Below, piece by piece: positions 1 through 64,000 of a DNA stretch of 64,000 nucleotides. The stretch's first letter is position 1. Every line of letters begins with the position of its first letter. Under the pieces are notes generated by a model. It worked only from the letters and a program-made list of their open reading frames with translations, ran no database searches and was not told where the DNA came from. Made by a program: the position numbers and the translations under genes. Source of the DNA: Kocuria rosea (GTDB lineage Bacteria > Actinomycetota > Actinomycetes > Actinomycetales > Micrococcaceae); contig NZ_CP035103.1 in NCBI RefSeq assembly GCF_006094695.1, forward strand, positions 1,364,001 to 1,428,000, read 5' to 3'.

Positions 1-925
1 CGCGGAGATCCACGGCTCGGACCGGATCCTGCCCGCGACCGTGTCCTTCGTGGACATCGCCGGCATCGTCAAGGGCGCGTCCGAGGGGGAGGGCCTGGGC
101 AACCAGTTCCTCGCCAACATCCGCGAGGCGCATGCGATCGCCCAGGTGGTCCGCGCCTTCGACGACCCGGACGTCATCCACGTCGACGGCGAGATCAACC
201 CCGCCTCGGACATGGAGACCATCAACACCGAGCTGATCCTCGCCGACCTGCAGACCCTCGAGAACGCGATCCCGCGCCTCGAGAAGCAGGTCAAGATCAA
301 GAAGGCCGATCCCGCCAAGCTCGCCGCCATGCAGCAGGCGCAGACGATCCTCGAGCGCGGGGACACCGTCTTCGGGGCGGCCGAGAAGGAGAAGCTGGAC
401 GTCGACCAGCTGCGCGACCTCAGCCTGCTCACCGCCAAGCCGTTCATCTACGTCTTCAACGCCGACGACGGGGTGGTCGGCGACGAGGCCAAGCAGCAGG
501 AGCTGCGCGAGCTCGTGGCGCCCGCCGACGCCGTCTTCCTCGACGCGAAGCTCGAGTCCGAGCTCGTGGAGCTCGACGAGGAGGAGGCGAAGGAGATGCT
601 GGAGATGTCCGGGCAGGACGAGGCCGGACTCGACAAGCTCGCCCGCACGGGGTTCCACACCCTCGGGCTGCAGACCTACCTCACCGCCGGGCCCAAGGAG
701 TCGCGCGCCTGGACCATCCCCGTGGGCGCCACCGCCCCGCAGGCCGCCGGCGTCATCCACACCGACTTCGAGCGCGGCTTCATCAAGGCCGAGATCGTCT
801 CCTTCGAGGACCTCGACGCCGCCGGGTCCATGGCCGACGCCAAGGCCGCCGGCAAGGTCCGGATCGAGGGCAAGGACTACGTCATGCGCGACGGCGACGT
901 GGTGGAGTTCCGCTTCAACGTCTGA
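1..925 (+). CDS. ychF: YchF/OLA1-family ribosome-binding ATPase, 3' part
   Basis: The gene enters from outside the window; its frame is open from base 2 and about 308 residues are visible. The stretch from VDIAGIVKGASEGEGLG to NQFLANIRE is the G3 region of YchF, an Obg-related P-loop protein that prefers ATP and binds the ribosome. A long alpha-helical insertion follows, then FNADD in the G4 position, and a C-terminal TGS-like domain (about the last 90 residues, from RAWTIPVGATAPQAAG to the end). The P-loop itself lies upstream of the window. The family normally has about 360 residues, so roughly 50 are missing. It ends 29 bases from the convergent arfB stop. The family acts in translation and stress responses; nothing unusual is visible here. 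Confidence 0.95.
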   Translation, partial: AEIHGSDRILPATVSFVDIAGIVKGASEGEGLGNQFLANIREAHAIAQVVRAFDDPDVIHVDGEINPASDMETINTELILADLQTLENAIPRLEKQVKIKKADPAKLAAMQQAQTILERGDTVFGAAEKEKLDVDQLRDLSLLTAKPFIYVFNADDGVVGDEAKQQELRELVAPADAVFLDAKLESELVELDEEEAKEMLEMSGQDEAGLDKLARTGFHTLGLQTYLTAGPKESRAWTIPVGATAPQAAGVIHTDFERGFIKAEIVSFEDLDAAGSMADAKAAGKVRIEGKDYVMRDGDVVEFRFNV

Positions 926-954
926 GCCGGGCGGGTGCTCCGCGCCGGCGCGGG

Positions 955-1434
955 TCATTCCGGCCCGGGGCGCCGGCGGTTCTGCTTGGTCTCGGAGCGG
1001 CGGCGTTTTCCTTCGAGACGGCGACGGCGCGAGCCGTGGGTGGGCCGGGTTGCTCGGCGAACGACCGGGGGAACCACCGCGCCGCGCAGGAGTGCGGCGA
1101 GACGCTGTCTCGCCGCGGTGCGGTTCTGTCGCTGGGAGCGGTGCTCGGCGGCGCTGACGGTGAGCACGGTGCCCGAGAGTCTGCCGGCGAGCTGATCGAG
1201 GGCACGTGCGCGCTGCGCGTCGCTCAGCGCCGTCGTCGTGGCCAGGTCGAGAGAGAGCTGCACCCGGGAATCCGTGGTGTTGACGCCCTGGCCGCCCGGG
1301 CCGGAGGCGTGGGAGAACTGCTCGACCAGCTCACCCGCCGGCACCCTGAGGCCGCGGGGCGCGCCGGGGCCTGGGGGCACGTGCAGATCGTCCACCCGAC
1401 GATTGTCCCGCACCGGCGACGCGACACATTTCAT
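955..1434 (-). CDS. arfB: Alternative ribosome-rescue factor ArfB (codon-independent peptidyl-tRNA hydrolase)
   Basis: A 159-residue protein with the release-factor catalytic loop: GGQ at residues 47-49 inside HASGPGGQGVN, followed by TDSRVQL. The tail (last about 40 residues) is very rich in Arg and Lys, as in ArfB/YaeJ, where it enters the empty mRNA channel of stalled ribosomes while GGQ hydrolyses the peptidyl-tRNA. There is no codon-recognition domain, which separates it from RF1 and RF2. The ATG at 1434 has no clear ribosome-binding site; an in-frame GTG at 1395 (VDDLHVPP) is a reasonable alternative start. Convergent with ychF. Confidence 0.9.
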   Translation of the reverse strand: MKCVASPVRDNRRVDDLHVPPGPGAPRGLRVPAGELVEQFSHASGPGGQGVNTTDSRVQLSLDLATTTALSDAQRARALDQLAGRLSGTVLTVSAAEHRSQRQNRTAARQRLAALLRGAVVPPVVRRATRPTHGSRRRRLEGKRRRSETKQNRRRPGPE

Positions 1435-1535
1435 ACGGTCTCGGTGGGGGATCTTCGGCTGCTCGGGCGAGGTCTGCGGCCGGGCGCGCCAATCAGCCGC
1501 AATGGCGGTTCGACGCGCGGCCCGGCACGTCCTGC

Positions 1536-1967
1536 CTACTGCCCGAGGGGCTCACCGGTGATGCTGTCGACGGTGCCGTTCTCGATGCCCTCGCACTGCG
1601 ACACCCCGGCCGGTGTGACGGGTTCGTAGTGGATGCAGAAGGCGTCGTAGTAGGGCATCCCGTCCTGCCAGGCCGCGTAGGCCTCGTCGTAGGTGAAGTC
1701 CTGGTCCGGCAGCGCCCCGGGCATGGGCGGCGGGGTGGCCCCGGGGGTCGTCGACGGGGTCGGCGATGGGGCCGGCTGCGTCGCCTCCGCGCTGCCGGTG
1801 GCCCCGGTCGTCGGGGAGGACGAGGCGCTGGGAGACGCGTCGGGCTCATCGATCCCGCCGCTGTCGGAGGTGGTGCACCCGGTGACCAGGGCCAGGGACA
1901 GGGCGACCAGTCCCAGTCGCCCGATGGGCGGCTTCTGGTGGACGTTCTGCGGGGGGTTCGGTGACAT
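1536..1967 (-). CDS. Putative secreted lipoprotein, unknown function
   Basis: A 143-residue protein. The start at 1967 is chosen because GGAGAG lies just upstream; an in-frame ATG at 2006 would add 13 residues without a better site. A signal peptide (about residues 16-30) ends in a lipobox LVTGC, with Cys31 as the lipidation site. Next comes a Ser/Thr/Pro/Gly-rich linker (to about residue 85) of the kind that spans the cell wall, then a short C-terminal part with two Cys residues (in DAFCIHYEP and SQCEGIENG) that could form a disulfide. I do not recognise a family. It is probably anchored on the outer face of the membrane. Confidence 0.7.
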   Translation of the reverse strand: MSPNPPQNVHQKPPIGRLGLVALSLALVTGCTTSDSGGIDEPDASPSASSSPTTGATGSAEATQPAPSPTPSTTPGATPPPMPGALPDQDFTYDEAYAAWQDGMPYYDAFCIHYEPVTPAGVSQCEGIENGTVDSITGEPLGQ

Positions 1968-2085
1968 GGCCGTCTCTCCGGTGGGGGCGGGGGATCCGTT
2001 CATCACTTTAGGGAATGCGGGGCGGTCAGCCCGCGTGCGACTCGCACGCAGTGCGGCAGATCATTCCTCCGGGCGCGGAAAAGAT

Positions 2086-2128
2086 CTCGGGCCGCGACGT
2101 CGAGGCGTTCTCGACGTCGCGGCCCGAG
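2086..2128 (-). terminator. Perfect 18-bp hairpin, terminator of the 97-residue gene
   Basis: Arms 2086-2103 and 2111-2128 are exact reverse complements with a 7-base loop. On the minus strand the stem begins 33 bases after the stop at 2162 and is followed by ATCTTTT, so it reads as an intrinsic terminator. Confidence 0.8.
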
Positions 2129-2161
2129 GTCTTCGTCGTGCCGGCGGACCGAACCGGGCCC

Positions 2162-2455
2162 TTACCGCGGGGTCTCGGCGGCGTCCTCCGGCGGTGCCGC
2201 CGCCTCGAGGTAGTCCTCGACGTCCACGAGCACCGCGGGGCCGGCCTGCGCCGCCTGCAGCGCAACGGCGAGGCTCGCCACGTCGTCGTCGTCCAGGGGC
2301 TGGTCGGGCAGGTCCACGGCGTAGCGCGCCTCGCCGTCGACCAGCACGGGCGTGATCTGGGCGGTGCCGCTGGTGAGGTCGACGACGGTCGCGGGGGCGA
2401 CCACCTCGACGTCCTCGGGGGCCGGGCGGTCGTCGGGGAGTGCGGGGGAGCTCAT
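2162..2455 (-). CDS. Hypothetical acidic protein
   Basis: A 97-residue, Asp/Glu- and Ala-rich protein with no signal peptide, membrane segment or recognisable motif. The ATG at 2455 has AGGACGG five bases upstream. The middle (LVDGEARYAVDLPDQPLDDDD) looks like a small beta-sheet followed by an amphipathic helix (VASLAVALQAAQAG). It is probably cytoplasmic. It is followed by a strong terminator and seems to be its own transcription unit. Function unknown; GC-skewed codon use matches its neighbours, which supports it being a real gene. Confidence 0.6.
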   Translation of the reverse strand: MSSPALPDDRPAPEDVEVVAPATVVDLTSGTAQITPVLVDGEARYAVDLPDQPLDDDDVASLAVALQAAQAGPAVLVDVEDYLEAAAPPEDAAETPR

Positions 2456-2586
2456 GGGAACCGTCCTGTCGTTCGGGGTGCTGTCAGGCTACTGCCTGTT
2501 GCCGCCCGCACAATGGGCCGACCCGTTACTGACGTCATGAGACACCCGCCGGCGACCGACGGCGACCGCCGAGGCGGCGGCGGGGG

Positions 2587-3030
2587 TCAGCGCAGGGCGC
2601 GCTTGATGTCGGCGCGCTCCTTCTCGAGCTTGCGCACCCGGTGGCCCAGCTTGAAGAGCCGGACGGAGCCGACGAGACCCATGATGAGGGCGCCGGCGAC
2701 CGCCGCGAGCAGCATGGCGACGCCGAGGGGGAGGCTGAACTGCCAGCCCAGGTAGTTGAAGTCCGCCGGGACGTTGTTCTGCAGGATGAAGACCAGCAGC
2801 AGGATCAGGATCAGCAGGCCGAGGATCAGGGCCGTCCACGCGGCGCCCGAGACGCCCTGCTTCTGGTGACCGTCCAGGGCGGGGTCCGTGGCCGTCTGCG
2901 GCCGGACGGCCGGCTCCCGGCCGGGCGCCGGCCGGTCCGCGGCGGACGCGTCCGCGGCGGGGGTCCGCGGCTCGTCCCCGGGGGCGGGATCGGGCCGGAG
3001 CGGGTCGGAGGATGCTGGGGTGCGGGCCAT
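2587..3030 (-). CDS. LapA-domain (DUF1049) membrane protein
   Basis: A 147-residue protein. Residues 1-60 are Pro/Ala/Asp-rich and disordered. Two membrane segments follow at about 64-84 (TALILGLLILILLLVFI) and 99-123, separated by the short loop QNNVPADFNYLGWQFSLP, which is the signature of the LapA domain (DUF1049). A basic coiled stretch (HRVRKLEKERADIKRALR) closes the protein on the cytoplasmic side. In Gram-negatives LapA helps control lipopolysaccharide assembly; in actinobacteria the role of this domain is not established. GGGAGAG upstream of the ATG serves as ribosome-binding site. Confidence 0.8.
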   Translation of the reverse strand: MARTPASSDPLRPDPAPGDEPRTPAADASAADRPAPGREPAVRPQTATDPALDGHQKQGVSGAAWTALILGLLILILLLVFILQNNVPADFNYLGWQFSLPLGVAMLLAAVAGALIMGLVGSVRLFKLGHRVRKLEKERADIKRALR

Positions 3031-3122
3031 GACGGTTCTCTCCCTGGTCGCGGACGGGTCGCGGTGACCCTGTGCTTCTCACGGTAGTCCCGGTCGGCGC
3101 GCCGTTGAAGTCCCGCCGGTGC

Positions 3123-3791
3123 TCAGCGGGTCGTGCGTGTCCGCCGGAGGAAGCGGCGCACCTCGGCGGTGACCAGCGCGAGCGTGTCCTCCTGGCTCAC
3201 GGGCCCGGACCGGCGGACCGCCAGGGCGTGGTCGGCGCCCTCCACCGGGACGACGTCGACGGCCGGCGCGCCGTCCGCGGCGGCCGCGACCTCGTCCGCG
3301 GAGCCGAAGGCGTCCCGCGTGCCCTGCAGCACGAGCACGGGGACCGTGGGCCGCAGCAGCTCCTCGGCGCGCGAGCGCTCCGGGCGTCCCGGCGGGTGCA
3401 GGGGGAAGGCCAGGCAGACGACGGCGGACGCGCCCACGTCGGCGGCCGTCCGGCACGCCACCCTGGCCCCGGCGCTGCGGCCCCCGACGACCAGGGGCAG
3501 TCCGTCCGCCATGCCGGTCACGGCCGCCGCGGCGGCCAGCCACCCGGTGTCGAGGGCGGCCGGACGGGGAGCGACCCTCCGGCCGGCGAGCACCCACGGC
3601 TGCTCGTGGCGCACGACCGTGACGCCGTGGAGGGGGAGCTCGTCGGCGAGGGCGGTGAGGTCCGGGGCGCCGGCGCCCCCGCCCGCGCCGTGCCCGAGCC
3701 ACAGCAGCGCGACGGGGTGCTCGGCGGGGGAGACCAGCAGGCGTCCCGGCCCGCTCTCGGTGGGCACGGTGAGCTCGGTCGGTCGGGGCAT
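3123..3791 (-). CDS. Alpha/beta-hydrolase of the TEX30/KANL3-like family
   Basis: A 222-residue protein with a serine-hydrolase catalytic triad: Ser106 in the nucleophile elbow GGRSAGAR, Asp160 in QGTRDAFG and His188 in EGADHAL. The oxyanion-hole motif LWLGHGAGGG lies at about residues 30-39. Proteins of this kind are annotated dienelactone-hydrolase-like; the substrate cannot be read from sequence. The ATG at 3791 is chosen because a -10 box (TACCGT) sits only 7 bases upstream, implying a leaderless message; the reading frame stays open further upstream but that part runs over the divergent glycosylase gene and is not coding-like. Confidence 0.8.
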   Translation of the reverse strand: MPRPTELTVPTESGPGRLLVSPAEHPVALLWLGHGAGGGAGAPDLTALADELPLHGVTVVRHEQPWVLAGRRVAPRPAALDTGWLAAAAAVTGMADGLPLVVGGRSAGARVACRTAADVGASAVVCLAFPLHPPGRPERSRAEELLRPTVPVLVLQGTRDAFGSADEVAAAADGAPAVDVVPVEGADHALAVRRSGPVSQEDTLALVTAEVRRFLRRTRTTR

Positions 3792-3798
3792 GGCCACC

Positions 3799-3804
3799 AC
3801 GGTA
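3799..3804 (-). promoter_or_regulatory. -10 box (TACCGT), leaderless hydrolase promoter
   Basis: Lies 7 bases before the ATG at 3791 on the minus strand. It pairs with the divergent -10 box of the glycosylase gene at 3858. Confidence 0.5.
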
Positions 3805-3857
3805 GCCCGGCGGGCGCCCGCCGCCGGCCCGTGGTGCCCGGCGGCGGGGGCGCGGCC

Positions 3858-3863
3858 TAGCAT
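3858..3863 (+). promoter_or_regulatory. -10 box (TAGCAT), leaderless glycosylase promoter
   Basis: Ends 6 bases before the ATG at 3870, the distance at which transcription would start at the A of the start codon. Confidence 0.55.
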
Positions 3864-3869
3864 GTGGTC

Positions 3870-4478
3870 ATGGCCTCCCCGAACGCGACCGGCGGCGCCC
3901 GGCCGAGCCGGGCGGACCTCGAGGCCGCCCGGGGCACGACCCTGCCCGACCTGCTCGGCCCGCACGTGCGGCTGCTGATCTGCGGCATCAACCCGAGCCT
4001 GTGGGCCGCGGCCACGCAGGCGCACTTCGCCCGGCCCGGCAACCGTTTCTGGCCGGCCCTGCACGACGCCGGGCTCACCGGCCGGCTCGTGGACTGCGCG
4101 GCCGGGATGAGCGCGGAGGACCGGGAGCACGTCCTGGGCCGGGGTCTCGGCATCACGAACCTGGTGCCCCGGGCCACCGCGCGGGCCGACGAGCTGGACC
4201 CCGCCGAGTTCGTGGCCGGCCGGGAGCGGCTGGCCGAGCTCGTCGCCGGGCTGCGCCCCGCCGTCGTCGCGGTCGCCGGGGTCACCGCCTACCGGCACGC
4301 GTTCGCGGACCCGGGGGCCCGGCTCGGGCGCCAGGACCGGGAACTGGCCGGGGCGCAGCTGTGGGCGCTGCCGAGCCCCAGCGGGCTCAACGCCCACGCG
4401 TCCCGGGCGAGCCTCGCCGCCGCGTTCGCCGAGGCCGGGCGGGCGGCGGGCCTCCCGGTCGCCCCGACACCGCCGTGA
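3870..4478 (+). CDS. mug: Mismatch-specific uracil/thymine-DNA glycosylase (Mug/TDG family)
   Basis: A 202-residue protein that should remove uracil or thymine from G:U and G:T mismatches to start base-excision repair. Both family signatures are visible: GINPS at residues 39-43, with the catalytic Asn, and LPSPSGLNAHASR at about 166-178, the loop that penetrates the mismatch. RPGNRFWPALHDAGLT in between is also typical. The ATG at 3870 is preferred over GTG at 3864, which would fall at the edge of the -10 box. It stands alone, divergent from the hydrolase gene and convergent with zupT, whose stop is 25 bases away. Confidence 0.9.
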   Translation: MASPNATGGARPSRADLEAARGTTLPDLLGPHVRLLICGINPSLWAAATQAHFARPGNRFWPALHDAGLTGRLVDCAAGMSAEDREHVLGRGLGITNLVPRATARADELDPAEFVAGRERLAELVAGLRPAVVAVAGVTAYRHAFADPGARLGRQDRELAGAQLWALPSPSGLNAHASRASLAAAFAEAGRAAGLPVAPTPP

Positions 4479-4503
4479 CCCGGTCACGGGCGCCGCGTCC
4501 GCG

Positions 4504-5289
4504 TCAGACGAACAGCAGCAGGCTCACGGCCATGACCGCCATCCCGGCGACCAGCCCGTAGACCGACAGGTGGTGCTCGCCGTACTCCTGGGCCGTGGGC
4601 AGGAGCTTGTCCAGGGAGATGAAGACCATGATCCCGGCCACGCCCGCGAACACGACGCCGAAGAGGACGTCGTCGAGGAAGGGCAGCAGGACGAGGTAGC
4701 CGAGCACCCCGCCGACGGGCTCCGCCAGACCCGAGAGGAACGCCCAGCGGAACGCCCTCCGGCGGCTGCCCGTGGCGTGGTGGATGGGCACCGCCACGGA
4801 GATCCCCTCCGGGATGTTGTGCAGCGCGATGGCCACGACCACCGGGATCGCCACGGACGGCTCCTGCATCGCGGCCACGAAGGTCGCGAAGCCCTCCGGG
4901 AAGTTGTGGATCGCGATGGCCACCGCGGTCATCGTCCCCATCCGCAGGAGCCGGCGCTGCCGTCCGGCGTCGTCGTGCGGGTACTCGTGGGGGTTGACGC
5001 GCGTGGGCACCAGCCGGTCGATCACCGCGATCAGGAGGATCCCCGCGAAGAACCCGCCGGCGGTGGCCCACGCCCCCGAGCGCTGTCCGAGCTCCGCGAC
5101 CAGGGCCATCTGGGCCTTGACGAAGATCTCGATCATGGACACGTAGATCATCACCCCGGCCGAGAAGCCGAGGCTCACCGCGAGGAACTTGGCATCGGTG
5201 CGCCGGGTGACCAGGGCCAGGAACGCGCCCACACCCGTGGCCAGCCCCGCGAACAGCGTCAGGCCGAAGGCGAACAGCAGCTCGTTCAC
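4504..5289 (-). CDS. zupT: ZIP-family zinc/divalent metal importer ZupT
   Basis: A 261-residue polytopic membrane protein with about eight membrane segments. The paired metal-binding motifs of ZIP carriers are present: HNFPEGFATFVAA in one helix and HNIPEGISVAVPIHHATG in the next, giving the His/Asn/Glu ligands that move Zn2+ (and Fe2+ or Mn2+) inward. The start is GTG at 5289. A -10 box (TAGACT) at 5331-5336 on the minus strand puts the transcript start about 35 bases upstream. The gene is monocistronic. No Zur-like operator was obvious by eye. Confidence 0.92.
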   Translation of the reverse strand: MNELLFAFGLTLFAGLATGVGAFLALVTRRTDAKFLAVSLGFSAGVMIYVSMIEIFVKAQMALVAELGQRSGAWATAGGFFAGILLIAVIDRLVPTRVNPHEYPHDDAGRQRRLLRMGTMTAVAIAIHNFPEGFATFVAAMQEPSVAIPVVVAIALHNIPEGISVAVPIHHATGSRRRAFRWAFLSGLAEPVGGVLGYLVLLPFLDDVLFGVVFAGVAGIMVFISLDKLLPTAQEYGEHHLSVYGLVAGMAVMAVSLLLFV

Positions 5290-5330
5290 GACCGGGTCGG
5301 CTCCGTTCCTGGGCGGGGGTGGGCGCTCGC

Positions 5331-5336
5331 AGTCTA
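5331..5336 (-). promoter_or_regulatory. -10 box (TAGACT) for zupT
   Basis: TAGACT on the minus strand, 41 bases before the GTG start, giving a short leader of about 35 bases. Confidence 0.45.
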
Positions 5337-5378
5337 GCGAACGGCCGTTGCTCCCCGGCGGTGCGCCAGAATGGTCCG

Positions 5379-6266
5379 ATGACGACCTCCTCCGCGCGTG
5401 CCCCGGGTGCCGGCGGCCGCCCGGCGGGTGTCCCCGCCGGGCTCGCCGCCCGGTACACCGCCGCGTGGGAGCTGGTCCCCGACGGGCGGGCGCGGGACGA
5501 CGGCGGTGCCCTGGTCCTGCCGGTGCGCACCCGCGCCGGGGAACCGGCCCTGCTGCGGCTCTCCCCGCCGCGGCCCGGCGCCGAGCACGAGCACCTGGCC
5601 CTGCGCGTGTGGGCCGGGCGCGGGGCCGTGCGGCTGCTCCGGGCGGAGCCGGCGGACCGGGCGCTGCTGCTCGAGCGCACCGCCGACCGGGACCTGCACG
5701 AGCTGCCGGTGCTCGAGGCCTGCCGCGTGCTCGGCGAGCTGACCCGGGTCCTCGCCCGGCCGCCGCGGCCCCCGTTCCCGCGCCTGTCGGAGACGGCCCG
5801 GCGGTGGCAGGCGGAGCTGGAGGGGGCCGTGGACCTGGACGTCCGGTTCCCGCGCCGCTTCCGGCTCCAGGCCGTCAGGAGCCTCGAGCGGCTCCGGCGC
5901 GACGAGCTGGACGCGGCGCTCGTGCACCAGGACCTGCACCACGGCGCCGTCCGTGCGTCGGTGCGCGCCCCGTGGCTGGCCGCCGGGGCCGACGCGGTGG
6001 TCGGCACCCCGGAGTTCGCGCTGGTCCCCGCCCTGTGGCACCGCACGGAGGAGGCCGGTCACGGCGGGGCCCTGGCCGCGGCCCTGGCGGACCGGATGGA
6101 GGCGCTCGCCCTGGCGGCCGGCGCCGACGAGGAGCGCCTCCGGGCCTGGACGCTCGTCCGGTGCGCCGTGGCGGCCCGGGACGAGGCGCGCCGCCCCACC
6201 GGCGCCCCGCACCGCGAGGTCGGCCGGCTGGTCCAGCTGTGCAAGGCCGTGCAGCGGGGCGCCTGA
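5379..6266 (+). CDS. Aminoglycoside/hydroxyurea phosphotransferase-like protein, probably inactive
   Basis: A 295-residue protein with the overall APH(6)-family layout: an N-lobe ending in ALLLERTADRDL (about residues 95-106), then HQDLHHGA at 183-190 in the catalytic-loop position, and WLAAGADAVVGTPEFAL at 199-215 in the metal-loop position. Active family members have Lys in the N-lobe strand, HGDLHxGN and IDPK followed by VGDP. Here the Lys is Arg60, the Asn is Ala190, the IDP Asp is Gly203 and VGDP is VGTP. Only Asp185 of the catalytic loop is kept. I infer a pseudokinase or a diverged function, not antibiotic resistance. The ATG at 5379 lies 6 bases after a -10-like CAGAAT. Confidence 0.7.
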   Translation: MTTSSARAPGAGGRPAGVPAGLAARYTAAWELVPDGRARDDGGALVLPVRTRAGEPALLRLSPPRPGAEHEHLALRVWAGRGAVRLLRAEPADRALLLERTADRDLHELPVLEACRVLGELTRVLARPPRPPFPRLSETARRWQAELEGAVDLDVRFPRRFRLQAVRSLERLRRDELDAALVHQDLHHGAVRASVRAPWLAAGADAVVGTPEFALVPALWHRTEEAGHGGALAAALADRMEALALAAGADEERLRAWTLVRCAVAARDEARRPTGAPHREVGRLVQLCKAVQRGA

Positions 6267-6288
6267 GGCACCGTCCTCGCGCCCGGGC

Positions 6289-7041
6289 TCAGGTGGTGGG
6301 GGAGCGGCGGAAGCCCAGGTCCGCGGCGAGCGGGCGCCACGCCGCCACGAGCAGGGTGAGCGCGGTGGGCACGAGGACCGGGAAGCCCGCGGCCAGGTAG
6401 CCCAGGGCGCCGAGCACCCCGCCGGCGAAGAACAGCCCCACGAGCGCGGCCAGCAGCCGGAGCTTCCCGGCGTCGCCGGTCACGGGGTCCGCGTCCGCGA
6501 GCCGGTTGCGGTAGAGGAACTTGCCGAGCTCGATGCCGATGTCCGTGACCATGCCCGTCACGTGGGTCGTGCGGATCTGGGCGCCCGAGATCTTGGTGAT
6601 CACCGCGTTCTGCAGGCCCATGGTGAACGCGAGCACCGGGACGAAAAGCAGGTCCCGGTGCGCCCAGGTCAGGCTCTCGGCCAGCAGGCCGAAGACGAGC
6701 ATGAGCAGGCCCTCGAGCAGCAGGACGTTGGCGTAGCGGCTGTGCAGCCCGCGGCGCCGCGCCCAGTTGAACATCAGCGCGCAGCACGCGGCCCCGGCCG
6801 TGAAGGCGAGGACGGCCAGGACGCCGACCGCCACGAGCCGCAGGTCGCCCAGCACGAGGTGGTCGGCGACCATCGCGGTGAGCCCCGTCATGTGGGAGGT
6901 GTACACGGCCACGGCCACGAAGCCCACGGAGTTGAGCACCCCGGCCACCAGGGCGAGCAGGTAGGCGAGGTGCCGGTTGAGGGCGGGCGTGCGGCGGGGT
7001 CCCGCGACGTTGAGCAGGTAGCGGTCGATCCGGGCCCTCAT
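6289..7041 (-). CDS. YoaK/DUF1275-family membrane protein
   Basis: A 250-residue integral membrane protein with about six membrane segments. Family features seen: LALVAGVLNSVGFVAVAVYTSHMTGL (membrane segment 1 with the conserved TSHMTG) and AFTMGLQNAVITKISGAQIRTTHVTGMVTDIGIELG, where MGLQNA and RTTHVTG are the hallmark of DUF1275. The family's transport substrate or activity is not known. The ATG at 7041 has a -10 box (TAGGCT) 6 bases upstream, so translation is probably leaderless. The stop is 22 bases from the convergent kinase-like gene. Confidence 0.85.
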   Translation of the reverse strand: MRARIDRYLLNVAGPRRTPALNRHLAYLLALVAGVLNSVGFVAVAVYTSHMTGLTAMVADHLVLGDLRLVAVGVLAVLAFTAGAACCALMFNWARRRGLHSRYANVLLLEGLLMLVFGLLAESLTWAHRDLLFVPVLAFTMGLQNAVITKISGAQIRTTHVTGMVTDIGIELGKFLYRNRLADADPVTGDAGKLRLLAALVGLFFAGGVLGALGYLAAGFPVLVPTALTLLVAAWRPLAADLGFRRSPTT

Positions 7042-7047
7042 GCCGCG

Positions 7048-7053
7048 AGCCTA
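7048..7053 (-). promoter_or_regulatory. -10 box (TAGGCT), leaderless DUF1275 promoter
   Basis: Six bases before the ATG at 7041 on the minus strand. Confidence 0.5.
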
Positions 7054-7107
7054 GTCCGGGGAGCCCGCCGGGCGGCGTCACGGGGCCCGCGCTGCCGCCG
7101 GCGGGAC

Positions 7108-7113
7108 GAGAAT
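7108..7113 (+). promoter_or_regulatory. -10-like box (GAGAAT) for the cation ATPase
   Basis: Six bases before the GTG at 7120. The 12 bases GAGAATGGGGGC here are identical to those directly before the start at 37524. Confidence 0.4.
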
Positions 7114-7119
7114 GGGGGC

Positions 7120-9915
7120 GTGGCCACCGAGCGCGTGCACCAGGACCCGTCCCTCCGCGCGGCGGGCGAGCTCCTCGCCGAGCTGGACGTGGAGCCCGCC
7201 CTCGGGCTGAGCGCGGAGCAGGCCGGGGCCCGGCTGGCCCGGTACGGGCCCAACGAGCTGCGCACCGCCCCGCGGGTGCCGCGGTGGCGCAAGGTCCTCG
7301 CCCAGTTCCAGGACCCGCTGATCTACCTGCTCCTGACCGCGATCGCCGTGTCCGTGGTCGCCTGGGTCGCGGAGGGCGCCCGCGGGGTGCCGGTGGACGC
7401 GGTGGTCATCGCCGTGATCGTGGTGGCCAACGCGGTGCTGGGCCGCGTCCAGGAGGGGCGGGCCGAGGACGCGGTCGCGGCGCTGGCCGTGCTCACGGCG
7501 GCGAACTCGACCGTGGTGCGGGACGGGCGCCTGACCACGCTCCGCTCGGCCCAGCTGGTGCCCGGTGACGTCCTGGCTCTCGCCGAGGGGGACGCGGTGG
7601 GCGCGGACGCCCGCCTGCTCTCCGCCGCGTCCCTGCGCGTGCAGGAGGCGTCCCTGACCGGGGAGTCGGAGGCGGAGCTCAAGGACCCGGCCGTGCTGCC
7701 CGCCCCGGCCCCGCTCGGGGACCGGCGGAACATGGTCTACAAGGGCACGGCCGTGGCCTCGGGGGTGGGCCGCGCCGTGGTCGTGGCCACGGGCATGGAC
7801 ACCCAGGTGGGCGCCATCGCCGAGATGCTGGAGCGCACGGAGGCCGAGCCCTCGCCGCTGCAGCGCGAGATCGCGGCCGTGTCCCGGTCGCTGGGCCTCA
7901 TCGTGGTCGGCGTCGCCGTGGTGGTCATGGCCACGGTCGTCCTGGTCAGCGGGGTGCGCGGCGTGCAGGACCTCGTGACGGTCCTGCTGCTGGGCGTCTC
8001 CCTCGCGGTCGCGGCCGTCCCGGAGGGCCTGCCCGCGATCCTGTCCCTGGTCCTGGCCATCGGGGTGCGGGCGATGGCCCGCCGGCAGGCGGTGGTCAAG
8101 GACCTGCACTCCGTGGAGACGCTCGGCGCGGCCTCGGTGATCTGCTCCGACAAGACCGGCACGCTCACCCGCAACGAGATGACCCTCAAGGTGCTCATGA
8201 CCCCGTCCGGCACGGTGGAGCTCTCCGGCACGGGGTACTCCCCGGAGGGCGAGGCCAGGGTCGTGACCGGGGGCGCGCCCGCCGCGCAGGTCCTGCAGGA
8301 GGCGCGGGGCGTGCTGGTGGGCGGGGCGCGCGCCAACAACGCCCAGCTCGACGAGGCCGCCGGCGTGTGGACCGTGCAGGGCGACCCCACCGAGGCGGCG
8401 TTCCTCACCGCCGTGCACAAGCTCTACGGCGCCGCCGACCGGGCGGACGACTTCTCCCGGGCCCAGGAGATGCCGTTCACCTCCGAGCGCCGGATGATGT
8501 CCACCCTCGAGATCGAGACGGACTCCGGGCACCGCTACCTGTTCACCAAGGGCGCCCCGGACGTCCTCATGGACCGCTGCACCGGGGTGCGCGTCGGGGA
8601 CGTCGTCGAGCCCTTCGACGCCGCGCGACGCCGGGACGCCGCCGCGGCCGTCGAGGAGCTGTCCGGGCAGGCGTTCCGCACCCTGGCGGTCGCCGGCCGG
8701 CGGGTCCGGGAGCGCGAGGCCGCGGAGCTCGGCGAGGCGGCGGAGCGGGACCTCGTCTGGCTCGGCGTGGTGGGCGTCCTCGACCCGCCGCGGGAGGAGG
8801 CCGCGGCGGCCGTGGCGCAGGCCCGGGCCGCCGGGGTGCGCACGATCATGATCACCGGCGACCACCCGGTGACGGCCGCCCGGATCGCCGCGGACCTGGG
8901 GATCGTGCCGCCGGGAGCGCCCGCGCTCACCGGGGCGCAGTTGGACGAGCTCACCGGGGACGGCTTCCTCGACGCCGTGCGGGACGTCTCGGTCTTCGCC
9001 CGGGTGGCCCCGGGCCACAAGCTGCGGATCGTCGACGCCCTGCAGGCCCAGGGCCACGTCGTCGCCATGACCGGGGACGGCGTCAACGACGCGCCGGCCC
9101 TCAAGGCCGCCGACATCGGCGTGGCCATGGGCATCACGGGCACGGAGGTCACCAAGGAGGCCGGGCGGATGATCCTCGGCGACGACGACTTCGCCACCAT
9201 CGTGGTGGCGATCCGGCAGGGCCGGGTCATCTTCGAGAACATCACGAAGTTCCTGCGCTACCTGCTGTCCTCGAACCTGGGGGAGGTGGCCACCGTGTTC
9301 TTCGGCGTGCTCCTCGCGGGCGCCCTGGGGCTGACGGACGCCGCCGACGGCGCGATCGCCGTGCCGCTGCTGGCCACCCAGATCCTGTGGATCAACCTCG
9401 TCACCGACTCCGGTCCGGCCCTGGCCATGGGCGTGGACCCCGAGATCGAGGACGTCATGGCCCGCCCGCCGCGCCGGCCCGACGAACGGATCCTCGACGC
9501 GCCGATGTGGGGGCGGATCGCGCTGCTCGGCCTGGTGATGGGCGCCTCGACCCTGCTGACCATCGACATCTTCCTCCCCGGGGGGCTGGTGCCCGGCCAG
9601 GACTCCCTCGACGTGGCCCGCACCGCCGGGTTCACCGCGCTCGTGCTCGCCCAGCTGTTCAACGCCCTGAACTCCCGCTCCGAGCTCGCGAGCGCCTTCC
9701 ACCGGCTGTTCGTCAACCCCTGGCTGTGGGGTGCCCTGGCCCTCGCCGCCGCCCTGCAGGTGCTCGTGGTGCACGTCCCGGTCCTCCAGGTCGCCTTCGG
9801 CACCGCACCGCTGGACCTCGTCCACTGGGCGGTCGCGGTGGGCATGGCGTCCCTCGTCCTGTGGGTCGAGGAGCTGCGCAAGCTCGTCCGCCGGGCCCTG
9901 GCGCGCCGGGGCTGA
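7120..9915 (+). CDS. P2A-type cation-transporting ATPase, probably calcium
   Basis: A 931-residue P-type ATPase. In order: N-terminal cation-ATPase domain (LSAEQAGARLARYGPNEL), two membrane helices, actuator domain with TGES (SLTGESEAEL), helix M4 with PEGLP (VAAVPEGLPAILS), phosphorylation motif DKTGT with the acceptor Asp at residue 344, nucleotide domain, hinge GDGVNDAPALK, and the C-terminal helices with WINLVTDSGPALAMG in M6. PEGLP plus NLVTD places it in the P2A (SERCA/PMR1-like) group, so Ca2+ or Mn2+ efflux is likely, though Na+ cannot be excluded. The GTG at 7120 is chosen because it matches the family N-terminus and follows a -10-like box by 6 bases. It ends at a hairpin shared with the convergent antiporter gene. 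Confidence 0.9.
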   Translation: MATERVHQDPSLRAAGELLAELDVEPALGLSAEQAGARLARYGPNELRTAPRVPRWRKVLAQFQDPLIYLLLTAIAVSVVAWVAEGARGVPVDAVVIAVIVVANAVLGRVQEGRAEDAVAALAVLTAANSTVVRDGRLTTLRSAQLVPGDVLALAEGDAVGADARLLSAASLRVQEASLTGESEAELKDPAVLPAPAPLGDRRNMVYKGTAVASGVGRAVVVATGMDTQVGAIAEMLERTEAEPSPLQREIAAVSRSLGLIVVGVAVVVMATVVLVSGVRGVQDLVTVLLLGVSLAVAAVPEGLPAILSLVLAIGVRAMARRQAVVKDLHSVETLGAASVICSDKTGTLTRNEMTLKVLMTPSGTVELSGTGYSPEGEARVVTGGAPAAQVLQEARGVLVGGARANNAQLDEAAGVWTVQGDPTEAAFLTAVHKLYGAADRADDFSRAQEMPFTSERRMMSTLEIETDSGHRYLFTKGAPDVLMDRCTGVRVGDVVEPFDAARRRDAAAAVEELSGQAFRTLAVAGRRVREREAAELGEAAERDLVWLGVVGVLDPPREEAAAAVAQARAAGVRTIMITGDHPVTAARIAADLGIVPPGAPALTGAQLDELTGDGFLDAVRDVSVFARVAPGHKLRIVDALQAQGHVVAMTGDGVNDAPALKAADIGVAMGITGTEVTKEAGRMILGDDDFATIVVAIRQGRVIFENITKFLRYLLSSNLGEVATVFFGVLLAGALGLTDAADGAIAVPLLATQILWINLVTDSGPALAMGVDPEIEDVMARPPRRPDERILDAPMWGRIALLGLVMGASTLLTIDIFLPGGLVPGQDSLDVARTAGFTALVLAQLFNALNSRSELASAFHRLFVNPWLWGALALAAALQVLVVHVPVLQVAFGTAPLDLVHWAVAVGMASLVLWVEELRKLVRRALARRG

Positions 9916-9919
9916 CGGG

Positions 9920-9941
9920 GCCGGTGCCCGCCGGCACCGGC
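9920..9941. terminator. Bidirectional hairpin between the ATPase and antiporter genes
   Basis: Nine-base arms at 9920-9928 and 9933-9941 with a 4-base loop, placed between two convergent stops. There is no clear U-tract. Confidence 0.6.
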
Positions 9942-9945
9942 GCGG

Positions 9946-11529
9946 TCAGTCGGGCCGGCGGCCGAGGGCCTCGACGGTCTCGGCGGCCAGGGCGATGCCG
10001 GCGCCGCTGTAGAGGTTGAAGACCGTCCGGACCCCGTGCCCGCGCAGCTCCTGCACCTCGTCGTCGTACTGCGCCACGGCGGCCACGACCCCGTCGAAGC
10101 CCGTGGCGCTCAGCTGCTGGAGGGCCACGAGGTTGGAGCCGTGGAAGGGCATCGCCAGCACGGCGACCTGCACGTGGCCGGTCGCGATCACCCGCTCCCA
10201 GAACTCCTGGTCGGTCGCGTCGGCCTCCTGGACGTCGATCCCCTGCGCCCGCAGCCGCTCCACGCGGTCCGTGGCGTTCTCGATGCCCACCACGGAGAAG
10301 CCGTGCTCCTCGGAGAGCTCCCGGTAGGCCGCCTGCCCCACCCGGCCCATGCCGAGCACGAGCACCGTGGCGTGGCTGATGTCGATGGGACGGTCCTCCG
10401 GGTGCAGCCGGTCGTCCAGGTGCTCCGGGAGCCGCCGGGCGAGGGTGCTGGTCAGGGAGGAGCCGCGCCGGTTGACCAGGGCCGAGATCACGAAGCTCAG
10501 GGCGACGGCCACGGAGAGCATCACCAGCCAGTCGCCGTCGAACATCCCGGCCGAGACGCCGATGGCCCCCACGATGAGGGCGAACTCCGAGTGGTTGCCC
10601 AGCGCGAGGCCCGTCCGCAGCGACGTGCGGCGGCGCAGCCCGAACATCCACAGCAGCAGCACGAACAGCATCGCCTGGACCGGCAGGAGGCCCAGGAGCA
10701 GCACGCTCATGGCGAGCATCTCGAGGGTCGGCATCCCGTGGAAGCCGATCGAGACGAAGAACGCGACCAGCAAGAGGTCCTTGAGCGTGAACAGGGTGCG
10801 GGACAGCTCGCCAGCGTTGGCGTGCGAGGCCAGGAGCATGCCGACGAGCAGCGCCCCGAGGTCGCCCTTCAGGCCCACGGCCGAGAAGGCGATGTAGCCG
10901 GGGACCAGGGCCATGGCGACGCCGAACAGTGCCTGCAGCTCCCCGTGGCCGATGCCGTCCCAGATCCGGCGGAACACCCACGCCGCCGGCAGCAGCAGCA
11001 CCAGGGCCAGGGCCCACGGGCTCGGTGGGTGCTCGCTGGTGACGGTGATGAACGCTACGGCGGCGACGTCCTGGATGATGAGGATGCCGATCGCCACGCG
11101 CCCGTAGAGCGACGTCGTCTCGCTGCGCTCCTCGAGGACCTTGAACACCAGGACCGTGCTCGAGAAGGACAGGGCGAACCCGGCCAGCAGCAGCGCGCGG
11201 AGGTTCTCGCCCGGCAGCTGCAGCCCCACCAGCATCAGCAGGCCCAGGAGCCCCGCCCCGAGCGCCGTGCTCAGGACCAGGTGGATCCCGGCCGTCCCCC
11301 AGACCTCCCGGCGCAGCAGCGACCGGGCGTCGAGCTTGAGACCGATGCCGAACAGCATGAGGGTCACGCCGACGTCCGCCAGCTGGTCGAGGGCGGGGAG
11401 CCGCTCCACGCCCAGGCCGTTGAGCACGAAGCCGGCCGCGAGGAACCCGATCAGGGGCGGCAGCCGCGCGAGGACGGCCAGGGCACCGGCCCCGAAGGCG
11501 ACGACGAGATAGATGGCAACCGTGGACAC
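9946..11529 (-). CDS. CPA2-family cation:proton antiporter with RCK domain (KefB/YbaL-like)
   Basis: A 527-residue protein. Residues 1-375 hold about 12 membrane helices of the Na+/H+ exchanger fold (LPPLIGFLAAGFVLNGLGVE and the following LMLFGIGLKLDARSL are typical). From about residue 394 an RCK/TrkA-N domain begins with the dinucleotide-binding motif VLGMGRVGQAAY. KefB/YbaL relatives exchange K+ or Na+ for protons and are gated by nucleotides through the RCK domain. Start is GTG at 11529 with GGGAG 6 bases upstream. The partner subunit seen in E. coli Kef systems (KefF/G) is not in the neighbourhood. Confidence 0.88.
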   Translation of the reverse strand: MSTVAIYLVVAFGAGALAVLARLPPLIGFLAAGFVLNGLGVERLPALDQLADVGVTLMLFGIGLKLDARSLLRREVWGTAGIHLVLSTALGAGLLGLLMLVGLQLPGENLRALLLAGFALSFSSTVLVFKVLEERSETTSLYGRVAIGILIIQDVAAVAFITVTSEHPPSPWALALVLLLPAAWVFRRIWDGIGHGELQALFGVAMALVPGYIAFSAVGLKGDLGALLVGMLLASHANAGELSRTLFTLKDLLLVAFFVSIGFHGMPTLEMLAMSVLLLGLLPVQAMLFVLLLWMFGLRRRTSLRTGLALGNHSEFALIVGAIGVSAGMFDGDWLVMLSVAVALSFVISALVNRRGSSLTSTLARRLPEHLDDRLHPEDRPIDISHATVLVLGMGRVGQAAYRELSEEHGFSVVGIENATDRVERLRAQGIDVQEADATDQEFWERVIATGHVQVAVLAMPFHGSNLVALQQLSATGFDGVVAAVAQYDDEVQELRGHGVRTVFNLYSGAGIALAAETVEALGRRPD

Positions 11530-11653
11530 AGTCAGCTCCCTCGCCGGCCGGTGGTGTGACCCCTCCAGTCTAGGGCGGGGGCCCCCGGGGACCGGCGCGG
11601 CCCCGAGCGCCTACAGTGGTCGCAGCACAGCGCAGCGAGGGAAGGACCGGAGC

Positions 11654-13045
11654 ATGCACGAGAGCCAGCGGCCCGGCGCCGCCGCGTCCGCCCCGACGCG
11701 CTCCCAGCGGCTGGACCGGCTGCCGTTCACCACCGAGCACCGGAAGCTGCTCGTCGGCTCCGGCGTCGGCTGGGCCCTGGACGCCATGGACGTGGGCCTG
11801 ATCTCGTTCGTGATGGCCGCGCTCGCCCAGGAGTGGGGCCTGGGCTCCGGGCAGCTGTCCCTGCTCGCGTCGATCGGCTTCGTGGGGATGGCCGTGGGCG
11901 CCAGCCTCGGCGGGCTCCTGGCCGACCGGCTCGGCCGGCGCCAGGTCTTCGCCCTGACCCTGCTGGTCTACGGCACGGCCACCGGCGCGTCCGCGCTCGT
12001 CGGGTCCCTCGCCGCGCTCGTGATCCTGCGGTTCGTGGTGGGCCTCGGCCTCGGCGCCGAGCTGCCCGTCGCCTCCACCCTCGTCTCCGAGTACGCGCCC
12101 CGGCGGATCCGCGGCCGCGTGGTGGTGGTCCTCGAGTCCTTCTGGGCCGTCGGCTGGATCCTCGCCGCCCTCGTGGGCTACTTCGTGGTGCCGTCCTCCC
12201 CGGACGGCTGGCGCTGGGCGCTCGTCGTCGGGCTCGTGCCGGCCCTCTACGCCGTGGTCGTGCGCCGGGCCCTGCCGGAGTCCGTGCGCTTCCTCGAGCA
12301 CCGGGGCCGGACGGACGAGGCCGAGGCCGCGGTGCGCCGGTTCGAGCGGGCGCGGCCGCTGGGTCGCTCCCGGGCCGAGACCCCCGAGCAGGCCCGGGCG
12401 GCCGAGGCGCACGGTCCGCGCCCGGCGGAGGACGCGAGCGGGATCTGGGCCCCGACCCTGCGGCGGCGCACGGCGGCGCTGTGGACCGTCTGGTTCTGCA
12501 TCAACTTCGCCTACTACGGGGCGTTCACCTGGCTGCCCACCCTGCTGCTCCAGCAGGGCCTCACGCTGACGACCTCCTTCGGCTACGTCCTGGTCATCAC
12601 GCTCGCCCAGCTGCCCGGCTACGCCGCGGCCGCCTGGCTCATCGAGGTCTGGGGCCGCCGGATCACGCTGGCCGTGTTCCTCGGGGGCTCCGCGGTGAGC
12701 GCCCTGCTCTTCGGCATCGTCTCGATGGGCAGCATCGTGCTCCCGTGGCAGGTGATCGGCTCCGGCATGGCGCTGTCCTTCTTCAACCTGGGCGCGTGGG
12801 GGGCCCTGTACGCGATCGGCCCCGAGCTCTACCCCACCGCGCTGCGCGGGACGGGGACCGGGGCGGCGGCGGCGTTCGGCCGCGTCGCCTCGATCCTCGC
12901 CCCGCTGGCCGTGCCGGCGCTGCTCGCGCTCGGCGGGGAGCGCTACGACGTCGTCACCGTCTTCGCCGTCTTCGGCGCCGCCTTCCTCGTGGCCGCCCTC
13001 TCCGCGTTCGCCCTGCCCGAGCAGCGGGGACGGGCCCTGCAGTGA
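11654..13045 (+). CDS. MFS transporter, NiaP/sugar-porter-like
   Basis: A 463-residue carrier with 12 predicted membrane helices. GVGWALDAMDVGLISFVMAAL in helix 1, the MFS motif GGLLADRLGRRQ between helices 2 and 3, and ELPVASTLVSEYAPRRIRGR match the SP-related group that includes bacterial niacin (NiaP) and aromatic-acid carriers. NiaP-like niacin uptake is the best guess, but substrate assignment is uncertain. The ATG at 11654 has AAGGA upstream, and a -10-like TACAGT lies at 11612-11617. The stop overlaps the GTG of the AlkZ-like gene (GTGA), so the two are probably translated together. Confidence 0.8.
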   Translation: MHESQRPGAAASAPTRSQRLDRLPFTTEHRKLLVGSGVGWALDAMDVGLISFVMAALAQEWGLGSGQLSLLASIGFVGMAVGASLGGLLADRLGRRQVFALTLLVYGTATGASALVGSLAALVILRFVVGLGLGAELPVASTLVSEYAPRRIRGRVVVVLESFWAVGWILAALVGYFVVPSSPDGWRWALVVGLVPALYAVVVRRALPESVRFLEHRGRTDEAEAAVRRFERARPLGRSRAETPEQARAAEAHGPRPAEDASGIWAPTLRRRTAALWTVWFCINFAYYGAFTWLPTLLLQQGLTLTTSFGYVLVITLAQLPGYAAAAWLIEVWGRRITLAVFLGGSAVSALLFGIVSMGSIVLPWQVIGSGMALSFFNLGAWGALYAIGPELYPTALRGTGTGAAAAFGRVASILAPLAVPALLALGGERYDVVTVFAVFGAAFLVAALSAFALPEQRGRALQ

Positions 13046-14148
13046 GCTCCCCGGCCGTCCTGACGGACCGCGAGATCGGCCTCGCCCGGCTCGCGGCCCA
13101 CGGGCTCGTGCGCCCGGAGGACGTGGCGCCCGAGGACGTGGTGCGCGCCCTCGGGGCCGTCCAGGCCCAAGACCTGCCCGGCGCCCTGGTGTCGGTCGCC
13201 CTGCGGCGGGCCGGCGGGTCCGACGGCCTGCGGCAGGCCTTCGACGACGGCCGGATCGTGCGCACGTGGCCCATGCGCGGGACCCTGCACCTGGTGCCCG
13301 CCGAGGACCTGCGCGCGTGGCTGGCGGTCCTGGGTCCCCGCACCGTCGCCTCGACGTCCGCCCGGCGCCGGGCCCTGGGCATCGACGAGCGGCTCGACGC
13401 GGCCCGGGAGAGCGCCCTCGCCGCGCTGCGCCACGGCCCGCAGCCCCGTGAACGCCTGCACGCCGCGTGGGAGGAGGCCGGGCTGCTGGGCGAGCCTGGC
13501 CGGGCCTACCACCTGATGCTCGCCCTGCACCTGGACGCGACCCTGTGCCTGGGCCCGCTGACGGCGGACGGCCGGGACCAGCTCGTGGTGCCCGTCGCGG
13601 ACTGGGTCCCCGCCGCGGGGGAGGAGGCGGCCGTGCCCGGGGCGGCCGCCGGCGGCACTCCGCCCGTCGTCGCCCGCTGGGTGCGCCGGTACCTGCGCGG
13701 CCACGGCCCGGCCTCCGTCGCGGACGCCGCCCGGTGGGCGGCCCTGCCGCGCTCCGCGGTGCGCGCCGCGCTGGCGGGGGCCGACGGTGTCGTGGCGGTG
13801 CACGACCGCGCCGGCCGCGAGCTGTGGTGCGCCACCGAGGTGCTCGAGGGCCCCGCACCCGGCGGGCGCCGCGCCGCCGGGGTCTTCCTGCTGCCGCCCT
13901 TCGACGAGTACGTCCTGGGCTACGGGGACCGCTCCCACGTGCTGGCCCCGGCCCACGCGGCGCGGATCGTCCCCGGCGGCAACGGGGTCTTCAAGCCCAC
14001 CCTCGTGGCGGGCGGGCGGATCGTGGGGACCTGGGGGCGCGTGCGCCGCGCCGGTGGAGCCGAGCTCGTGCTCGACCCGTTCGAGGAGCTCTCGGCGGCC
14101 CGCCGCACGGCCGCCGAGCGGGCCTTCGCGCGGCTGCCGGCGCTCTGA
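13042..14148 (+). CDS. Winged-helix DNA-binding protein, AlkZ-like (HTH_42) DNA glycosylase
   Basis: A 368-residue protein of the AlkZ/YcaQ family. GAVQAQDLPGAL (about residues 36-47) carries the catalytic QxQ-type motif found in alkyl-DNA and crosslink-unhooking glycosylases; tandem winged helices follow, and LLPPFDEYVLGYGDRSHVL near residue 285 is the family's conserved C-terminal motif. Known members excise bulky alkylated bases or unhook interstrand crosslinks; many actinobacterial members are untested. The GTG start at 13042 overlaps the upstream MFS stop in GTGA. Pairing with an exporter-like carrier resembles natural-product self-resistance arrangements, but nothing else here supports such a cluster. 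Confidence 0.8.
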   Translation: MSSPAVLTDREIGLARLAAHGLVRPEDVAPEDVVRALGAVQAQDLPGALVSVALRRAGGSDGLRQAFDDGRIVRTWPMRGTLHLVPAEDLRAWLAVLGPRTVASTSARRRALGIDERLDAARESALAALRHGPQPRERLHAAWEEAGLLGEPGRAYHLMLALHLDATLCLGPLTADGRDQLVVPVADWVPAAGEEAAVPGAAAGGTPPVVARWVRRYLRGHGPASVADAARWAALPRSAVRAALAGADGVVAVHDRAGRELWCATEVLEGPAPGGRRAAGVFLLPPFDEYVLGYGDRSHVLAPAHAARIVPGGNGVFKPTLVAGGRIVGTWGRVRRAGGAELVLDPFEELSAARRTAAERAFARLPAL

Positions 14149-14211
14149 GCCGAGACGAAGCCGGTATGGGTCCGGGGGCCCGGGAGGTGGTCCGGCTCAC
14201 CCGGCGCTCGA

Positions 14212-14217
14212 TAGGGT
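14212..14217 (+). promoter_or_regulatory. -10 box (TAGGGT), leaderless promoter
   Basis: Six bases before the ATG at 14224. Confidence 0.5.
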
Positions 14218-14223
14218 GAGGCC

Positions 14224-14922
14224 ATGATCAACCCCGCCCGCCTGCACTCGGACCTCTCCCGCCTCGGCCGCGAGACCGAGATGTTCCTGGCCACCACCGC
14301 GTCCCTGTCCGACGACGAGCTGGCCGCCCCCTCGCTGTGCGAGGGATGGCGCCGCGCCGACGTCGTCGCCCACCTCGCCTCCAACGGGCGCGCCCTCGTC
14401 AAGCTCGTCGACTGGGCCGTGACCGGGCAGGAGCAGGCCCCCTACGCCTCGATGGAGGCCCGGAACCAGGACATCGCCGAGCTGGCCGCCCTGCCCCGCC
14501 AGGAGCTGGTCGAGAAGGCGCGCGAGTCGGCCGCCTACTTCGCCGAGCAGGCCCAGCGGCTGACCGGTGAGCTCGCGGTCGAGGAGGTGCACCTGCACGG
14601 CAAGGTGATCCCCGCTACCTCGATCGTGGCGCTGCGCATCGCCGAGGTCGTCGTCCACCACCACGACCTCGACACCGCCTGGACCATCGAGGAGGCCGAC
14701 CCCGACTCGCTGCTCAACGCCCTCGAGGCCGCCGTGCGCACCATGCGCGCCAAGGGCGCCCCCGGCATGACGCTGGTGACGGAGGAGCGCGACGAGTGGG
14801 TGATCGGCGACGGCGCCCTGCGCGTCGAGTCCGACCGGGAGGGCCTGCTCGAGTGGCTGGCCCGCGGCGACGGCGAGAACGTCGAGGCCGACGGCCCGCT
14901 GCCGGTGCTGCCCTCCTGGTGA
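14224..14922 (+). CDS. Mycothiol-dependent maleylpyruvate isomerase-like (DinB fold) protein
   Basis: A 232-residue protein of the MDMPI N-terminal family (TIGR03083 type). LCEGWRRADVVAHLASNGRAL (about residues 38-58) supplies the first metal-binding His, and EVVVHHHDLDTAW (about 142-154) the HxxxD-type ligands of the four-helix DinB fold. Characterised members use mycothiol as cofactor for isomerisation or thiol transfer; the substrate here is not known. Probably leaderless, with a -10 box 6 bases before the ATG. Its stop overlaps the start of a mycoredoxin-like gene (GTGA), which fits a mycothiol-linked operon. Confidence 0.82.
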   Translation: MINPARLHSDLSRLGRETEMFLATTASLSDDELAAPSLCEGWRRADVVAHLASNGRALVKLVDWAVTGQEQAPYASMEARNQDIAELAALPRQELVEKARESAAYFAEQAQRLTGELAVEEVHLHGKVIPATSIVALRIAEVVVHHHDLDTAWTIEEADPDSLLNALEAAVRTMRAKGAPGMTLVTEERDEWVIGDGALRVESDREGLLEWLARGDGENVEADGPLPVLPSW

Positions 14923-15341
14923 CCGGACGCCCCGTGCGCAGCTGGTGGCTCGCGGCGCTCGTCGTGCTCGCGACCGGCGCCGCCGCCGCCGTCCGGCTCG
15001 GGCGCGGCGAGCTCGGCGAGGCGACGATCGCCGTGCTCGCCGGCGCCGTGGCCGTCGCGCTGTGCTCCCCGCTGGTCTTCCCGCGCCGGGGCGCCGCCCC
15101 GGACGCGGTGACCGTCTACTACCGCCCCGGCTGCGGTTACTGCCTGCGCCTGCGTGCGTCCCTGGGCTCCCGCGCCAGGCGCGCCCGCTGGGTGGACATC
15201 TGGGCGGACCCGGACGCCGCCGCCTACGTGCGCTCGGTCAACGGGGGCGACGCGACGGTGCCGACCGTCGTCGTCGACAGCGTCCCGCACACGAACCCTT
15301 CCCCCGCCACGGTCCGGGCGGCGCTGGAGCACCGGGCCTGA
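14919..15341 (+). CDS. Membrane-anchored glutaredoxin/mycoredoxin-like protein
   Basis: A 140-residue protein. The GTG at 14919 overlaps the upstream TGA and gives two N-terminal membrane segments (about residues 8-22 and 32-50), followed by a glutaredoxin-like domain beginning VTVYYRPGCGYCLRLR. CGYC (about residues 68-71) is the redox-active pair, and TVPTVVVD carries the cis-Pro of the fold. This matches mycoredoxins, which reduce protein-mycothiol mixed disulfides in actinobacteria. The anchor would hold it at the inner face of the membrane. Context with an MDMPI-like enzyme and mshB downstream agrees with mycothiol chemistry. Confidence 0.8.
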   Translation: MTGRPVRSWWLAALVVLATGAAAAVRLGRGELGEATIAVLAGAVAVALCSPLVFPRRGAAPDAVTVYYRPGCGYCLRLRASLGSRARRARWVDIWADPDAAAYVRSVNGGDATVPTVVVDSVPHTNPSPATVRAALEHRA

Positions 15342-15483
15342 CCGGACCCCCGGCGCGCTCCACGTCCCCGGACGGATCGACGCCCGCCCCGGGACGGGGA
15401 CGAGGCGCCGCGCCGGACGGGCGGACGGGGGGAGTCGGCGGGGTCACAGCCGTCCGGGGTGCCGCCGGGGCGGCGCCGCGGGG

Positions 15484-15489
15484 TAGAAT
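15484..15489 (+). promoter_or_regulatory. -10 box (TAGAAT) of the typA promoter
   Basis: TAGAAT implies a transcript start near 15496 and a leader of about 120 bases before the ATG at 15616. No convincing -35 box is seen. Confidence 0.55.
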
Positions 15490-15495
15490 GGTCTA

Positions 15496-15615
15496 CGGCC
15501 CGCTGAGCGGGCGCTCCCGCCCGGGTCCCTCCGGGTGCGCGGCGGCGCCCCGGCCGCACCCATCGGGAGGGCTGCACCTCCCCCCGCATCTCCACCCGAA
15601 GAGAGACCCACGCGT
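15496..15615 (+). promoter_or_regulatory. Structured 5' leader of typA
   Basis: About 120 bases. It holds a hairpin at 15499-15513 (GCCCGC/GCGGGC arms, 3-base loop) and another at 15565-15582 (GGGAGG/CCTCCC arms, loop GCTGCA). GAAGAGAG near 15598 is the likely ribosome-binding site, with a rather long spacing to the ATG. A role in temperature or growth-state control is possible since typA is often cold-regulated, but this is inference. Confidence 0.4.
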
Positions 15616-17529
15616 ATGCCTGTCACCTCCACCACCGCCCAGCGCGCCGACCTCCGCAACGTGGCCATCGTGGCCCACGTCGACCACGGCAAGACCACCA
15701 TCGTGGACGCGATGCTCCAGCAGACGCACGCGTTCTCCGCCCACGGTGAGGTCGAGGAGCGCGTGATGGACTCCGGTGACCTGGAGCGCGAGAAGGGGAT
15801 CACGATCCTCGCCAAGAACACCACGGTGTTCTACGACGGTCCCTCCGCCGAGGGGGAGACCATCACCATCAACGTCATCGACACCCCCGGCCACGCCGAT
15901 TTCGGCGGCGAGGTCGAGCGCGGCCTGTCCATGGTCGACGGCGTCGTGCTGCTCGTGGACGCCTCCGAGGGCCCGCTGCCGCAGACCCGCTTCGTGCTGC
16001 GCAAGGCCCTCGAGGCCAAGCTCCCCGTGATCCTCGTGGTCAACAAGGTCGACCGCCCGGACGCCCGGATCGAGGAGGTCGTGCACGAGTCCATGGACCT
16101 GCTGCTGGGCCTGGCCTCGGACATCTCCGAGGACGAGCCGGACCTGGACCTGGACGCCGTCCTGGACGTGCCCGTGGTCTACGCCGCGGGCCGTGACGGC
16201 CGGGCCTCCCTGACGCAGCCCGAGAACGGCGGCCTGCCGGACAACGAGGACCTCGAGCCGCTGTTCGCGACCATCATCAAGCACGTCCCCGCGCCCTCCT
16301 ACGACCCCGAGGGCGTGCTCCAGGCGCACGTGACCAACCTGGACGCCTCCCCGTTCCTGGGCCGTCTCGCCCTGCTGCGCATCTTCAACGGCACCCTCAA
16401 GAAGGGCCAGACCGTGGCCTGGGCGCGCGCCAACGGCGAGCTCAAGAACGTGCGGATCTCCGAGCTGCTGGCCACCAAGGGCCTGGACCGCGTCCCGGCC
16501 GACTCCGCCGGCGCCGGCGAGATCGTGGCCGTGGCCGGGATCGAGGACATCACCATCGGCGAGACCCTCACCGACCCGGAGAACCCGCAGCCGCTGCCCC
16601 TGATCACGGTGGACGACCCCGCGATCTCCATGACCATCGGCATCAACACCTCCCCGCTGGCCGGCCGCACCAAGGGCACCAAGGTCACGGCCCGCCAGGT
16701 CAAGGACCGCCTCGACAAGGAGCTCGTCGGCAACGTCTCGCTCAAGGTGCTCCCCACCCAGCGCCCCGACGCCTGGGAGGTCCAGGGCCGCGGCGAGCTG
16801 GCCCTGGCGATCCTGGTGGAGCAGATGCGCCGCGAGGGCTTCGAGCTGACCGCGGGCAAGCCCCAGGTCGTGACCAAGACCGTCGACGGCAAGGTGCACG
16901 AGCCCTACGAGCACATGACGATCGACGTCCCCGACGAGTTCCTCGGCGCCGTGACCCAGCTGATGGCCGGGCGCAAGGGCCGCATGGAGGCCATGGCCAA
17001 CCACGGCACCGGCTGGGTGCGGATGGAGTTCAAGGTCCCCGCCCGCGGGCTGATCGGCTTCCGCACCCGGTTCCTCACCGAGACCCGCGGCGCCGGCATC
17101 GCGTCCTCCTACGCCGACGGCTACGAGCCGTGGGCCGGGGACATCGAGTACCGCACCAACGGCTCGATGATCGCCGACCGCGCCGGCGTGGTCACCCCGT
17201 TCGCCATGATCAACCTGCAGGAGCGCGGGTCCTTCTTCGTGGAGCCCACCTCCGAGGTCTACCAGGGCATGATCGTGGGCGAGAACTCCCGTGCCGACGA
17301 CATGGACGTGAACATCACGAAGGAGAAGAAGCTCACCAACATGCGTGCGGCCTCCTCCGACACCTTCGAGAACCTCACGCCCCCGCGCAAGCTGACCCTC
17401 GAGGAGTCCCTCGAGTTCGCCCGCGAGGACGAGTGCGTGGAGGTCACCCCGGACGCCATCCGCATCCGCAAGGTGATCCTCGACGCCAACGAGCGGATGA
17501 AGGCGCACCGGGCCCGGGCCCGCGCCTGA
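15616..17529 (+). CDS. typA: Translational GTPase TypA/BipA
   Basis: A 637-residue ribosome-binding GTPase. G1 AHVDHGKTT (about residues 21-29), G3 [13 protein letters not shown]4 NKVD, then EF-G-like domains II, III and V, and the TypA-specific C-terminal domain (from about residue 490, including GKAKN-type basic loops). The length and full domain set match active TypA. The family helps 50S assembly and stress growth, notably in the cold. The ATG at 15616 was chosen because [26 protein letters not shown] is the family N-terminus and it follows the leader with a promoter. mshB starts 37 bases downstream on the same strand. Confidence 0.96.
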
Positions 17530-17566
17530 CCCCGGACCGCAGCAGCACCGCGCAGCAGGCCCGGCC

Positions 17567-18922
17567 GTGACCCAGCCCGTCCCGTACTACCCCGAGCAGG
17601 GCGTCCTCGTGCGCGAGGACGCCCTGCCGGGGCTGCTGCCCCCGGGCCTGCGCCCGGAGGACGCCCGGCTCCTGTTCGTGCACGCCCACCCCGACGACGA
17701 GTCCATCGCCACCGGCGCCACCATGGGCCGCTACGCGGAGCTCGGCGCGCGGGTCGTGCTGCTCACCATGACCCGCGGCGAGCGCGGCGAGGTCATCCCC
17801 GAGCCGCTGCACGCCCTCGAGGTCGGCCGGCCGGGGTGCACCGACGACGGCACGGCCCTGGGCCGCCACCGGGTCGGCGAGCTCGACGCCGCCGCGGCCC
17901 GCCTGGGCGTGGCCGAGCGCTTCTTCGCGGGGGAGCCCCCCGCCCTGGACCCCGCCGTGGGCTTCGCCGGCGGCACGGGCCACTACCACGACTCCGGCAT
18001 GTCCTGGGGCCCGGACGGGCGGGCCGCCCCCGCCGAGGACTCCTCGCCGCACAGCCTCACCGCGGCCGCGGCCGACGAGGCCGCCGCCCACGTCGCCGCG
18101 GCGGTCCGGGCCGTGCGCCCGCACGTGCTCGTCACCTACGACGACGACGGCGGCTACGGCCACCCCGACCACGTCCGCACCTCCGCCGTCGCGGTGCGCG
18201 GCGCCGAGCTGGCCGCCCGTCCGGGCGCGGACGCCGACGGGGAGCCCGTCGACCCCTGGCACACCCCCCTCGTGTGGGCCGTCGAGGGCGAGGCGCGGTC
18301 CGAGGACCCGCGGCCGCAGGCCGCGGTGCACGGCTCCGCCGGGCGCAAGCGGGCCGCCATGGCCGCCCACGCCACCCAGCTGGTGCTCTCCGGGGACGGC
18401 TCGCGCTTCGCCCTCTCGAACGGGGTGTGGCAGCCCTTCAGCGCCCTCGAGACCTACCGGCTGCTCGCCGGGGACCCGGACGCGGTCGCCGCGGAGGAGG
18501 AGACGCCCGGTCGCGCCCGGGCATCCGTGCTCTCGGCCCTCGTGACGTCCGTCGCGGCCGGGGCCGTGGCGGCGTCCGTGGCCACGGTGCTGCACAGCGC
18601 CGTCTGGTACGCGCCCGCCGGGTGGTGGCTCCCGTGGGGGCTGCTCTTCGCGACCGCCCTGCTGCTCAGCGTGTCCCTGTGGGTCGGCACCGCGACCCGC
18701 CGCGTGTGGGCCGCCGCCGTGCCGGGGCTGACCGGCTACCTCGTCTCCTGGCTCTTCGCCTACGGCGGGGACGGTTCCGTGATCGTCGTGACGGACCCCG
18801 GCACGCCCGTGGGGATCCTGGGGCTGGCCTGGTTCGGGCTGGTCTTCGCGACGACCCTGCTGTCCGTGCTCGTCACGGCCCGGTGGCTGCGCGCCCGGCG
18901 GCGCAGGACCGGCGCGGGCTGA
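17567..18922 (+). CDS. mshB: MshB-type GlcNAc-Ins deacetylase fused to a C-terminal membrane domain
   Basis: A 451-residue protein. Residues 1-300 form a LmbE/PIG-L zinc deacetylase: HAHPDDESIATGAT (His/Asp/Asp ligands, about residues 39-52) and DDDGGYGHPDHVRTS (about 187-201). GYGHPDH and DDESIATG favour MshB (N-acetylglucosaminyl-inositol deacetylase of mycothiol synthesis) over the related amidase Mca. From about residue 325 the chain carries four hydrophobic segments (for example VLSALVTSVAAGAVAASVATV and LLFATALLLSVSLWVG) and ends in a basic tail, so the enzyme should be membrane-tethered. Mycobacterial MshB is about 300 residues, so the membrane part is an added domain (DUF6113-like). 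Start is GTG, 37 bases after typA. Confidence 0.88.
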   Translation: MTQPVPYYPEQGVLVREDALPGLLPPGLRPEDARLLFVHAHPDDESIATGATMGRYAELGARVVLLTMTRGERGEVIPEPLHALEVGRPGCTDDGTALGRHRVGELDAAAARLGVAERFFAGEPPALDPAVGFAGGTGHYHDSGMSWGPDGRAAPAEDSSPHSLTAAAADEAAAHVAAAVRAVRPHVLVTYDDDGGYGHPDHVRTSAVAVRGAELAARPGADADGEPVDPWHTPLVWAVEGEARSEDPRPQAAVHGSAGRKRAAMAAHATQLVLSGDGSRFALSNGVWQPFSALETYRLLAGDPDAVAAEEETPGRARASVLSALVTSVAAGAVAASVATVLHSAVWYAPAGWWLPWGLLFATALLLSVSLWVGTATRRVWAAAVPGLTGYLVSWLFAYGGDGSVIVVTDPGTPVGILGLAWFGLVFATTLLSVLVTARWLRARRRRTGAG

Positions 18923-18957
18923 GCCCCCCCGGCGCCCGCCTGGGCGGAGCCCGGTGC

Positions 18958-19248
18958 TCAGGCCCCCCGGGGCCGGCGCCGCGGCGGCGCGGGCGGGACC
19001 ACCCGGACGGCCCGGATCCCGCCGGCGCCGATCAGCACGTCCCCCCGGCGGGTCCGCACCGTGACGGACTCCTCGTCGGCGGCCAGCAGCTCGCCCAGCG
19101 CGTCGGTGAGCGGCAGCCCGGAGGCGTCGTCGGCCGGCAGGGCGTAGCGCACGCTCACGCGCGTACCAGCCGGCAGGCCGGTGAGCAGGCCCAGCGCCGA
19201 AGATGACGTCCCGGACGGCGATGTTGAGCCGGATGTCGGATGCTCCAT
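18958..19248 (-). CDS. Small SH3-like protein resembling the N-terminal domain of Rv0428c-type acetyltransferases
   Basis: A 96-residue protein. Residues 1-25 are Ser/Thr/Gly-rich; the rest (VSVRYALP, TDALGELLAADEESVTVRTRRGDVLIGAGGIRAVRVVPP) resembles the small beta-barrel that precedes the GNAT domain in mycobacterial Rv0428c-like proteins, but no acetyltransferase domain follows. It may be a free-standing version. The ATG at 19248 is preferred to one at 19257 because a -10 box (TAGGAT) sits 7 bases before it. It is divergent from fdxA. Confidence 0.6.
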   Translation of the reverse strand: MEHPTSGSTSPSGTSSSALGLLTGLPAGTRVSVRYALPADDASGLPLTDALGELLAADEESVTVRTRRGDVLIGAGGIRAVRVVPPAPPRRRPRGA

Positions 19249-19255
19249 GGCTGTC

Positions 19256-19261
19256 ATCCTA
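19256..19261 (-). promoter_or_regulatory. -10 box (TAGGAT), leaderless promoter
   Basis: Seven bases before the ATG at 19248 on the minus strand. It overlaps the ATG at 19257, which argues against that start. Confidence 0.5.
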
Positions 19262-19277
19262 GCCAGGGCACCGTGGC

Positions 19278-19283
19278 TAGACT
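19278..19283 (+). promoter_or_regulatory. -10 box (TAGACT) of the fdxA-dapC promoter
   Basis: Predicts a transcript start near 19290 and a 30-base leader that contains the ribosome-binding site GGAGAAAGG. Confidence 0.5.
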
Positions 19284-19319
19284 GGTCGGAGCAATCCCAG
19301 GAGAAAGGTTCGAACCGCC

Positions 19320-19652
19320 GTGACCTACGTCATCGCCCAGCCCTGTGTCGACGTGAAGGACAAGGCCTGCGTCGAGGAGTGCCCCGTCGACTGCATCTAC
19401 GAGGGGGAGCGCTCGCTCTACATCCACCCCGACGAGTGCGTGGACTGCGGTGCGTGCGAACCGGTGTGCCCCGTCGAGGCCATCTACTACGAGGACGACA
19501 CCCCCGAGGAGTGGGCCGACTACTACAAGGCGAACGTCGAGTTCTTCGACGACCTCGGCTCGCCCGGTGGCGCCGCGAAGCTCGGCAACACGCACACGGA
19601 CCACCCCATGATCGCGGCGCTGCCCCCGCAGAACCAGGACGTCGCCCTGTGA
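19320..19652 (+). CDS. fdxA: Seven-iron/8Fe-type ferredoxin FdxA
   Basis: A 110-residue electron carrier. CVDVKDKACVEECPVDC and CVDCGACEPVCPVEAIYYEDD hold the cysteines for one 3Fe-4S and one 4Fe-4S cluster; the long C-terminal extension (about residues 60-110) is typical of actinobacterial FdxA/FdxC. Start is GTG at 19320 after GGAGAAAGG. The stop overlaps the dapC start (GTGA); this fdxA-dapC pairing is conserved in actinobacteria (fdxC-dapC in mycobacteria). It probably supplies electrons to housekeeping ferredoxin-dependent enzymes; the link to DapC is positional, not mechanistic. Confidence 0.95.
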   Translation: MTYVIAQPCVDVKDKACVEECPVDCIYEGERSLYIHPDECVDCGACEPVCPVEAIYYEDDTPEEWADYYKANVEFFDDLGSPGGAAKLGNTHTDHPMIAALPPQNQDVAL

Positions 19653-20794
19653 CGCAGGGGGACCGTTCCTTCGGCCTCGCCCTGCCCGACTACCCGTGGG
19701 ACACGATGGCCCCGTACCGGGCTGTCGCCGCGGAGCACCCCGGTGGGGTCGTGGACCTGTCCATCGGCACGCCCGTGGACCCCACGCCCCTGGTCGTCCA
19801 GGACGCGCTGGCCGCCGCCGCCGACGCCCACGGCTACCCGACCACCCACGGCACCCCCGCCCTGCGCGAGGCCGTCGTCGCCTGGTACGCGCGGCGCCGC
19901 GGCGTGACCGGCCTGGACCCCGCCGCGGTCATGCCCACGGTCGGCTCCAAGGAGCTGGTCGCCTGGCTGCCGCTGCTGCTCGGCCTGCGCCCCGGCGACG
20001 TCGTCGTGCGGCCCACGGTCGCCTACCCGACCTACGACATCGGGGCCCAGCTGGCGGGCGCCGAGGCCGTGGCCGCGGACGACCTCGACGAGCTCGACGA
20101 CGACGTGCGCTCCCGCGTGCGCATGGTGTGGCTGAACTCGCCCGCCAACCCCACCGGCATCGTCCGGGACGCGGCGTCGCTGCGGCGGGTGGTCGACCAG
20201 GCCCGCGCCCTCGGGGCCGTGGTCGCCTCCGACGAGTGCTACGCCGAGCTCGGCTGGGGCGCCTGGGACGTCCAGCAGGGCGGCGCCCCGGTCCCGTCGG
20301 TGCTCGACCCCCGGGTCAGCGGCGGGGACCACTCCCTGCTGCTGTCCGCGTACTCCCTGTCGAAGCAGTCCAACGCCGCCGGCTACCGGGCCGCGTTCCT
20401 CGCCGGCGACCCCCGGCTCATGGCGAGCCTCGTCAACTCCCGCAAGCACGCCGGGATGATCGTGCCCGCCCCGATCCAGGAGGCCATGCGGGCCGCCCTG
20501 GGCGACGACGCCCACGTCACCGCCCAGAAGGCGCTCTACCGGTCCCGCCGCGAGCGGCTCGTCCCCGCGGCCGAGGCCTTCGGGCTGCGGGTCGAGCACT
20601 CCGAGGCCGGGCTCTACCTGTGGTGCACGGCGGGGGAGGACACCTGGACCACGGTGCAGCGCTTCGCGGAGCGGGGCGTCGTGGTGGGCCCGGGGGTGTT
20701 CTACGGCACGGCCGGCGAGGGGTACGTGCGTCTCGCCCTGACCGCCACCGACGAGCGCATCGACGCCGCCGTGGAGCGCCTCGGCCGCGCCTGA
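19649..20794 (+). CDS. dapC: Succinyldiaminopimelate transaminase DapC
   Basis: A 381-residue fold-type I aminotransferase for lysine/peptidoglycan DAP synthesis by the succinylase route (N-succinyl-2-amino-6-ketopimelate plus glutamate). Visible: LPDYPWDTMAPYR at the N-terminus, NSPANPTGIV (the Asn/Pro substrate and PLP contacts), SDECYAELGW (PLP-binding Asp and Tyr) and SAYSLSKQSNAAGYRAAF with the PLP Lys. The GTG at 19649 overlaps the fdxA stop. dapD and dapE lie 4-5 kb downstream, in keeping with the same pathway. Glutamate:DapC versus other class I transaminases is settled by the context. Confidence 0.93.
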   Translation: MTQGDRSFGLALPDYPWDTMAPYRAVAAEHPGGVVDLSIGTPVDPTPLVVQDALAAAADAHGYPTTHGTPALREAVVAWYARRRGVTGLDPAAVMPTVGSKELVAWLPLLLGLRPGDVVVRPTVAYPTYDIGAQLAGAEAVAADDLDELDDDVRSRVRMVWLNSPANPTGIVRDAASLRRVVDQARALGAVVASDECYAELGWGAWDVQQGGAPVPSVLDPRVSGGDHSLLLSAYSLSKQSNAAGYRAAFLAGDPRLMASLVNSRKHAGMIVPAPIQEAMRAALGDDAHVTAQKALYRSRRERLVPAAEAFGLRVEHSEAGLYLWCTAGEDTWTTVQRFAERGVVVGPGVFYGTAGEGYVRLALTATDERIDAAVERLGRA

Positions 20795-20842
20795 CACGGT
20801 CCCCGGCGCCGCCGGGATTGGTCGCGGCGCGGACGGAGCAGG

Positions 20843-20848
20843 TAGGTT
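20843..20848 (+). promoter_or_regulatory. Putative gltA promoter -10 (TAGGTT)
   Basis: A TTGGTC at 20818-20823 could be the -35 (19-base spacing). The leader is about 105 bases; GGAGG at 20948-20952 is the ribosome-binding site. Confidence 0.4.
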
Positions 20849-20958
20849 GGACCCTGACGATCGCTGTGTCCCGGGACACGGCCGTGCTGCGCCGACGGTG
20901 GCGCCCGGCGCGGCGACCACGGGCACCGGACACCGACATCCACTCGCGGAGGACGAAC

Positions 20959-22257
20959 ATGACTGAGTCTGCACAGAAGACCGGGACGGCCCGGCTCGAC
21001 TACGGGAACGGAAGCCCCCTCGAGCTGCCCCTCCAGGACGCCACCGAGGGCAACCGCGGCTACGCGATCACGAACATGCTCAAGGAGACCGGCAACGTCG
21101 CCTTCGACCCCGGGTTCATGAACACGGCGAACGCGCGCTCCGCCATCACCTACATCGACGGCAACAACGGCATCCTCCGGTACCGGGGCTACCCGATCGA
21201 GGAGCTCGCCCAGCACTCCAGCTTCATCGAGACCGCCTACCTGCTCATCTACGGCGAGCTGCCCTCGCCGTCCGAGCTCGAGGACTTCGACACCCGGATC
21301 CGCCGGCACACCATGGTCCACGAGGACCTCAAGAGCTTCTTCAACGGGTTCCCGCGCAACGCCCACCCGATGCCCGTGCTGTCCTCGGCCGTCTCGGCGC
21401 TGTCCACGTTCTACGGGGACTCCCTCGACCCGTTCGACCAGGAGCAGGTGGAGATCTCCACCATCCGGCTGCTCGCGAAGGTGCCCACCCTGGCCGCCTA
21501 CGCCTACAAGAAGTCCAAGGGCGAGCCGATGCTCTACCCGCAGAACGACCTCAGCTACACGGAGAACTTCCTGCGCATGTGCTTCGGCGTGCCCGCCGAG
21601 GACTACGAGATCGACCCGGCCATGGCGAAGGCCCTGGACGTGCTGCTGATGCTGCACGCGGACCACGAGCAGAACTGCTCCACCTCCACCGTCCGGCTCG
21701 TGGGCTCCTCCCACGCCAACATGTTCGCCTCGGTCTCCGCGGGCATCAACGCCCTCTACGGCCCGCTGCACGGCGGCGCGAACGAGGCCGTGCTCGCGAT
21801 GCTCAACCGGATCGAGACGCAGGGCGTGACGCCCGAGGACTTCATGGAGCAGGTCAAGAACAAGGAGTCCGGCGCCCGGCTCATGGGCTTCGGCCACCGG
21901 GTCTACAAGAACTACGACCCCCGGGCCCGCATCGTCAAGGACTACGCCCACGAGATCCTCGAGAAGCTGGGCGGCAACGACCAGCAGCTCGAGATCGCCA
22001 TGCGGCTCGAGGAGAAGGCCCTCGCCGACGACTACTTCGTGGAGCGCAAGCTCTACCCGAACGTCGACTTCTACACGGGCCTCATCTACAAGGCGATGGG
22101 CTTCCCCGAGAAGATGTTCACCGTCCTCTTCGCGATCGGCCGGCTGCCCGGCTGGATCGCCCAGTGGCGGGAGATGATCGAGGACCCGGAGACCAAGATC
22201 GGCCGCCCGCGCCAGCTCTACGTGGGCGAGGGCGAGCGGCACTACCCGCAGCGCTGA
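20959..22257 (+). CDS. gltA: Citrate synthase (type II)
   Basis: A 432-residue enzyme condensing oxaloacetate with acetyl-CoA at the entry of the TCA cycle. Catalytic elements: HADHEQNCSTSTVR (His), GPLHGGANEAVLAML (His), GFGHRVYKNYDPRA (His/Arg) and the C-terminal IGRPRQLYVG. The long N-terminal domain (RGYAITNMLKETGNVAFDPGFMNT) is that of the hexameric NADH-sensitive type II enzyme found in Gram-negatives and actinobacteria. ATG with GGAGG 6 bases upstream. The gene is monocistronic, with its own promoter and a strong hairpin after the stop. Confidence 0.96.
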   Translation: MTESAQKTGTARLDYGNGSPLELPLQDATEGNRGYAITNMLKETGNVAFDPGFMNTANARSAITYIDGNNGILRYRGYPIEELAQHSSFIETAYLLIYGELPSPSELEDFDTRIRRHTMVHEDLKSFFNGFPRNAHPMPVLSSAVSALSTFYGDSLDPFDQEQVEISTIRLLAKVPTLAAYAYKKSKGEPMLYPQNDLSYTENFLRMCFGVPAEDYEIDPAMAKALDVLLMLHADHEQNCSTSTVRLVGSSHANMFASVSAGINALYGPLHGGANEAVLAMLNRIETQGVTPEDFMEQVKNKESGARLMGFGHRVYKNYDPRARIVKDYAHEILEKLGGNDQQLEIAMRLEEKALADDYFVERKLYPNVDFYTGLIYKAMGFPEKMFTVLFAIGRLPGWIAQWREMIEDPETKIGRPRQLYVGEGERHYPQR

Positions 22258-22270
22258 GCAGTCCCGGCAC

Positions 22271-22322
22271 CGGCGGACGCCGGGCCCGTCCCCTTCGCGG
22301 GGCGCGGGCCCGGCGTCCGCCG
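22271..22322 (+). terminator. Large perfect hairpin after gltA
   Basis: Arms 22271-22288 and 22305-22322 are exact reverse complements (18 bp) and enclose a small CCCC/GGGG inner stem. It starts 14 bases after the gltA stop. There is no long U-tract, so it may act as an intrinsic terminator of the GC-rich actinobacterial type or as a 3'-end stabiliser. Confidence 0.7.
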
Positions 22323-22345
22323 TTCCGCGCCGGCGCCCGCCCCGG

Positions 22346-22351
22346 TAGCGT
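22346..22351 (+). promoter_or_regulatory. -10 box (TAGCGT), leaderless promoter
   Basis: Six bases before the ATG at 22358. Confidence 0.55.
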
Positions 22352-22357
22352 GGTCGC

Positions 22358-22723
22358 ATGAGCGAGCAGCGGCACACCCCGGACCGGATCACCGAGCTCG
22401 GCCCGGACGACGTCTTCGTCTTCGGCTCCAACGCCCGGGGCGCCCACCTCGCGGGCGCGGCGCGCACGGCCGTCGAGCGCTTCGGCGCCGTCCCGGGCCG
22501 GGGGCACGGCCTGCAGGGGCGCTCGTACGCGATCGACAGCATGAGCGGGCTCCCGGAGCTCGAGCGGGAGGCGGCCGCGTTCGTGGCCTTCGCCCGGGAG
22601 CACCCCGAGCTGACGTTCTGGCTCACCCGGGTGGGCACGGGCATCGCCGGCCACGACGAGCGGCGGGTGGCCGCCCTGTTCGCCGACGCCCCGCCGAACG
22701 TGGTCCGGCCCCGGGGCTGGTGA
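22358..22723 (+). CDS. Small conserved protein of a phage-associated (A1S_2505-like) family
   Basis: A 121-residue protein. DDVFVFGSNARGAHLAGAARTAVERFGAVPGRGHGLQGRSYAID followed by LTFWLTRVGTGIAGHDERRVAALFADAPPNVVRPRGW matches a small family often annotated as a phage tail-fibre or hypothetical protein; the FGSN, glycine-rich and VGTGIAG patterns are reminiscent of macro-like nucleotide-binding folds. I cannot assign a biochemical activity. No other phage gene is near. It is probably leaderless (-10 box 6 bases before ATG). The short gap to the convergent galE (20 bases) holds no clear terminator. Confidence 0.7.
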   Translation: MSEQRHTPDRITELGPDDVFVFGSNARGAHLAGAARTAVERFGAVPGRGHGLQGRSYAIDSMSGLPELEREAAAFVAFAREHPELTFWLTRVGTGIAGHDERRVAALFADAPPNVVRPRGW

Positions 22724-22743
22724 GCCCCGGGCCGGACCGGCGC

Positions 22744-23766
22744 TCAGGCGCCCGCGGCGTAGCCCTCGGGGTTGCTCCGCTGCCAGTTCCAGTGGTCCCG
22801 GCACATCGTGTCGAGGTCCCGGTCGGCGGACCAGCCCAGCTCGGCCAGGGCCGTCGACGGATCGGCGTAGGACACCGCGGCGTCGCCGGGCCGCCGGTCC
22901 GTGATCTCGTAGGGGATGCTGCGCCCGGAGGCCCGCTCGAAGGCGGCGTGCACCTCGAGCACCGAGTAGCCCTTGCCCGTGCCCAGGTTCCAGGTGCGCA
23001 CCCCGCCGTGCTCGGTGATGTGGTCCAGGGCCCTGAGGTGCCCGTCGGCGAGGTCCACCACGTGGATGTAGTCGCGCACGCCCGTCCCGTCGGCGGTCGG
23101 GTAGTCGGCGCCGTACACCTTCAGCTTCTCGCGCCGGCCCACGGCCACCTGGGCGATGAACGGCAGCAGGTTGTTCGGCACGCCCGAGGGGTCCTCGCCG
23201 ATCCGCCCGGACTCGTGGGCGCCCACCGGGTTGAAGTAGCGCAGCAGGGCGACGTTCCAGGACGGGTCCGACGCGGCGAGGTCCACGAGCATGTCCTCGA
23301 TGTGCTCCTTGGTCCGCCCGTACGGGTTCTGCGCGTCCATGGGCTGCTTCTCGGTCAGCGGCATCTCCTCGGGGGCGCCGTAGACCGTGGCCGAGGAGGA
23401 GAACACGATGGACCGGCAGCCGTGGGCCCCCATGGCGTCCAGCAGGTTGAGGGTGCCGGCCACGTTGGTGCGGTAGTACCACAGGGGCAGCTCGGCCGAC
23501 TCGCCGACGGCCTTGAGCCCGGCGAAGTGGATCACGGCCTCCGGGCGGTGCTCCGCGAACAGGGCGTCGAGTCCCGCGGGGTCGAGGAGGTCGACCTCCG
23601 CGAACGCCTCGACGGCGCGTCCCGCGAGCTCCTCGACCCGCTCCAGCGAGGTCCGCGAGGAGTTCGCGAGGTTGTCCATCACGACGACGTCGTGCCCGGC
23701 CCCCAGCAGGGCGAGGACGGTGTGCGAGCCGATGTAGCCGGTTCCCCCGGTGACGAGAATCTTCAT
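22744..23766 (-). CDS. galE: UDP-glucose 4-epimerase
   Basis: A 340-residue short-chain dehydrogenase/reductase that interconverts UDP-glucose and UDP-galactose. Visible: NAD-binding GGTGYIGSH (residues 7-15), SSSATVYG with the catalytic Ser, and NPYGRTK with the catalytic Tyr and Lys; [11 protein letters not shown] and the C-terminal [13 protein letters not shown] are GalE signatures. The ATG at 23766 has a -10 box (TACGCT) 6 bases upstream, so it should be leaderless. It probably feeds cell-wall or capsule polysaccharide synthesis; no other gal genes are in the window. Confidence 0.95.
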
Positions 23767-23772
23767 GGCCCC

Positions 23773-23778
23773 AGCGTA
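23773..23778 (-). promoter_or_regulatory. -10 box (TACGCT), leaderless galE promoter
   Basis: Six bases before the ATG at 23766 on the minus strand. Confidence 0.55.
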
Positions 23779-23801
23779 TCGGCCGGGCCGCGGCGGTCCC
23801 G

Positions 23802-24725
23802 TCAGCGGCTCGCGAGGACCACCACGACGTCGTTGGGCGGGGGAGCGCCCTCCGGGTGCGCCTCGGCGGCGTCCACCCACCCCGGGGCGGGCGCGAAGCG
23901 GGCGGTGCGCTGGTCCGCCCGGACCCAGCTGCGCCCGTCGAAGGACACCTCGGCGACGCCCAGCGCGTCCGCCTGCGCGACCGCCCAGTGCGCCGCGGCC
24001 CAGCCCGCCGGCTCCCCGGGCGCCGGCACGACCACCCGGTCGCCGTCCGTGCGCGGGGCGGGCACCGCCGTGCGGAACGCGTCGCGGAGGGCGTCGGCCG
24101 CCCGGCGCGGGTCCCCGGGGTGCTCGGGGTCGTGGAGCACGCAGTTGAGCGAGCCCTCCGTGGCGCCGGTCAGGCTGCCGGCGAAGGCCCGGGCGAGGCC
24201 CTCGTGCCGCGCGTACGCCTCGGGGTGCCCGGAGCGCTGGACCGCCTGCGCGGCGTCGGTGACGGACATCGTCCGGTAGTCGAGCTCGGCGAGGCCGTCG
24301 TAGAAGGCGGCCGTGGCGTGGGCCGGGTCCATGATCTGCTCGACCGTGCCCCAGCCCTGGGAGGGGCGCTGCTGGAACAGCCCCACGGAGTCCCGGTCCC
24401 CGTAGTCGATGTTGACCAGCTGCGACTCCTGCATCGCGGTCGCCAGGGCCACGACCGCCGCGTACGGGTCGGTGCCGCGCGCCACGGACTCCGCGGTGAT
24501 CAGGGCGGCGTTGGCGGACTGCTCCGCGGACAGGGCGTGCCGCTGCCGCTGCCCGTCCCCGTCCGTGCTCGCGACCACGCACCGGGGCTCCCCGGCAGAG
24601 GGCCGCCCCGCGCGCAGCTCCACGGCCACGAGGACCCCCGCCGCGAGCACGGCGCCGACGAGCAGGAGCACGAACAGCGGCAGCCGCAGCGACCTGCTGC
24701 GGCGGCCGGGGACGGGGGAGGACAC
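23802..24725 (-). CDS. Membrane-anchored extracellular protein with lysozyme-like domain
   Basis: A 307-residue protein. A single N-terminal membrane segment (about residues 15-37) follows a basic start (PGRRSRSLR). The outer part carries [42 protein letters not shown], a motif shared by a large actinobacterial family that is often labelled heavy-metal transporter but looks like a transglycosylase/lysozyme-fold domain, with a Glu in MQES as possible catalytic acid. [20 protein letters not shown] is also conserved in the family. Cell-wall turnover is a reasonable guess. Start is GTG with AGGAG 6 bases upstream. Confidence 0.7.
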
Positions 24726-24791
24726 GGGCGCTCCTGGGCGGACGGGAGGACGGGCGGGGGGCGACGGGCGGGCAGGGACGGGTGGACGGGC

Positions 24792-24832
24792 GACGCCGCG
24801 CAGGGCGGGGCGGGCCCGTCCTGCGCGGCGTC
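24792..24832 (-). terminator. Hairpin after dapD
   Basis: Thirteen-base exact arms at 24792-24804 and 24820-24832, about 26 bases downstream of the dapD stop on the minus strand. Confidence 0.65.
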
Positions 24833-24858
24833 GGGCGGCGGGGCGGGGCCCGACGCGC

Positions 24859-25815
24859 TCAGTTGGCGTGCAGCGCCGCGTTGAGCTCCACGGTCCCGCC
24901 GGCGCGGGGCAGCACCTCGACGGCGCCGGTGAGGGAGTTGCGGCGGAACAGCAGGTTGGACAGGCCCGAGAGCTCCGAGGCCTTGGCCGTGGACCGCTCG
25001 CCGTCGGAGTGCACGCTCACCCGGGTGCCGGCGGTGACGTAGAGGCCGGCCTCGACCACGCAGTCGTCGCCGAGGGAGATGCCGACACCGGAGTTGGCGC
25101 CGAGCAGCACGCGCTCGCCCACGGTGATCCGCTCCTTGCCGCCGCCGGAGAGGGTGCCCATGATGGAGGCGCCGCCGCCCACGTCCGTGGCGTCGCCCAC
25201 GACCACGCCGGCGCTGATCCTGCCCTCGACCATGGACTGGCCCAGGGTGCCGGCGTTGAAGTTGACGAAGCCCTCGTGCATCACCGTGGTGCCCTCGGCG
25301 AGGTGGGCGCCGAGCCGGATCCGGCTGGCGTCGCCGATCCGCACGCCCGCGGGGACCACGTAGTCCACCATTCGCGGGAACTTGTCCACGCTGTGCACGG
25401 TCACGTGCCCGCCGGAGGCCTTCATCCGGAGCAGCGCGAAGGTCAGCTCCTCGGCGAGCACGGGCCCGCGGTCCGTCCAGGCGACGTTGGCGAGCAGGCC
25501 GAACACGCCGTCGAGGTTCAGGGTGTTGGGGCGCACGAGGCGGTGGGAGAGCAGGTGCAGGCGCAGGTAGGCGTCCGCGGCGTCGGCGGGCGCGGCGTCG
25601 AGGTCGATCGAGGTCTCGACGATCTCGCTGCGGACGTTGCGGTCGGGGTCGGCGGTGGCCGCGAGCCGCAGGTCCGCGTCGAGGGAGGTGTCGACCGCGT
25701 CGGAGAGGGACGGGGCGGGGTACCAGACGTCGAGGACGGTGCCCTCCTTGGGGCCCGAGGCCACGACGGTGGCCAGGCCGAGTCCGGAGGCGGGACGAGA
25801 GGTGGAAGAAGTCAT
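24859..25815 (-). CDS. dapD: Tetrahydrodipicolinate N-succinyltransferase
   Basis: A 318-residue enzyme that succinylates tetrahydrodipicolinate, the committed step of the succinylase DAP/lysine route. It is the long actinobacterial type: an N-terminal domain (about 1-110), then a left-handed beta-helix built from hexapeptide repeats ([73 protein letters not shown]). [10 protein letters not shown] and the Glu in MHEG are substrate contacts. The ATG at 25815 is chosen over 25824 because a -10 box (TAGGAT) ends 7 bases upstream and overlaps the other ATG. Divergent from dapE. Confidence 0.93.
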
Positions 25816-25822
25816 GGCCTCC

Positions 25823-25828
25823 ATCCTA
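25823..25828 (-). promoter_or_regulatory. -10 box (TAGGAT), leaderless dapD promoter
   Basis: Seven bases before the ATG at 25815. The dapE -10 box faces the other way 47 bases off. Confidence 0.55.
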
Positions 25829-25874
25829 CGGGGGACGCCGGGACGGGGCCGACGGGCGGCTGCGGCCTCCCCGT

Positions 25875-25880
25875 TATGCT
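25875..25880 (+). promoter_or_regulatory. -10 box (TATGCT), leaderless dapE promoter
   Basis: Seven bases before the ATG at 25888. Together with the dapD box it forms a compact divergent promoter (25815-25888). Confidence 0.55.
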
Positions 25881-25887
25881 GGCAGCC

Positions 25888-26985
25888 ATGATCGCACCGG
25901 AGCTGGACCTCGCCGCGGACCCCGCCGACCTGACGGCCGCCCTCATCGACATCGCGTCCGTCTCGGGCTCGGAGGGTCCCCTGGCCGACGCCGTCGAGGC
26001 CGCGCTGCGCCGGCTCCCGCACCTCACCGTGCACCGGGACGGGGACGCCGTGGTGGCGCGCACCGACCTCGGCCGCGCCGAGCGGGTGGTGCTCGCCGGC
26101 CACCTCGACACCGTGCCCCTGCCGACCGCGCCCGGCGCCCGGGGGACCGTGCCCGCCACGTGGACGGGGGCCGACGGCGACCGGGTGCTCTACGGCCGGG
26201 GTGCCACCGACATGAAGGGCGGCGTGGCCGTCCAGCTCGTCCTGGCCGCGGCCCTGACGGCGCCGAACCGGGACATCACCTACGTCTTCTACGACCACGA
26301 GGAGGTCGACGCCGACGCGAGCGGGCTGGGCCGGCTCCAGCGCCACGCCCCCGAGCTGCTCGAGGCGGACTTCGCGGTGCTGCTCGAGCCCACCGACGGG
26401 ACCGTGGAGGGCGGGTGCAACGGCACGATGCGCTTCCGCATCACCACCACCGGCCGTGCCGCCCACTCGGGGCGGTCCTGGATCGGGGAGAACGCGATCC
26501 ACAAGCAGGCCGACGTCCTCGCCCGTCTGGCGGCCTACGAGCCGCGGACCGTGGCGGTGGAGGGGCTCGAGTACCGCGAGGGGCTCAACGCGATCCGGAT
26601 CGGCGGCGGCGTGGCCGGCAACGTGGTCCCGGACACCGCCCACGTGGAGATCAACTACCGCTTCGCCCCGGACAAGAGCCCCGAGGACGCCGTGGCGCAC
26701 GTGCGGGAGGTGTTCGCCGGCTACGAGATCGAGCTCACGGACCTCTCCCCGGCGGCGCGCCCCGGCCTGGACCGTCCCGCGGCCGCCGCGTTCGTGGCCG
26801 CGGTGGGCCAGGAGCCCAAGCCCAAGTACGGCTGGACGGACGTGGCCCGCTTCTCGCAGATGGGCGTGCCCGCCGTGAACTTCGGCCCCGGCGACGCCCT
26901 GCTGGCCCACACGGACGACGAGCACGTGAGTGCCGACGCGGTCCGGGAGTGCTGCCGGGCCCTGGCCGCGTGGCTCACGGCCTGA
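25888..26985 (+). CDS. dapE: Succinyl-diaminopimelate desuccinylase
   Basis: A 365-residue M20-family di-zinc hydrolase that releases succinate from N-succinyl-LL-DAP. Metal ligands and catalytic residues: His in [11 protein letters not shown], Asp in [10 protein letters not shown], Glu pair in YDHEEVD (general base plus ligand), Glu in [15 protein letters not shown], and His in [10 protein letters not shown] near the end. The dimerisation/lid domain (about 180-290) is present. With dapC and dapD nearby the organism clearly uses the succinylase branch. ATG 7 bases after the -10 box. Confidence 0.94.
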
Positions 26986-26991
26986 GCGGCG

Positions 26992-27864
26992 TCAGACGGT
27001 CGTCTCCTCGGCGGCCATGGGCCCCTCGGCCGGCTTGGTCCGGCCCGCGGTGCGGAAGCTGAGGAACCGCGACAGCCACGCGGCCAGCAGGGTCAGCAGG
27101 TAGTTGATGAGCACGAAGACCAGCGCCACCACGAACAGCGTCTGCAGGATGTTGCCGTCCCCGGAGCCCAGGCGCCGAGCGCTCGCGAGCAGCTCCGGGT
27201 AGGTGATGATGTAGCCCAGCGCGGTGTCCTTGAGGATCACCACGAACTGGCTGACCATCGAGGGCAGCATCGCGGTGAGGGCCTGGGGGAGCTCGATCAT
27301 CCGCAGGGACCGGGAGGGCGTGAGCCCGATGACCAGGCCCGCCTCGCGCTGGCCCTTGGGCAGCTGGTGCACGCCGGAGCGGATGAGCTCGGCGATGACC
27401 GACCCGTTGTAGAACATCAGGCCCAGCACCACGGCCCAGAACGGCACGTTGGCGGGCTCGACCAGGCCGGCGCGGCCGATGCCCAGGTAGAAGAAGATCA
27501 TCATCACCAGCACGGGCACGGCCCGGAAGAACTCGACCACCACGGTGCAGACGAAGCGCACCGGGGCCAGCTGGGAGAGCCGGCCGAGACCGAAGACCAG
27601 GCCGAAGGCGATCGAGAGGGCCACCGCCAGCAGCGCGGCCCGCAGGGTCTCCCACAGCCCCGGGAGCAGGAAGTTCTCCCAGGCCCGGGCGGTGAGCAGC
27701 GGGGTCCACCGGTCGGCGTCCAGCTGGCCCTGCTCGGCGAGCGCGCCGAGCACGACCCAGGCGAGCGCGGCGATCAGCAGGACTCCCGCCACGTTGAAGA
27801 GCAGCGTGAGCCGGCGGGCACGCGGCCCCTGCACGTCGAAGAGGACGTTCTGGGTCTTGGCCAT
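26992..27864 (-). CDS. gluD: Glutamate/polar amino-acid ABC transporter permease GluD
   Basis: A 290-residue permease of the HisM family. An N-terminal membrane helix (LFNVAGVLLIAALAWVVLGAL) precedes a soluble loop and the core with five helices. The ATPase-docking EAA loop is seen as EAGLVIGLTPSRSLRMIELPQALTAMLPS. The last about 20 residues (RTAGRTKPAEGPMAAEETTV) are a polar tail. Its ATG at 27864 overlaps the last base of the gluC stop (TGATG), so the two permeases should be made in equal amounts. Last gene of gluABCD; it stops 6 bases from the dapE stop. Confidence 0.9.
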   Translation of the reverse strand: MAKTQNVLFDVQGPRARRLTLLFNVAGVLLIAALAWVVLGALAEQGQLDADRWTPLLTARAWENFLLPGLWETLRAALLAVALSIAFGLVFGLGRLSQLAPVRFVCTVVVEFFRAVPVLVMMIFFYLGIGRAGLVEPANVPFWAVVLGLMFYNGSVIAELIRSGVHQLPKGQREAGLVIGLTPSRSLRMIELPQALTAMLPSMVSQFVVILKDTALGYIITYPELLASARRLGSGDGNILQTLFVVALVFVLINYLLTLLAAWLSRFLSFRTAGRTKPAEGPMAAEETTV

Positions 27865-28550
27865 CAGCGCTTCACCGCCAGCTTCCGGGAGGCCCAGGTG
27901 GTCAGCAGGCCCACCGGGACGACGATCAGGACGAAGCCGAGCGCCACCACCAGGAAGATCGCGATGATCACGTCCGGGCGGAACTCGATCATGGTCTTCA
28001 TGAGGGAGGAGATCTCGGTGACCGACGCGGCCGCGGCCACCGTCGTGTTCTTCGTCAGGGCGATCAGGGTGTTGCCGAGCGGGGTGATCGCCCCGCGCAG
28101 CGCCTGCGGGAAGACGATCAGCCGGGCCGCGGGCAGGAAGCTCAGCCCGATGGCCCGGGCCGCCTCGGCCTGCCCGGCCGGCACCGTGTTGACGCCGGAG
28201 CGGATGGCCTCGCAGACGAAGGCCGCGTGGTAGAGGCTCAGGCCGATCACGGCGTAGAGGAAGAAGTTCCGGTTGAAGTCCGAGGAGAGGTTGATGCCGA
28301 GCTGGCTCCACACGCCCAGGACCAGGAACACGAGGATGATCGTCAGCGGCGTGTTGCGGAACAGGTTCACGTACGTGGTGCCGAGCAGCCGCAGGGACGC
28401 GATGGGTGAGATGCGCATCAGGGCGATCAGGGCGCCGAGGACCGCCGAGCCGATCGCGGCCCAGAAGGTCAGCTGCAGGTTGACCCAGAACGCGCCCGGC
28501 ACGTCGTACTGGGCGAACAGACTGGCGAAGTCGGTCAGATAGTCGTTCAC
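27864..28550 (-). CDS. gluC: Glutamate/polar amino-acid ABC transporter permease GluC
   Basis: A 228-residue HisM-type permease with five membrane helices. The EAA loop AEAARAIGLSFLPAARLIVFPQALRGAITPLGN contacts the GluA ATPase. FRNTPLTIILVFLVLG is the conserved early helix. Start is GTG at 28550 with GGGAG upstream. It forms a heterodimer channel with GluD. It follows gluB after a 134-base gap that contains a strong hairpin, which probably lowers permease expression relative to the binding protein. Confidence 0.9.
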   Translation of the reverse strand: MNDYLTDFASLFAQYDVPGAFWVNLQLTFWAAIGSAVLGALIALMRISPIASLRLLGTTYVNLFRNTPLTIILVFLVLGVWSQLGINLSSDFNRNFFLYAVIGLSLYHAAFVCEAIRSGVNTVPAGQAEAARAIGLSFLPAARLIVFPQALRGAITPLGNTLIALTKNTTVAAAASVTEISSLMKTMIEFRPDVIIAIFLVVALGFVLIVVPVGLLTTWASRKLAVKR

Positions 28551-28633
28551 GGGAGCTCCCGGGGATCGGGCAGGTCCTGGGTCACGGAAGGCCCCTTCGT
28601 CGCGGATCGGTCGGCGTGCTGCGCGGTCGCGGT

Positions 28634-28666
28634 CCCGTGGCCGGCCGGTCGCCGGCCGGCCACGGG
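28634..28666 (-). terminator. Intercistronic hairpin between gluB and gluC
   Basis: Fifteen-base perfect arms (28634-28648 and 28652-28666), 3-base loop, no U-tract. It lies inside the operon, 18 bases after the gluB stop. It is more likely a partial terminator or mRNA stabiliser for gluAB than a full terminator. Confidence 0.65.
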
Positions 28667-28684
28667 GTGCTCACGCGTCCGGGG

Positions 28685-29539
28685 TCACTCGCCGCAGGGC
28701 TCGGGCTCCGGCGGGTTGAGCTCGGCGTTGTAGGTGTAGTCGGCGCCCTCGGTGTTGGCCGTGACGGCCTCCTCCCAGGCGCCCTCGTCGATCATCTTGG
28801 TGATGGCCTCGTTGACGGCCTCGCACTGGTCGGAGCCGTCGGGCAGGCCCACGCCGTAGCGCTCCTCGGAGAAGGTGTTGCCGACCACCTTGAACTTGCC
28901 CTGGTTGGCGTCGGTCGAGGCGAGGCCGGCGAGGATGATGTCGTCGGTGGTCACGGCGTCCACCTGGCCGGACTCGAGCGCCGTGAGGCAGTCGGCGTAG
29001 CCGGGCTGCTCGACGAGGTTGGCGCCGGGCTGGTCGTCCTTGACCTTCTGCGCGGAGGTCGATCCGGTCACCGAGCACAGGTTCTTGCCCTCGAGGTCGT
29101 CGGGGCCGGCGATCGAGGAGTCGTCGGTGCGCACCAGCAGGTCCTGGCCGGCCACGAAGTAGGGGCCGGCGAAGTCCACGGTCTGGTCGCGCTCCTCGGT
29201 GATCGAGTAGGTCGCGAAGATCATGTCCACCTGGTCGTTGGAGAGCATGTTCTCGCGGTTGGCGGAGGGGGACTCGACCCACTCGATCTGGTCCTCGGAG
29301 TAGCCGAGCTCGGTGGCGACGTACTTCGCGACGTCGACGTCGAAGCCGGTGTACTCGCTGCCGTCGCGGTAGCCGAGGCCGGGCTGGTCGAACTTGATGC
29401 CGATCCGCACGGACTCGCCCGAGCCGCCGCCCTCGCCGCCTGCACCGGACCCGCCGTCGTCGCCACCTCCGCACGCGGTGAGGGTCAGGGCCGCGGCCGC
29501 GGCCATCGCGGCCAGTCCGAGGGGCTTGCTGCTGCGCAT
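28685..29539 (-). CDS. gluB: Glutamate-binding lipoprotein GluB
   Basis: A 284-residue solute-binding protein. Signal peptide with lipobox LTLTAC (Cys23 lipidated), then a Gly/Ser/Asp linker, then the two-lobed SBP_bac_3 domain: GIKFDQPGLGY, GFDVDVAKYVATELG and RENMLSNDQVDMIFATYSITEERDQTVDFAGPYFVAGQDLLVR. The Arg and Asp at ligand positions fit acidic amino acids such as glutamate. Two pairs of Cys (in NLCSVTG/ADCLTAL and DQCEAVN/EPCGE) may form disulfides outside the cell. ATG with AAGGAG upstream; gluA lies 53 bases ahead on the same strand. Confidence 0.92.
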   Translation of the reverse strand: MRSSKPLGLAAMAAAAALTLTACGGGDDGGSGAGGEGGGSGESVRIGIKFDQPGLGYRDGSEYTGFDVDVAKYVATELGYSEDQIEWVESPSANRENMLSNDQVDMIFATYSITEERDQTVDFAGPYFVAGQDLLVRTDDSSIAGPDDLEGKNLCSVTGSTSAQKVKDDQPGANLVEQPGYADCLTALESGQVDAVTTDDIILAGLASTDANQGKFKVVGNTFSEERYGVGLPDGSDQCEAVNEAITKMIDEGAWEEAVTANTEGADYTYNAELNPPEPEPCGE

Positions 29540-29592
29540 GGTGTGCTCCTTGCTGTGGAGGTGGTGGCGTGGGTCGGAGGGTCGGGGGACGG

Positions 29593-30384
<792 letters not shown>

Positions 30385-30390
30385 ACCGGA

Positions 30391-30396
30391 AAGATA
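30391..30396 (-). promoter_or_regulatory. -10 box (TATCTT) of the gluABCD promoter
   Basis: Six bases before the ATG at 30384 on the minus strand, implying a leaderless operon message. It is followed upstream by an unusually AT-rich stretch. Confidence 0.5.
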
Positions 30397-30422
30397 TCCC
30401 AGATTCGTTCCGTGTGATGCCG

Positions 30423-30441
30423 AACACGTTGCAATCGTGTT
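30423..30441. promoter_or_regulatory. Inverted repeat upstream of gluA, possible operator
   Basis: AACACG and CGTGTT are separated by the 7 bases TTGCAAT, giving a perfect 6+6 inverted repeat in the AT-rich gap between gluA and the DivIVA-like gene. It sits 27-45 bases upstream of the gluA -10 box, so it could bind a regulator. No known box (for example AmtR) matches by eye. Confidence 0.4.
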
Positions 30442-30496
30442 AATTGCTTACCCGTCCGTAGAAATGTTGCGGCGCCCCGTCCCGCCCGGCGGCGCA

Positions 30497-30502
30497 TAGC
30501 CT
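30497..30502 (+). promoter_or_regulatory. -10 box (TAGCCT) of the DivIVA-like gene
   Basis: Seven bases before the ATG at 30510; the interval GGAGGAC also looks like a ribosome-binding site. Confidence 0.5.
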
Positions 30503-30509
30503 GGAGGAC

Positions 30510-30818
30510 ATGACCGAGATCCTCGTGGTGCTGTCCGGGCTCGTGCTGCTGCTCACGGTCGTGGGCGTCGTGGTCCTCGGCCGCGACCGCCTCGCCGAGC
30601 GGGTCGTGCCCGCCCGGGACGGGATCGCCGTGGCGCGCGCCCCCGGGGCGCCGCTCGTGCTGCCCGAGCACCCGACGGCGGAGGACGTGGAGCGGATCGC
30701 GTTCTCCGTACGGCGCCGCGGCTACGACCCCGCGGAGGTCCACGCCGTGCTGGCCCACCTCGCGGACCGGCTGCCGCCGCCGGAGGACCCGCCGTCCCGC
30801 CCGGTGCCGGGGGCGTGA
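30510..30818 (+). CDS. Small membrane-anchored DivIVA-domain protein
   Basis: A 102-residue protein with one N-terminal membrane segment (about residues 4-23, ILVVLSGLVLLLTVVGVVVLG). RIAFSVRRRGYDPAEVHAVLAHLADRL (about 62-88) is the short DivIVA motif (RRGYDPAEVD) that recognises curved membrane or partners in actinobacterial growth and division proteins. The linker is Pro-rich. The stop overlaps the start of the mannosyltransferase gene (GTGA). A cell-envelope role is plausible. Confidence 0.7.
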   Translation: MTEILVVLSGLVLLLTVVGVVVLGRDRLAERVVPARDGIAVARAPGAPLVLPEHPTAEDVERIAFSVRRRGYDPAEVHAVLAHLADRLPPPEDPPSRPVPGA

Positions 30819-32038
30819 GCGGCCGGACGGCCGTGGCCCTCCGGACGGCCGTGGCCCTCCGGTGGACCCGGGCTCCCTGGTGGGCACAGGCCCTGCTGGT
30901 CTGGGCGGCTTCCCGGCTCTGGGCCTGGGCCGTGTTCACCACGGTGGGCCGGCAGCAGGGTCCCGGTCCGTGGGGGGACGGCGCCCTGGGCTACCTCGAG
31001 TTCACCGGGACCTGGGACTCGGACTGGTACGAGCGCATCGCCCGGGAGGGCTATCCCGCGTCCCTGCCCCGGGACGCGGCCGGGCAGGTGCAGGAGAACG
31101 CCTGGGCGTTCTACCCGGTCTTCCCGATGGTCGTGCGGGTGGTCTCGGCGGCCACCGGCGCGGGGTGGGACGCGGCCGCGTCGGCCGTGTCCCTGGCCGC
31201 GAGCCTGGGCGCCGTCCTGCTCGTCCACCGGCTGTTCCTCCGGCTCGCCCCTCCGGCCACCGCCCTGTGGGGTGTCGCGTTCGTCGCGTTCAGCCCGGTC
31301 GCCCCGGTGCTGCAGGTCCCCTACGCCGAGTCGCTGCACCTGCTGCTGCTCGCGGGCGCCCTGCTGCTGGTGGCCCGGGGGAACCACCTGGCGGCCGCCC
31401 CCGTGGTGCTCCTGATGTGCCTGACGCGCCCGGCGGGGGTCCCCTTCGCGGCGGCCCTGGGGATCACGTGGCTCGTGCGCTCCGTGCGCCGGCACCGGGC
31501 CGGGGAGCTGCGCCGCGCGGCGGAAGCCGTCGACGGGCTGTTCGGCCTCGCGGTCCTGGCGTGCGGCGCGGCCCTCGCCTGGCCGGCGATCGCGTGGGCC
31601 GTCACGGGCGAGCCGACCGCGTACACCGACACCGAGACGGCGTGGCGGGGCGGGGGAGGGCTGGAGCCGGTGGTGCCCTGGTTCGACGCCGCCGCCGGGC
31701 TGTTCGGCCCCGTGCTCGGGCTCGCCGCGCCCGTGCTGCTGGTCGCGGGCGGGACGGTGCTGCTGGGCACCCGCGTGGTGCGGGAGCGGCTGGACCTGCT
31801 CACGCGCGTGTGGCTGGCGAGCTACGCCGTGTACCTGCTCCTCTTCCTGCACCCCCAGAGCAGCACCTTCCGGCTGCTGCTGCCGCTGTTCCCCCTCGCC
31901 CTGCCGCTGGCCGCGGTCTCGGACTCGCGCGCCTACCGGGTGGCCTGCGTGGTGTTCGGCGCGCTGCTCCAGCTCGTCTGGGTCGGCTGGCTGTGGCACT
32001 GGAAGCAGCTGCCCGGGGGCGGGGACTACCCGCCCTGA
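30815..32038 (+). CDS. PIG-V-like mannosyltransferase family membrane protein
   Basis: A 407-residue polytopic protein of the GT-C fold. WDSDWYERIAREGYP (about residues 69-83) is the first-loop acidic motif, AFYPVFPMVVRV and PYAESLHLLLLAGALLL are shared with GPI-mannosyltransferase PIG-V relatives, which use a polyprenyl-phosphate sugar. In actinobacteria such enzymes act in lipoglycan or protein mannosylation; the acceptor is unknown. GTG at 30815 overlaps the upstream stop. Near the N-terminus an 18-bp sequence is tandemly duplicated, giving TAVALR twice. Confidence 0.75.
   Translation: MSGRTAVALRTAVALRWTRAPWWAQALLVWAASRLWAWAVFTTVGRQQGPGPWGDGALGYLEFTGTWDSDWYERIAREGYPASLPRDAAGQVQENAWAFYPVFPMVVRVVSAATGAGWDAAASAVSLAASLGAVLLVHRLFLRLAPPATALWGVAFVAFSPVAPVLQVPYAESLHLLLLAGALLLVARGNHLAAAPVVLLMCLTRPAGVPFAAALGITWLVRSVRRHRAGELRRAAEAVDGLFGLAVLACGAALAWPAIAWAVTGEPTAYTDTETAWRGGGGLEPVVPWFDAAAGLFGPVLGLAAPVLLVAGGTVLLGTRVVRERLDLLTRVWLASYAVYLLLFLHPQSSTFRLLLPLFPLALPLAAVSDSRAYRVACVVFGALLQLVWVGWLWHWKQLPGGGDYPP
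30823..30858 (+). repeat. Two-copy 18-bp tandem repeat in the mannosyltransferase start
   Basis: Bases 30823-30840 and 30841-30858 are identical and in frame, duplicating six residues at positions 4-15. Slippage can change the copy number without a frameshift. Confidence 0.8.
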
Positions 32039-32963
32039 TCCCGTCCGCACCCCGCGCCGGGCACGCCGACGCGGACCCCCGGGCGCCGGGGTGGTCCGGG
32101 TCCACGGTTGCGGCTCGGATAGGATGGGAGCCACACCAATCGAGGAAGAGGAGTTCCCACATGGCGGCCATGAAGCCGAGAACCGGTGACGGACCGATGG
32201 AGGTCACCAAGGAGGGGCGGAGCCTGATCATGCGGGTGCCGCTCGAGGGCGGCGGACGGCTGGTGGTCGAGCTGAAGCCGGCCGAGGCCGCGGAGCTCAA
32301 GGAGTGCCTGGCCGGCGTCACCGAGTGACCACCGGCGCGGACGGCCAGCAGCAGCCCGGAGCCGGTCGTCAACAGGGCGGTGCTGAAGCGCTCGTCCTCC
32401 CGGAACAGCCGGTGCACGGCCCGCATCGTCCGGGTGTTCTCCTCGCGGTTGGCCGGCTGCGCCACCTTGTCCTGGGACAGGGCGTCGTTGACCACGAGCA
32501 TCCCGCCCGGGCGCAGCAGCCGGACGGCCTCCTCGGCGTAGTCGAGGGTCCCCTCGGGGTCGGCGTCGAGGAACACGAGGTCGTAGGCGCCGGCGCTCAA
32601 CCGTGGCATCACGAGGGACGCGCGGCCGGGGATCGTGCGGGTCCGGCTCGTCGGGATCCCGGCCTCCCGGAACGTGTCGCGGGCCGCGCGCAGCGCCCGG
32701 ATGTCGGTGTCGATCGTGGTCAGCACGGACGTGCCGGGCAGACCGCGCAGCAGGGCGAGACCGGACACCCCGGCCCCCGTGCCCACCTCGACCACGGTGG
32801 CGGGCCGGGCCGCCGCGGCGAGCACGGTCAGGGCGGCGGCCGTCCCCGGGGTCACCGGGGGGATGCGCAGGGCGAGGGACCGCTCCCGGGCGCGGTAGGC
32901 GAGCTCGTCCTCGGCGGCGAACGCCTCGGCGTACGACCAGCTCGTCGTCTTGTCCGCGCCCAT
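31800..32963 (-). CDS. SAM-dependent O-methyltransferase (class I, COMT-like) with abnormal 3' extension
   Basis: The conserved enzyme is about 209 residues (32963 to about 32337): VVEVGTGAGVSGLALL (SAM motif I, about residues 58-73), TTIDTDIRALRAAR, FLDADPEGTLDYAEEAVRLLRPGGMLVVNDAL (metal/SAM site), ending GSGLLLAVRA, where relatives stop. No stop codon occurs there; the frame stays open for a further 179 codons to 31800, antisense through all of DUF3117. The extra residues are Ala/Arg/Pro-rich and unlike any family, so I doubt they are functional. The ATG at 32963 has AAGGGCGG upstream and a -10 box at 32998. Possible causes are a lost stop, a sequencing error or real long overlap. Substrate unknown. 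Confidence 0.75.
   Translation of the reverse strand: MGADKTTSWSYAEAFAAEDELAYRARERSLALRIPPVTPGTAAALTVLAAAARPATVVEVGTGAGVSGLALLRGLPGTSVLTTIDTDIRALRAARDTFREAGIPTSRTRTIPGRASLVMPRLSAGAYDLVFLDADPEGTLDYAEEAVRLLRPGGMLVVNDALSQDKVAQPANREENTRTMRAVHRLFREDERFSTALLTTGSGLLLAVRAGGHSVTPARHSLSSAASAGFSSTTSRPPPSSGTRMIRLRPSLVTSIGPSPVLGFMAAMWELLFLDWCGSHPIRAATVDPDHPGARGSASACPARGADGIRAGSPRPRAAASSATASRPRRAGAARRTPRRPPGRRASPRPRPAAGRGGTAAAAAGRCCSGGAGRGAGTRRSSPATRA
32120..32125 (+). promoter_or_regulatory. -10 box (TAGGAT) of the DUF3117 gene
   Basis: It predicts a leader of about 30 bases holding the purine-rich ribosome-binding stretch at 32141-32152. Confidence 0.45.
32161..32328 (+). CDS. DUF3117-family small actinobacterial protein
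   Basis: A 55-residue protein, MAAMKPRTGDGPMEVTKEGR at its start then SLIMRVPLEGGGRLVVELKPAEAAELKECLAGVTE. This is the highly conserved DUF3117 family of high-GC Gram-positives, of unknown function, with beta-strand then helix. Ribosome-binding site GAGGAAGAGGAG upstream of ATG. The whole gene lies opposite the unexplained extension of the O-methyltransferase frame. Its conservation makes this the more credible of the two overlapping frames. Confidence 0.88.
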   Translation: MAAMKPRTGDGPMEVTKEGRSLIMRVPLEGGGRLVVELKPAEAAELKECLAGVTE

Positions 32964-32997
32964 GGTCCGCCCTTCGTCGCTGTAGTGGATGCGCGCC

Positions 32998-33003
32998 ATC
33001 CTA
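32998..33003 (-). promoter_or_regulatory. -10 box (TAGGAT) of the O-methyltransferase gene
   Basis: Predicts a transcript start near 32991 and a 28-base leader containing AAGGGCGG. Confidence 0.45.
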
Positions 33004-33210
33004 CCGGCTGGGCCCGTCCGTCCGGCCACCGTCCAGTCGGCATCCAGCTTCCCGGTCGATCATGGAGACGATCACGACGTCTTCCACGGACCTGTTCGCG
33101 GGCCTCCTCACGGAGCGGTCCGTGCACCCGCTCCCGACGCCGACCGCGGCACGGGACCGGGCACGGGCCCACCCGGAGCCCGCCGCCCGACCACCGCACG
33201 AGGAGGACCG

Positions 33211-33882
33211 ATGCCCCGCCCGGACCGCACCGCGCCGGCCCGCCCCAGCAGCGCGGTGCCCGTGGCCGCGGCCACCGTGAGCGCGGTGCTCACCCTCGTC
33301 CTGGGCTCCGGCTACGCGGTCGGGCGCACGGTCGTGATGCAGTCCGCGCACAGCGCCGAGGAGCGGGTGCCGGTCTCGGCGTGGCACGGCACGCACGGGG
33401 TGCTGCACGCGGACGAGGTGTCCGCGGACCTGCTGCGCACGGAGGGCTGGACGCTGCCCACCCTGGCCGCGGACGGCTACCGGGTGGGCTCGATGACCCG
33501 CGGCACCCTGTCCGGGCACCCGGTCGTGGCCGTCAGGCTGCACCGCGGCGAGGACGAGGTCGTCGTGGTGGAGCAGCGCGGGGGGGTCGACCGCGAGAAC
33601 CCCATGGACGGACTGACCGGGCTGCCCGTGAGCGCCGAGGGCCTCGAGCGCGTCGCCGTGGAGGGCGTGCCGCTGTGGGTGGACGCCGGGCCGCCGTGGC
33701 GGGCGGTGCTCGTCGGGGACGAGGTCGTCTACACCGTCTCGGGGGACTCCGGACCGTCCGCGATGGCCCACACCGTGGGCCTCGTCGTGGCCGACGAGCG
33801 GGGGCGCGTGGTGGAGCCGTCCCCGGGGGACCCCGGCGTCGTCGAGACGGTGCTGGTCGGCCTGCGCGAGATCTTCGGCTGA
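33211..33882 (+). CDS. Hypothetical membrane-anchored protein upstream of tatB
   Basis: A 223-residue protein with one N-terminal membrane segment (about residues 17-37) and an outer domain rich in short beta-strands (SGHPVVAVRLHRGEDEVVVVEQRG, VEGVPLWVDAGPPWRAVLVGDEVVYTVSG). RBS GAGGAGG 4 bases before the ATG. In many actinobacteria the sigE-anti-sigma factor (and htrA) genes lie in this place, between the O-methyltransferase and tatB; here this protein stands alone. No zinc-finger anti-sigma motif (HxxxCxxC) is present. It may sense the envelope, but this is inference. Confidence 0.65.
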   Translation: MPRPDRTAPARPSSAVPVAAATVSAVLTLVLGSGYAVGRTVVMQSAHSAEERVPVSAWHGTHGVLHADEVSADLLRTEGWTLPTLAADGYRVGSMTRGTLSGHPVVAVRLHRGEDEVVVVEQRGGVDRENPMDGLTGLPVSAEGLERVAVEGVPLWVDAGPPWRAVLVGDEVVYTVSGDSGPSAMAHTVGLVVADERGRVVEPSPGDPGVVETVLVGLREIFG

Positions 33883-33905
33883 CCGGCCACCGGCTCCCGG
33901 ACTGG

Positions 33906-33911
33906 TAAAAT
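33906..33911 (+). promoter_or_regulatory. -10 box (TAAAAT), leaderless tatB promoter
   Basis: Eight bases before the GTG at 33920; the closest to consensus among the boxes in this window. Confidence 0.6.
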
Positions 33912-33919
33912 CACTTCCT

Positions 33920-34273
33920 GTGCTCGGCATCAACGGCGGCGAAGCGATCATCCTGGTGCTCCTGGCCCTGTTCATCATCGGGCCGGAGCGGCTGCCGGAG
34001 TACGCGGAGAAGCTCAAGGAGCTGGTCAAGGCCGCCAAGCGCTACGCGACCGGCGCCACCGAGGAGCTCAAGGAGACCCTCGGGCCGGAGATCGCCGACG
34101 TCGACTGGCGCAGGCTCGACCCCCGCCAGTACGACCCCCGCACCATCGTGCGCCAGGCCCTCCTGGAGGACGACGAGCCGGCGGCGCCCGCCGCACCCCG
34201 GCCGCGCCCCGGCCCGGTGCTGACCCGCCTGGCCCCCGGCGAACGGGCCCCCTTCGACACCGAAGCCACCTGA
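33920..34273 (+). CDS. tatB: Twin-arginine translocase subunit TatB
   Basis: A 117-residue protein. A short N-terminal membrane segment (GEAIILVLLALFIIGPERLPEYA; the GPERLP hinge is diagnostic) leads into an amphipathic helix and an acidic, Pro-rich tail. It recruits twin-arginine signal peptides with TatC. GPERLPEY rather than FGxxKLP separates TatB from TatA. GTG start at 33920 directly after the -10 box. tatA and tatC are not in this window. Followed by a hairpin shared with the convergent mrp. Confidence 0.93.
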   Translation: MLGINGGEAIILVLLALFIIGPERLPEYAEKLKELVKAAKRYATGATEELKETLGPEIADVDWRRLDPRQYDPRTIVRQALLEDDEPAAPAAPRPRPGPVLTRLAPGERAPFDTEAT

Positions 34274-34307
34274 GCCGGCCCCCGCACACGCCGAGCGCGG
34301 GGCCGGC
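34274..34307. terminator. Bidirectional hairpin between tatB and mrp
   Basis: Nine-base arms GCCGGCCCC and GGGGCCGGC at 34274-34282 and 34299-34307, with a possible extra 2 pairs across a bulge. Confidence 0.55.
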
Positions 34308-34313
34308 GGCGCG

Positions 34314-35501
34314 TCAGCGCGGTCCCAGGCCCAGCGGCCGTCCGGCGAGCCCGCGCGGGCGGGCGCCCATCGCGTCGGCGACGGCACGCAGGGCGACCGC
34401 GGCGGGCGAGCCCGGCGCGGACCACACCACCGGGCGGCCGGCGTCCCCGCCCTCGCGCAGGGCGACGTCGAGCGGCACGGCGCCGAGCAGCGGCACGTCG
34501 TAGCCGAGCCGCCGGGTCAGGGACTCCGAGATCCGGGTGCCCCCGCCGGCGCCGAAGAGCTCGAGCACGCTGCCGTCCGGCATCGGCATGCCCGCCATGT
34601 TCTCCACCACCCCGGCCACCCGCTGGCCGGTCTGCACCGCGAGCGCCCCGGAGCGCTCGGCGACCTCGACCGCCGCCTGCTGGGGCGTGGAGACCACGAG
34701 CACCTCCGCGGACGGCAGCAGCTGGGCCACGGAGATCGCGATGTCGCCCGTGCCCGGCGGGAGGTCGAGGAACAGGTGGTCCAGGTCGCCGAAGTGCACG
34801 TCCGTGAGGAACTGCTCCACGGCGCGGTGCAGCATCGGCCCGCGCCAGGCCACCGGCTGGTCCGGGTCCACGAACATCCCGATCGAGATGACCTTGAGCA
34901 CCCCGGGGCGCCCGGTGTCCTCCCGCGCCTCCTCGGGGACGTCCACGACGGGGGGCAGGATCATGTCCCCCACCTGGGTGGGCGCCCGGTCGATGCCGAG
35001 CAGCCCGGGCACGGAGAACCCGTGGACGTCGGCGTCCACGATGCCGACCGACCGGCCGCGCGCGGCGAGCGCGGCGGCGAGGTTCACGGTGACCGTCGAC
35101 TTGCCGACGCCGCCCTTGCCGCTGGTCACCGCGTGCACCCGGGTCAGGGAGGACGGGTCGTTGAAGGGGACGGTCCGGGTGTGGCCCACCCGGTCCTTCA
35201 GCGCGGTGCGCTGCTCGGGGGTCATCACCCCGATCTCGACGTCCACGGTGCGCACCCCCGCCACGGTCCCCACGGCGTCCCGGACGTCCCGCTCGATGGT
35301 CGAGCGGAGGGGGCAGCCGCTGATCGTCAGCAGCACGTGCACCGCGGCGTGGCCGGCGTCGTCGAGGCGGGCGGAGCGGATCATCCCCAGCTCGGTCACG
35401 GGCCGGCGCAGCTCCGGGTCGAGCACGCGGTCGAGCGCCGCGCGCAGGGCGGGGTCGAGGGTCTCGGGGGCGAGGACGTCGTCGGGGCGGGGCTCAGGCA
35501 C
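34314..35501 (-). CDS. mrp: Iron-sulfur cluster carrier Mrp/ApbC
   Basis: A 395-residue P-loop protein that carries and hands over Fe-S clusters. N-terminal MIP18/DUF59 domain (about residues 15-100, with TISGCPLRSTIERDV) and a Mrp ATPase domain with deviant Walker A SGKGGVGKST (about 127-136), DADVHGFSVPGLLG, and DLPPGTGD. The C-terminal CxxC expected in many Mrp proteins is not obvious: only the MIP18 Cys stands out. The start overlaps the last 8 bases of the DUF1003 gene, so both are translated from one message. Confidence 0.9.
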   Translation of the reverse strand: MPEPRPDDVLAPETLDPALRAALDRVLDPELRRPVTELGMIRSARLDDAGHAAVHVLLTISGCPLRSTIERDVRDAVGTVAGVRTVDVEIGVMTPEQRTALKDRVGHTRTVPFNDPSSLTRVHAVTSGKGGVGKSTVTVNLAAALAARGRSVGIVDADVHGFSVPGLLGIDRAPTQVGDMILPPVVDVPEEAREDTGRPGVLKVISIGMFVDPDQPVAWRGPMLHRAVEQFLTDVHFGDLDHLFLDLPPGTGDIAISVAQLLPSAEVLVVSTPQQAAVEVAERSGALAVQTGQRVAGVVENMAGMPMPDGSVLELFGAGGGTRISESLTRRLGYDVPLLGAVPLDVALREGGDAGRPVVWSAPGSPAAVALRAVADAMGARPRGLAGRPLGLGPR

Positions 35502-36123
35502 GGGGGTTCCCTCGGGTCTCGGGGGCGGTGGGGCGGTCGGGGTTGCGGCTCCTGCGGCGGGCGCCCCGCCGCGGCGGGGCCCCCGGCTCGTCGGCGTCCG
35601 GGGCGTCGTCCTGGGACTCCAGGATCTCCTCGAGCACCGAGCGCAGCTCCGAGCGCACGAAGTCGCGGGTGGCGACGTCGCGCAGCGCGATCCGCAGCGA
35701 GGCGATCTCCCGGGTCAGGTACTCGGTGTCGGCGAGGTTCTGCTGCGCCCGGCGGCGGTCCTCCTCCTGGGTCACCCGGTCCCGGTCGTCCTGCCGGTTC
35801 TGCGCCAGCAGCAGCAGGGGCGCCGCGTAGGAGGCCTGCAGCGAGAGCATGAGCGTGAGCAGCGTGAAGTTGAGGTCCTTCGAGTCGAACTGCAGCTCCC
35901 GGGGGGCGATGGTGTTCCAGCCCAGCCACAGGGCCACGAACACCGTCATCCACAGCAGGAACTGCGGGGTGCCCATGAACCGGGCGAAGCCCTCGGTCAT
36001 CCGCCCGAAGGCGTCGGGGTTCGGCCGGAACCGGTCCAGCAGTCCCGGCCGGTGCTCGCGCGGCTGGTCGAGGGCGTTGCCGCGGGTGCCGACGCGGGGG
36101 CGCCGGGGCTCGCGCTCACTCAT
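35494..36123 (-). CDS. DUF1003-family membrane protein
   Basis: A 209-residue protein. Two membrane segments (about residues 53-70, TPQFLLWMTVFVALWLGW, and 90-110, TLLTLMLSLQASYAAPLLLLAQ), followed by a coiled stretch starting NRQDDRDRVTQEEDRR, as in DUF1003. The tail is Arg/Pro-rich. Function is not known; in other bacteria it is sometimes called cyclic-nucleotide-like or stress related. Start and end overlap its neighbours by 8 bases on each side, so it sits in an operon of MgtE-N/CBS - DUF1003 - mrp. Confidence 0.88.
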   Translation of the reverse strand: MSEREPRRPRVGTRGNALDQPREHRPGLLDRFRPNPDAFGRMTEGFARFMGTPQFLLWMTVFVALWLGWNTIAPRELQFDSKDLNFTLLTLMLSLQASYAAPLLLLAQNRQDDRDRVTQEEDRRRAQQNLADTEYLTREIASLRIALRDVATRDFVRSELRSVLEEILESQDDAPDADEPGAPPRRGARRRSRNPDRPTAPETRGNPRA

Positions 36124-37417
36124 ACCGCTTGCCCACCTTCCGGATCGGGGTCCCGTCGTCGGCGGTGCGCCAGTCCTCGGGCAGCAGGGCGTCGAGGACG
36201 TCGTCGATCGTGATCGCCCCGACCACCCGGTCGTGGTCGTTGACCACCGGGATGATCGTGAGGTCGTAGGTCGCGAGCTCGCGCGCGACGTCCTGCAGGG
36301 AGGCGAGGTCGGAGACCGGCTCGAACGAGCGGTCGATGAGGTTGCCCACGGCCTCGGGCGGGGGATAGCGCAGCAGCTTCTGGGTGTGCACCATGCCGAG
36401 GTACTTGCCGGTGGGCGTCTCCAGCGGCGGGCGGGAGATGATCACGGCCGCCGCGACCGCGGGGCTGAGCTCCTCCTGGCGGATGTGCGCGAGCGCCTCG
36501 GCCACCGTGGCCTCCGGCGGCAGGATGATCGGCACGGGGGTCATGAGCGAGCCGGCCGTGCCCTCCTCGTACTCCAGCAGGCGCCGGACGTCCTCGGCGT
36601 CCTCGGGCTGCATCCGCGCGAGCAGCTCCTCGGCCTGGGCCTCGGGCAGCTCGTTGAGCAGGTCGGCGGCGTCGTCGGGCTCCATCTCCTCGAGCACCGT
36701 GGCCGCGCGGTCCGGCTCCATGTTGGTGAGGATGTAGACCTGGTCCTCCTCCGGGAGCTCCTCGAGGACGTCGGCGAGCCGGTCGTCCTGGAGCTCGTGG
36801 GCGATCTCGAGCATGCGCTTGGCCGACATGTCGTGGAGCTCGTCCGCGAGGTCGGCGGGCTGCTGCTCCTCGTGGGAGGCGACCCACTGGGTGGCCGGCT
36901 GGTGGCCCGCGGCGGAGGGGTCCCCCGCGTCCTCCCAGTCGATGATCAGCGTCTCGTTGCGGCGGCGCATCAGGCCCCCGCCCGTGCCGGTGCGGCGCAC
37001 GAAGAGCTGGGTGATCAGCCAGTCCCCGGTGTTGCGCTTGCGCTCCATCGCCATGTCCTCGACCGTGGCGGAGCCGGAGCCGTCGCGCAGCACCACGGTC
37101 CGGTCGAAGACCTCGCCGACGGCGAGGGTCTCCGCGCCGCGCTGCTCGAAGCGGCGCAGGTTCACGAGCCCCGTGCTGATGATCTTCTCCGCGTCGATGC
37201 TGGTCACGCGGGTCATCGGCACGAACACCCGCTTCTTGCCGAGGACCTCCACCACGAGGCCGACCACGAGGGGCCGGCGGGAGGAGCGGCCGTACCGGGA
37301 GCTGCCGCGCATGAGCACGACGACGTCGCGCAACCGCCCCAGACGGTCCCCCAGGGGGTCGAACACGTCGAGGCCGATCAGGCGCGCGATGAAGATCTTG
37401 TCGATGTGGCTGCTCAC
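36116..37417 (-). CDS. MgtE N-domain/CBS protein without a transporter domain
   Basis: A 433-residue soluble protein. Order: a PRC-barrel-like start (about 1-110, IGLDVFDPLGDRLGRLRDVVV), an MgtE intracellular N domain of helical repeats (about 185-275, LADVLEELPEEDQVYILTNMEPDRAATVLEEMEPDDAADLL), then two CBS motifs (about 290-420, GSLMTPVPIILPPEATVAEAL and DLTIIPVVNDHDRVVGAITIDDVLD). The Mg2+ channel helices of MgtE are absent. It probably senses Mg2+ or adenine nucleotides and acts through partners. The GTG start lies 6 bases after a -10 box (TAGTCT). Confidence 0.85.
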   Translation of the reverse strand: MSSHIDKIFIARLIGLDVFDPLGDRLGRLRDVVVLMRGSSRYGRSSRRPLVVGLVVEVLGKKRVFVPMTRVTSIDAEKIISTGLVNLRRFEQRGAETLAVGEVFDRTVVLRDGSGSATVEDMAMERKRNTGDWLITQLFVRRTGTGGGLMRRRNETLIIDWEDAGDPSAAGHQPATQWVASHEEQQPADLADELHDMSAKRMLEIAHELQDDRLADVLEELPEEDQVYILTNMEPDRAATVLEEMEPDDAADLLNELPEAQAEELLARMQPEDAEDVRRLLEYEEGTAGSLMTPVPIILPPEATVAEALAHIRQEELSPAVAAAVIISRPPLETPTGKYLGMVHTQKLLRYPPPEAVGNLIDRSFEPVSDLASLQDVARELATYDLTIIPVVNDHDRVVGAITIDDVLDALLPEDWRTADDGTPIRKVGKRYE

Positions 37418-37423
37418 CGTACA

Positions 37424-37429
37424 AGACTA
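37424..37429 (-). promoter_or_regulatory. -10 box (TAGTCT), leaderless promoter of the MgtE-N/CBS operon
   Basis: Six bases before the GTG at 37417 on the minus strand. Confidence 0.5.
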
Positions 37430-37511
37430 CCCACCGGCTCCCCGGGCACCTTCCGGGGGCCGAGGCCCGTGAGGGGACCGGGTCGGGGCGCGGTGGCGGG
37501 AGCGGATGGGG

Positions 37512-37517
37512 GAGAAT
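37512..37517 (+). promoter_or_regulatory. -10-like box (GAGAAT) of the stress-protein gene
   Basis: Six bases before the ATG at 37524; GAGAATGGGGGC here is the same 12-mer found before the cation ATPase start at 7120. Confidence 0.4.
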
Positions 37518-37523
37518 GGGGGC

Positions 37524-38399
37524 ATGAGCTCGCCACGGTCCCTGCCCCCTGCCAGTCCCGCCGTCCGCGGTCTGCCCCGCGGGGAGGTGATCGGGCGCTA
37601 CGCCACGTACGCCGACGCGCAGAAGGCCGTGGACCACCTGGCGGACGAGCAGTTCGAGGTGGACCGGATCGCGATCGTCGGCAACGACCTGAAGTCCGTG
37701 GAGCAGGTGACCGGCCGGCTGAGCTATCCGAAGGTCGCGGGCCAGGGCGCGCTCAACGGCATGGTCTTCGGCGCGTTCCTCGGGATGATCCTGTCGTTGC
37801 TGGGCGGGGAGCAGTGGCTGTCCACGCTGCTCGTGTCGGTGCTGATGGGCGGGGCCTTCTGGATGCTGCTCGCCACCATCACCTACGCCATGCAGCGCGG
37901 GAAGCGGGACTTCACCTCGACCAACCAGATCGTCGCCACGTCCTACGACGTCGTGGCCGCCCCCGAGGTGGCCCAGCGCGCCCAGCAGGTGCTCCAGGGG
38001 CTGCGCGGGCTGCAGAGCCTGCCGCGGACCGCTCCCGCGCCGCGGCCCGCTCCGCAGCAGGGTCCTCCGCAGGGGATGCGGCAGGGCCCCCCGCAGCCCG
38101 GGACGCCGGGGCGGCCCCCGGCGGGGGCCCCGTGGCAGCGGCCCTCCCACGGCGCCGCCCCGGAGCCGGCCGGCGGACCCGCGGGTCCCGCGCCCGCGGT
38201 CCCCGCGGCGGGCCAGAGCGAGCAGGCCGACGCGCCCGGCCGCTCCGCGATGTTCCAGGACCTGCCCGACGGCCGGCCCCAGTACGGCATCAGGCTCCCC
38301 GCCGGGGAGCCCGACGGGGACGCCGCCGGTCAGGACGCGGCCCCGGACCGGTCCGGGCCGCCGACCGGCGGGAGAACGTCCACCGACGCCTCCCGCTGA
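37524..38399 (+). CDS. General-stress-protein (YflT/GSP17M-like) domain membrane protein
   Basis: A 291-residue protein. Residues 20-80 (GEVIGRYATYADAQKAVDHLADEQFEVDRIAIVGNDLKSV) match the heat-induced YflT/general stress 17M domain. Two membrane segments with a glycine zipper follow (GALNGMVFGAFLGMILSLLGG and TLLVSVLMGGAFWMLLATITY, about 88-140), then a long Pro/Gln/Gly-rich tail. Such proteins accumulate under stress; the mechanism is unknown. ATG at 37524 fits the -10 spacing. Divergent from the MgtE-N/CBS operon. Confidence 0.75.
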   Translation: MSSPRSLPPASPAVRGLPRGEVIGRYATYADAQKAVDHLADEQFEVDRIAIVGNDLKSVEQVTGRLSYPKVAGQGALNGMVFGAFLGMILSLLGGEQWLSTLLVSVLMGGAFWMLLATITYAMQRGKRDFTSTNQIVATSYDVVAAPEVAQRAQQVLQGLRGLQSLPRTAPAPRPAPQQGPPQGMRQGPPQPGTPGRPPAGAPWQRPSHGAAPEPAGGPAGPAPAVPAAGQSEQADAPGRSAMFQDLPDGRPQYGIRLPAGEPDGDAAGQDAAPDRSGPPTGGRTSTDASR

Positions 38400-38417
38400 C
38401 GGCCGGCGGCCGCCGGC

Positions 38418-39992
38418 TCAGCTGGGGTCGACGCCCTCCCGGGCGTGCCACAGACCGGTCATCCACGCCTCGACCTCGTCCGGGGTGCGGGGCAGCCCGG
38501 ACGAGAGGTTGACGTTGCCGTCCTCGGTGATCAGGACGTCGTCCTCGATCCGCACGCCGATCCCGCGGTACTCCTCCGGCACCGCGAGGTCCTCCGCCTT
38601 GAAGTAGAGGCCGGGCTCGATGGTGAACACCATGCCGGGCTCGATGACCCCGTCCACGTACAGCTCCCGCTTGGCCTGCGCGCAGTCGTGCACGTCGAGG
38701 CCCAGGTGGTGGCTCGTGCCGTGCGGCATCCACCGCCGGTGGTGCTGGCCCGCCGCGGAGAGCGAGACCTCGGCGGGCACGGGCAGCAGGCCCCAGCTCT
38801 CCAGCCGCCGGGCCAGGACCTCCATGGCGGCGGCGTGCACGTCCCGGAACCGGTTGCCGGGCACCGCGGCGTCGAACGCGGCGTCGGCGGCGTCCAGGAC
38901 CGCCTGGTAGATCCGCCGCTGCACCTCCGAGTAGCGGCCGTTCACCGGCAGGGTGCGGGTGATGTCAGCGGTGTAGAGGGAGTCGGCCTCCACGCCCGCG
39001 TCCACGAGGATCAGCTCCCCGGGGATCACCCTCCCGGTGTTGCGGATCCAGTGCAGGACCGTGGCGTTGTTGCCGCACGCCGCGATGGTGTCGTAGCCGA
39101 GGTCGTTGCCGTCCGTGCGGGCGCGGGCGAAGAAGGCGCCCTCGACCATGCGCTCGCCGCGGTGGCGGTGGCCCGCGGCGGCCGGCAGCACGTGCACGAT
39201 GTCGGTGAAGCCCGCGATGGTCGCGTCCACGGCCTCGCGCAGCTGCCCGACCTCGTGGGCGTCCTTGACGAGCCGCAGCTCCGAGAGCGCCTCGGCGAGC
39301 TCGCCGTCGAGGGCGTCCGAGGACTCGAGGTCCACCCCGGTGTTGATCCGGGAGGTGTCCACCAGGGCGTCGACGTTCAGGTCCACCTCGCGCACGAGCC
39401 GGACCCGCAGGCCGCCCAGGGCGGTGGGCCCGGCGTTCTTGGTGACCGCGTCCTCGAGGCCCCCGAGGTCCCGGGTGCGCAGCCCGTAGGCGGCGCCCAG
39501 TTCCTCGAGGGTGGGGCGGGGGCCCACCCAGAACTCGCCGTTCTTGGCGTCGGCGTAGAACTCCTTCGAGTCCCGGCCGGCCATGGGGTGGAAGTACAGG
39601 GTGGCCTCGTGGTGGCCCCCGTCGTCGCCGGCGCCCTCCTGGACGGGCTCGAGCACCAGCACGGCGTCGGGCTCGTGGTCCACGCCCAGACCCGTGAGGT
39701 GCGCGAACGCGGAGTGCGGCCGGAAGCGGTAGTCGGTGTCGTTGGAGCGGACCTTGAGCGGCCCGGCGGGGAGCACGAGCCGCTCGCCGGGGAACCGCTC
39801 GGAGATCCGCCGGCGCCGCTCGGCGGCGAAGTCCGCGACCGGGGCCCGCTCCACCTCGGTGGGCTCCGCCTCCGCCCACTGGGATGCCATGAACTGCTGG
39901 AAGGCGGCGGAGTCGGGGCGCTGGGACCGGTTCTCGACCCGGTCCGAGAGCGGCTGCGCCGCGTCCTGGGGTGTGCTGCTGTGCTCTGTCAT
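38418..39992 (-). CDS. Aminopeptidase P family (Xaa-Pro aminopeptidase)
   Basis: A 524-residue M24B metallopeptidase that removes N-terminal residues before proline. AMP_N domain at about residues 50-190 (RFPGERLVLPAGPLKVRSNDTDYRFRPHSAFAHLTG). The catalytic pita-bread domain shows LVDAGVEADSLYTADITRTLP (two Asp ligands), MPHGTSHHLGLDVHD (His), TIEPGLYF (Glu) and GVRIEDDVLI (Glu), the full di-Mn2+ ligand set. ATG at 39992 with GGAAAGGAA upstream. Intact and of normal length, in actinobacteria often close to the PHP phosphoesterase gene, as here (divergent). Confidence 0.94.
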   Translation of the reverse strand: MTEHSSTPQDAAQPLSDRVENRSQRPDSAAFQQFMASQWAEAEPTEVERAPVADFAAERRRRISERFPGERLVLPAGPLKVRSNDTDYRFRPHSAFAHLTGLGVDHEPDAVLVLEPVQEGAGDDGGHHEATLYFHPMAGRDSKEFYADAKNGEFWVGPRPTLEELGAAYGLRTRDLGGLEDAVTKNAGPTALGGLRVRLVREVDLNVDALVDTSRINTGVDLESSDALDGELAEALSELRLVKDAHEVGQLREAVDATIAGFTDIVHVLPAAAGHRHRGERMVEGAFFARARTDGNDLGYDTIAACGNNATVLHWIRNTGRVIPGELILVDAGVEADSLYTADITRTLPVNGRYSEVQRRIYQAVLDAADAAFDAAVPGNRFRDVHAAAMEVLARRLESWGLLPVPAEVSLSAAGQHHRRWMPHGTSHHLGLDVHDCAQAKRELYVDGVIEPGMVFTIEPGLYFKAEDLAVPEEYRGIGVRIEDDVLITEDGNVNLSSGLPRTPDEVEAWMTGLWHAREGVDPS

Positions 39993-40060
39993 GATTCCTT
40001 TCCTCGCGTCGTCGGTCTCATCGTGCCACGGGAGGCGGCGGGCCGTCCGGCCCGGACCGG

Positions 40061-40066
40061 TATCGT
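40061..40066 (+). promoter_or_regulatory. -10 box (TATCGT), leaderless promoter of the PHP gene
   Basis: Seven bases before the GTG at 40074. Confidence 0.5.
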
Positions 40067-40073
40067 GGAGCGG

Positions 40074-40925
40074 GTGAAGATCGACCTGCACACCCACTCG
40101 TCCGACTCCGACGGCACGGAGAGCCCGGCGGACGTGGCCCGCGCGGCGCACGCGGCGGGCCTGGACGTCTTCGCCCTCACCGACCACGACACCACGTCCG
40201 GGTGGCAGGCGGCCGGGGACGCCGCGGTGGCCCTCGGGGTCGCCTTCGTCCCGGGCATGGAGATCTCCTGCACCACCGAGGACGGGATCTCGGTGCACCT
40301 GCTGAGCTACCTGCACGACCCGCGGGAGCCACGGCTGCTCGCCGAGATCGAGTCCTCCCGCTGCTCGCGGCGCACCCGGGCCGAGCGCATGGTCGAGCTG
40401 CTGTCCGAGGACTACCCGATCGACTGGGACGTGGTCCTGGACCACGTGCGCGAGGGCGCGACCGTGGGCCGCCCGCACATCGCCGACGCGCTCGTCACCG
40501 TGGGGGTCGTGGAGAACCGCACCGCCGCCTTCGCCTCGGTGCTGCACAGCCGCTCCCGCTACTACGTCCCCCACTACGCCCCGGACCCGGTGCACGCGGT
40601 GCGCCTCGTCCGGGCCGCCGGCGGCGTGCCCGTCTTCGCCCACCCGCTCGCCGCGGCCCGCGGCCGGGTGGTCGGCCCGGAGGTCTTCGAGGCCATGATC
40701 GACGCCGGCCTCGGCGGGCTCGAGGTCGCGCACCGGGACAACCCCGACGACGCCCGGGCCCGGCTCGTCCGGATGGCCTCCGAGCACGACCTGGTGGTCA
40801 CGGGCGCGAGCGACTACCACGGGGCCGGCAAGCCCAACCGGCTGGGGGAGAACCTGACGTCCGTCCAGTCGCTCGTGCGGATCGAGGAGCAGGCCGGCTC
40901 CGGGGTCCCCGTGCGCTACCCCTGA
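40074..40925 (+). CDS. PHP-domain phosphoesterase (RNase AM/TrpH-like)
   Basis: A 283-residue PHP-fold enzyme. Metal ligands: KIDLHTHSSDSDG (HxH, residues 2-14), FALTDHDTTSG, VPGMEISC (Glu), a His-bearing VGRPHIADALV, FAHPLAAARG and the C-terminal ASDYHGAGKPNRLG. YciV/TrpH relatives degrade 3',5'-bisphosphonucleotides and short 5'-phosphate RNAs. All ligands are in place, so the enzyme should be active. GTG at 40074, close to a -10 box. Its 3' end is 31 bases from the convergent methyltransferase. Confidence 0.88.
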   Translation: MKIDLHTHSSDSDGTESPADVARAAHAAGLDVFALTDHDTTSGWQAAGDAAVALGVAFVPGMEISCTTEDGISVHLLSYLHDPREPRLLAEIESSRCSRRTRAERMVELLSEDYPIDWDVVLDHVREGATVGRPHIADALVTVGVVENRTAAFASVLHSRSRYYVPHYAPDPVHAVRLVRAAGGVPVFAHPLAAARGRVVGPEVFEAMIDAGLGGLEVAHRDNPDDARARLVRMASEHDLVVTGASDYHGAGKPNRLGENLTSVQSLVRIEEQAGSGVPVRYP

Positions 40926-40956
40926 GGGCCCCGCCGCCTGCCGGGCGAGGCCGTGC

Positions 40957-41814
40957 TCAGTCCCACACGGTCGCGCCCGGCAGGCGGGCGCGCATGACCT
41001 CGATCGCCTCCGGGTTGCGGTCCACGCACACGAACCGCCGGTCCAGCTGGCCGGCGGCGGCGCCGAGCGTCCCGGAGCCGGCGAAGAAGTCCAGGACCCA
41101 GTCCCCGGGGGCGGAGCTCGCGGCGACCATCCGCCGCACCAGGCCCACGGGCTTCTGCGTGGGGTAGCCGGTCTTCTCCCGGCCGGTGGGGGAGACGATG
41201 GTGTGCCACCACACGTCCGTGGGCAGCTTGCCCAGCCGCACCTTCTCCGGGGTCACCAGGCCCGGGGCCATGTACGGCTCCCGGTCGACCTCGGCGCTGT
41301 CGAACAGGTACCGCTCGGGGTCCTTGACGTACACCAGGACGTTGTCGTGCTTGGCGGGCCAGCGGCGGCGGGAGCGCCCGCCGTAGTCGTAGGCCCAGAT
41401 GATCTCGTTGAGGAAGCACTCCCGCCCGAAGATCGCGTCCAGCATCACCTTCGCGTAGTGCACCTCCCGGTAGTCCAGGTGCAGGTACAGCGTCCCGTCG
41501 TCGGCCAGCACCCGCCACGCCTCCCGCAGACGGGGCTCCAGGAACCCCCAGTAGTCGGCGAACGCGTCGTCGTAGCTGCGCAGGGCCCCCAGCACGGTCG
41601 TGTAGGAGCGGCCGGCGAAGCCGGTGCGGTCGCCCTCCCCGGCGGCGGCCGGGGTCACCGTGGACTCCCGCCGCCGCTGGGTGCGGCCCGTGTTGAAGGG
41701 CGGGTCCACGTAGATCATGCGGAAGGCCCCGCCGGGCAGCCGCCGCAGGAGATCCAGGTTCTCCGCGGCGACCACCGCGTCGGGGCCCTCGGCGTCGAAG
41801 GCGAAGGGGCTCAC
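40957..41814 (-). CDS. Orphan site-specific DNA methyltransferase (beta class)
   Basis: A 285-residue amino-methyltransferase. The catalytic motif IV YVDPPFNTG (about residues 35-43) comes before the SAM motif I VLDFFAGSGTLGAAA (about 243-257), which is the beta-class order (N6-adenine or N4-cytosine). GYPTQKPVGLVRRM is motif X. No endonuclease gene is adjacent, so it is an orphan. The GTG start at 41814 overlaps, in GTGA, the stop of the displaced helicase tail, so helicase and methyltransferase would be coupled. The target site cannot be read from sequence. Confidence 0.85.
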   Translation of the reverse strand: MSPFAFDAEGPDAVVAAENLDLLRRLPGGAFRMIYVDPPFNTGRTQRRRESTVTPAAAGEGDRTGFAGRSYTTVLGALRSYDDAFADYWGFLEPRLREAWRVLADDGTLYLHLDYREVHYAKVMLDAIFGRECFLNEIIWAYDYGGRSRRRWPAKHDNVLVYVKDPERYLFDSAEVDREPYMAPGLVTPEKVRLGKLPTDVWWHTIVSPTGREKTGYPTQKPVGLVRRMVAASSAPGDWVLDFFAGSGTLGAAAGQLDRRFVCVDRNPEAIEVMRARLPGATVWD

Positions 41815-42060
41815 TCGCCGGCGGTGCCGCTCTGCTCCGGCGAGGCCGCGCTGCTGCGGCGGCGCCGGCGGCGCCGGGTGGTGCCGTCCGAGGTGCGCTC
41901 CACCGAGGTCTCCCGGGGCGCCTCGGGAGCCGTCTCGCGCGCAGCCGCCCGGGGCGCCCGGGCGTCCTCGCGCGGAGCGGACGACGTCGCGGCGTCGTCG
42001 CGGCGGCCGCGGCCGCGCCCCTCACCGCAGCCGGACCCGCCGCGGCCGGAATACGCCCGC
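41811..42060 (-). other. Out-of-frame Arg/Gly tail of the DEAD-box helicase
   Basis: After the in-frame stop at 42022 another minus-strand frame (one base off) stays open and encodes a Gly/Arg tail of the type YSGRGGSGCGEGRGRGRR, then an Ala/Glu stretch and seven consecutive Arg, ending TAGE with TGA at 41811-41813. That stop overlaps the methyltransferase GTG. Basic RG-rich tails are typical of RhlE-type helicases, so this looks like the natural C-terminus displaced by a small indel. Confidence 0.6.
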
Positions 42061-43512
42061 CGCGGCCGGCGCCGCGGTCGCGCGAGCGCCGTCCCGGCCC
42101 TCGCCGCGCGGGCCGCTCTTGCGCCCGCCGGGCTCGCCGAGGTCCTCGAGGACCTCGGCGCCGAGCCCCTCGTGGGTGCGCCTGGAGCGGGGGAGCCGGC
42201 CCTTGGTGCCCTTCGGGATGCTCAGCTCCTCGTACAGGTGCTCGGAGGAGGAGTAGGTCTCGCGGGGCTCGGGGATGCCGAGCTCCAGGGCCTTGTCGAT
42301 CAGCCGCCAGCGCGGGATGTCGTCCCAGTCCACGAACGTCACGGCCGTGCCCTTGTTGCCCGCGCGGCCGGTGCGGCCGGTGCGGTGCAGGTAGGTCTTC
42401 TCGTCCTCGGGGCACTGGAAGTTGATGACGTGCGTGACGTCCTCGACGTCGATGCCGCGGGCGGCGACGTCCGTGGCCACGAGCACGTCGACCTTGTTGT
42501 TGCGGAACGCGCGCAGCGCCTGCTCGCGGGCGCCCTGCCCCAGGTCGCCGTGCAGCGGGGCGGCGGCGAAGCCGCGGGTGATCAGCTCGTCCGCGAGCTT
42601 GGCCGCGGCCCGCTTGGTCTTGGTGAACACGATCGTGCGCCCCCGGCCCTCGGCCTGCAGGATCCGGGCCACGACCTCGTCCTTGTCGAGGTGGTGCGCC
42701 CGGTAGACCACCTGGCGGATGTCCTTCTTGGTGGCGCCCTCGTCCGGCGCGGCGGCCCGGATGTGCATGGGCTTGGTCATGTAGCGGCGGGCCATGGCCA
42801 CCACGGGCCCGGGCATCGTCGCGGAGAAGAGCATCGTCTGCCGGACCTCGGGCACGGCCGAGAGCAGCTTCTCGACGTCGGGCAGGAAGCCGAGGTCGAG
42901 CATCTCGTCGGCCTCGTCGAGCACCACGGCCCGCACCGCGGACAGGTCGAGGTGGCGCTGCCGGTTGAGGTCGATGAGCCGGCCGGGGGTGCCGACGACG
43001 ACCTCGACGCCCGCCTGCAGCTGCTCGATCTGGGGCTCGTAGGCGCGGCCGCCGTAGATGGTGGCCACCCGGGCGTCGCGGGTCCGCGCGGCGGTGGCCA
43101 GGTCGTGGCCGACCTGGACGGCGAGCTCGCGGGTGGGCACCACGATGAGCGCCTGCGGGGCGCCCGGCTTCTTCAGCTGGTCCCACCCCGCGTCGCCGCG
43201 GCCCACGACGCGCTGGACCACGGGGATGCCGAAGCCGAGGGTCTTGCCCGTGCCGGTCTTGGCCTGCCCGATGATGTCCTGCCCGGACAGCGCCACCGGC
43301 AGGGTCATGGCCTGGATGGGGAAGGGGTGGACGATGCCCTCGGCGGCGAGGGAGTCCACGATGTCCTGGCGCACCCCGAACTCGGCGAAGTCCTGGGGCA
43401 GCGGCTCGGGGCGCTCGGTGGTCTCGACGACCACCTCGGGGGTGCCGTCGAGGACGGTCCCGTCGTCGGGCGCGGCGGCGTCCGGTGCGGTGTCGGTGAT
43501 GTGGTCGGTCAC
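42022..43512 (-). CDS. DEAD-box RNA helicase (RhlE-like), tail shortened by frame shift
   Basis: A 496-residue helicase as read. Q-motif region FAEFGVRQDIVDSLAAEGIVHPFPIQ, Walker A AKTGTGKT (about residues 82-89), motif Ia PTREL, motif II DEAD, motif III SAT, and motifs IV-VI ending HRTGRTGRAG. Substrate should be structured RNA (ribosome assembly or mRNA decay). The last residues GVFRPRRVRLR do not look like a helicase tail; the expected RG-rich tail continues in another frame to 41811. GTG at 43512 with AAGGAAACC upstream. A -10 box at 43790 suggests a leader of about 270 bases. The order helicase-DUF3107-TetR is conserved in actinobacteria. Confidence 0.92.
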   Translation of the reverse strand: MTDHITDTAPDAAAPDDGTVLDGTPEVVVETTERPEPLPQDFAEFGVRQDIVDSLAAEGIVHPFPIQAMTLPVALSGQDIIGQAKTGTGKTLGFGIPVVQRVVGRGDAGWDQLKKPGAPQALIVVPTRELAVQVGHDLATAARTRDARVATIYGGRAYEPQIEQLQAGVEVVVGTPGRLIDLNRQRHLDLSAVRAVVLDEADEMLDLGFLPDVEKLLSAVPEVRQTMLFSATMPGPVVAMARRYMTKPMHIRAAAPDEGATKKDIRQVVYRAHHLDKDEVVARILQAEGRGRTIVFTKTKRAAAKLADELITRGFAAAPLHGDLGQGAREQALRAFRNNKVDVLVATDVAARGIDVEDVTHVINFQCPEDEKTYLHRTGRTGRAGNKGTAVTFVDWDDIPRWRLIDKALELGIPEPRETYSSSEHLYEELSIPKGTKGRLPRSRRTHEGLGAEVLEDLGEPGGRKSGPRGEGRDGARATAAPAAAGVFRPRRVRLR

Positions 43513-43783
43513 GGTCGGTTTCCTTACGACTCGGGCACGCCCGCTGAAGGGAGGGGACCTCGGGGTCCGGCCTCCGGGCCGCCGTGCTGGCGGGCGCCGG
43601 GGGGCGTGCGGTGGGTGGAAGCCGATCGTGAGCGTGCGCCGCCTCGACCGCGCGGGCCACGGGAGCGTGGCGCCCGGGTCCGGTCCTGCGCGAGGCCGCT
43701 GTGGGGGGCCTGTTCGCGGGGAGCGGGGGCGAGTAGGTGTCTGTCGTTCGTGGGATCGCGGGTACGACCGGTCATCCAGTGCA
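43513..43783 (-). promoter_or_regulatory. Long 5' leader of the helicase mRNA
   Basis: The 348-base gap between the helicase start and the DUF3107 stop has no gene. If TACACT at 43790-43795 is the -10 box, the message has about 270 bases of untranslated leader. Long leaders are common in cold-shock helicase genes and can hold auto-regulatory structures; I see GC-rich potential stems but no named riboswitch. Confidence 0.4.
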
Positions 43784-43789
43784 CTCAAC

Positions 43790-43795
43790 AGTGTA
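43790..43795 (-). promoter_or_regulatory. -10 box (TACACT) of the helicase promoter
   Basis: TACACT on the minus strand, in the only relatively AT-rich part of the gap. Confidence 0.4.
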
Positions 43796-43796
43796 G

Positions 43797-43831
43797 CCCG
43801 ACGACCGCGCACGCTCCGTGCGGTCGCCGGG
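43797..43831 (-). terminator. Weak hairpin after DUF3107
   Basis: CGACCGCGCACG and CGTGCGGTCG pair with a 2-base bulge and short loop, 30 bases after the DUF3107 stop on the minus strand. No U-tract. Confidence 0.4.
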
Positions 43832-43861
43832 CCGGGTCCGCCGTGCCGGGCGGAGGGGGTC

Positions 43862-44098
43862 TCAGCCGTCCTGGGCGAAGGGGGTGAAGCCGACCGCCCG
43901 CTTCTGCTCCGCGCCGACGGCGGCGTAGCCGATGACGCCCGCGGGGACGACCGTCACGTTGCCCTTGGTGTCCGTCAGGGTCAGGGGGGACCCGGAGGAC
44001 ATGGCCGCGGTGATCAGCTCCACGGCCTCCGGCGCCTCGAGCGCGGAGTCGACGACGATCTCCCGGGCGACGTGCTGAACACCGATCTTGATTTCCAT
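43862..44098 (-). CDS. DUF3107-family protein
   Basis: A 78-residue protein beginning MEIKIGVQHVAREIVVD and ending FTPFAQDG. DUF3107 is a small actinobacterial family (mycobacterial Rv3208A type), predicted alpha/beta, of unknown function, always near a TetR regulator. AGGAGG sits ahead of the ATG. A -10 box (TAGACT) at 44137-44142 on the minus strand gives a 32-base leader, so it has its own promoter, independent of the TetR gene that ends 53 bases upstream. Confidence 0.9.
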   Translation of the reverse strand: MEIKIGVQHVAREIVVDSALEAPEAVELITAAMSSGSPLTLTDTKGNVTVVPAGVIGYAAVGAEQKRAVGFTPFAQDG

Positions 44099-44136
44099 GG
44101 TTCCTCCTGGTCAGGGTTGCGGGATGCGTCCCGGCC

Positions 44137-44142
44137 AGTCTA
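44137..44142 (-). promoter_or_regulatory. -10 box (TAGACT) of the DUF3107 gene
   Basis: On the minus strand, 39 bases before the ATG at 44098, in the gap between the TetR stop and DUF3107. Confidence 0.45.
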
Positions 44143-44150
44143 GGAGGGCG

Positions 44151-44768
44151 CTACTGCCAGTCCTCGTCGATGATCGAGATTCCGCCCCAAGCTAAACGGA
44201 AGATCTGGCGCTGGGCCTCGGCCCGGCCGCCGGTGCCCGGGTTGCGGATCCAGTGCACCGCGGCGGTCTGCGCCATGCCGGTGAGGGAGCGGGAGACGAG
44301 CACGGCGTGCGGGTGGCTCAGCCCCGCGTTGGGCCCGAGGACCCCGGCGATCGAGTCCGCCACGGCGAGGTGGAAGCTCTCGAAGCGCTCCGCGACCTCC
44401 GGGTCCGCCAGCAGGTCGGACTCGAAGATCAGCCGGTGGGCCTCCGGATTGGCCTCGACGAAGCCGAAGTAGACGTCCAGCATGGACTCGACCCGCTCGC
44501 GGTTCACGTCGCTGCCCTGCAGCGCCGTGACGAGCCCGAGCGAGAGCTCCTGCAGGTAGTGGTCCACGAGGGCGAGGTACAGCTCGCGCTTGCCGGGGAA
44601 GTGCTGGTAGAGGACGGGCTTGCTCACCTGGGCGGCGTCGGCGATGTCGTCCATGGACGACCCGTGGTAGCCGTTCGAGGAGAACACGGTCAGCGCCGTC
44701 TCGAGCAGCTGCCGCCGGCGGGCCTCGCGCGGGAGGCGCGCCGGGCGGCCTCTCCTGGTCTCAGTCAT
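44151..44768 (-). CDS. TetR/AcrR-family transcriptional regulator
   Basis: A 205-residue repressor-type protein. N-terminal helix-turn-helix (about residues 18-63: RRRQLLETALTVFSSNGYHGSSMDDIADAAQVSKPVLYQHFPGKRELYLALVDH) and an all-helical C-terminal ligand/dimerisation domain. The conserved mycobacterial counterpart (Rv3208) neighbours Rv3208A (DUF3107). Its ligand and targets are unknown; self-control and control of DUF3107 are likely by analogy. ATG at 44768 with AGGAGG upstream; hemA ends 50 bases ahead on the same strand. Confidence 0.9.
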   Translation of the reverse strand: MTETRRGRPARLPREARRRQLLETALTVFSSNGYHGSSMDDIADAAQVSKPVLYQHFPGKRELYLALVDHYLQELSLGLVTALQGSDVNRERVESMLDVYFGFVEANPEAHRLIFESDLLADPEVAERFESFHLAVADSIAGVLGPNAGLSHPHAVLVSRSLTGMAQTAAVHWIRNPGTGGRAEAQRQIFRLAWGGISIIDEDWQ

Positions 44769-44818
44769 GAACCGTTCCTCCTCAACCGGTCGGCGGCGCC
44801 GCCCGAACGAATGCTGCC

Positions 44819-46144
44819 CTACCCCGCGGCCTGGGACCGGGTGGCGGCTTCCGGCGGCGCCCCGGCCGCCGGTGGTGCGCTCTCCTCCGCGGCGGGCGCG
44901 GGGACCTCGATGCCGTACAGCGCCGCCAGACCGGTGATGTACTCGTCCTGCCGGCCCTGCGCGGCGAGCTCGCGCGCGCGGACGGTGGGGGTGTGCAGCA
45001 GGGAGCGGACCATGCGCCGCATCGCGAGCTCGATCTGCTCCTGGGCGGCCGTGCATCCGTGGTGGGAGGTGACCTTCTCGAGCTCGGCGTCCAGGACGGC
45101 CATGGTGTGCTTGCGCAGGGCGACGATCGCGGCGTCCATGTCCCGGGCCTCCTGGCTCGCGGCGAACTCCTGGGCGGCGCGCTCGACGATCCCGCTCGCG
45201 GCGTCGACGGACTCCCGGGTCTCGTCCGGGGCGGCCACGCGCACCGACTCGAGGGTGATGAGCTCGACGCCGGGCAGGTCCGCCACGGCGGGGTCGAAGT
45301 CGCGGGTCAGGGCCAGGTCGACCACGGTGCGGGACCCGGCGGGGAACGCGGCGGCGCCCATGGGGGCGGAGCCGCCGCTGCAGCCGATCACGACGTCGGC
45401 GCGCTCCAGGGCCGCGGCCAGCTCCGCGGTCCCCACCGGGGTGCCGCCGCGGTTCTCGGTGAACTGCTCCGCCCGGCCCGACGCCGAGTACACCTCGATG
45501 TCCGCGCAGCCGCGGTCGCGCAGGGCCGCCATGGTCGCCCCTGCGTAGGCGCCCGTGCCGAACACGAGGGCCCGGCGCGACGTCCATGTGCCGGACGTGA
45601 CGTCGTCGGCGAGGTCCAGGGCCACGGAGACGATGGAGCGGCCGCGCTCGCCCAGGGCGGTCTGCGTGCCCACCTTGCGGGCGGTGCGGGCGGCCGCCTC
45701 GAACAGCCGCTGGAGCTTGCCGGAGACCGTCCCCGCCTGCTGGGCGTCGTTGAGGGCGCGCCGGACCTGCCCGGTGATCTCGCGCTCGCCCACCACGGCG
45801 GACTCCAGCCCGGAGACCACGGTGAAGAGGTGGCGTGCGGCGCCGGAGTCGGTGAAGGCCCGCAGGGAGTCGGCCACGAACTCGGGGTCGAGCCCGGCGC
45901 GGGAGCCGATCTGCTCGGCGAGCTCGGCCAGGACCCGGTCCAGCGCCGCCCCGGACGGGACGCCCGGCGTGTCCTCGAGCTCCCCGTAGATCTCGAGCCG
46001 GTTGCACGTCGAGAGGGTCACGGCGCCCCGGAGCGGGCCGCTGCGGACCATCTCCTCGGACAGCCCGAGCGCACCGGTGCTGAGACGCGCAACGGTGTTC
46101 AGATCGACGTTCTGATGGGAGGCGACGAGAGCGAAGAGGACCAC
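44819..46144 (-). CDS. hemA: Glutamyl-tRNA reductase
   Basis: A 441-residue enzyme reducing glutamyl-tRNA(Glu) to glutamate-1-semialdehyde, the first committed heme step. The catalytic Cys is in TLSTCNRLEIYGE (about residues 43-55); GLESAVVGEREITGQVRRAL is the glutamate-recognition stretch; ALVFGTGAYAGATMAALRDRG (about 192-212) is the NADPH-binding motif, followed by a dimerisation helix. The C-terminus is an Ala/Pro-rich extension. The GTG start at 46144 lies 9 bases after a -10 box (TAGTAT). It is divergent from the hemE operon and may share regulation with it. Confidence 0.95.
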   Translation of the reverse strand: MVLFALVASHQNVDLNTVARLSTGALGLSEEMVRSGPLRGAVTLSTCNRLEIYGELEDTPGVPSGAALDRVLAELAEQIGSRAGLDPEFVADSLRAFTDSGAARHLFTVVSGLESAVVGEREITGQVRRALNDAQQAGTVSGKLQRLFEAAARTARKVGTQTALGERGRSIVSVALDLADDVTSGTWTSRRALVFGTGAYAGATMAALRDRGCADIEVYSASGRAEQFTENRGGTPVGTAELAAALERADVVIGCSGGSAPMGAAAFPAGSRTVVDLALTRDFDPAVADLPGVELITLESVRVAAPDETRESVDAASGIVERAAQEFAASQEARDMDAAIVALRKHTMAVLDAELEKVTSHHGCTAAQEQIELAMRRMVRSLLHTPTVRARELAAQGRQDEYITGLAALYGIEVPAPAAEESAPPAAGAPPEAATRSQAAG

Positions 46145-46153
46145 AGTGCATTC

Positions 46154-46159
46154 ATACTA
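46154..46159 (-). promoter_or_regulatory. -10 box (TAGTAT) of hemA
   Basis: Nine bases before the GTG at 46144; transcript would begin at, or 2-3 bases before, the start codon. Confidence 0.5.
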
Positions 46160-46249
46160 GACGGTCACCGCGGATCCGCGCCTCAGTGACGTCCGAGAGG
46201 CCGCTCACGTCCGTCACCGACCGGCCCCTCCCGGACCCCGGTGACGCTG

Positions 46250-46269
46250 CGTCGGTAAACGACGTCGGT
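46250..46269. promoter_or_regulatory. Direct repeat in the hemA-hemE divergent promoter region
   Basis: CGTCGGT occurs at 46250-46256 and 46263-46269 (13-base period), just upstream of the hemE -10 box, in the -35 region. It could be a regulator site; no known heme-regulator box was recognised. Confidence 0.3.
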
Positions 46270-46278
46270 GTTCCTTGG

Positions 46279-46284
46279 CACAAT
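46279..46284 (+). promoter_or_regulatory. -10-like box (CACAAT) of the hemE operon
   Basis: Nine bases before the ATG at 46294, with GGGAG in between. Confidence 0.4.
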
Positions 46285-46293
46285 GGGAGCACT

Positions 46294-47499
46294 ATGCCTA
46301 CCACCCCTGAGACGGCGAGCACGCCGGACACGTCGACCGCAGCCGTTCCCGGGCACCCCACGGGCGGCACCCACCCCTCGGCGGCGTTCCGGCGCCTGAC
46401 CGGATCGCTCGGGGCGCTGCCGCAGGGCCATCCGCTGCGGGCCGCCGGCACACTGGACGCCCCGCTGCTGCAGGCCCTCACGGGCCGCGCGCCCGGCCGC
46501 CGCCCGGTGTGGTTCATGCGGCAGGCGGGCCGGTCGCTGCCGGAGTACCGGTCCCTGCGCCAGGGCACCGCCATGCTCGACGCCTGCCTGGACCCCGCGA
46601 TGGCCGCCGAGATCACGCTCCAGCCGGTGCGCCGGCACGACGTCGACGCCGCCATCTTCTTCTCCGACATCGTCGTGCCCATGCGCGTGGCCGGCGTGGA
46701 CGTCGAGATCGTCCCGGGCCGCGGTCCCGTCCTGGAGCGCCCCGTGCGCACGGCCGCCGACGTCGCCGCCCTGCCCGAGCTCGCCGAGGGCTCCCTCGAC
46801 CCGATCCGCGAGGCCGTCGCCCGCACCGTCGCGGAGCTCGGGGCGACCCCGCTCATCGGCTTCGCCGGGGCGCCGTTCACCGTGGCCGCCTACATGGTCG
46901 AGGGCGGGCCCTCCCGGGACCACCTGCTGCCGCGCACGATGATGCACGCCGACCCGGCGGCCTGGCGGGCGCTCGCCGAGTGGGCGGCCCGGACGTCCGG
47001 GGCGTTCCTGCGCGCCCAGGTCGAGGCCGGCGCCTCCGCCGTGCAGCTCTTCGACTCCTGGGCGGGCTCCCTGTCCCTGGCCGACTACTCCGCGCACGTG
47101 GTGGAGCACTCGGCGGCCGCGCTGCGCGCCGTCGAGGACCTCGCCGTGCCCCGGATCCACTTCGGCACCGGCACCGGTGAGCTGCTCGCCGCGATGCGGG
47201 ACGCCGGCGCGGACGCGGTGGGCGTGGACTACCGGATCCCGCTGGCCGAGGCCAACCGGCGGCTCGGCGGGTCCACCGTGCTGCAGGGCAACATCGACCC
47301 GGCCCTGCTCACCGCCCCCTGGCCCGTGCTCGCCGAGCACGTGCGCGAGGTGCTGGCCGGCGGGGCCACGGCGCCCGGGCACGTGGTGAACCTCGGCCAC
47401 GGCGTCCCGCCGGGCACCGACCCGCAGGTGCTGACGGACCTCGTGTCCTTCGTCCACGACCAGCCGCTGGAGCAGACCCCTCGCGGCGGCAGGCCGTGA
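46294..47499 (+). CDS. hemE: Uroporphyrinogen decarboxylase
   Basis: A 401-residue enzyme turning uroporphyrinogen III into coproporphyrinogen III. PVWFMRQAGRSLPEYR (about residues 71-86) is the signature with the substrate-binding Arg, IFFSDIVVPMRVAG the catalytic Asp region, GFAGAPFTVAAYMVEGG and a C-terminal VNLGHGVPPGTDP complete the site. The N-terminus carries about 55 extra residues compared with E. coli HemE, mostly Thr/Pro-rich; ATG at 46294 is the first plausible start after the promoter. First gene of the seven-gene heme operon; its stop overlaps the next GTG (GTGA). Confidence 0.95.
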   Translation: MPTTPETASTPDTSTAAVPGHPTGGTHPSAAFRRLTGSLGALPQGHPLRAAGTLDAPLLQALTGRAPGRRPVWFMRQAGRSLPEYRSLRQGTAMLDACLDPAMAAEITLQPVRRHDVDAAIFFSDIVVPMRVAGVDVEIVPGRGPVLERPVRTAADVAALPELAEGSLDPIREAVARTVAELGATPLIGFAGAPFTVAAYMVEGGPSRDHLLPRTMMHADPAAWRALAEWAARTSGAFLRAQVEAGASAVQLFDSWAGSLSLADYSAHVVEHSAAALRAVEDLAVPRIHFGTGTGELLAAMRDAGADAVGVDYRIPLAEANRRLGGSTVLQGNIDPALLTAPWPVLAEHVREVLAGGATAPGHVVNLGHGVPPGTDPQVLTDLVSFVHDQPLEQTPRGGRP

Positions 47500-49034
47500 G
47501 CGCGGAGCGGGACGGCCGGCCCGCCCGCCGGACCCCGCCCCGATCCGCCCTCGTGGTGGGCGGCGGCGTCTCCGGGCTCGTGGCCGCCCGCGACCTGGCG
47601 GCCCGCGGGCTGCGCGTCACCCTGGTCGAGGCCGAGGACCACCTCGGGGGAGCCGTCGGCGCCCACCAGGTGGCGGGCCTCGTCCTCGACTCGGGCGCCG
47701 AGTCCTTCGCGACCCGCTCCCGGGCGGTCCCCGACCTCCTGGACGAGCTCGGCCTCGGCGAGCGCGTGGTGCACCCCAACCGCTCCGGCTCGTGGCTGTT
47801 CCTGCCGGAGGGCGCCGTGCCCGCCCCCGACTCCGGGATCCTGGGCATCCCCGCCGACCCGACCGCCCCCCGGCTGCGGGCGGCCCTCGGCCGTGCCGGC
47901 ATGCTGCGCGCGAGCCTCGACCGCCGGCTGCCGGCCTTCGTCGGCATGACCGAGCGCTCCCTCGGCGGCCTCGTCCGGGCGCGGATGGGGGAGCGGGTGC
48001 TGGACCGGCTCGTCGCGCCGTTCGCCACGGGCGTGCACTCCGCCCACCCCGACGACCTCGACGTCGACGCCGTCGCCCCCGGTCTGCGGCGGGCCCTGCG
48101 CGAGCACGGGTCCCTCGGCGCCGCGGCGGGCGCCCTGCGCCGCGCCGCGCCCGCGGGCGCGAACGTGGCCGGGCTGCGCGGCGGCATGAACGCGCTGTCC
48201 GAGACCCTCGTGCACGACCTCGAGCGGGCGGGCGTGAAGCTCGTCACCGGCTACGACGTCATCGCCCTCGACCGCGACCCCCGGCGCGAGGGCTGGATGG
48301 TCATCCAGCGCCAGCCGCGCTTCGGCCACAAGACCGCCGTGGCGCGCGGGGAGCTGCTCGTGATGGCCACCGACGGCACGACCGCCGTCCGGCTCCTCGC
48401 CAGCCACGAGGAGGGGCTCCAGCGGTTCGCCCCCGGGGCCGGGCCCCAGGTGGCCCTGGCCACGCTCGTGGTCGACGAGCCGCGCCTCGACGGCGCCCCC
48501 CGGGGCACCGGCCTGCTCGTGAGCGAGGACGCCCGCGGCGTGCGCGCCAAGGCCCTCACCCACGCGAGCGCCAAGTGGGACTGGGTCCGGCAGGCGGCCG
48601 GCCCCGGCCGGCACGTGCTGCGGCTCTCCTACGGGCGCGCCCAGCCCGACGCCACCGCCGTGCCCCCTGAGGTGGCCCTGCCCGACGACCAGCTCATCCG
48701 CCTGGCCCTCTCCGACGCCTCGACCCTCATGGGCATGCCCCTGCGGCCCGCCCAGCTCGTCGGCGCGGACATCGTGCGCTGGCGCTCCGCGCTGCCCCGC
48801 ACCGGCGTCGGGCACGCCCGGCGGGTCGCCGACTTCCGGCGGGCGCTGGCGGCGCTGCCCGACGCCGTCGCGGTCGGCGGGTGGCTCGCGGGCACGGGCC
48901 TCGCCTCCGTCGTCGCCGACACCCGGGCCCAGGTCCGCGCCCTGCTCGCCGAGGCGGGCGTCCCGGACGACGCCGCGCCGGCCGCCACCGAACCGGCACG
49001 CACCCCACCGACCAGCACCCGACGAAAGGACTGA
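47496..49034 (+). CDS. hemY: Coproporphyrinogen III oxidase (CgoX, HemY-type)
   Basis: A 512-residue flavoprotein. FAD-binding ALVVGGGVSGLVAARDLAARGLRVTLVEAEDHLGG (about residues 18-52), LDSGAESFATR, and a C-terminal AVGGWLAGTGLASVV FAD contact. In this pathway (chdC and cpfC are adjacent) it oxidises coproporphyrinogen III to coproporphyrin III, not protoporphyrinogen. Starts at GTG in the hemE stop and ends 3 bases before the chdC start. The last about 25 residues are Pro/Thr/Ala-rich. Confidence 0.93.
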   Translation: MSAERDGRPARRTPPRSALVVGGGVSGLVAARDLAARGLRVTLVEAEDHLGGAVGAHQVAGLVLDSGAESFATRSRAVPDLLDELGLGERVVHPNRSGSWLFLPEGAVPAPDSGILGIPADPTAPRLRAALGRAGMLRASLDRRLPAFVGMTERSLGGLVRARMGERVLDRLVAPFATGVHSAHPDDLDVDAVAPGLRRALREHGSLGAAAGALRRAAPAGANVAGLRGGMNALSETLVHDLERAGVKLVTGYDVIALDRDPRREGWMVIQRQPRFGHKTAVARGELLVMATDGTTAVRLLASHEEGLQRFAPGAGPQVALATLVVDEPRLDGAPRGTGLLVSEDARGVRAKALTHASAKWDWVRQAAGPGRHVLRLSYGRAQPDATAVPPEVALPDDQLIRLALSDASTLMGMPLRPAQLVGADIVRWRSALPRTGVGHARRVADFRRALAALPDAVAVGGWLAGTGLASVVADTRAQVRALLAEAGVPDDAAPAATEPARTPPTSTRRKD

Positions 49035-49037
49035 GCC

Positions 49038-49790
49038 TTGTCCCACGACACCAGCCCCCACGAGCACGGCGGTCACCCCGCAGCCACGCCCGAGCCGACG
49101 CAGGACGGCGGCGCGGAGCGGCTGCACTGGGCCGTCTGGTCCGTGTTCGCCCGCCCCGCCGGCGGGGCCGCGGCCCGCACGGCCGGCGACGACGCCTCCG
49201 CGGCCGCCGAGTTCGACGGTGTCGTCGAGCAGCTGGCGGCCGAGGGCGTGACGCTGCGCGGCGCCTACGACGTCTCGGGGATGCGCGAGGACGCCGACGT
49301 CCTCACGTGGCTGCACGGCGACGACCCCCAGGCGCTCCAGTCGGCGGTCCGCCGGCTGCGCCGCACGGAGCTCCTGGCCGGCACCGCGCAGGCCTGGAAC
49401 GCGATGGGGGTGCACCGGGACGCCGAGTTCACCCGGAACCACTCGCCGTCCTTCGCCCGCGGCGTCGCCCCCGAGGACTGGGTCTGCGTCTACCCGTTCG
49501 TGCGCTCCTACGAGTGGTACTACATGAACGCCCAGCGCCGCGCCGAGATGCTGCGCAACCACGGCATGGCGGCGCGCGACTACCCCCAGGTCCTCGCCAA
49601 CACCATCGCGTGCTTCGGGCTCAACGACTTCGAGTGGCTGCTCGCGCTCGAGGCCCCCGAGCTGGTCGACCTCGTCGACGTCATGCGGGCCTTCCGCAAC
49701 ACGGAGGCCCGGCTGCACGTGCGCGAGGAGACACCGTTCTACACGGGCCGCCGGATCCGCTCCGAGGAGCTCGCGGAGGTGCTCCGATGA
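49038..49790 (+). CDS. chdC: Coproheme decarboxylase (ChdC/HemQ)
   Basis: A 250-residue enzyme that decarboxylates two propionates of iron-coproporphyrin III to give protoheme with H2O2. YPFVRSYEWYYM (about residues 153-164) contains the catalytic Tyr; LRNHGMAARDYP has the proximal His; AFRNTEARLHVREETPFYTG is the conserved C-terminal motif. Actinobacterial ChdC also has a distal His (in the region near 155), consistent with its N-terminal HEHGGH-rich extension, though that link is inference. The start is the rare TTG at 49038, after AAAGGA. Its stop overlaps the next ATG (ATGA). Confidence 0.94.
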   Translation: MSHDTSPHEHGGHPAATPEPTQDGGAERLHWAVWSVFARPAGGAAARTAGDDASAAAEFDGVVEQLAAEGVTLRGAYDVSGMREDADVLTWLHGDDPQALQSAVRRLRRTELLAGTAQAWNAMGVHRDAEFTRNHSPSFARGVAPEDWVCVYPFVRSYEWYYMNAQRRAEMLRNHGMAARDYPQVLANTIACFGLNDFEWLLALEAPELVDLVDVMRAFRNTEARLHVREETPFYTGRRIRSEELAEVLR

Positions 49791-50995
49791 GCGCCGAGAA
49801 CGCCCTGTCGCGGGCCCGCGCGCACGCGCCGGAGCACTACGACGCCGTCGTCCTCTCGTCCTTCGGCGGGCCGGAGGGGCAGGACGACGTCCTGCCGTTC
49901 CTGCGCAACGTCACGAAGGGCCGCGGCATCCCCGACGAGCGGCTGGAGGAGGTGGCCACCCACTACCGGGCCAACGGCGGCGTCAGCCCCATCAACGCCC
50001 AGAACCGCGCGCTGCGCTCCGCCCTCGAGGCCGAGCTGCTCGGCCGGGGCCTGAGCGTGCCCGTGCTGTGGGCCAACCGGAACTGGGCGCCCTACGTGGC
50101 GGACGTGGTGCGGGAGTGCCACGCGCGCGGGCTGCGCAAGCTCCTGGTGCTCGCCACCAGCGCCTACTCCAGCTACTCCGGCTGCCGCCAGTACCGCGAG
50201 GACTACGGCGTGGCGCTCGAGGAGCTCGGCCTCGCGGACGAGATGCAGGTCGACAAGGTCCACCAGTACTACGACTCCGAGGGCTTCGTGCAGCCCTTCG
50301 TCGAGGGCCTCCGGGAGGGCCTCGCGCAGGTGCGCGACCGGCTCGGCGCCGACGGCGGCAGGATCGCGGTCCTGTTCTGCACCCACTCCATCCCCACGAC
50401 CGACGCCGAGGCCTCCGGGCCGGCGCGGATGGACTTCGAGGAGGGCTCCGCCTACGTCGCCCAGCACCTGGCCGTGGCCCGGACCGTGCTGGAGCGCGTG
50501 GGGGCGGAGGAGCTCGGGGACCACACCTGGGACCTCGTCTACCAGTCCCGCTCCGGGCCGCCGCAGGTGCCGTGGCTCGAGCCGGACGTCAACGACGCCC
50601 TCGAGGAGCTCGCCGAGCGCGGTGTCGCCGGCGTGGTCCTCGTGCCGCTGGGCTTCGTCTCCGACCACATGGAGGTCAAGTGGGACCTCGACACGGAGGC
50701 CCTGGAGACCTGCGAACGGCTCGGCCTGCCGGCCGTGCGCACCCCCACCGCGGGCACCCACCCGGCGTTCGTGGCCGGGCTCGCAGACCTCGTGGAGCAG
50801 CGCGTCGCCGGGCGCGCCGCCCCGCCGCGGCTCTCCGCGTGCGCCGAGGGCACGTGGTTCGACGACTGCGCCCCGGACTGCTGCGTCAAGGTGCTGCGCG
50901 GCGCCACCGGGCCCCGTCCGACCATCGCGCAGCGCCCCCAGGGCGAGCCCCTCCCGGTCGCCCTCGACGAGGCGGGGGAGGTGCGGTGGTCGTGA
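49787..50995 (+). CDS. hemH: Coproporphyrin III ferrochelatase (CpfC/HemH)
   Basis: A 402-residue ferrochelatase inserting Fe2+ into coproporphyrin [30 protein letters not shown] at the N-terminus, [14 protein letters not shown] with the catalytic His (about residues 203-216), and [23 protein letters not shown] with the conserved Glu and His. The C-terminal part contains several Cys ([19 protein letters not shown]), the typical cluster of actinobacterial ferrochelatases that ligates a 2Fe-2S centre. ATG at 49787 overlaps the chdC stop. Its stop overlaps the hemC start. Confidence 0.94.
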
Positions 50996-51945
50996 CGGCC
51001 GCGGCGCAGGGGCTCCCGGTGCTGCGGGTCGGGACCCGCGGCTCCCGGCTCGCGCTCACCCAGACCACCACGGCGGCCAGGGCCGTCGCGGCGGCGGGCG
51101 GGCTGGAGCCGGAGCTCGTCACGATCCGCACCGAGGGCGACGTCCTGACCGGGCCCCTGTCCCAGATGGGCGGCACCGGGGTCTTCGCCACGGCCCTGCG
51201 GGCCGCGCTGCTGGCGGGATCCGTGGACCTGGCCGTGCACTCCCTCAAGGACCTGCCCACCGCTCCCGTGCCGGGCCTCGAGGTCGCCGCGGTGCCGGAG
51301 CGGGAGGACCCCCGGGACGCGCTGTGCGCCCGCGACGGGCTGACCCTCGCCGGTCTGCCCGCCGGCGCGAAGGTCGGCACCGGCTCCCCGCGGCGCGCGG
51401 CGCAGGTGCGCGCGGCGCGCCCGGACCTGGAGATCGTCGACATCCGCGGCAACGTGGGCACCCGGCTGGGGCGGGTGGCCCCCGGCGACCTCGACGCCGT
51501 GGTGCTCGCCGCCTCCGGGCTGCGGCGGCTCGGGCTGGAGGACGCGATCACCGAGCTGATCGACCCGTCCGTCATGCTCCCCGCCCCCGGGCAGGGCGCC
51601 CTGGCCCTCGAGTGCCGCACCGAGGACGCCTCGGGGGACACCCCGCTCGCCGCCGCCCTCGCCGCGGTGGACCACCTGGAGACCCGCCTGGCCGTGACCG
51701 CGGAACGGGCGCTGCTGACCCGGCTCGAGGCCGGCTGCGCGGCCCCCGTGGGCACCTTCGCGCGGATCGAGGACGGCGTGCTCGTGCTCGACGTCGTCGT
51801 GGCCGACCCGGACGGCAGCCGGGTCATGCGCCGCAGCGGCCGCACCGCGGAGCGCGGCGTCGACGACGCCCGCGCCCTCGGCCACCGGCTGGGCGACGAG
51901 CTGCTCGCCGACGGCGCCGGCCGGCTGGCCCGGTTGACGCTCTGA
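50992..51945 (+). CDS. hemC: Hydroxymethylbilane synthase (porphobilinogen deaminase)
   Basis: A 317-residue enzyme polymerising four porphobilinogens into hydroxymethylbilane. [15 protein letters not shown] at the N-terminus, [34 protein letters not shown], and [11 protein letters not shown], whose Cys carries the dipyrromethane cofactor. Start: GTG at 50992 overlaps the hemH TGA (GTGA, as elsewhere in this operon); an in-frame GTG at 50986 is also possible given GGAGG at 50977-50981. Followed after 5 bases by hemD-hemB. Confidence 0.95.
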
Positions 51946-51950
51946 GACCC

Positions 51951-54038
51951 GTGCCGCACCCCGGCCCCGCCGACCGCTCCGCCGACCCGGCCGCCGCCCT
52001 GCGCGGGGCCAGGGTCGTCGTGACCCGTTCCGCCGACCGGGCCAGGGAGCTCGTGGCGCTGCTGCACGGGCACGGGGCCCGGGTCCGGCTCGCCCCGCTG
52101 CTCGAGGCCACCCTCCCCGGGGACACCGGTCCCGTGGCCGCCCTGCTGGACCGGGCGGCGGACCCGGGGGCCGCCGCCGGGTCCTGGCTGGTGGTCACCT
52201 CGGTCACCACCGTCCGGGCCCTGCGCGCGGTCGCGGGGGAGCCGTCCGGCACGGCACTCGGCGACCGGTTCGCGGCGGCCCGGCGGGCCGGCCTGCGCGT
52301 GGCCGCGGTGGGGGACGCCACGGCCGCGGCCCTCACGGCGGCCGGGCTGCGGCCGGACCTCGTGCCCGGCGCGGTGCACTCGGCCGCCGGGCTGCTCGCC
52401 GACTGGCCGCCGGAGCCGGCTCCCGGCACCGTCCTGCTGCCGCTCTCCGCCCGGGCCCGGCCCACCCTCGAGACCGGTCTGACCGCGCGGGGGTACGGGG
52501 TGCTGACGGCCACGGCCTACGAGACCGTGCCCTGGCCGGCGCCCGCGCCCCTCGTGCGGCGGGCCGCGGCCCAGGGGGAGGCCGACGGCACGGACGACGA
52601 CGCGGTCGACGGCACGGACGACGACACGGACCGCGGCGTGGACGGGCGCGTGGCCGAGCTCCACCGGTCCGACCTGCTGCAGGTCCTGGCCGCGGGCGAG
52701 GCCGACGCCGTGGTGCTCACGGCGCCGTCCCACCTCGCCGAGCTCGTGCGCGACGACCCCGCCGTCCTGGCCGGCACCGTCCTCGTGGCCATCGGCGAGC
52801 CGACGAGACGCGCCGCCGCCGAGCGCGGCCTGCCGTCCGTGGCCGCGTCCCTGCCCACCCCGGAGGGGATCCGCGACGCCCTCGCCCGGGCCCTCACCGC
52901 ACCCGCGGCCTCCCGGGCGGCCGCGGGGGCGCCCGCCCCGACCCCGACGGCGGCGGCTCCGCCGCCGGCCGCACCGACCACACCGATCCCGACGACACCG
53001 ATCCCTGCGACCGAGGAGACGAACTCCGTGACCCACCGAATTCCCCGCTACGACCTGGTGTCCCGCCCCCGCCGCCTGCGCACCACCCCGGCCGTGCGCC
53101 GGCTCGCCGCGCAGACCAGGGTCCATCCGTCCGACCTCATCCTGCCCGTGTTCGTCCGCGAGGGCCTCGCCGAGCCCGCCCCGCTCGGCTCCATGCCGGG
53201 GGTCGTCCAGCACTCCATGGACTCGCTCCGGCGCGCCGCCGCCGAGGCCGTGGCCAAGGGCCTCCGCGGGTTCATGATCTTCGGCGTGCCCGCCGAGCGG
53301 GACCCCGAGGGCAGCGCCGGGTGCGACCCCGAGGGCATCCTGAACCGGGCGCTGCGCGCCGTGCGCGCCGAGGTCGGCGACGACCTCGTCGTCATGGCCG
53401 ACCTGTGCCTGGACGAGTTCACCGACCACGGGCACTGCGGCGTCCTGGCCGAGGACGGGACCGTGGACAACGACGCGACCCTGGAGATCTACGGCCGGAT
53501 GGCCGTGGCCCAGGCCGAGGCGGGCGCCCACGTGCTCGGGCCCTCCGGCATGATGGACGGCCAGGTCGGCGTGATCCGCTCCGCCCTCGACGAGGCCGGG
53601 CACCCCGACGTCGCCGTCCTGGCCTACTCCGCGAAGTACTCCTCCGCGTTCTACGGCCCGTTCCGCGAGGCCGTGGACTCCCAGCTGCAGGGCGACCGCC
53701 GCAGCTACCAGATGGACCCCGCCAACCGCCGGGAGGCGCTGCACGAGCTGCAGCTGGACCTGGACGAGGGCGCCGACATGGTCATGGTCAAACCGGCCAT
53801 GAGCTACCTCGACATCCTCCGCGACGTGGCCGAGGTCTCCCCGGTGCCCGTCTCCGCGTACCAGATCTCCGGCGAGTACGCCATGATCGAGGCCGCCGCC
53901 GCCAACGGCTGGATCGACCGCCGGGCCGCGATCCAGGAGTCCGTGCTGTCCATCCGCCGCGCGGGCGCCGACTCCGTGCTCACCTACTTCGCCGTCGAGC
54001 TCGCGGACTGGTTCCGCGAGGAGAACGGCCTCTCCTGA
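51951..54038 (+). CDS. hemDB: Uroporphyrinogen-III synthase fused to porphobilinogen synthase (HemD-HemB)
   Basis: One open frame of 695 codons. Residues 1-305 are Hem[53 protein letters not shown] and [19 protein letters not shown], the bilobed fold that cyclises hydroxymethylbilane. An Asp-rich insert with the GTDDD repeat splits the domain near 215. Residues about 315-358 are a Pro/Thr/Ala linker ([10 protein letters not shown]). From V360 follows a complete HemB. No stop codon separates the two. An internal GTG at 53028 with GAGGAG 9 bases before it could also start free HemB, so one or two products may form. Start GTG at 51951. Gene fusions of HemD are known with other partners; a HemD-HemB join is unusual. 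Confidence 0.85.
52584..52625 (+). repeat. 18-bp direct repeat inside hemD
   Basis: Two identical 18-base units at 52584-52601 and 52608-52625 encode the GTDDD-type acidic insert of HemD. In-frame expansion likely. Confidence 0.7.
53028..54038 (+). CDS. hemB: Possible free porphobilinogen synthase (HemB) from an internal start
   Basis: The in-frame GTG at 53028 gives the usual 336-residue HemB N-terminus ([19 protein letters not shown]), with GAGGAG upstream. HemB joins two 5-aminolevulinates. Schiff-base Lys in [14 protein letters not shown], second Lys in [16 protein letters not shown], metal loop [16 protein letters not shown] where the middle Cys of zinc enzymes is Asp, so the metal set is the mixed or Mg-type seen in many bacteria. 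Whether this protein exists apart from the HemD-HemB fusion cannot be told from sequence. Confidence 0.55.
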
Positions 54039-54090
54039 CCCCCACCGTCCCCCGAGCCGGCACCCCCGGCGGAAGGAAGCAGACAAACCC

Positions 54091-55407
54091 ATGAGCGTTT
54101 CCCAGGAACTCTTCGACCGCGCGCGCAAGGTCATGCCCGGCGGGGTCAACTCCCCGGTGCGGGCCTTCGCGTCCGTGGGCGGCACCCCGCCCTTCATCAC
54201 CGCGGCCAAGGGCCCGTACCTCACCGACGTCGACGGCCGCGAGTACGTCGACCTCGTCAGCTCGTGGGGGCCCGCCCTCGTCGGGCACTCCCACCCGGCC
54301 GTCATCGAGGCCGTGCACGAGGCCGTGGAGCGCGGCCTGTCCTTCGGGGCCACGACCCGCGGGGAGACCGAGCTGGCCGAACTCGTGGTCGAGCGGATCG
54401 GCGCGATCGACGAGCTGCGCATGGTCTCGACCGGGACCGAGGCGGCCATGACCGCGATCCGCCTGGCGCGCGGCGTGACCGGCCGGGACCTCGTCGTGAA
54501 GTTCGCCGGGTGCTACCACGGGCACGTGGACTCCCTGCTGTCCGAGGCGGGCTCCGGCGTGGCGACCCTCGCCCTGCCCGGCTCCGCCGGGGTCACCGCG
54601 GCCACCGCGGCCGAGACCCTGGTGCTGCCCTACAACGACCTCGCCGCCGTGGAGGAGGCCTTCGCCGCCCACCCCGGCCGGATCGCCGCCGTCATCACCG
54701 AGGGCGCGCCCGCCAACATGGGTGTGGTCACCCCCGGCGAGGGCTTCAACGCGGGCCTGCGCCGGCTCACGCGCGAGCACGGGGCGCTGATGATCTTCGA
54801 CGAGGTGCTGACCGGGTTCCGCGTGCACGAGGCCGGCTACTGGGGTCTCACCGCCGCGGGCGAGGACGGCTGGGAGCCCGACCTGTTCATGTTCGGGAAG
54901 GTCATCGGCGGCGGGCTGCCGGTCGCCGGCGTGGGCGGGCGGGCCGCGGTCATGAACCACCTGGCGCCCCTCGGGCCCGTGTACCAGGCCGGAACCCTGT
55001 CCGGGAACCCCGTGGCGATGGCCGCGGGCGCGGCGACCCTGCGCACCGCGGACCGGATCGCCTACCAGACCGTCGACCGGCGCTCGGCGCAGCTGCAGGA
55101 GGCGGTGCGCGCGGCGCTGACCGAGGCCGGGGTCGACCACTCGATCCAGTCGGCCGGCAACCTGTTCTCGGTGGCCTTCGGCACCTCCGCCGCCGGCGTG
55201 CACGACTACGCGCAGGCCAAGGCGCAGGAGACGTTCCGCTACCCGGCGTTCTTCCACGCGATGCTCGACCAGGGCGTCTACCTGCCCCCGTCGGTGTTCG
55301 AGGCGTGGTTCCTCTCCGCCGCGCACGACGACGCCGCGATGGACCGGATCGTCTCCGCCCTGCCGGCCGCGGCGCGCGCGGCCGCCGAGGCCCGGCCGGC
55401 CGCCTGA
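54091..55407 (+). CDS. hemL: Glutamate-1-semialdehyde 2,1-aminomutase
   Basis: A 438-residue PLP enzyme making 5-aminolevulinate from glutamate-1-semialdehyde. [21 protein letters not shown] at the N-terminus; [30 protein letters not shown]; and [18 protein letters not shown] with the PLP Lys (about residue 270). Full length. ATG at 54091 after GGAAGGAAG. It is the last gene of the heme operon, supplying its first soluble intermediate together with the divergent hemA. Convergent with the exonuclease gene. Confidence 0.96.
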
Positions 55408-55416
55408 CCACGGCCG

Positions 55417-55443
55417 CCGGGACCCGGCCGGCCGCCGTCCCGG
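55417..55443. terminator. Weak hairpin between hemL and the exonuclease gene
   Basis: CCGGGAC at 55417-55423 pairs with GTCCCGG at 55437-55443 around a self-complementary CCGGCCGGCC core. Confidence 0.4.
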
Positions 55444-55450
55444 GGAGCGC

Positions 55451-56305
55451 TCAGGCGTCCTCGGGGCGGCGGAGCGGCCACGCGCCGTCGACCACCGCGT
55501 CCGGGCGGGTCCGGCGGAAGTACTCCTGGAGGCTCGCGGCCTGCTCGGCCGCCCACCCCACCTGGTCGGCGTGCAGCGCGGCCGCCGGGCGCACCAGCTC
55601 GGGGAAGCGGCGGGCCATCAGCACCGCGAGCCGCTCCGTCGCGACCGAGTCCGCCGCCGAGGTGTGCGCCGCGGTGAGCTCGACCCCGTACTCCTCGCAC
55701 AGCGCCCCGAGGGTGCGCTTGCCGCGCCGGTACCGGTGCACCTGCTTGTTGAGGACGTAGGGGTCCAGCACCGGGAAGGGCTGCGGGACCTCCACCCCGT
55801 GGCGCCGGCCCTCGTGGGCGAGGACCGTGAAGTCGTAGGAGGCGTTGAACACCAGCACGGGCGTGCCCGCGGCGAAGAGGCCGGCCAGGACGCCCGCGAT
55901 CTCCGCGACCACCTCCGCGGCGGGCCGGCCCTCGGCGCGGGCCCGCTCGGTGCTCACCCCGTGCACGGCGGCCGCCTCCTCGGGGATCTCCACCCCCGGG
56001 TCCGCCAGCCACTCCCACTCGTCCGTCACGGCGCCCGCGGCGTCGGTGCGCACGACGGACGCCGTGACGATGCGGGCCGTGTGCGGGTCGCGGCCGGTCG
56101 TCTCGAGGTCGAAGGAGGCGCGCGGACCCTCGGTCCACGCGGGGGACGCCCCCGGGGCGCCCGCGGACCCCTCGAGGTCGAAGAGCACGTCCTGCTCCGC
56201 GGCGTCGTCCGGCGCGGGCGGGGCGGGCCTCGGCGCGCGCAGCGGGGCGGCGTCGAACAGGGGCAGCTGGTCGGTGGGGCCGGCGGGGCCTGAGGGCGAG
56301 GACAT
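55451..56305 (-). CDS. DEDDh 3'-5' exonuclease (DnaQ-like)
   Basis: A 284-residue protein. After a Pro/Ala-rich N-terminus (about 1-60) the exonuclease domain shows SFDLETTGRDP (Asp and Glu, Exo I), VFNASYDFTVL (Asp, Exo II) and HTSAADSVATERLAVLM (His and Asp, Exo III), the full DEDDh set. Likely roles are proofreading or DNA repair. The ATG at 56305 lies 7 bases after a -10 box (TACGGT), so it should be leaderless. It is divergent from the adnA-adnB nuclease genes; a shared repair context is plausible. Confidence 0.88.
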   Translation of the reverse strand: MSSPSGPAGPTDQLPLFDAAPLRAPRPAPPAPDDAAEQDVLFDLEGSAGAPGASPAWTEGPRASFDLETTGRDPHTARIVTASVVRTDAAGAVTDEWEWLADPGVEIPEEAAAVHGVSTERARAEGRPAAEVVAEIAGVLAGLFAAGTPVLVFNASYDFTVLAHEGRRHGVEVPQPFPVLDPYVLNKQVHRYRRGKRTLGALCEEYGVELTAAHTSAADSVATERLAVLMARRFPELVRPAAALHADQVGWAAEQAASLQEYFRRTRPDAVVDGAWPLRRPEDA

Positions 56306-56312
56306 GGCTCCC

Positions 56313-56318
56313 ACCGTA
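56313..56318 (-). promoter_or_regulatory. -10 box (TACGGT), leaderless exonuclease promoter
   Basis: Seven bases before the ATG at 56305 on the minus strand. Confidence 0.5.
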
Positions 56319-56450
56319 CCGGCCCCCTCCGACCCGCCACGGACGCGGCCGCCCCGGCCGACGCCTCCGTGCGCACCGGTCCGGAACCGTCCGGGTACGC
56401 ACGGACGCGGAGCGCTTAGACCGTCGGAGTCCCGTGATGAGATGAGACCC

Positions 56451-59400
56451 ATGCGGCACACCGAGGACAGCACCCACGCCACGAGCTCCGCCCTGCCCGG
56501 GGCGGGGCCGGTGCGCTGGACCCTGGTGCCGCCGCACGGCTCCGCGCCGGAGCGCGCCCCGTGGCGGCCGAACCCCGAGCAGGAGGAGATCGCCGGGCTC
56601 CCGGCCGGGTGCGGCCCCCGGCTCGTGCTCGGCGGCCCCGGGACCGGGCGGACCCGGGTGCTCGTGGAGCTGGCGGCCCGCCGGATCGGCGGGGGCCTGG
56701 ACCCGGACCGGCTGCTCGTGCTCACGCCGTCCCGGCTCTCGGCGGCCCGGCTGCGGGACGACCTCACGGCCGCGGTCTCGGCCACCATGAGCTCCCCGCC
56801 CGTGCGGGCCTGGCAGTCCTACGCCTTCGACCTGCTCCGGCGGGCCCAGAACCAGGGACTGCTCCCGGGCGTCGCGCACGGACCCAAGCTGCTGTCCGGC
56901 CCGGAGCAGGACGTGCTGATCGGCGAGCTCATGGCCGGGCACGCCGCCGGCTTCGGGGCCCCCGTCGTGTGGCCCCCGGACCTCCGGGAGGCGCTCGCCA
57001 CCCGCGGCTTCCGGCAGGAGGTGCGCGAGCTCTTCGACCGCATGTCCGAGTACGACCTCGCCCCCGACGACCTCCGCCGCCTCGCCCGGCGCCTGGAGCG
57101 CCCGGACTGGGCGGCGGCCGCCACGATGCAGGCCGAGTACCAGGCCGTGCGCCGGCTGCGGATGCCGGAGTCCTACGACCCGGCGGCCCTCGTCACGGAG
57201 GCCGCGCGGGTCCTCGAGGAGCAGCCGGAGTTCCTGCGGGCCGAGCAGGAGCGCCTCGACCTCGTGCTCGTCGACGACCTGCACGAGGCGACGCCCTCGA
57301 TCCACCGGCTGCTCGCCGTGCTGTGCCGGGGACGGGACACCGTGCTGACCGCCTGCACGGACACCGTGGTCCAGGGCTTCCGCGGGGCCCGCCCCGACCT
57401 GCTGCGCACCCTCGAGGACCGGCTCGCCGAGCCCGCGCGCCCCCTGCGGCGGCACCCCCTGGGCACGAGCCGGCGGATGCCCGGGGCCGTCGCGGAGGTG
57501 TGGCAGCGCGTGGCGGAGCGGATCCCCGCCGTGGCCGGGGCCCGGCACCCCCGCGCCCTCCGGCCCGCCGGGAGCGCCCCGGGCGCTGCGGACACGGGCC
57601 ACGGCGCGGACACCGCGACCGCGCCGGCCGACGTCGCGGTGGACGGCACCGGAGACCGCGCGGCGCCCGGAGAGGTCACCACGGTGGTGCTCTCCTCACC
57701 GCTGCACGAGGCCCGCTGGATCGCGCACCAGGTCCTGGAGCGCCACCTGGTGCACGGCGTCCCGCTGGCGGACATGGCCGTGGTCGTGCGCAACGGCCGC
57801 TACCTGGAGGGGCTCGAGCGCCAGCTCTCCGCCCTCGGGGTGCCCGTCAGCACCTCCGCCGCGGAGACGCCGGTGCGCGACGAGCCCGCGGTGCGCCCGC
57901 TGCTGGGTGCCCTGCGCATCGTGACCGAGGCCGCCGCGGCGGCCGCGGACCGCGAGGAGGACGCGCACTTCGGCGCCCTCACGGTCCAGGCGGCCGTCGA
58001 CCTGCTCTCCTCGCGGATCGGCAACGCCTCCCCGATGGACGTCCGCCGGCTCCGCCAGCGGCTCCGGGCGGAGGAGCTCGCCGCGGGGGGTCTGCGCACC
58101 AGCGACGACCTGCTCGTGGAGGCCCTCGTGGCCCCCGGGGCGCTCGACGCCGCCGGCGTGCGCTCCGTGCCGGCCCGCCGGATCGCCCGGATGCTCGCGG
58201 CCGGGACCCGTGCCCTCCGGGAGGAGGGCGCCACGGCCGAGACCGTCCTGTGGGCGCTGTGGGAGGCGGCCGGGGTCGCCGAGTCCTGGCGGCGCCGGGC
58301 ACTGGAGGGCGGCCCGGCGGGGGAGCGGGCCGACCGCGACCTCGACGCCGTGGTGGGCCTGTTCGAGTCCGCCGAGCGTTACGTGGACCACCTTCCCGGG
58401 GCCGGCCCCGCCCAGTTCCTGGACTACATCGACAACCAGGAGCTGCCCATGGACACCCTGGCCGCCCGCGCCCCGACCGACGAGACGGTCGAGATCATGA
58501 CGCCCGCCACCGCCGCGGGCCGGCAGTGGCCGGTGGTCTTCGTCGCCGGCGTGCAGGAGGGCGTGTGGCCCAACACCCGCCTGCGCGGGCAGCTGCTCGG
58601 CGCGGACCTGCTCACGGACGCGCTCGACCTCGGCGTCGACCAGGCCGCGCGGGTCACCCCGGTCACCCGCATGCGCGAGGTCCGCCACGACGAGCTGCGC
58701 TCCTTCTCCGCCGCCGTCTCCCGCAGCTGCGGCACGCTCGTGGTCACGGCGGCCTCCGGCGAGGACGAGCAGCCCTCGGAGTTCCTCGACCTCGTCGACC
58801 CCCCGGGCTCGCGGCCCGGGGACGGCGCCCGGGCCGTGGTGGACGCCCCCCGGCCCATGACCCTGCGCGCCCTCGTGGCCGAGCTGCGGCAGTGGGTCCA
58901 GCTGCACGAGGAGGACCCCGTGCGCTCGGAGGCCGCGGCCCGGCTGCTCCACCGCATCTCCTCCTCCCCGCGCCCGGTGCCCGGCGCCCACCCCGACACC
59001 TGGTGGGGCGCCGCGGAACTCTCCAGCACGGCGCCCGTCTTCGACGACGGGGTCCCCGTGCCCGTCTCCCCGTCCCGGATCGAGACCATCCACCGGTCCC
59101 CGCTCGACTGGTTCGTGGCCGCCTCGCGGGCCGAGGCCGCGACCGACCTCAGCCGCAGCCTCGGCTCACTCGTGCACGCCATCGCCGAGGAGCTGCCGGA
59201 GGCGTCGGGCACCGAGCTCGTCGCCGAGCTCGAGCGCCGCTGGCCCACGCTGGGGCTGCCGGAGACCTGGGAGTCCGCGGTCCAGCTCGAACGGGCCCGG
59301 CAGATGCTGCGCAAGTTCGCCCAGTACGTCCTGGACGCCCGCAGCAAGCACGGCCGCCGGCTGGCCTCCGTGGAGGGGGCGTTCAGCGTGCTCGTCCAGG

Positions 59401-59885
59401 GGCGGGCGCGCGACGCCCTGCTCCGGGGCCGCGTGGACCGCCTGGAGCTCGACGAGCAGGGCCGCTACGTCGTCGTCGACCTCAAGACCGGCCGGAACCA
59501 GCCCGCCGGGGCGAAGATCGCCGAGCACCCGCAGCTCGCGGCCTACCAGGTGGCGCTCACGGCGGGAGCGGGCACAGCCATGGTCGCGGGTCAGGACGAG
59601 ACCGTCCTCGAGCTGCCCGGCGGCACCGTGACGGAGCTCTCCGGCGGCGCCCTGCTCGTCCAGCTCGGCACCCGGGCCAAGTCCCCCTCCGTGCAGCAGC
59701 AGGACCCCCTCGACCCGGACGCCACGTGGGCGCGGGACCTGATCACCCGGGCCGCGGAGCTCGTGGCCGGGGAACGGTTCACCGCCCGCCACGACCAGGC
59801 CGAGGGCGCCTTCAACGGGCACGGGTGCAAGCTGCCGCAGATCTGCCCGCTGTGCGCCGAGGGGCGGCAGGTGAGCGAACCGTGA
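56451..59885 (+). CDS. adnA: AdnA-type helicase-nuclease subunit
   Basis: A 1144-residue UvrD/RecB-like protein with a C-terminal PD-(D/E)XK nuclease, the partner of AdnB in mycobacteria-type double-strand-break resection. The motor is degenerate: the Walker A at about residues 61-68 is GGPGTGRT, with Arg in place of Lys, and the Walker B is LVLVDDLHEAT instead of DExxD. The nuclease motif is intact (GRVDRLELDEQGRYVVVDLKTG, about 1000-1021), and near the end CKLPQICPLC offers three Cys, possibly metal or Fe-S ligands. This fits AdnA, whose motor is auxiliary. ATG at 56451 (56442 also possible) is 7 bases after a TGAGAT. The stop overlaps the AdnB GTG. Confidence 0.85.
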   Translation: MRHTEDSTHATSSALPGAGPVRWTLVPPHGSAPERAPWRPNPEQEEIAGLPAGCGPRLVLGGPGTGRTRVLVELAARRIGGGLDPDRLLVLTPSRLSAARLRDDLTAAVSATMSSPPVRAWQSYAFDLLRRAQNQGLLPGVAHGPKLLSGPEQDVLIGELMAGHAAGFGAPVVWPPDLREALATRGFRQEVRELFDRMSEYDLAPDDLRRLARRLERPDWAAAATMQAEYQAVRRLRMPESYDPAALVTEAARVLEEQPEFLRAEQERLDLVLVDDLHEATPSIHRLLAVLCRGRDTVLTACTDTVVQGFRGARPDLLRTLEDRLAEPARPLRRHPLGTSRRMPGAVAEVWQRVAERIPAVAGARHPRALRPAGSAPGAADTGHGADTATAPADVAVDGTGDRAAPGEVTTVVLSSPLHEARWIAHQVLERHLVHGVPLADMAVVVRNGRYLEGLERQLSALGVPVSTSAAETPVRDEPAVRPLLGALRIVTEAAAAAADREEDAHFGALTVQAAVDLLSSRIGNASPMDVRRLRQRLRAEELAAGGLRTSDDLLVEALVAPGALDAAGVRSVPARRIARMLAAGTRALREEGATAETVLWALWEAAGVAESWRRRALEGGPAGERADRDLDAVVGLFESAERYVDHLPGAGPAQFLDYIDNQELPMDTLAARAPTDETVEIMTPATAAGRQWPVVFVAGVQEGVWPNTRLRGQLLGADLLTDALDLGVDQAARVTPVTRMREVRHDELRSFSAAVSRSCGTLVVTAASGEDEQPSEFLDLVDPPGSRPGDGARAVVDAPRPMTLRALVAELRQWVQLHEEDPVRSEAAARLLHRISSSPRPVPGAHPDTWWGAAELSSTAPVFDDGVPVPVSPSRIETIHRSPLDWFVAASRAEAATDLSRSLGSLVHAIAEELPEASGTELVAELERRWPTLGLPETWESAVQLERARQMLRKFAQYVLDARSKHGRRLASVEGAFSVLVQGRARDALLRGRVDRLELDEQGRYVVVDLKTGRNQPAGAKIAEHPQLAAYQVALTAGAGTAMVAGQDETVLELPGGTVTELSGGALLVQLGTRAKSPSVQQQDPLDPDATWARDLITRAAELVAGERFTARHDQAEGAFNGHGCKLPQICPLCAEGRQVSEP

Positions 59886-59944
59886 GGACCGTTCGGACGG
59901 ATCCCGGCCCCGTCCCACCCGGACAGCAGGAGACGACAGCGCCC

Positions 59945-62900
59945 ATGACCGACGCCCCCGACGACCGCACCCGGCTCGACGCCGCCGAGCACCCCTACGG
60001 CGGCGTCGAGCCCCGGTACAGTCCCGAGGAGCTGGCCGAGCTGCTCGGCGGCAACCTCCCCACGGCCCAGCAGTCGGCCGTGATCTCGGCCCCGCTCACC
60101 CCCCGGCTGGTGGTCGCGGGCGCGGGCTCGGGCAAGACCGCGACCATGGTCGACCGGGTGGTCTGGCTCGTGGCCAACGGGGTCGTCGCCCCGGACCAGG
60201 TCCTCGGCGTGACCTTCACCCGCAAGGCCGCCGGCGAGCTGGGGGAGCGCATGCGCTCCCGGCTCGCCCGGCTGCGCGCCCAGGGGCTCGTCGCTCCGGC
60301 CCACACCGAGGAGGACGACCTCCCGGCCGCTCCCCAGGACCCCACGGTCAGCACCTACCACTCCTACGCCAACACGCTCGTGCGCAACTACGGGCTGCGG
60401 ATCGGGATCGAGCCGGACACCACGCTGCTGGGCCAGGCCCGGACGTGGCAGCTCGCCGCGCAGACCGTGGAGGCCTGGACCGGGGAGCTGCTCGAGACCA
60501 TGCCCGCGAAGTCGACCATGGTCGCCGCCGTCCTCGACCTCGCCTCGGCGTGCGCGGAGCACCTCGTGGACCCGGCGGACGTGGAGCGCTTCGCGGCCGA
60601 GCTGCTCGGCGCGCTGGCCACGACACCGCCGGGGCGCCGGAAGAAGACCCTGGGCGCCCAGCTGAAGAAGGTCGAGGACAACCAGCGCACCGCGTGGGTC
60701 CTCGCCGAGCTCGTGGCCGACTTCGCCCGGCGCAAGCGCGAGGCCCAGGCCATGGACTTCGGCGACCTCCTCTCCGCCGCCGCCCGGCTCGCGGAGCAGG
60801 ACCCGGCAGCCCGCCGGACCGAGCGGGAGCGACACCGGGTGGTGCTGCTCGACGAGTTCCAGGACACCTCGCACGCCCAGCTGCGGCTCTTCGCCGCGCT
60901 CTTCGGGCAGGGGCACTCCGTGATGGCCGTGGGCGACCCCCAGCAGTCGATCTACGGCTTCCGCGGGGCCTCCTCCGGGCAGCTCTTCGGCTTCTACGAC
61001 TCCTTCCCGGTCGCGCCCGGCCAGGACGGGGAGCCCAGCTTCCTCACCACGGCGTGGCGCAACGACGCGAGCATCCTGGACGTCGCCAACACCATCGCCG
61101 CGCCCCTGCGGACCCTGCCGGCGTGGGCGCGCAGCACGTCCTCCCTCGCCGTCCCCGAGCTCACCCCGCGTCCCGGGGCGGGCACCGGCCGGGTGCGGAT
61201 CAGCCGGTACGCGACCGACGTCGAGGAGGCCGTCGCGCTCGCGGAGCGCGTCCGGGAGCGCCGGGAGCAGCACCGCGGCGACCCGGAGGAGCAGATGCCC
61301 ACCATGGCGGTGCTCTGCCGCAAGCGCTCCCAGATCGAGCCCGTGCGCCGGGAGCTCGCCGCCCGCGGCATCCCCTACGAGGTCGTGGGCCTGGGCGGGC
61401 TGCTCAGCACGCCGGAGGTCTCCGACGTCGTCGCGACCCTCCGGGTGCTGGACGACCCCGGCCGCTCGGACGCGCTCGTGCGGCTGCTCGCGGGGGCCCG
61501 CTGGCGGATCGGGACCCGGGATCTCATGGCCCTCGCCGACTGGGCGTCCCACCTGGAACGCCGCCGCACGGAGGCCGCGCAGGCGGGCCGGGCCGAGGAC
61601 CTCGAGAGCCCGGTCACCGCGGAGGAGGCCCAGGAGGACGCCCTCGTCGAGCCCGACCTCTCCGACCACGCGTCGCTGATCGAGGCCCTGGAGACCCTCC
61701 CGTGGCCGGGCTGGATGTCCGCGCACGCCCGCACCCTGTCCGAGACCGCGCGGGAGCGCCTGATCCGGCTGCGGACGGAGCTGGACCACCTGCGCTCCTT
61801 CCTCTCCGACGACCTGCCGAGCCTGCTGCACGAGGTGGAGACGGTGCTCGGCCTCGACGTCGAGGTCGCCGCGCACCCCCACCGCCCCGTCCACCAGGCG
61901 CGGCGCAACCTGGACGCGTTCCACGAGGCCGCGCAGTCCTTCACCGCGTTCTCCGCGAGCAGCGACGTCTCGGCGTTCCTCGCGTGGCTCGACGTCACCC
62001 TGGCGGAGGAGAACGGGCTCGAGCCCGGCCCCGACCGCACGCGGCACGACGCCGTCCAGCTCGTCACGGTCCACGCCTCCAAGGGCCTCGAGTGGGACCA
62101 CGTCTACGTCCCGGGACTCAACGCCGGGAACTTCCCGACCGACCGGCCCTCCCGCTGGACCCTCGACACCGGGACCCTGGCCTGGCCGCTGCGCGGTGAC
62201 GCCCGGTTCCTGCCGCAGTGGGCCGTGGACACGAGCGACCTCAAGGCCCTCGAGGAGTCCCACACGGAGTTCCTGGAGCTCGCCGCCCAGCACGCCGAGG
62301 ACGAGGAGCGCCGTCTCGCCTACGTGGCCGTGACCCGGGCCCGCGAGGTCCTGGAACTGTCCTGCACCGTGTTCCGGGGCACGGCCGCGAAGGGCCAGGA
62401 GCCCTCCGTGTTCGTCGCGGAGCTGGCACCGCTCACCGAGGGCCCCGAGCCGTCCGTCCGCCCGGGCCCCTGGGCCGAGGTCCCGGAGGGGGCCCGCAAC
62501 CCGGCCGCCGCCACCGTGCTGAGCGCCCCCTGGCCGTACGACCCGCTGGAGGGCCCCGAGGTCACCGAGACCGTGACGGACGAGTACGGGCACAGCGCCG
62601 TGCGCGTGAGCCCGCCCCCGTACCGGGGCCGCCGGGCCGTGCTCGAGCGGGCCGCCCGCGCGGTGCGGGAGCGCGGCTTCGAGGACACCGCGGACCTCGA
62701 CGTCGAGGACCTGCTCGGCGTCGCGGAGCGGGACGGGCTCGCGCCGGACCCGCGCCGGTGGTCCGAGGAGGCGAAGATCCTGCTCGCCCGGCACGAGGAC
62801 GGCCGGGCCGAGCGGACCGTCCCCATGCCGTCCCACGTCTCGGCCTCGACCCTGGTGGCGCTCGCGCGCGATCCACTCGAGGTCGTGTCGGGCCTGCGCC

Positions 62901-63433
62901 GGCCCATGCCGCGCCGGCCCGGCACCGCGGCGCGGCGCGGCACCACCTTCCACGCCTGGATCGAGCAGTACTACGGCAGCTCCGCGATCTTCGACGTCGG
63001 GGAGCTGCCCGGGACCGCCGACGACTACGTCGACGCGGCCTACGACCTCCCCGAGCTCGCGGCGACGTTCCGCTCCAGCCCGTGGGCCGACCGCCAGCCG
63101 TACGCCGTGGAGTTCCCCCTCGAGACCCCGATCGCCGGGGTCACGGTCCGCGGCCGGGTGGACGCCGTCTTCCGCAACGGCGACGGCACGTGGGAACTGC
63201 TCGACTGGAAGACCGGGCGGGCACCCTCCGGCCGGGAGCTGCAGGAGCGGTCGGCGCAGCTGGCCGTGTACCGGCTCGCGTGGTCCCGGCTGCGGGCCGT
63301 CCCGCTCGAGGAGGTCACCGCCGCGTTCTACTACGTGGCCGAGGACCGGGTCGTCCGTCCGCACGACCTGTCCGGGGCCGAGGAGCTCGAGGCGGTGGTC
63401 CGGGAGGCCTACGACGTGGTGCTGCGCCCCTGA
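59945..63433 (+). CDS. adnB: AdnB-type helicase-nuclease subunit
   Basis: A 1162-residue UvrD-family helicase with nuclease. Walker A VAGAGSGKT (about residues 57-65), motif Ia TFTRKAAGELGERM, Walker B VVLLDEFQDT, motif III AVGDPQQSIYGFRGA, TVHASKGLEWDHVYV and VAVTRAREVLELS (motifs V and VI), so a competent 3'-5' motor. The C-terminal nuclease domain has GRVDAVF and ELLDWKTGRAPSG (Asp, Asp, Lys). It is the lead motor of the AdnAB complex that resects broken ends. ATG at 59945 matches the family start; a GTG at 59882 would overlap the adnA stop and add 21 residues. It ends 25 bases inside the convergent kinase-like gene. Confidence 0.9.
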   Translation: MTDAPDDRTRLDAAEHPYGGVEPRYSPEELAELLGGNLPTAQQSAVISAPLTPRLVVAGAGSGKTATMVDRVVWLVANGVVAPDQVLGVTFTRKAAGELGERMRSRLARLRAQGLVAPAHTEEDDLPAAPQDPTVSTYHSYANTLVRNYGLRIGIEPDTTLLGQARTWQLAAQTVEAWTGELLETMPAKSTMVAAVLDLASACAEHLVDPADVERFAAELLGALATTPPGRRKKTLGAQLKKVEDNQRTAWVLAELVADFARRKREAQAMDFGDLLSAAARLAEQDPAARRTERERHRVVLLDEFQDTSHAQLRLFAALFGQGHSVMAVGDPQQSIYGFRGASSGQLFGFYDSFPVAPGQDGEPSFLTTAWRNDASILDVANTIAAPLRTLPAWARSTSSLAVPELTPRPGAGTGRVRISRYATDVEEAVALAERVRERREQHRGDPEEQMPTMAVLCRKRSQIEPVRRELAARGIPYEVVGLGGLLSTPEVSDVVATLRVLDDPGRSDALVRLLAGARWRIGTRDLMALADWASHLERRRTEAAQAGRAEDLESPVTAEEAQEDALVEPDLSDHASLIEALETLPWPGWMSAHARTLSETARERLIRLRTELDHLRSFLSDDLPSLLHEVETVLGLDVEVAAHPHRPVHQARRNLDAFHEAAQSFTAFSASSDVSAFLAWLDVTLAEENGLEPGPDRTRHDAVQLVTVHASKGLEWDHVYVPGLNAGNFPTDRPSRWTLDTGTLAWPLRGDARFLPQWAVDTSDLKALEESHTEFLELAAQHAEDEERRLAYVAVTRAREVLELSCTVFRGTAAKGQEPSVFVAELAPLTEGPEPSVRPGPWAEVPEGARNPAAATVLSAPWPYDPLEGPEVTETVTDEYGHSAVRVSPPPYRGRRAVLERAARAVRERGFEDTADLDVEDLLGVAERDGLAPDPRRWSEEAKILLARHEDGRAERTVPMPSHVSASTLVALARDPLEVVSGLRRPMPRRPGTAARRGTTFHAWIEQYYGSSAIFDVGELPGTADDYVDAAYDLPELAATFRSSPWADRQPYAVEFPLETPIAGVTVRGRVDAVFRNGDGTWELLDWKTGRAPSGRELQERSAQLAVYRLAWSRLRAVPLEEVTAAFYYVAEDRVVRPHDLSGAEELEAVVREAYDVVLRP

Positions 63434-64000
63434 GCGGGGCCGCCGCCCGGTCCCGTCGGCGGCGTCCGGCCGGAGGGGGCCTCGGGGCCGCCGGCCGGGG
63501 CGGGATCCTCCGCGGCGGTGTCCCCGGGCGCGCGGTCCGGGGCCGCGTCCTGGGAGGCGTCGTCCTGCCCCGGGGCCGCCGGCGCGGTCTCCGGGGCGGC
63601 CGCGACCGGCTCGGGGCGCCGGGCGACGTCCTGCTCGAGCGTGGCGAGCATCTGCTCCGCGTCGGCCACCAGGTCCTGCGCGCCGCGGTCCACGCCGCGC
63701 ACGAGCCACTGCGCCAGGGCGAGCTCGGCCTCCAGCCGGGCCCGGTCCAGCAGGTGCGGGTCCGGTGCCCCGTCGGGCGCCTGGAAGGACGTGCGGCGGC
63801 AGGCCGCGGCGTAGGCCTCGAGCACCCCCTCGGCGAGGCGGGCGTCGCGCGCCGCGAAGAGCCACGCGAAGTCCTCGGCGGGATCCCCCACGTGCAGGTC
63901 GGTCCACCCGGTCACCCCGCGCACCCGTCCGCGGGAGATCACGAGGTCGTCCTCCTGCAGGTCGCCGTGGACCACGCGCGGCTGGAACCGCCACACGGCA
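63409..64000 (-). CDS. Phosphotransferase-fold (APH-like) protein, 3' part, catalytic residues altered
   Basis: About 196 C-terminal codons of a minus-strand gene that starts outside the window. RVVHGDLQEDDLVISRGRVRGVTGWTDLHVGDPAEDFAWLF corresponds to the catalytic and metal-binding loops of the aminoglycoside/macrolide phosphotransferase fold. HGDL is intact, but the loop Asn is Asp or displaced and the IDW Asp is Gly (TGW). The last 60 residues are a Pro/Ala/Gly/Asp-rich tail. I doubt it confers antibiotic resistance. Its stop overlaps the last 25 bases of adnB. The missing N-lobe prevents a firmer judgement. Confidence 0.75.
   Translation of the reverse strand, partial: AVWRFQPRVVHGDLQEDDLVISRGRVRGVTGWTDLHVGDPAEDFAWLFAARDARLAEGVLEAYAAACRRTSFQAPDGAPDPHLLDRARLEAELALAQWLVRGVDRGAQDLVADAEQMLATLEQDVARRPEPVAAAPETAPAAPGQDDASQDAAPDRAPGDTAAEDPAPAGGPEAPSGRTPPTGPGGGPAQGRSTTS

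Follow-up and report, generated by a model that had tools for sequence, protein, structure and literature searches.

A HemD-HemB fusion gene in the heme operon of Kocuria rosea, most likely derived from an overlapping gene pair by gain of one spacer base

Background

Joining of HemD to another enzyme of the tetrapyrrole pathway is known from the CobA-HemD (uroporphyrinogen-III methyltransferase/synthase) fusions, which are described for archaea, with counts for bacteria, in PMC11237513. In case of CobA-HemD, the partner methyltransferase acts right after HemD, whereas HemB, the partner in Kocuria, acts two steps earlier. Operons of the hemAXCDBL type have the same local order (C-D-B-L) as the locus studied here, but contain hemD and hemB as adjacent, separate genes, unlike the Kocuria fusion. 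The hemAXCDBL operon of B. subtilis is named in PMC10991733 and a hemC-hemD-hemB construct is treated in PMC10776470; the excerpt of PMC3711429 contains neither the HemD nor the HemB enzyme name.

A further point of comparison is provided by gene pairs overlapping as NTGA, a strikingly enriched overlap type according to PMC12548453, which also treats translational coupling between closely spaced genes. Such a junction is also found between hemD and hemB in several unfused sister species, whereas in the genome studied here the overlap appears to have become an in-frame fusion. HemD-HemB open reading frames with the same domain order and a long linker occur in Kocuria aegyptia (P0007) and Pengzhenrongella frigida (P0022), the latter belonging to another genus and having a different linker. 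No paper describing the HemD-HemB fusion, these two included, was found among the open-licence papers listed; a description elsewhere is possible. Fused HemD-HemB proteins are already present in sequence databases. What is most useful in the present case is the way in which a single base can lead from overlap to fusion, rather than the enzyme pairing.

The fused reading frame and its genomic context

The analysed stretch of DNA (the window) comprises 64,000 nucleotides of the K. rosea genome (GCF_006094695.1; contig NZ_CP035103.1, positions 1,364,001–1,428,000), and all coordinates below refer to it. According to the list of open reading frames and their translation, an open frame extends on the + strand from a GTG at 51951 to a TGA at 54036–54038 (51951–54038), comprising 695 codons without internal stop. 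As claimed in a preceding sequence-only reading, this frame accommodates a complete HemD, a linker and a complete HemB: (i) the hemD part (uroporphyrinogen-III synthase; 51951–52892, residues 1–314), (ii) a Pro/Thr/Ala-rich linker (52893–53027, residues 315–359), and (iii) hemB (porphobilinogen synthase; 53028–54038, 336 codons plus stop), all on the + strand. The fusion of 695 amino acids has a calculated mass of 72.1 kDa, versus 36.4 kDa for a protein begun at GTG 53028. The fusion query matches a single place in the 3.95-Mb genome (E <= 0.001), which consists of 1 contig.

The N-terminal part matches the Pfam domain HEM4 (1.1e-34, 120 bits versus a cut-off of 27.5) in two stretches, the best covering residues 33–212, but remains below the NCBIfam equivalog cut-off, the best match (PRK05928) reaching 45.1 of the required 275 bits. 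It is therefore taken to be a sequence-divergent HemD, named from its Pfam domain and its position after hemC. An Asp/Thr/Gly-rich, repeat-like insert in HemD (52566–52643, +; residues 206–231) varies among relatives and is gapped or replaced in most alignment rows. The HemB part matches Pfam ALAD at residues 371–687 (1.5e-136, 455.1 bits versus a cut-off of 24.6; profile positions 2–317 of 317) and scores above the cut-off of one NCBIfam model (PRK09283.1, 469.8 versus 297 bits) and below that of a second (PRK13384.1, 382.7 versus 507 bits). K562 and K614, which we take to be the active-site lysines of HemB, are invariant columns in a 21-row alignment. The metal-site motif (residues 484–497; 53400–53441) contains both Cys and Asp and is presumably intermediate between the zinc and magnesium types.

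In the AlphaFold2 monomer model, the HemD and HemB parts are mostly confident, pLDDT falling under 50 at residues 1–10 and 206–231 only in case of HemD, and over residues 323–379 in the linker region. Together with this low-confidence linker, the overall pTM of 0.47 means that no fixed arrangement of HemD and HemB is predicted. All 24 PDB sequence matches and all 50 Foldseek matches listed are porphobilinogen synthases; since no solved HemD is among them, the N-terminal half is assigned to HemD from its Pfam match and from gene order.

The frames upstream of the fusion are presumably hemE, hemY, hemQ, hemH and hemC, and the one downstream hemL; family searches among the frames of the heme cluster covered HemD and HemB only. 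Both direct neighbours, hemC (50992–51945, +; stop TGA at 51943–51945) and hemL (54091–55407, +; coordinates from the list of open reading frames), were named from their sequences. The hemH stop and the hemC GTG overlap as GTGA (50992–50995), i.e., the same stop/start type as at the hemD/hemB junction of several unfused relatives.

The 45 residues of the linker include TPIPT and TPIPA, encoded by a 15-nt unit of 5 codons that occurs twice (52980–53009, +; copies beginning at 52980 and 52995). Neither length nor sequence of the linker is conserved among the aligned relatives. Similar Pro/Thr tails end the unfused HemDs of G039, P0242, P0245 and P0246, which shows the linker to be the end of HemD rather than an acquisition of the fusion. 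Several candidate lines of evidence from the linker were discarded. Its open frame does not argue against chance, since 90.9 % of 5000 dinucleotide-preserving shuffles of the linker (81 % GC) are free of in-frame stops as well; stops account for 0.7–1.0 % of all codons when the + strand of the window is read in its three frames, and the fused frame itself remains open upstream through hemC, back to 50622. Third-position GC (0.87 in the linker versus 0.98–0.99 in hemD and hemB) is not decisive, and frame-keeping length changes are no proof of selection in view of the 15-nt repeat unit and of a tail that is coding in unfused HemDs, too. Thus, the missing stop by itself is worth almost nothing, and the case rests on recurrence in relatives and on comparison of the junctions.

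The hemD/hemB junction

The conserved internal hemB start codon (GTG, 53028–53030, +) is preceded by a Shine-Dalgarno-like GAGGAG (53013–53018, +) at a distance of 9 nt (53019–53027, +), precisely as reported from the sequence-only reading. In the fused frame this hexamer encodes Glu-Glu, and an AGGAG site precedes hemB in relatives. Two of the 46 in-frame internal start codons have an upstream Shine-Dalgarno core, and AGGAG precedes the one at 53028 only. Conservation of this site is not taken to prove internal initiation, because in DNA so rich in GC a conserved GAGGAG looks the same as a conserved Glu-Glu. An out-of-frame TGA at 53029–53031 (+) is probably what is left of the stop codon by which hemD ends in overlapping unfused relatives.

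The junctions of 21 Kocuria genomes and of K. palustris (22 rows in total) were compared, with the spacer counted from the core AGGAG/GGAGG to the hemB start, which is ATG or GTG in every row. The spacer measures 9 nt in all seven fused genomes and 8 nt in seven unfused genomes with an NTGA overlap (G039, G011, G002, G043, G003, G006 and G042), in which a TGA overlapping the hemB start ends hemD. This overlap is directly seen in six of the seven; G002 was read from short sequence only, its hemB contig being cut short and lacking a hemD match, with the hemB frame closing 7 codons upstream. K. palustris has an overlapping junction, too, its spacer being scored as 7 nt by the script with GGAGG as core. 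No overlap is present in the remaining seven unfused genomes (G004, G005, G009, G010, G012, G040 and G045), where the hemD stop lies upstream of the hemB start and spacers range from 6 to 9 nt, the length of 9 nt recurring in G004, G009 and G012; hence, judging from these junctions, the contrast of 8 versus 9 nt holds for overlapping versus fused junctions and not for all unfused ones.

The clearest pair is formed by G039, which is the nearest among the unfused genomes read (90.8 % identity in HemB), with CAGGAG-ACGACCCC-GTGA, and the fused G008 with GAGGAG-ACGACTCCC-GTG; in longer form, the junctions read CAGGAGACGACCCC-GTGACC (unfused) versus GAGGAGACGACTCCC-GTGACC (fused). In fused genomes as well as in the overlaps of G039 and of the G011 type, the Shine-Dalgarno site (GAG GAG or CAG GAG) sits in the hemD frame. 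Lengthening of the 8-nt spacer by one base thus aligns the hemB start with the hemD frame, in which the TGA is then no longer read as a stop. By this comparison, one spacer base appears to separate the four-base stop/start overlap from the fusion, with the hemB Shine-Dalgarno site and start remaining in place.

Within the fused group of six genomes, 15 of the 18 nucleotides before the GTG are invariant, compared to 0 of 12 from -60 to -48. In all 22 rows, A is the first base of the second hemB codon. NTGA overlaps force this A (PMC12548453), but as the non-overlapping rows share it, the A alone is no proof of a former overlap.

Distribution of fused and unfused genes

The genus survey comprised 21 genomes drawn from a larger group, i.e., the window genome and 20 others. 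Seven of them carry the fusion, namely G000, G038, G041, G007, G008 and G044 with rosea-type linkers (the contig of G044 ends within hemB) and the distant species G001 with a different junction; six congeners besides the window genome are accordingly fused, five of these having the same kind of junction. The junction of G001 (locus L108) is very short (LIEALEEQRT-M) and has the 9-nt spacer of the other fused genomes. The remaining 14 genomes (G002–G006, G009–G012, G039, G040, G042, G043 and G045) are unfused; in G005 (L105), HemD matches fall into two frames, and hemD may be broken or contain a sequence error. The sequence-only reading had regarded a stop in close relatives as speaking against a fusion; such a stop is present in some (G039 and the K. 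flava protein P0246 as well as P0242 and P0245) and missing from other relatives.

Outside the genus, 19 genomes of other genera of the family were searched. None of the 18 loci read in both directions is fused, 13 having hemD with its own stop beside hemB and 5 lacking a hemD match on the locus; in the 19th genome (G020), hemD and hemB were matched separately. Likewise, among the best 80 of 408 relative-encoding stretches in public genome records, which include Kocuria tytonis, K. marina and K. palustris, none of the 72 with an upstream hemD match is fused; in three (L028, L030 and L079) of the 8 loci without such a match, the contig ends before hemD would be visible. L004 was rejected as a fused locus because of a stop 81 nt before the equivalent of the hemB start (shorter HemD query). 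On plasmids, none of 661 matching records has one place covering 80 % of the query.

Among public proteins, the window's own-type cluster has 90 member sequences. P0003–P0010 are fused. P0246 of K. flava as well as P0242 and P0245 lack the fusion, their HemDs ending in QETTP or EETTP. P0241 and P0244 are unfused HemDs with other tails, and these entries could carry sequence errors. A stand-alone HemB of the window type (P0122, 336 aa, 4 contigs) may reflect annotation of an internal start, a broken upstream frame or truly unfused strains. A database HemD of the window type (P0243) shifts frame after AAAQG, beside a run of G (about 52570–52580); frame breaks of this type may explain some stand-alone HemB entries such as P0122.

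Phylogeny and direction of change

Gene trees of hemC + hemB were calculated for 19 of the 21 genus genomes (G002 and G010 were left out, as hemC is absent from their hemB contigs), K. tytonis, K. palustris and two outgroups. G001 falls into a subclade separate from the rosea-type genomes with 100 % support, so that by parsimony at least two fusions are required in the genus. Accordingly placed outside the rosea-type group, the G001 fusion is regarded as an independent event in a second lineage, as far as the trees indicate. The six rosea-type fused genomes form a clade with 86 % support in the hemC + hemB tree, but with 22 % on hemC alone. A second hemC + hemB tree leaves an open fork at G039 and implies three state changes, G001 included, and constraining the six fused genomes to one clade lowers the log-likelihood by 1.10 units (AU p 0.299). 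The trees thus fit G039 outside or inside the fused group, and loss of the fusion in G039 is possible. A 24-row HemD tree (G001 absent) has weak inner support and requires 4 changes if every row is kept; omission of P0241 and P0244 lowers this number to 2, and further omission of P0242 and P0245 to 1. A change from overlap to fusion is the presumed direction. With fused and unfused states mixed among close relatives, the fused state is evolutionarily labile.

Origin, products and alternative explanations

Taken together, the data are best explained by a real HemD-HemB fusion gene in the heme operon, most likely arisen from gain of one spacer base in an NTGA pair (probability about 0.8). The ancestral hemD and hemB would have overlapped as NTGA, and one base would have been gained between Shine-Dalgarno site and start of hemB. 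This would have placed the hemB start in frame with hemD and removed the hemD stop from that frame, without affecting the ribosome-binding site and start of hemB. For want of a stop after hemD, ribosomes finishing this part must run on into hemB, so that translation of hemD gives the fusion, a 72-kDa protein of two domains joined by a flexible linker. The possibility of free HemB from the internal GAGGAG/GTG, raised in the sequence-only reading, gains weight from the homology of this site to the hemB start of unfused relatives. The retained signals at 53028 would probably also yield free 36-kDa HemB, and both forms are the likely products. HemB is an octamer, which would then be mixed from fused and free subunits.

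In the overlapping form, translation of HemB is probably already coupled to that of HemD. Translational coupling is frequent among gene pairs overlapping as NTGA (PMC12548453). The HemB:HemD dosage may thus be much the same in the fused and the overlapping state, which would account for the differences among lineages; the change from overlap to fusion was probably close to neutral for dosage. One genus shows both sides of the step from a stop/start overlap to a fused bifunctional enzyme, with the probable old stop codon and the ribosome-binding site still visible at the fusion junction, and the origin of enzyme fusions becomes directly testable by addition or removal of one base. At the same time, caution is indicated, as annotated fusions in GC-rich genomes may be labile and not functionally selected.

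An assembly or sequencing artefact, i.e., a stop or base missing at the junction, would require no more than a single-base indel, and the database copy P0243 indeed has a broken HemD frame; this reading is nevertheless strongly disfavoured, since five other rosea-type genomes and the public proteins P0002–P0010 share the fused frame, most of them with different linkers, and the genome containing the window was assembled into a single 3.95-Mb contig. It is also unlikely that the gene is fused while its protein scarcely accumulates, with HemB coming mainly from GTG 53028 and the linker being cut or the fusion degraded. Conservation of the internal Shine-Dalgarno site and GTG, the low-confidence Pro/Thr linker in the model and the stand-alone HemB entry P0122 would agree with such a scenario; however, any HemD must first be made as fusion for want of its own stop, and we know of no protease site in the linker.

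The sequence-only reading had suggested that the fusion serves to tie steps of the pathway together. Hydroxymethylbilane cyclises spontaneously, and HemD tethered to the HemB octamer could concentrate the enzymes flanking HemC and help hydroxymethylbilane to reach HemD before cyclising. The fused state is common to six diverged genomes with variable linkers, and HemD-HemB fusions recur elsewhere in Actinobacteria: at least 51 proteins among 120 matches listed, window type included, possess both Pfam domains (e.g., in Pengzhenrongella frigida and Kocuria aegyptia), even if some metagenome entries may be sequence errors. On the other hand, HemB and HemD catalyse non-consecutive steps, close relatives mix both states (with 4, 2 or 1 changes on the HemD tree depending on the rows kept), the linker is conserved neither in length nor in sequence, and adjacent co-directional genes fuse easily in GC-rich DNA. 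An adaptive origin is therefore considered quite improbable; channelling or tethering by the fusion is possible, but finds no support in the sequence comparison, close relatives being unfused and the linker not being fusion-specific.

Beyond the preferred origin by spacer gain, one may speculate that the spacer acts as an evolutionary one-base switch providing two HemB forms per mRNA and mixed octamers with a set number of HemD, with lineages switching both ways under selection for heme flux. Doubtful as this extension is, it would mean that a single spacer base can turn a pair of coupled genes into a bifunctional enzyme and back.

Judged by Pfam domains, several further architectures are represented by P0040, P0067, P0088, P0093, P0096 and P0097, i.e., CobA-HemD-HemB, HemC-HemB, HemB with a class-III aminotransferase (HemL-like) and HemC-HemD-HemB.
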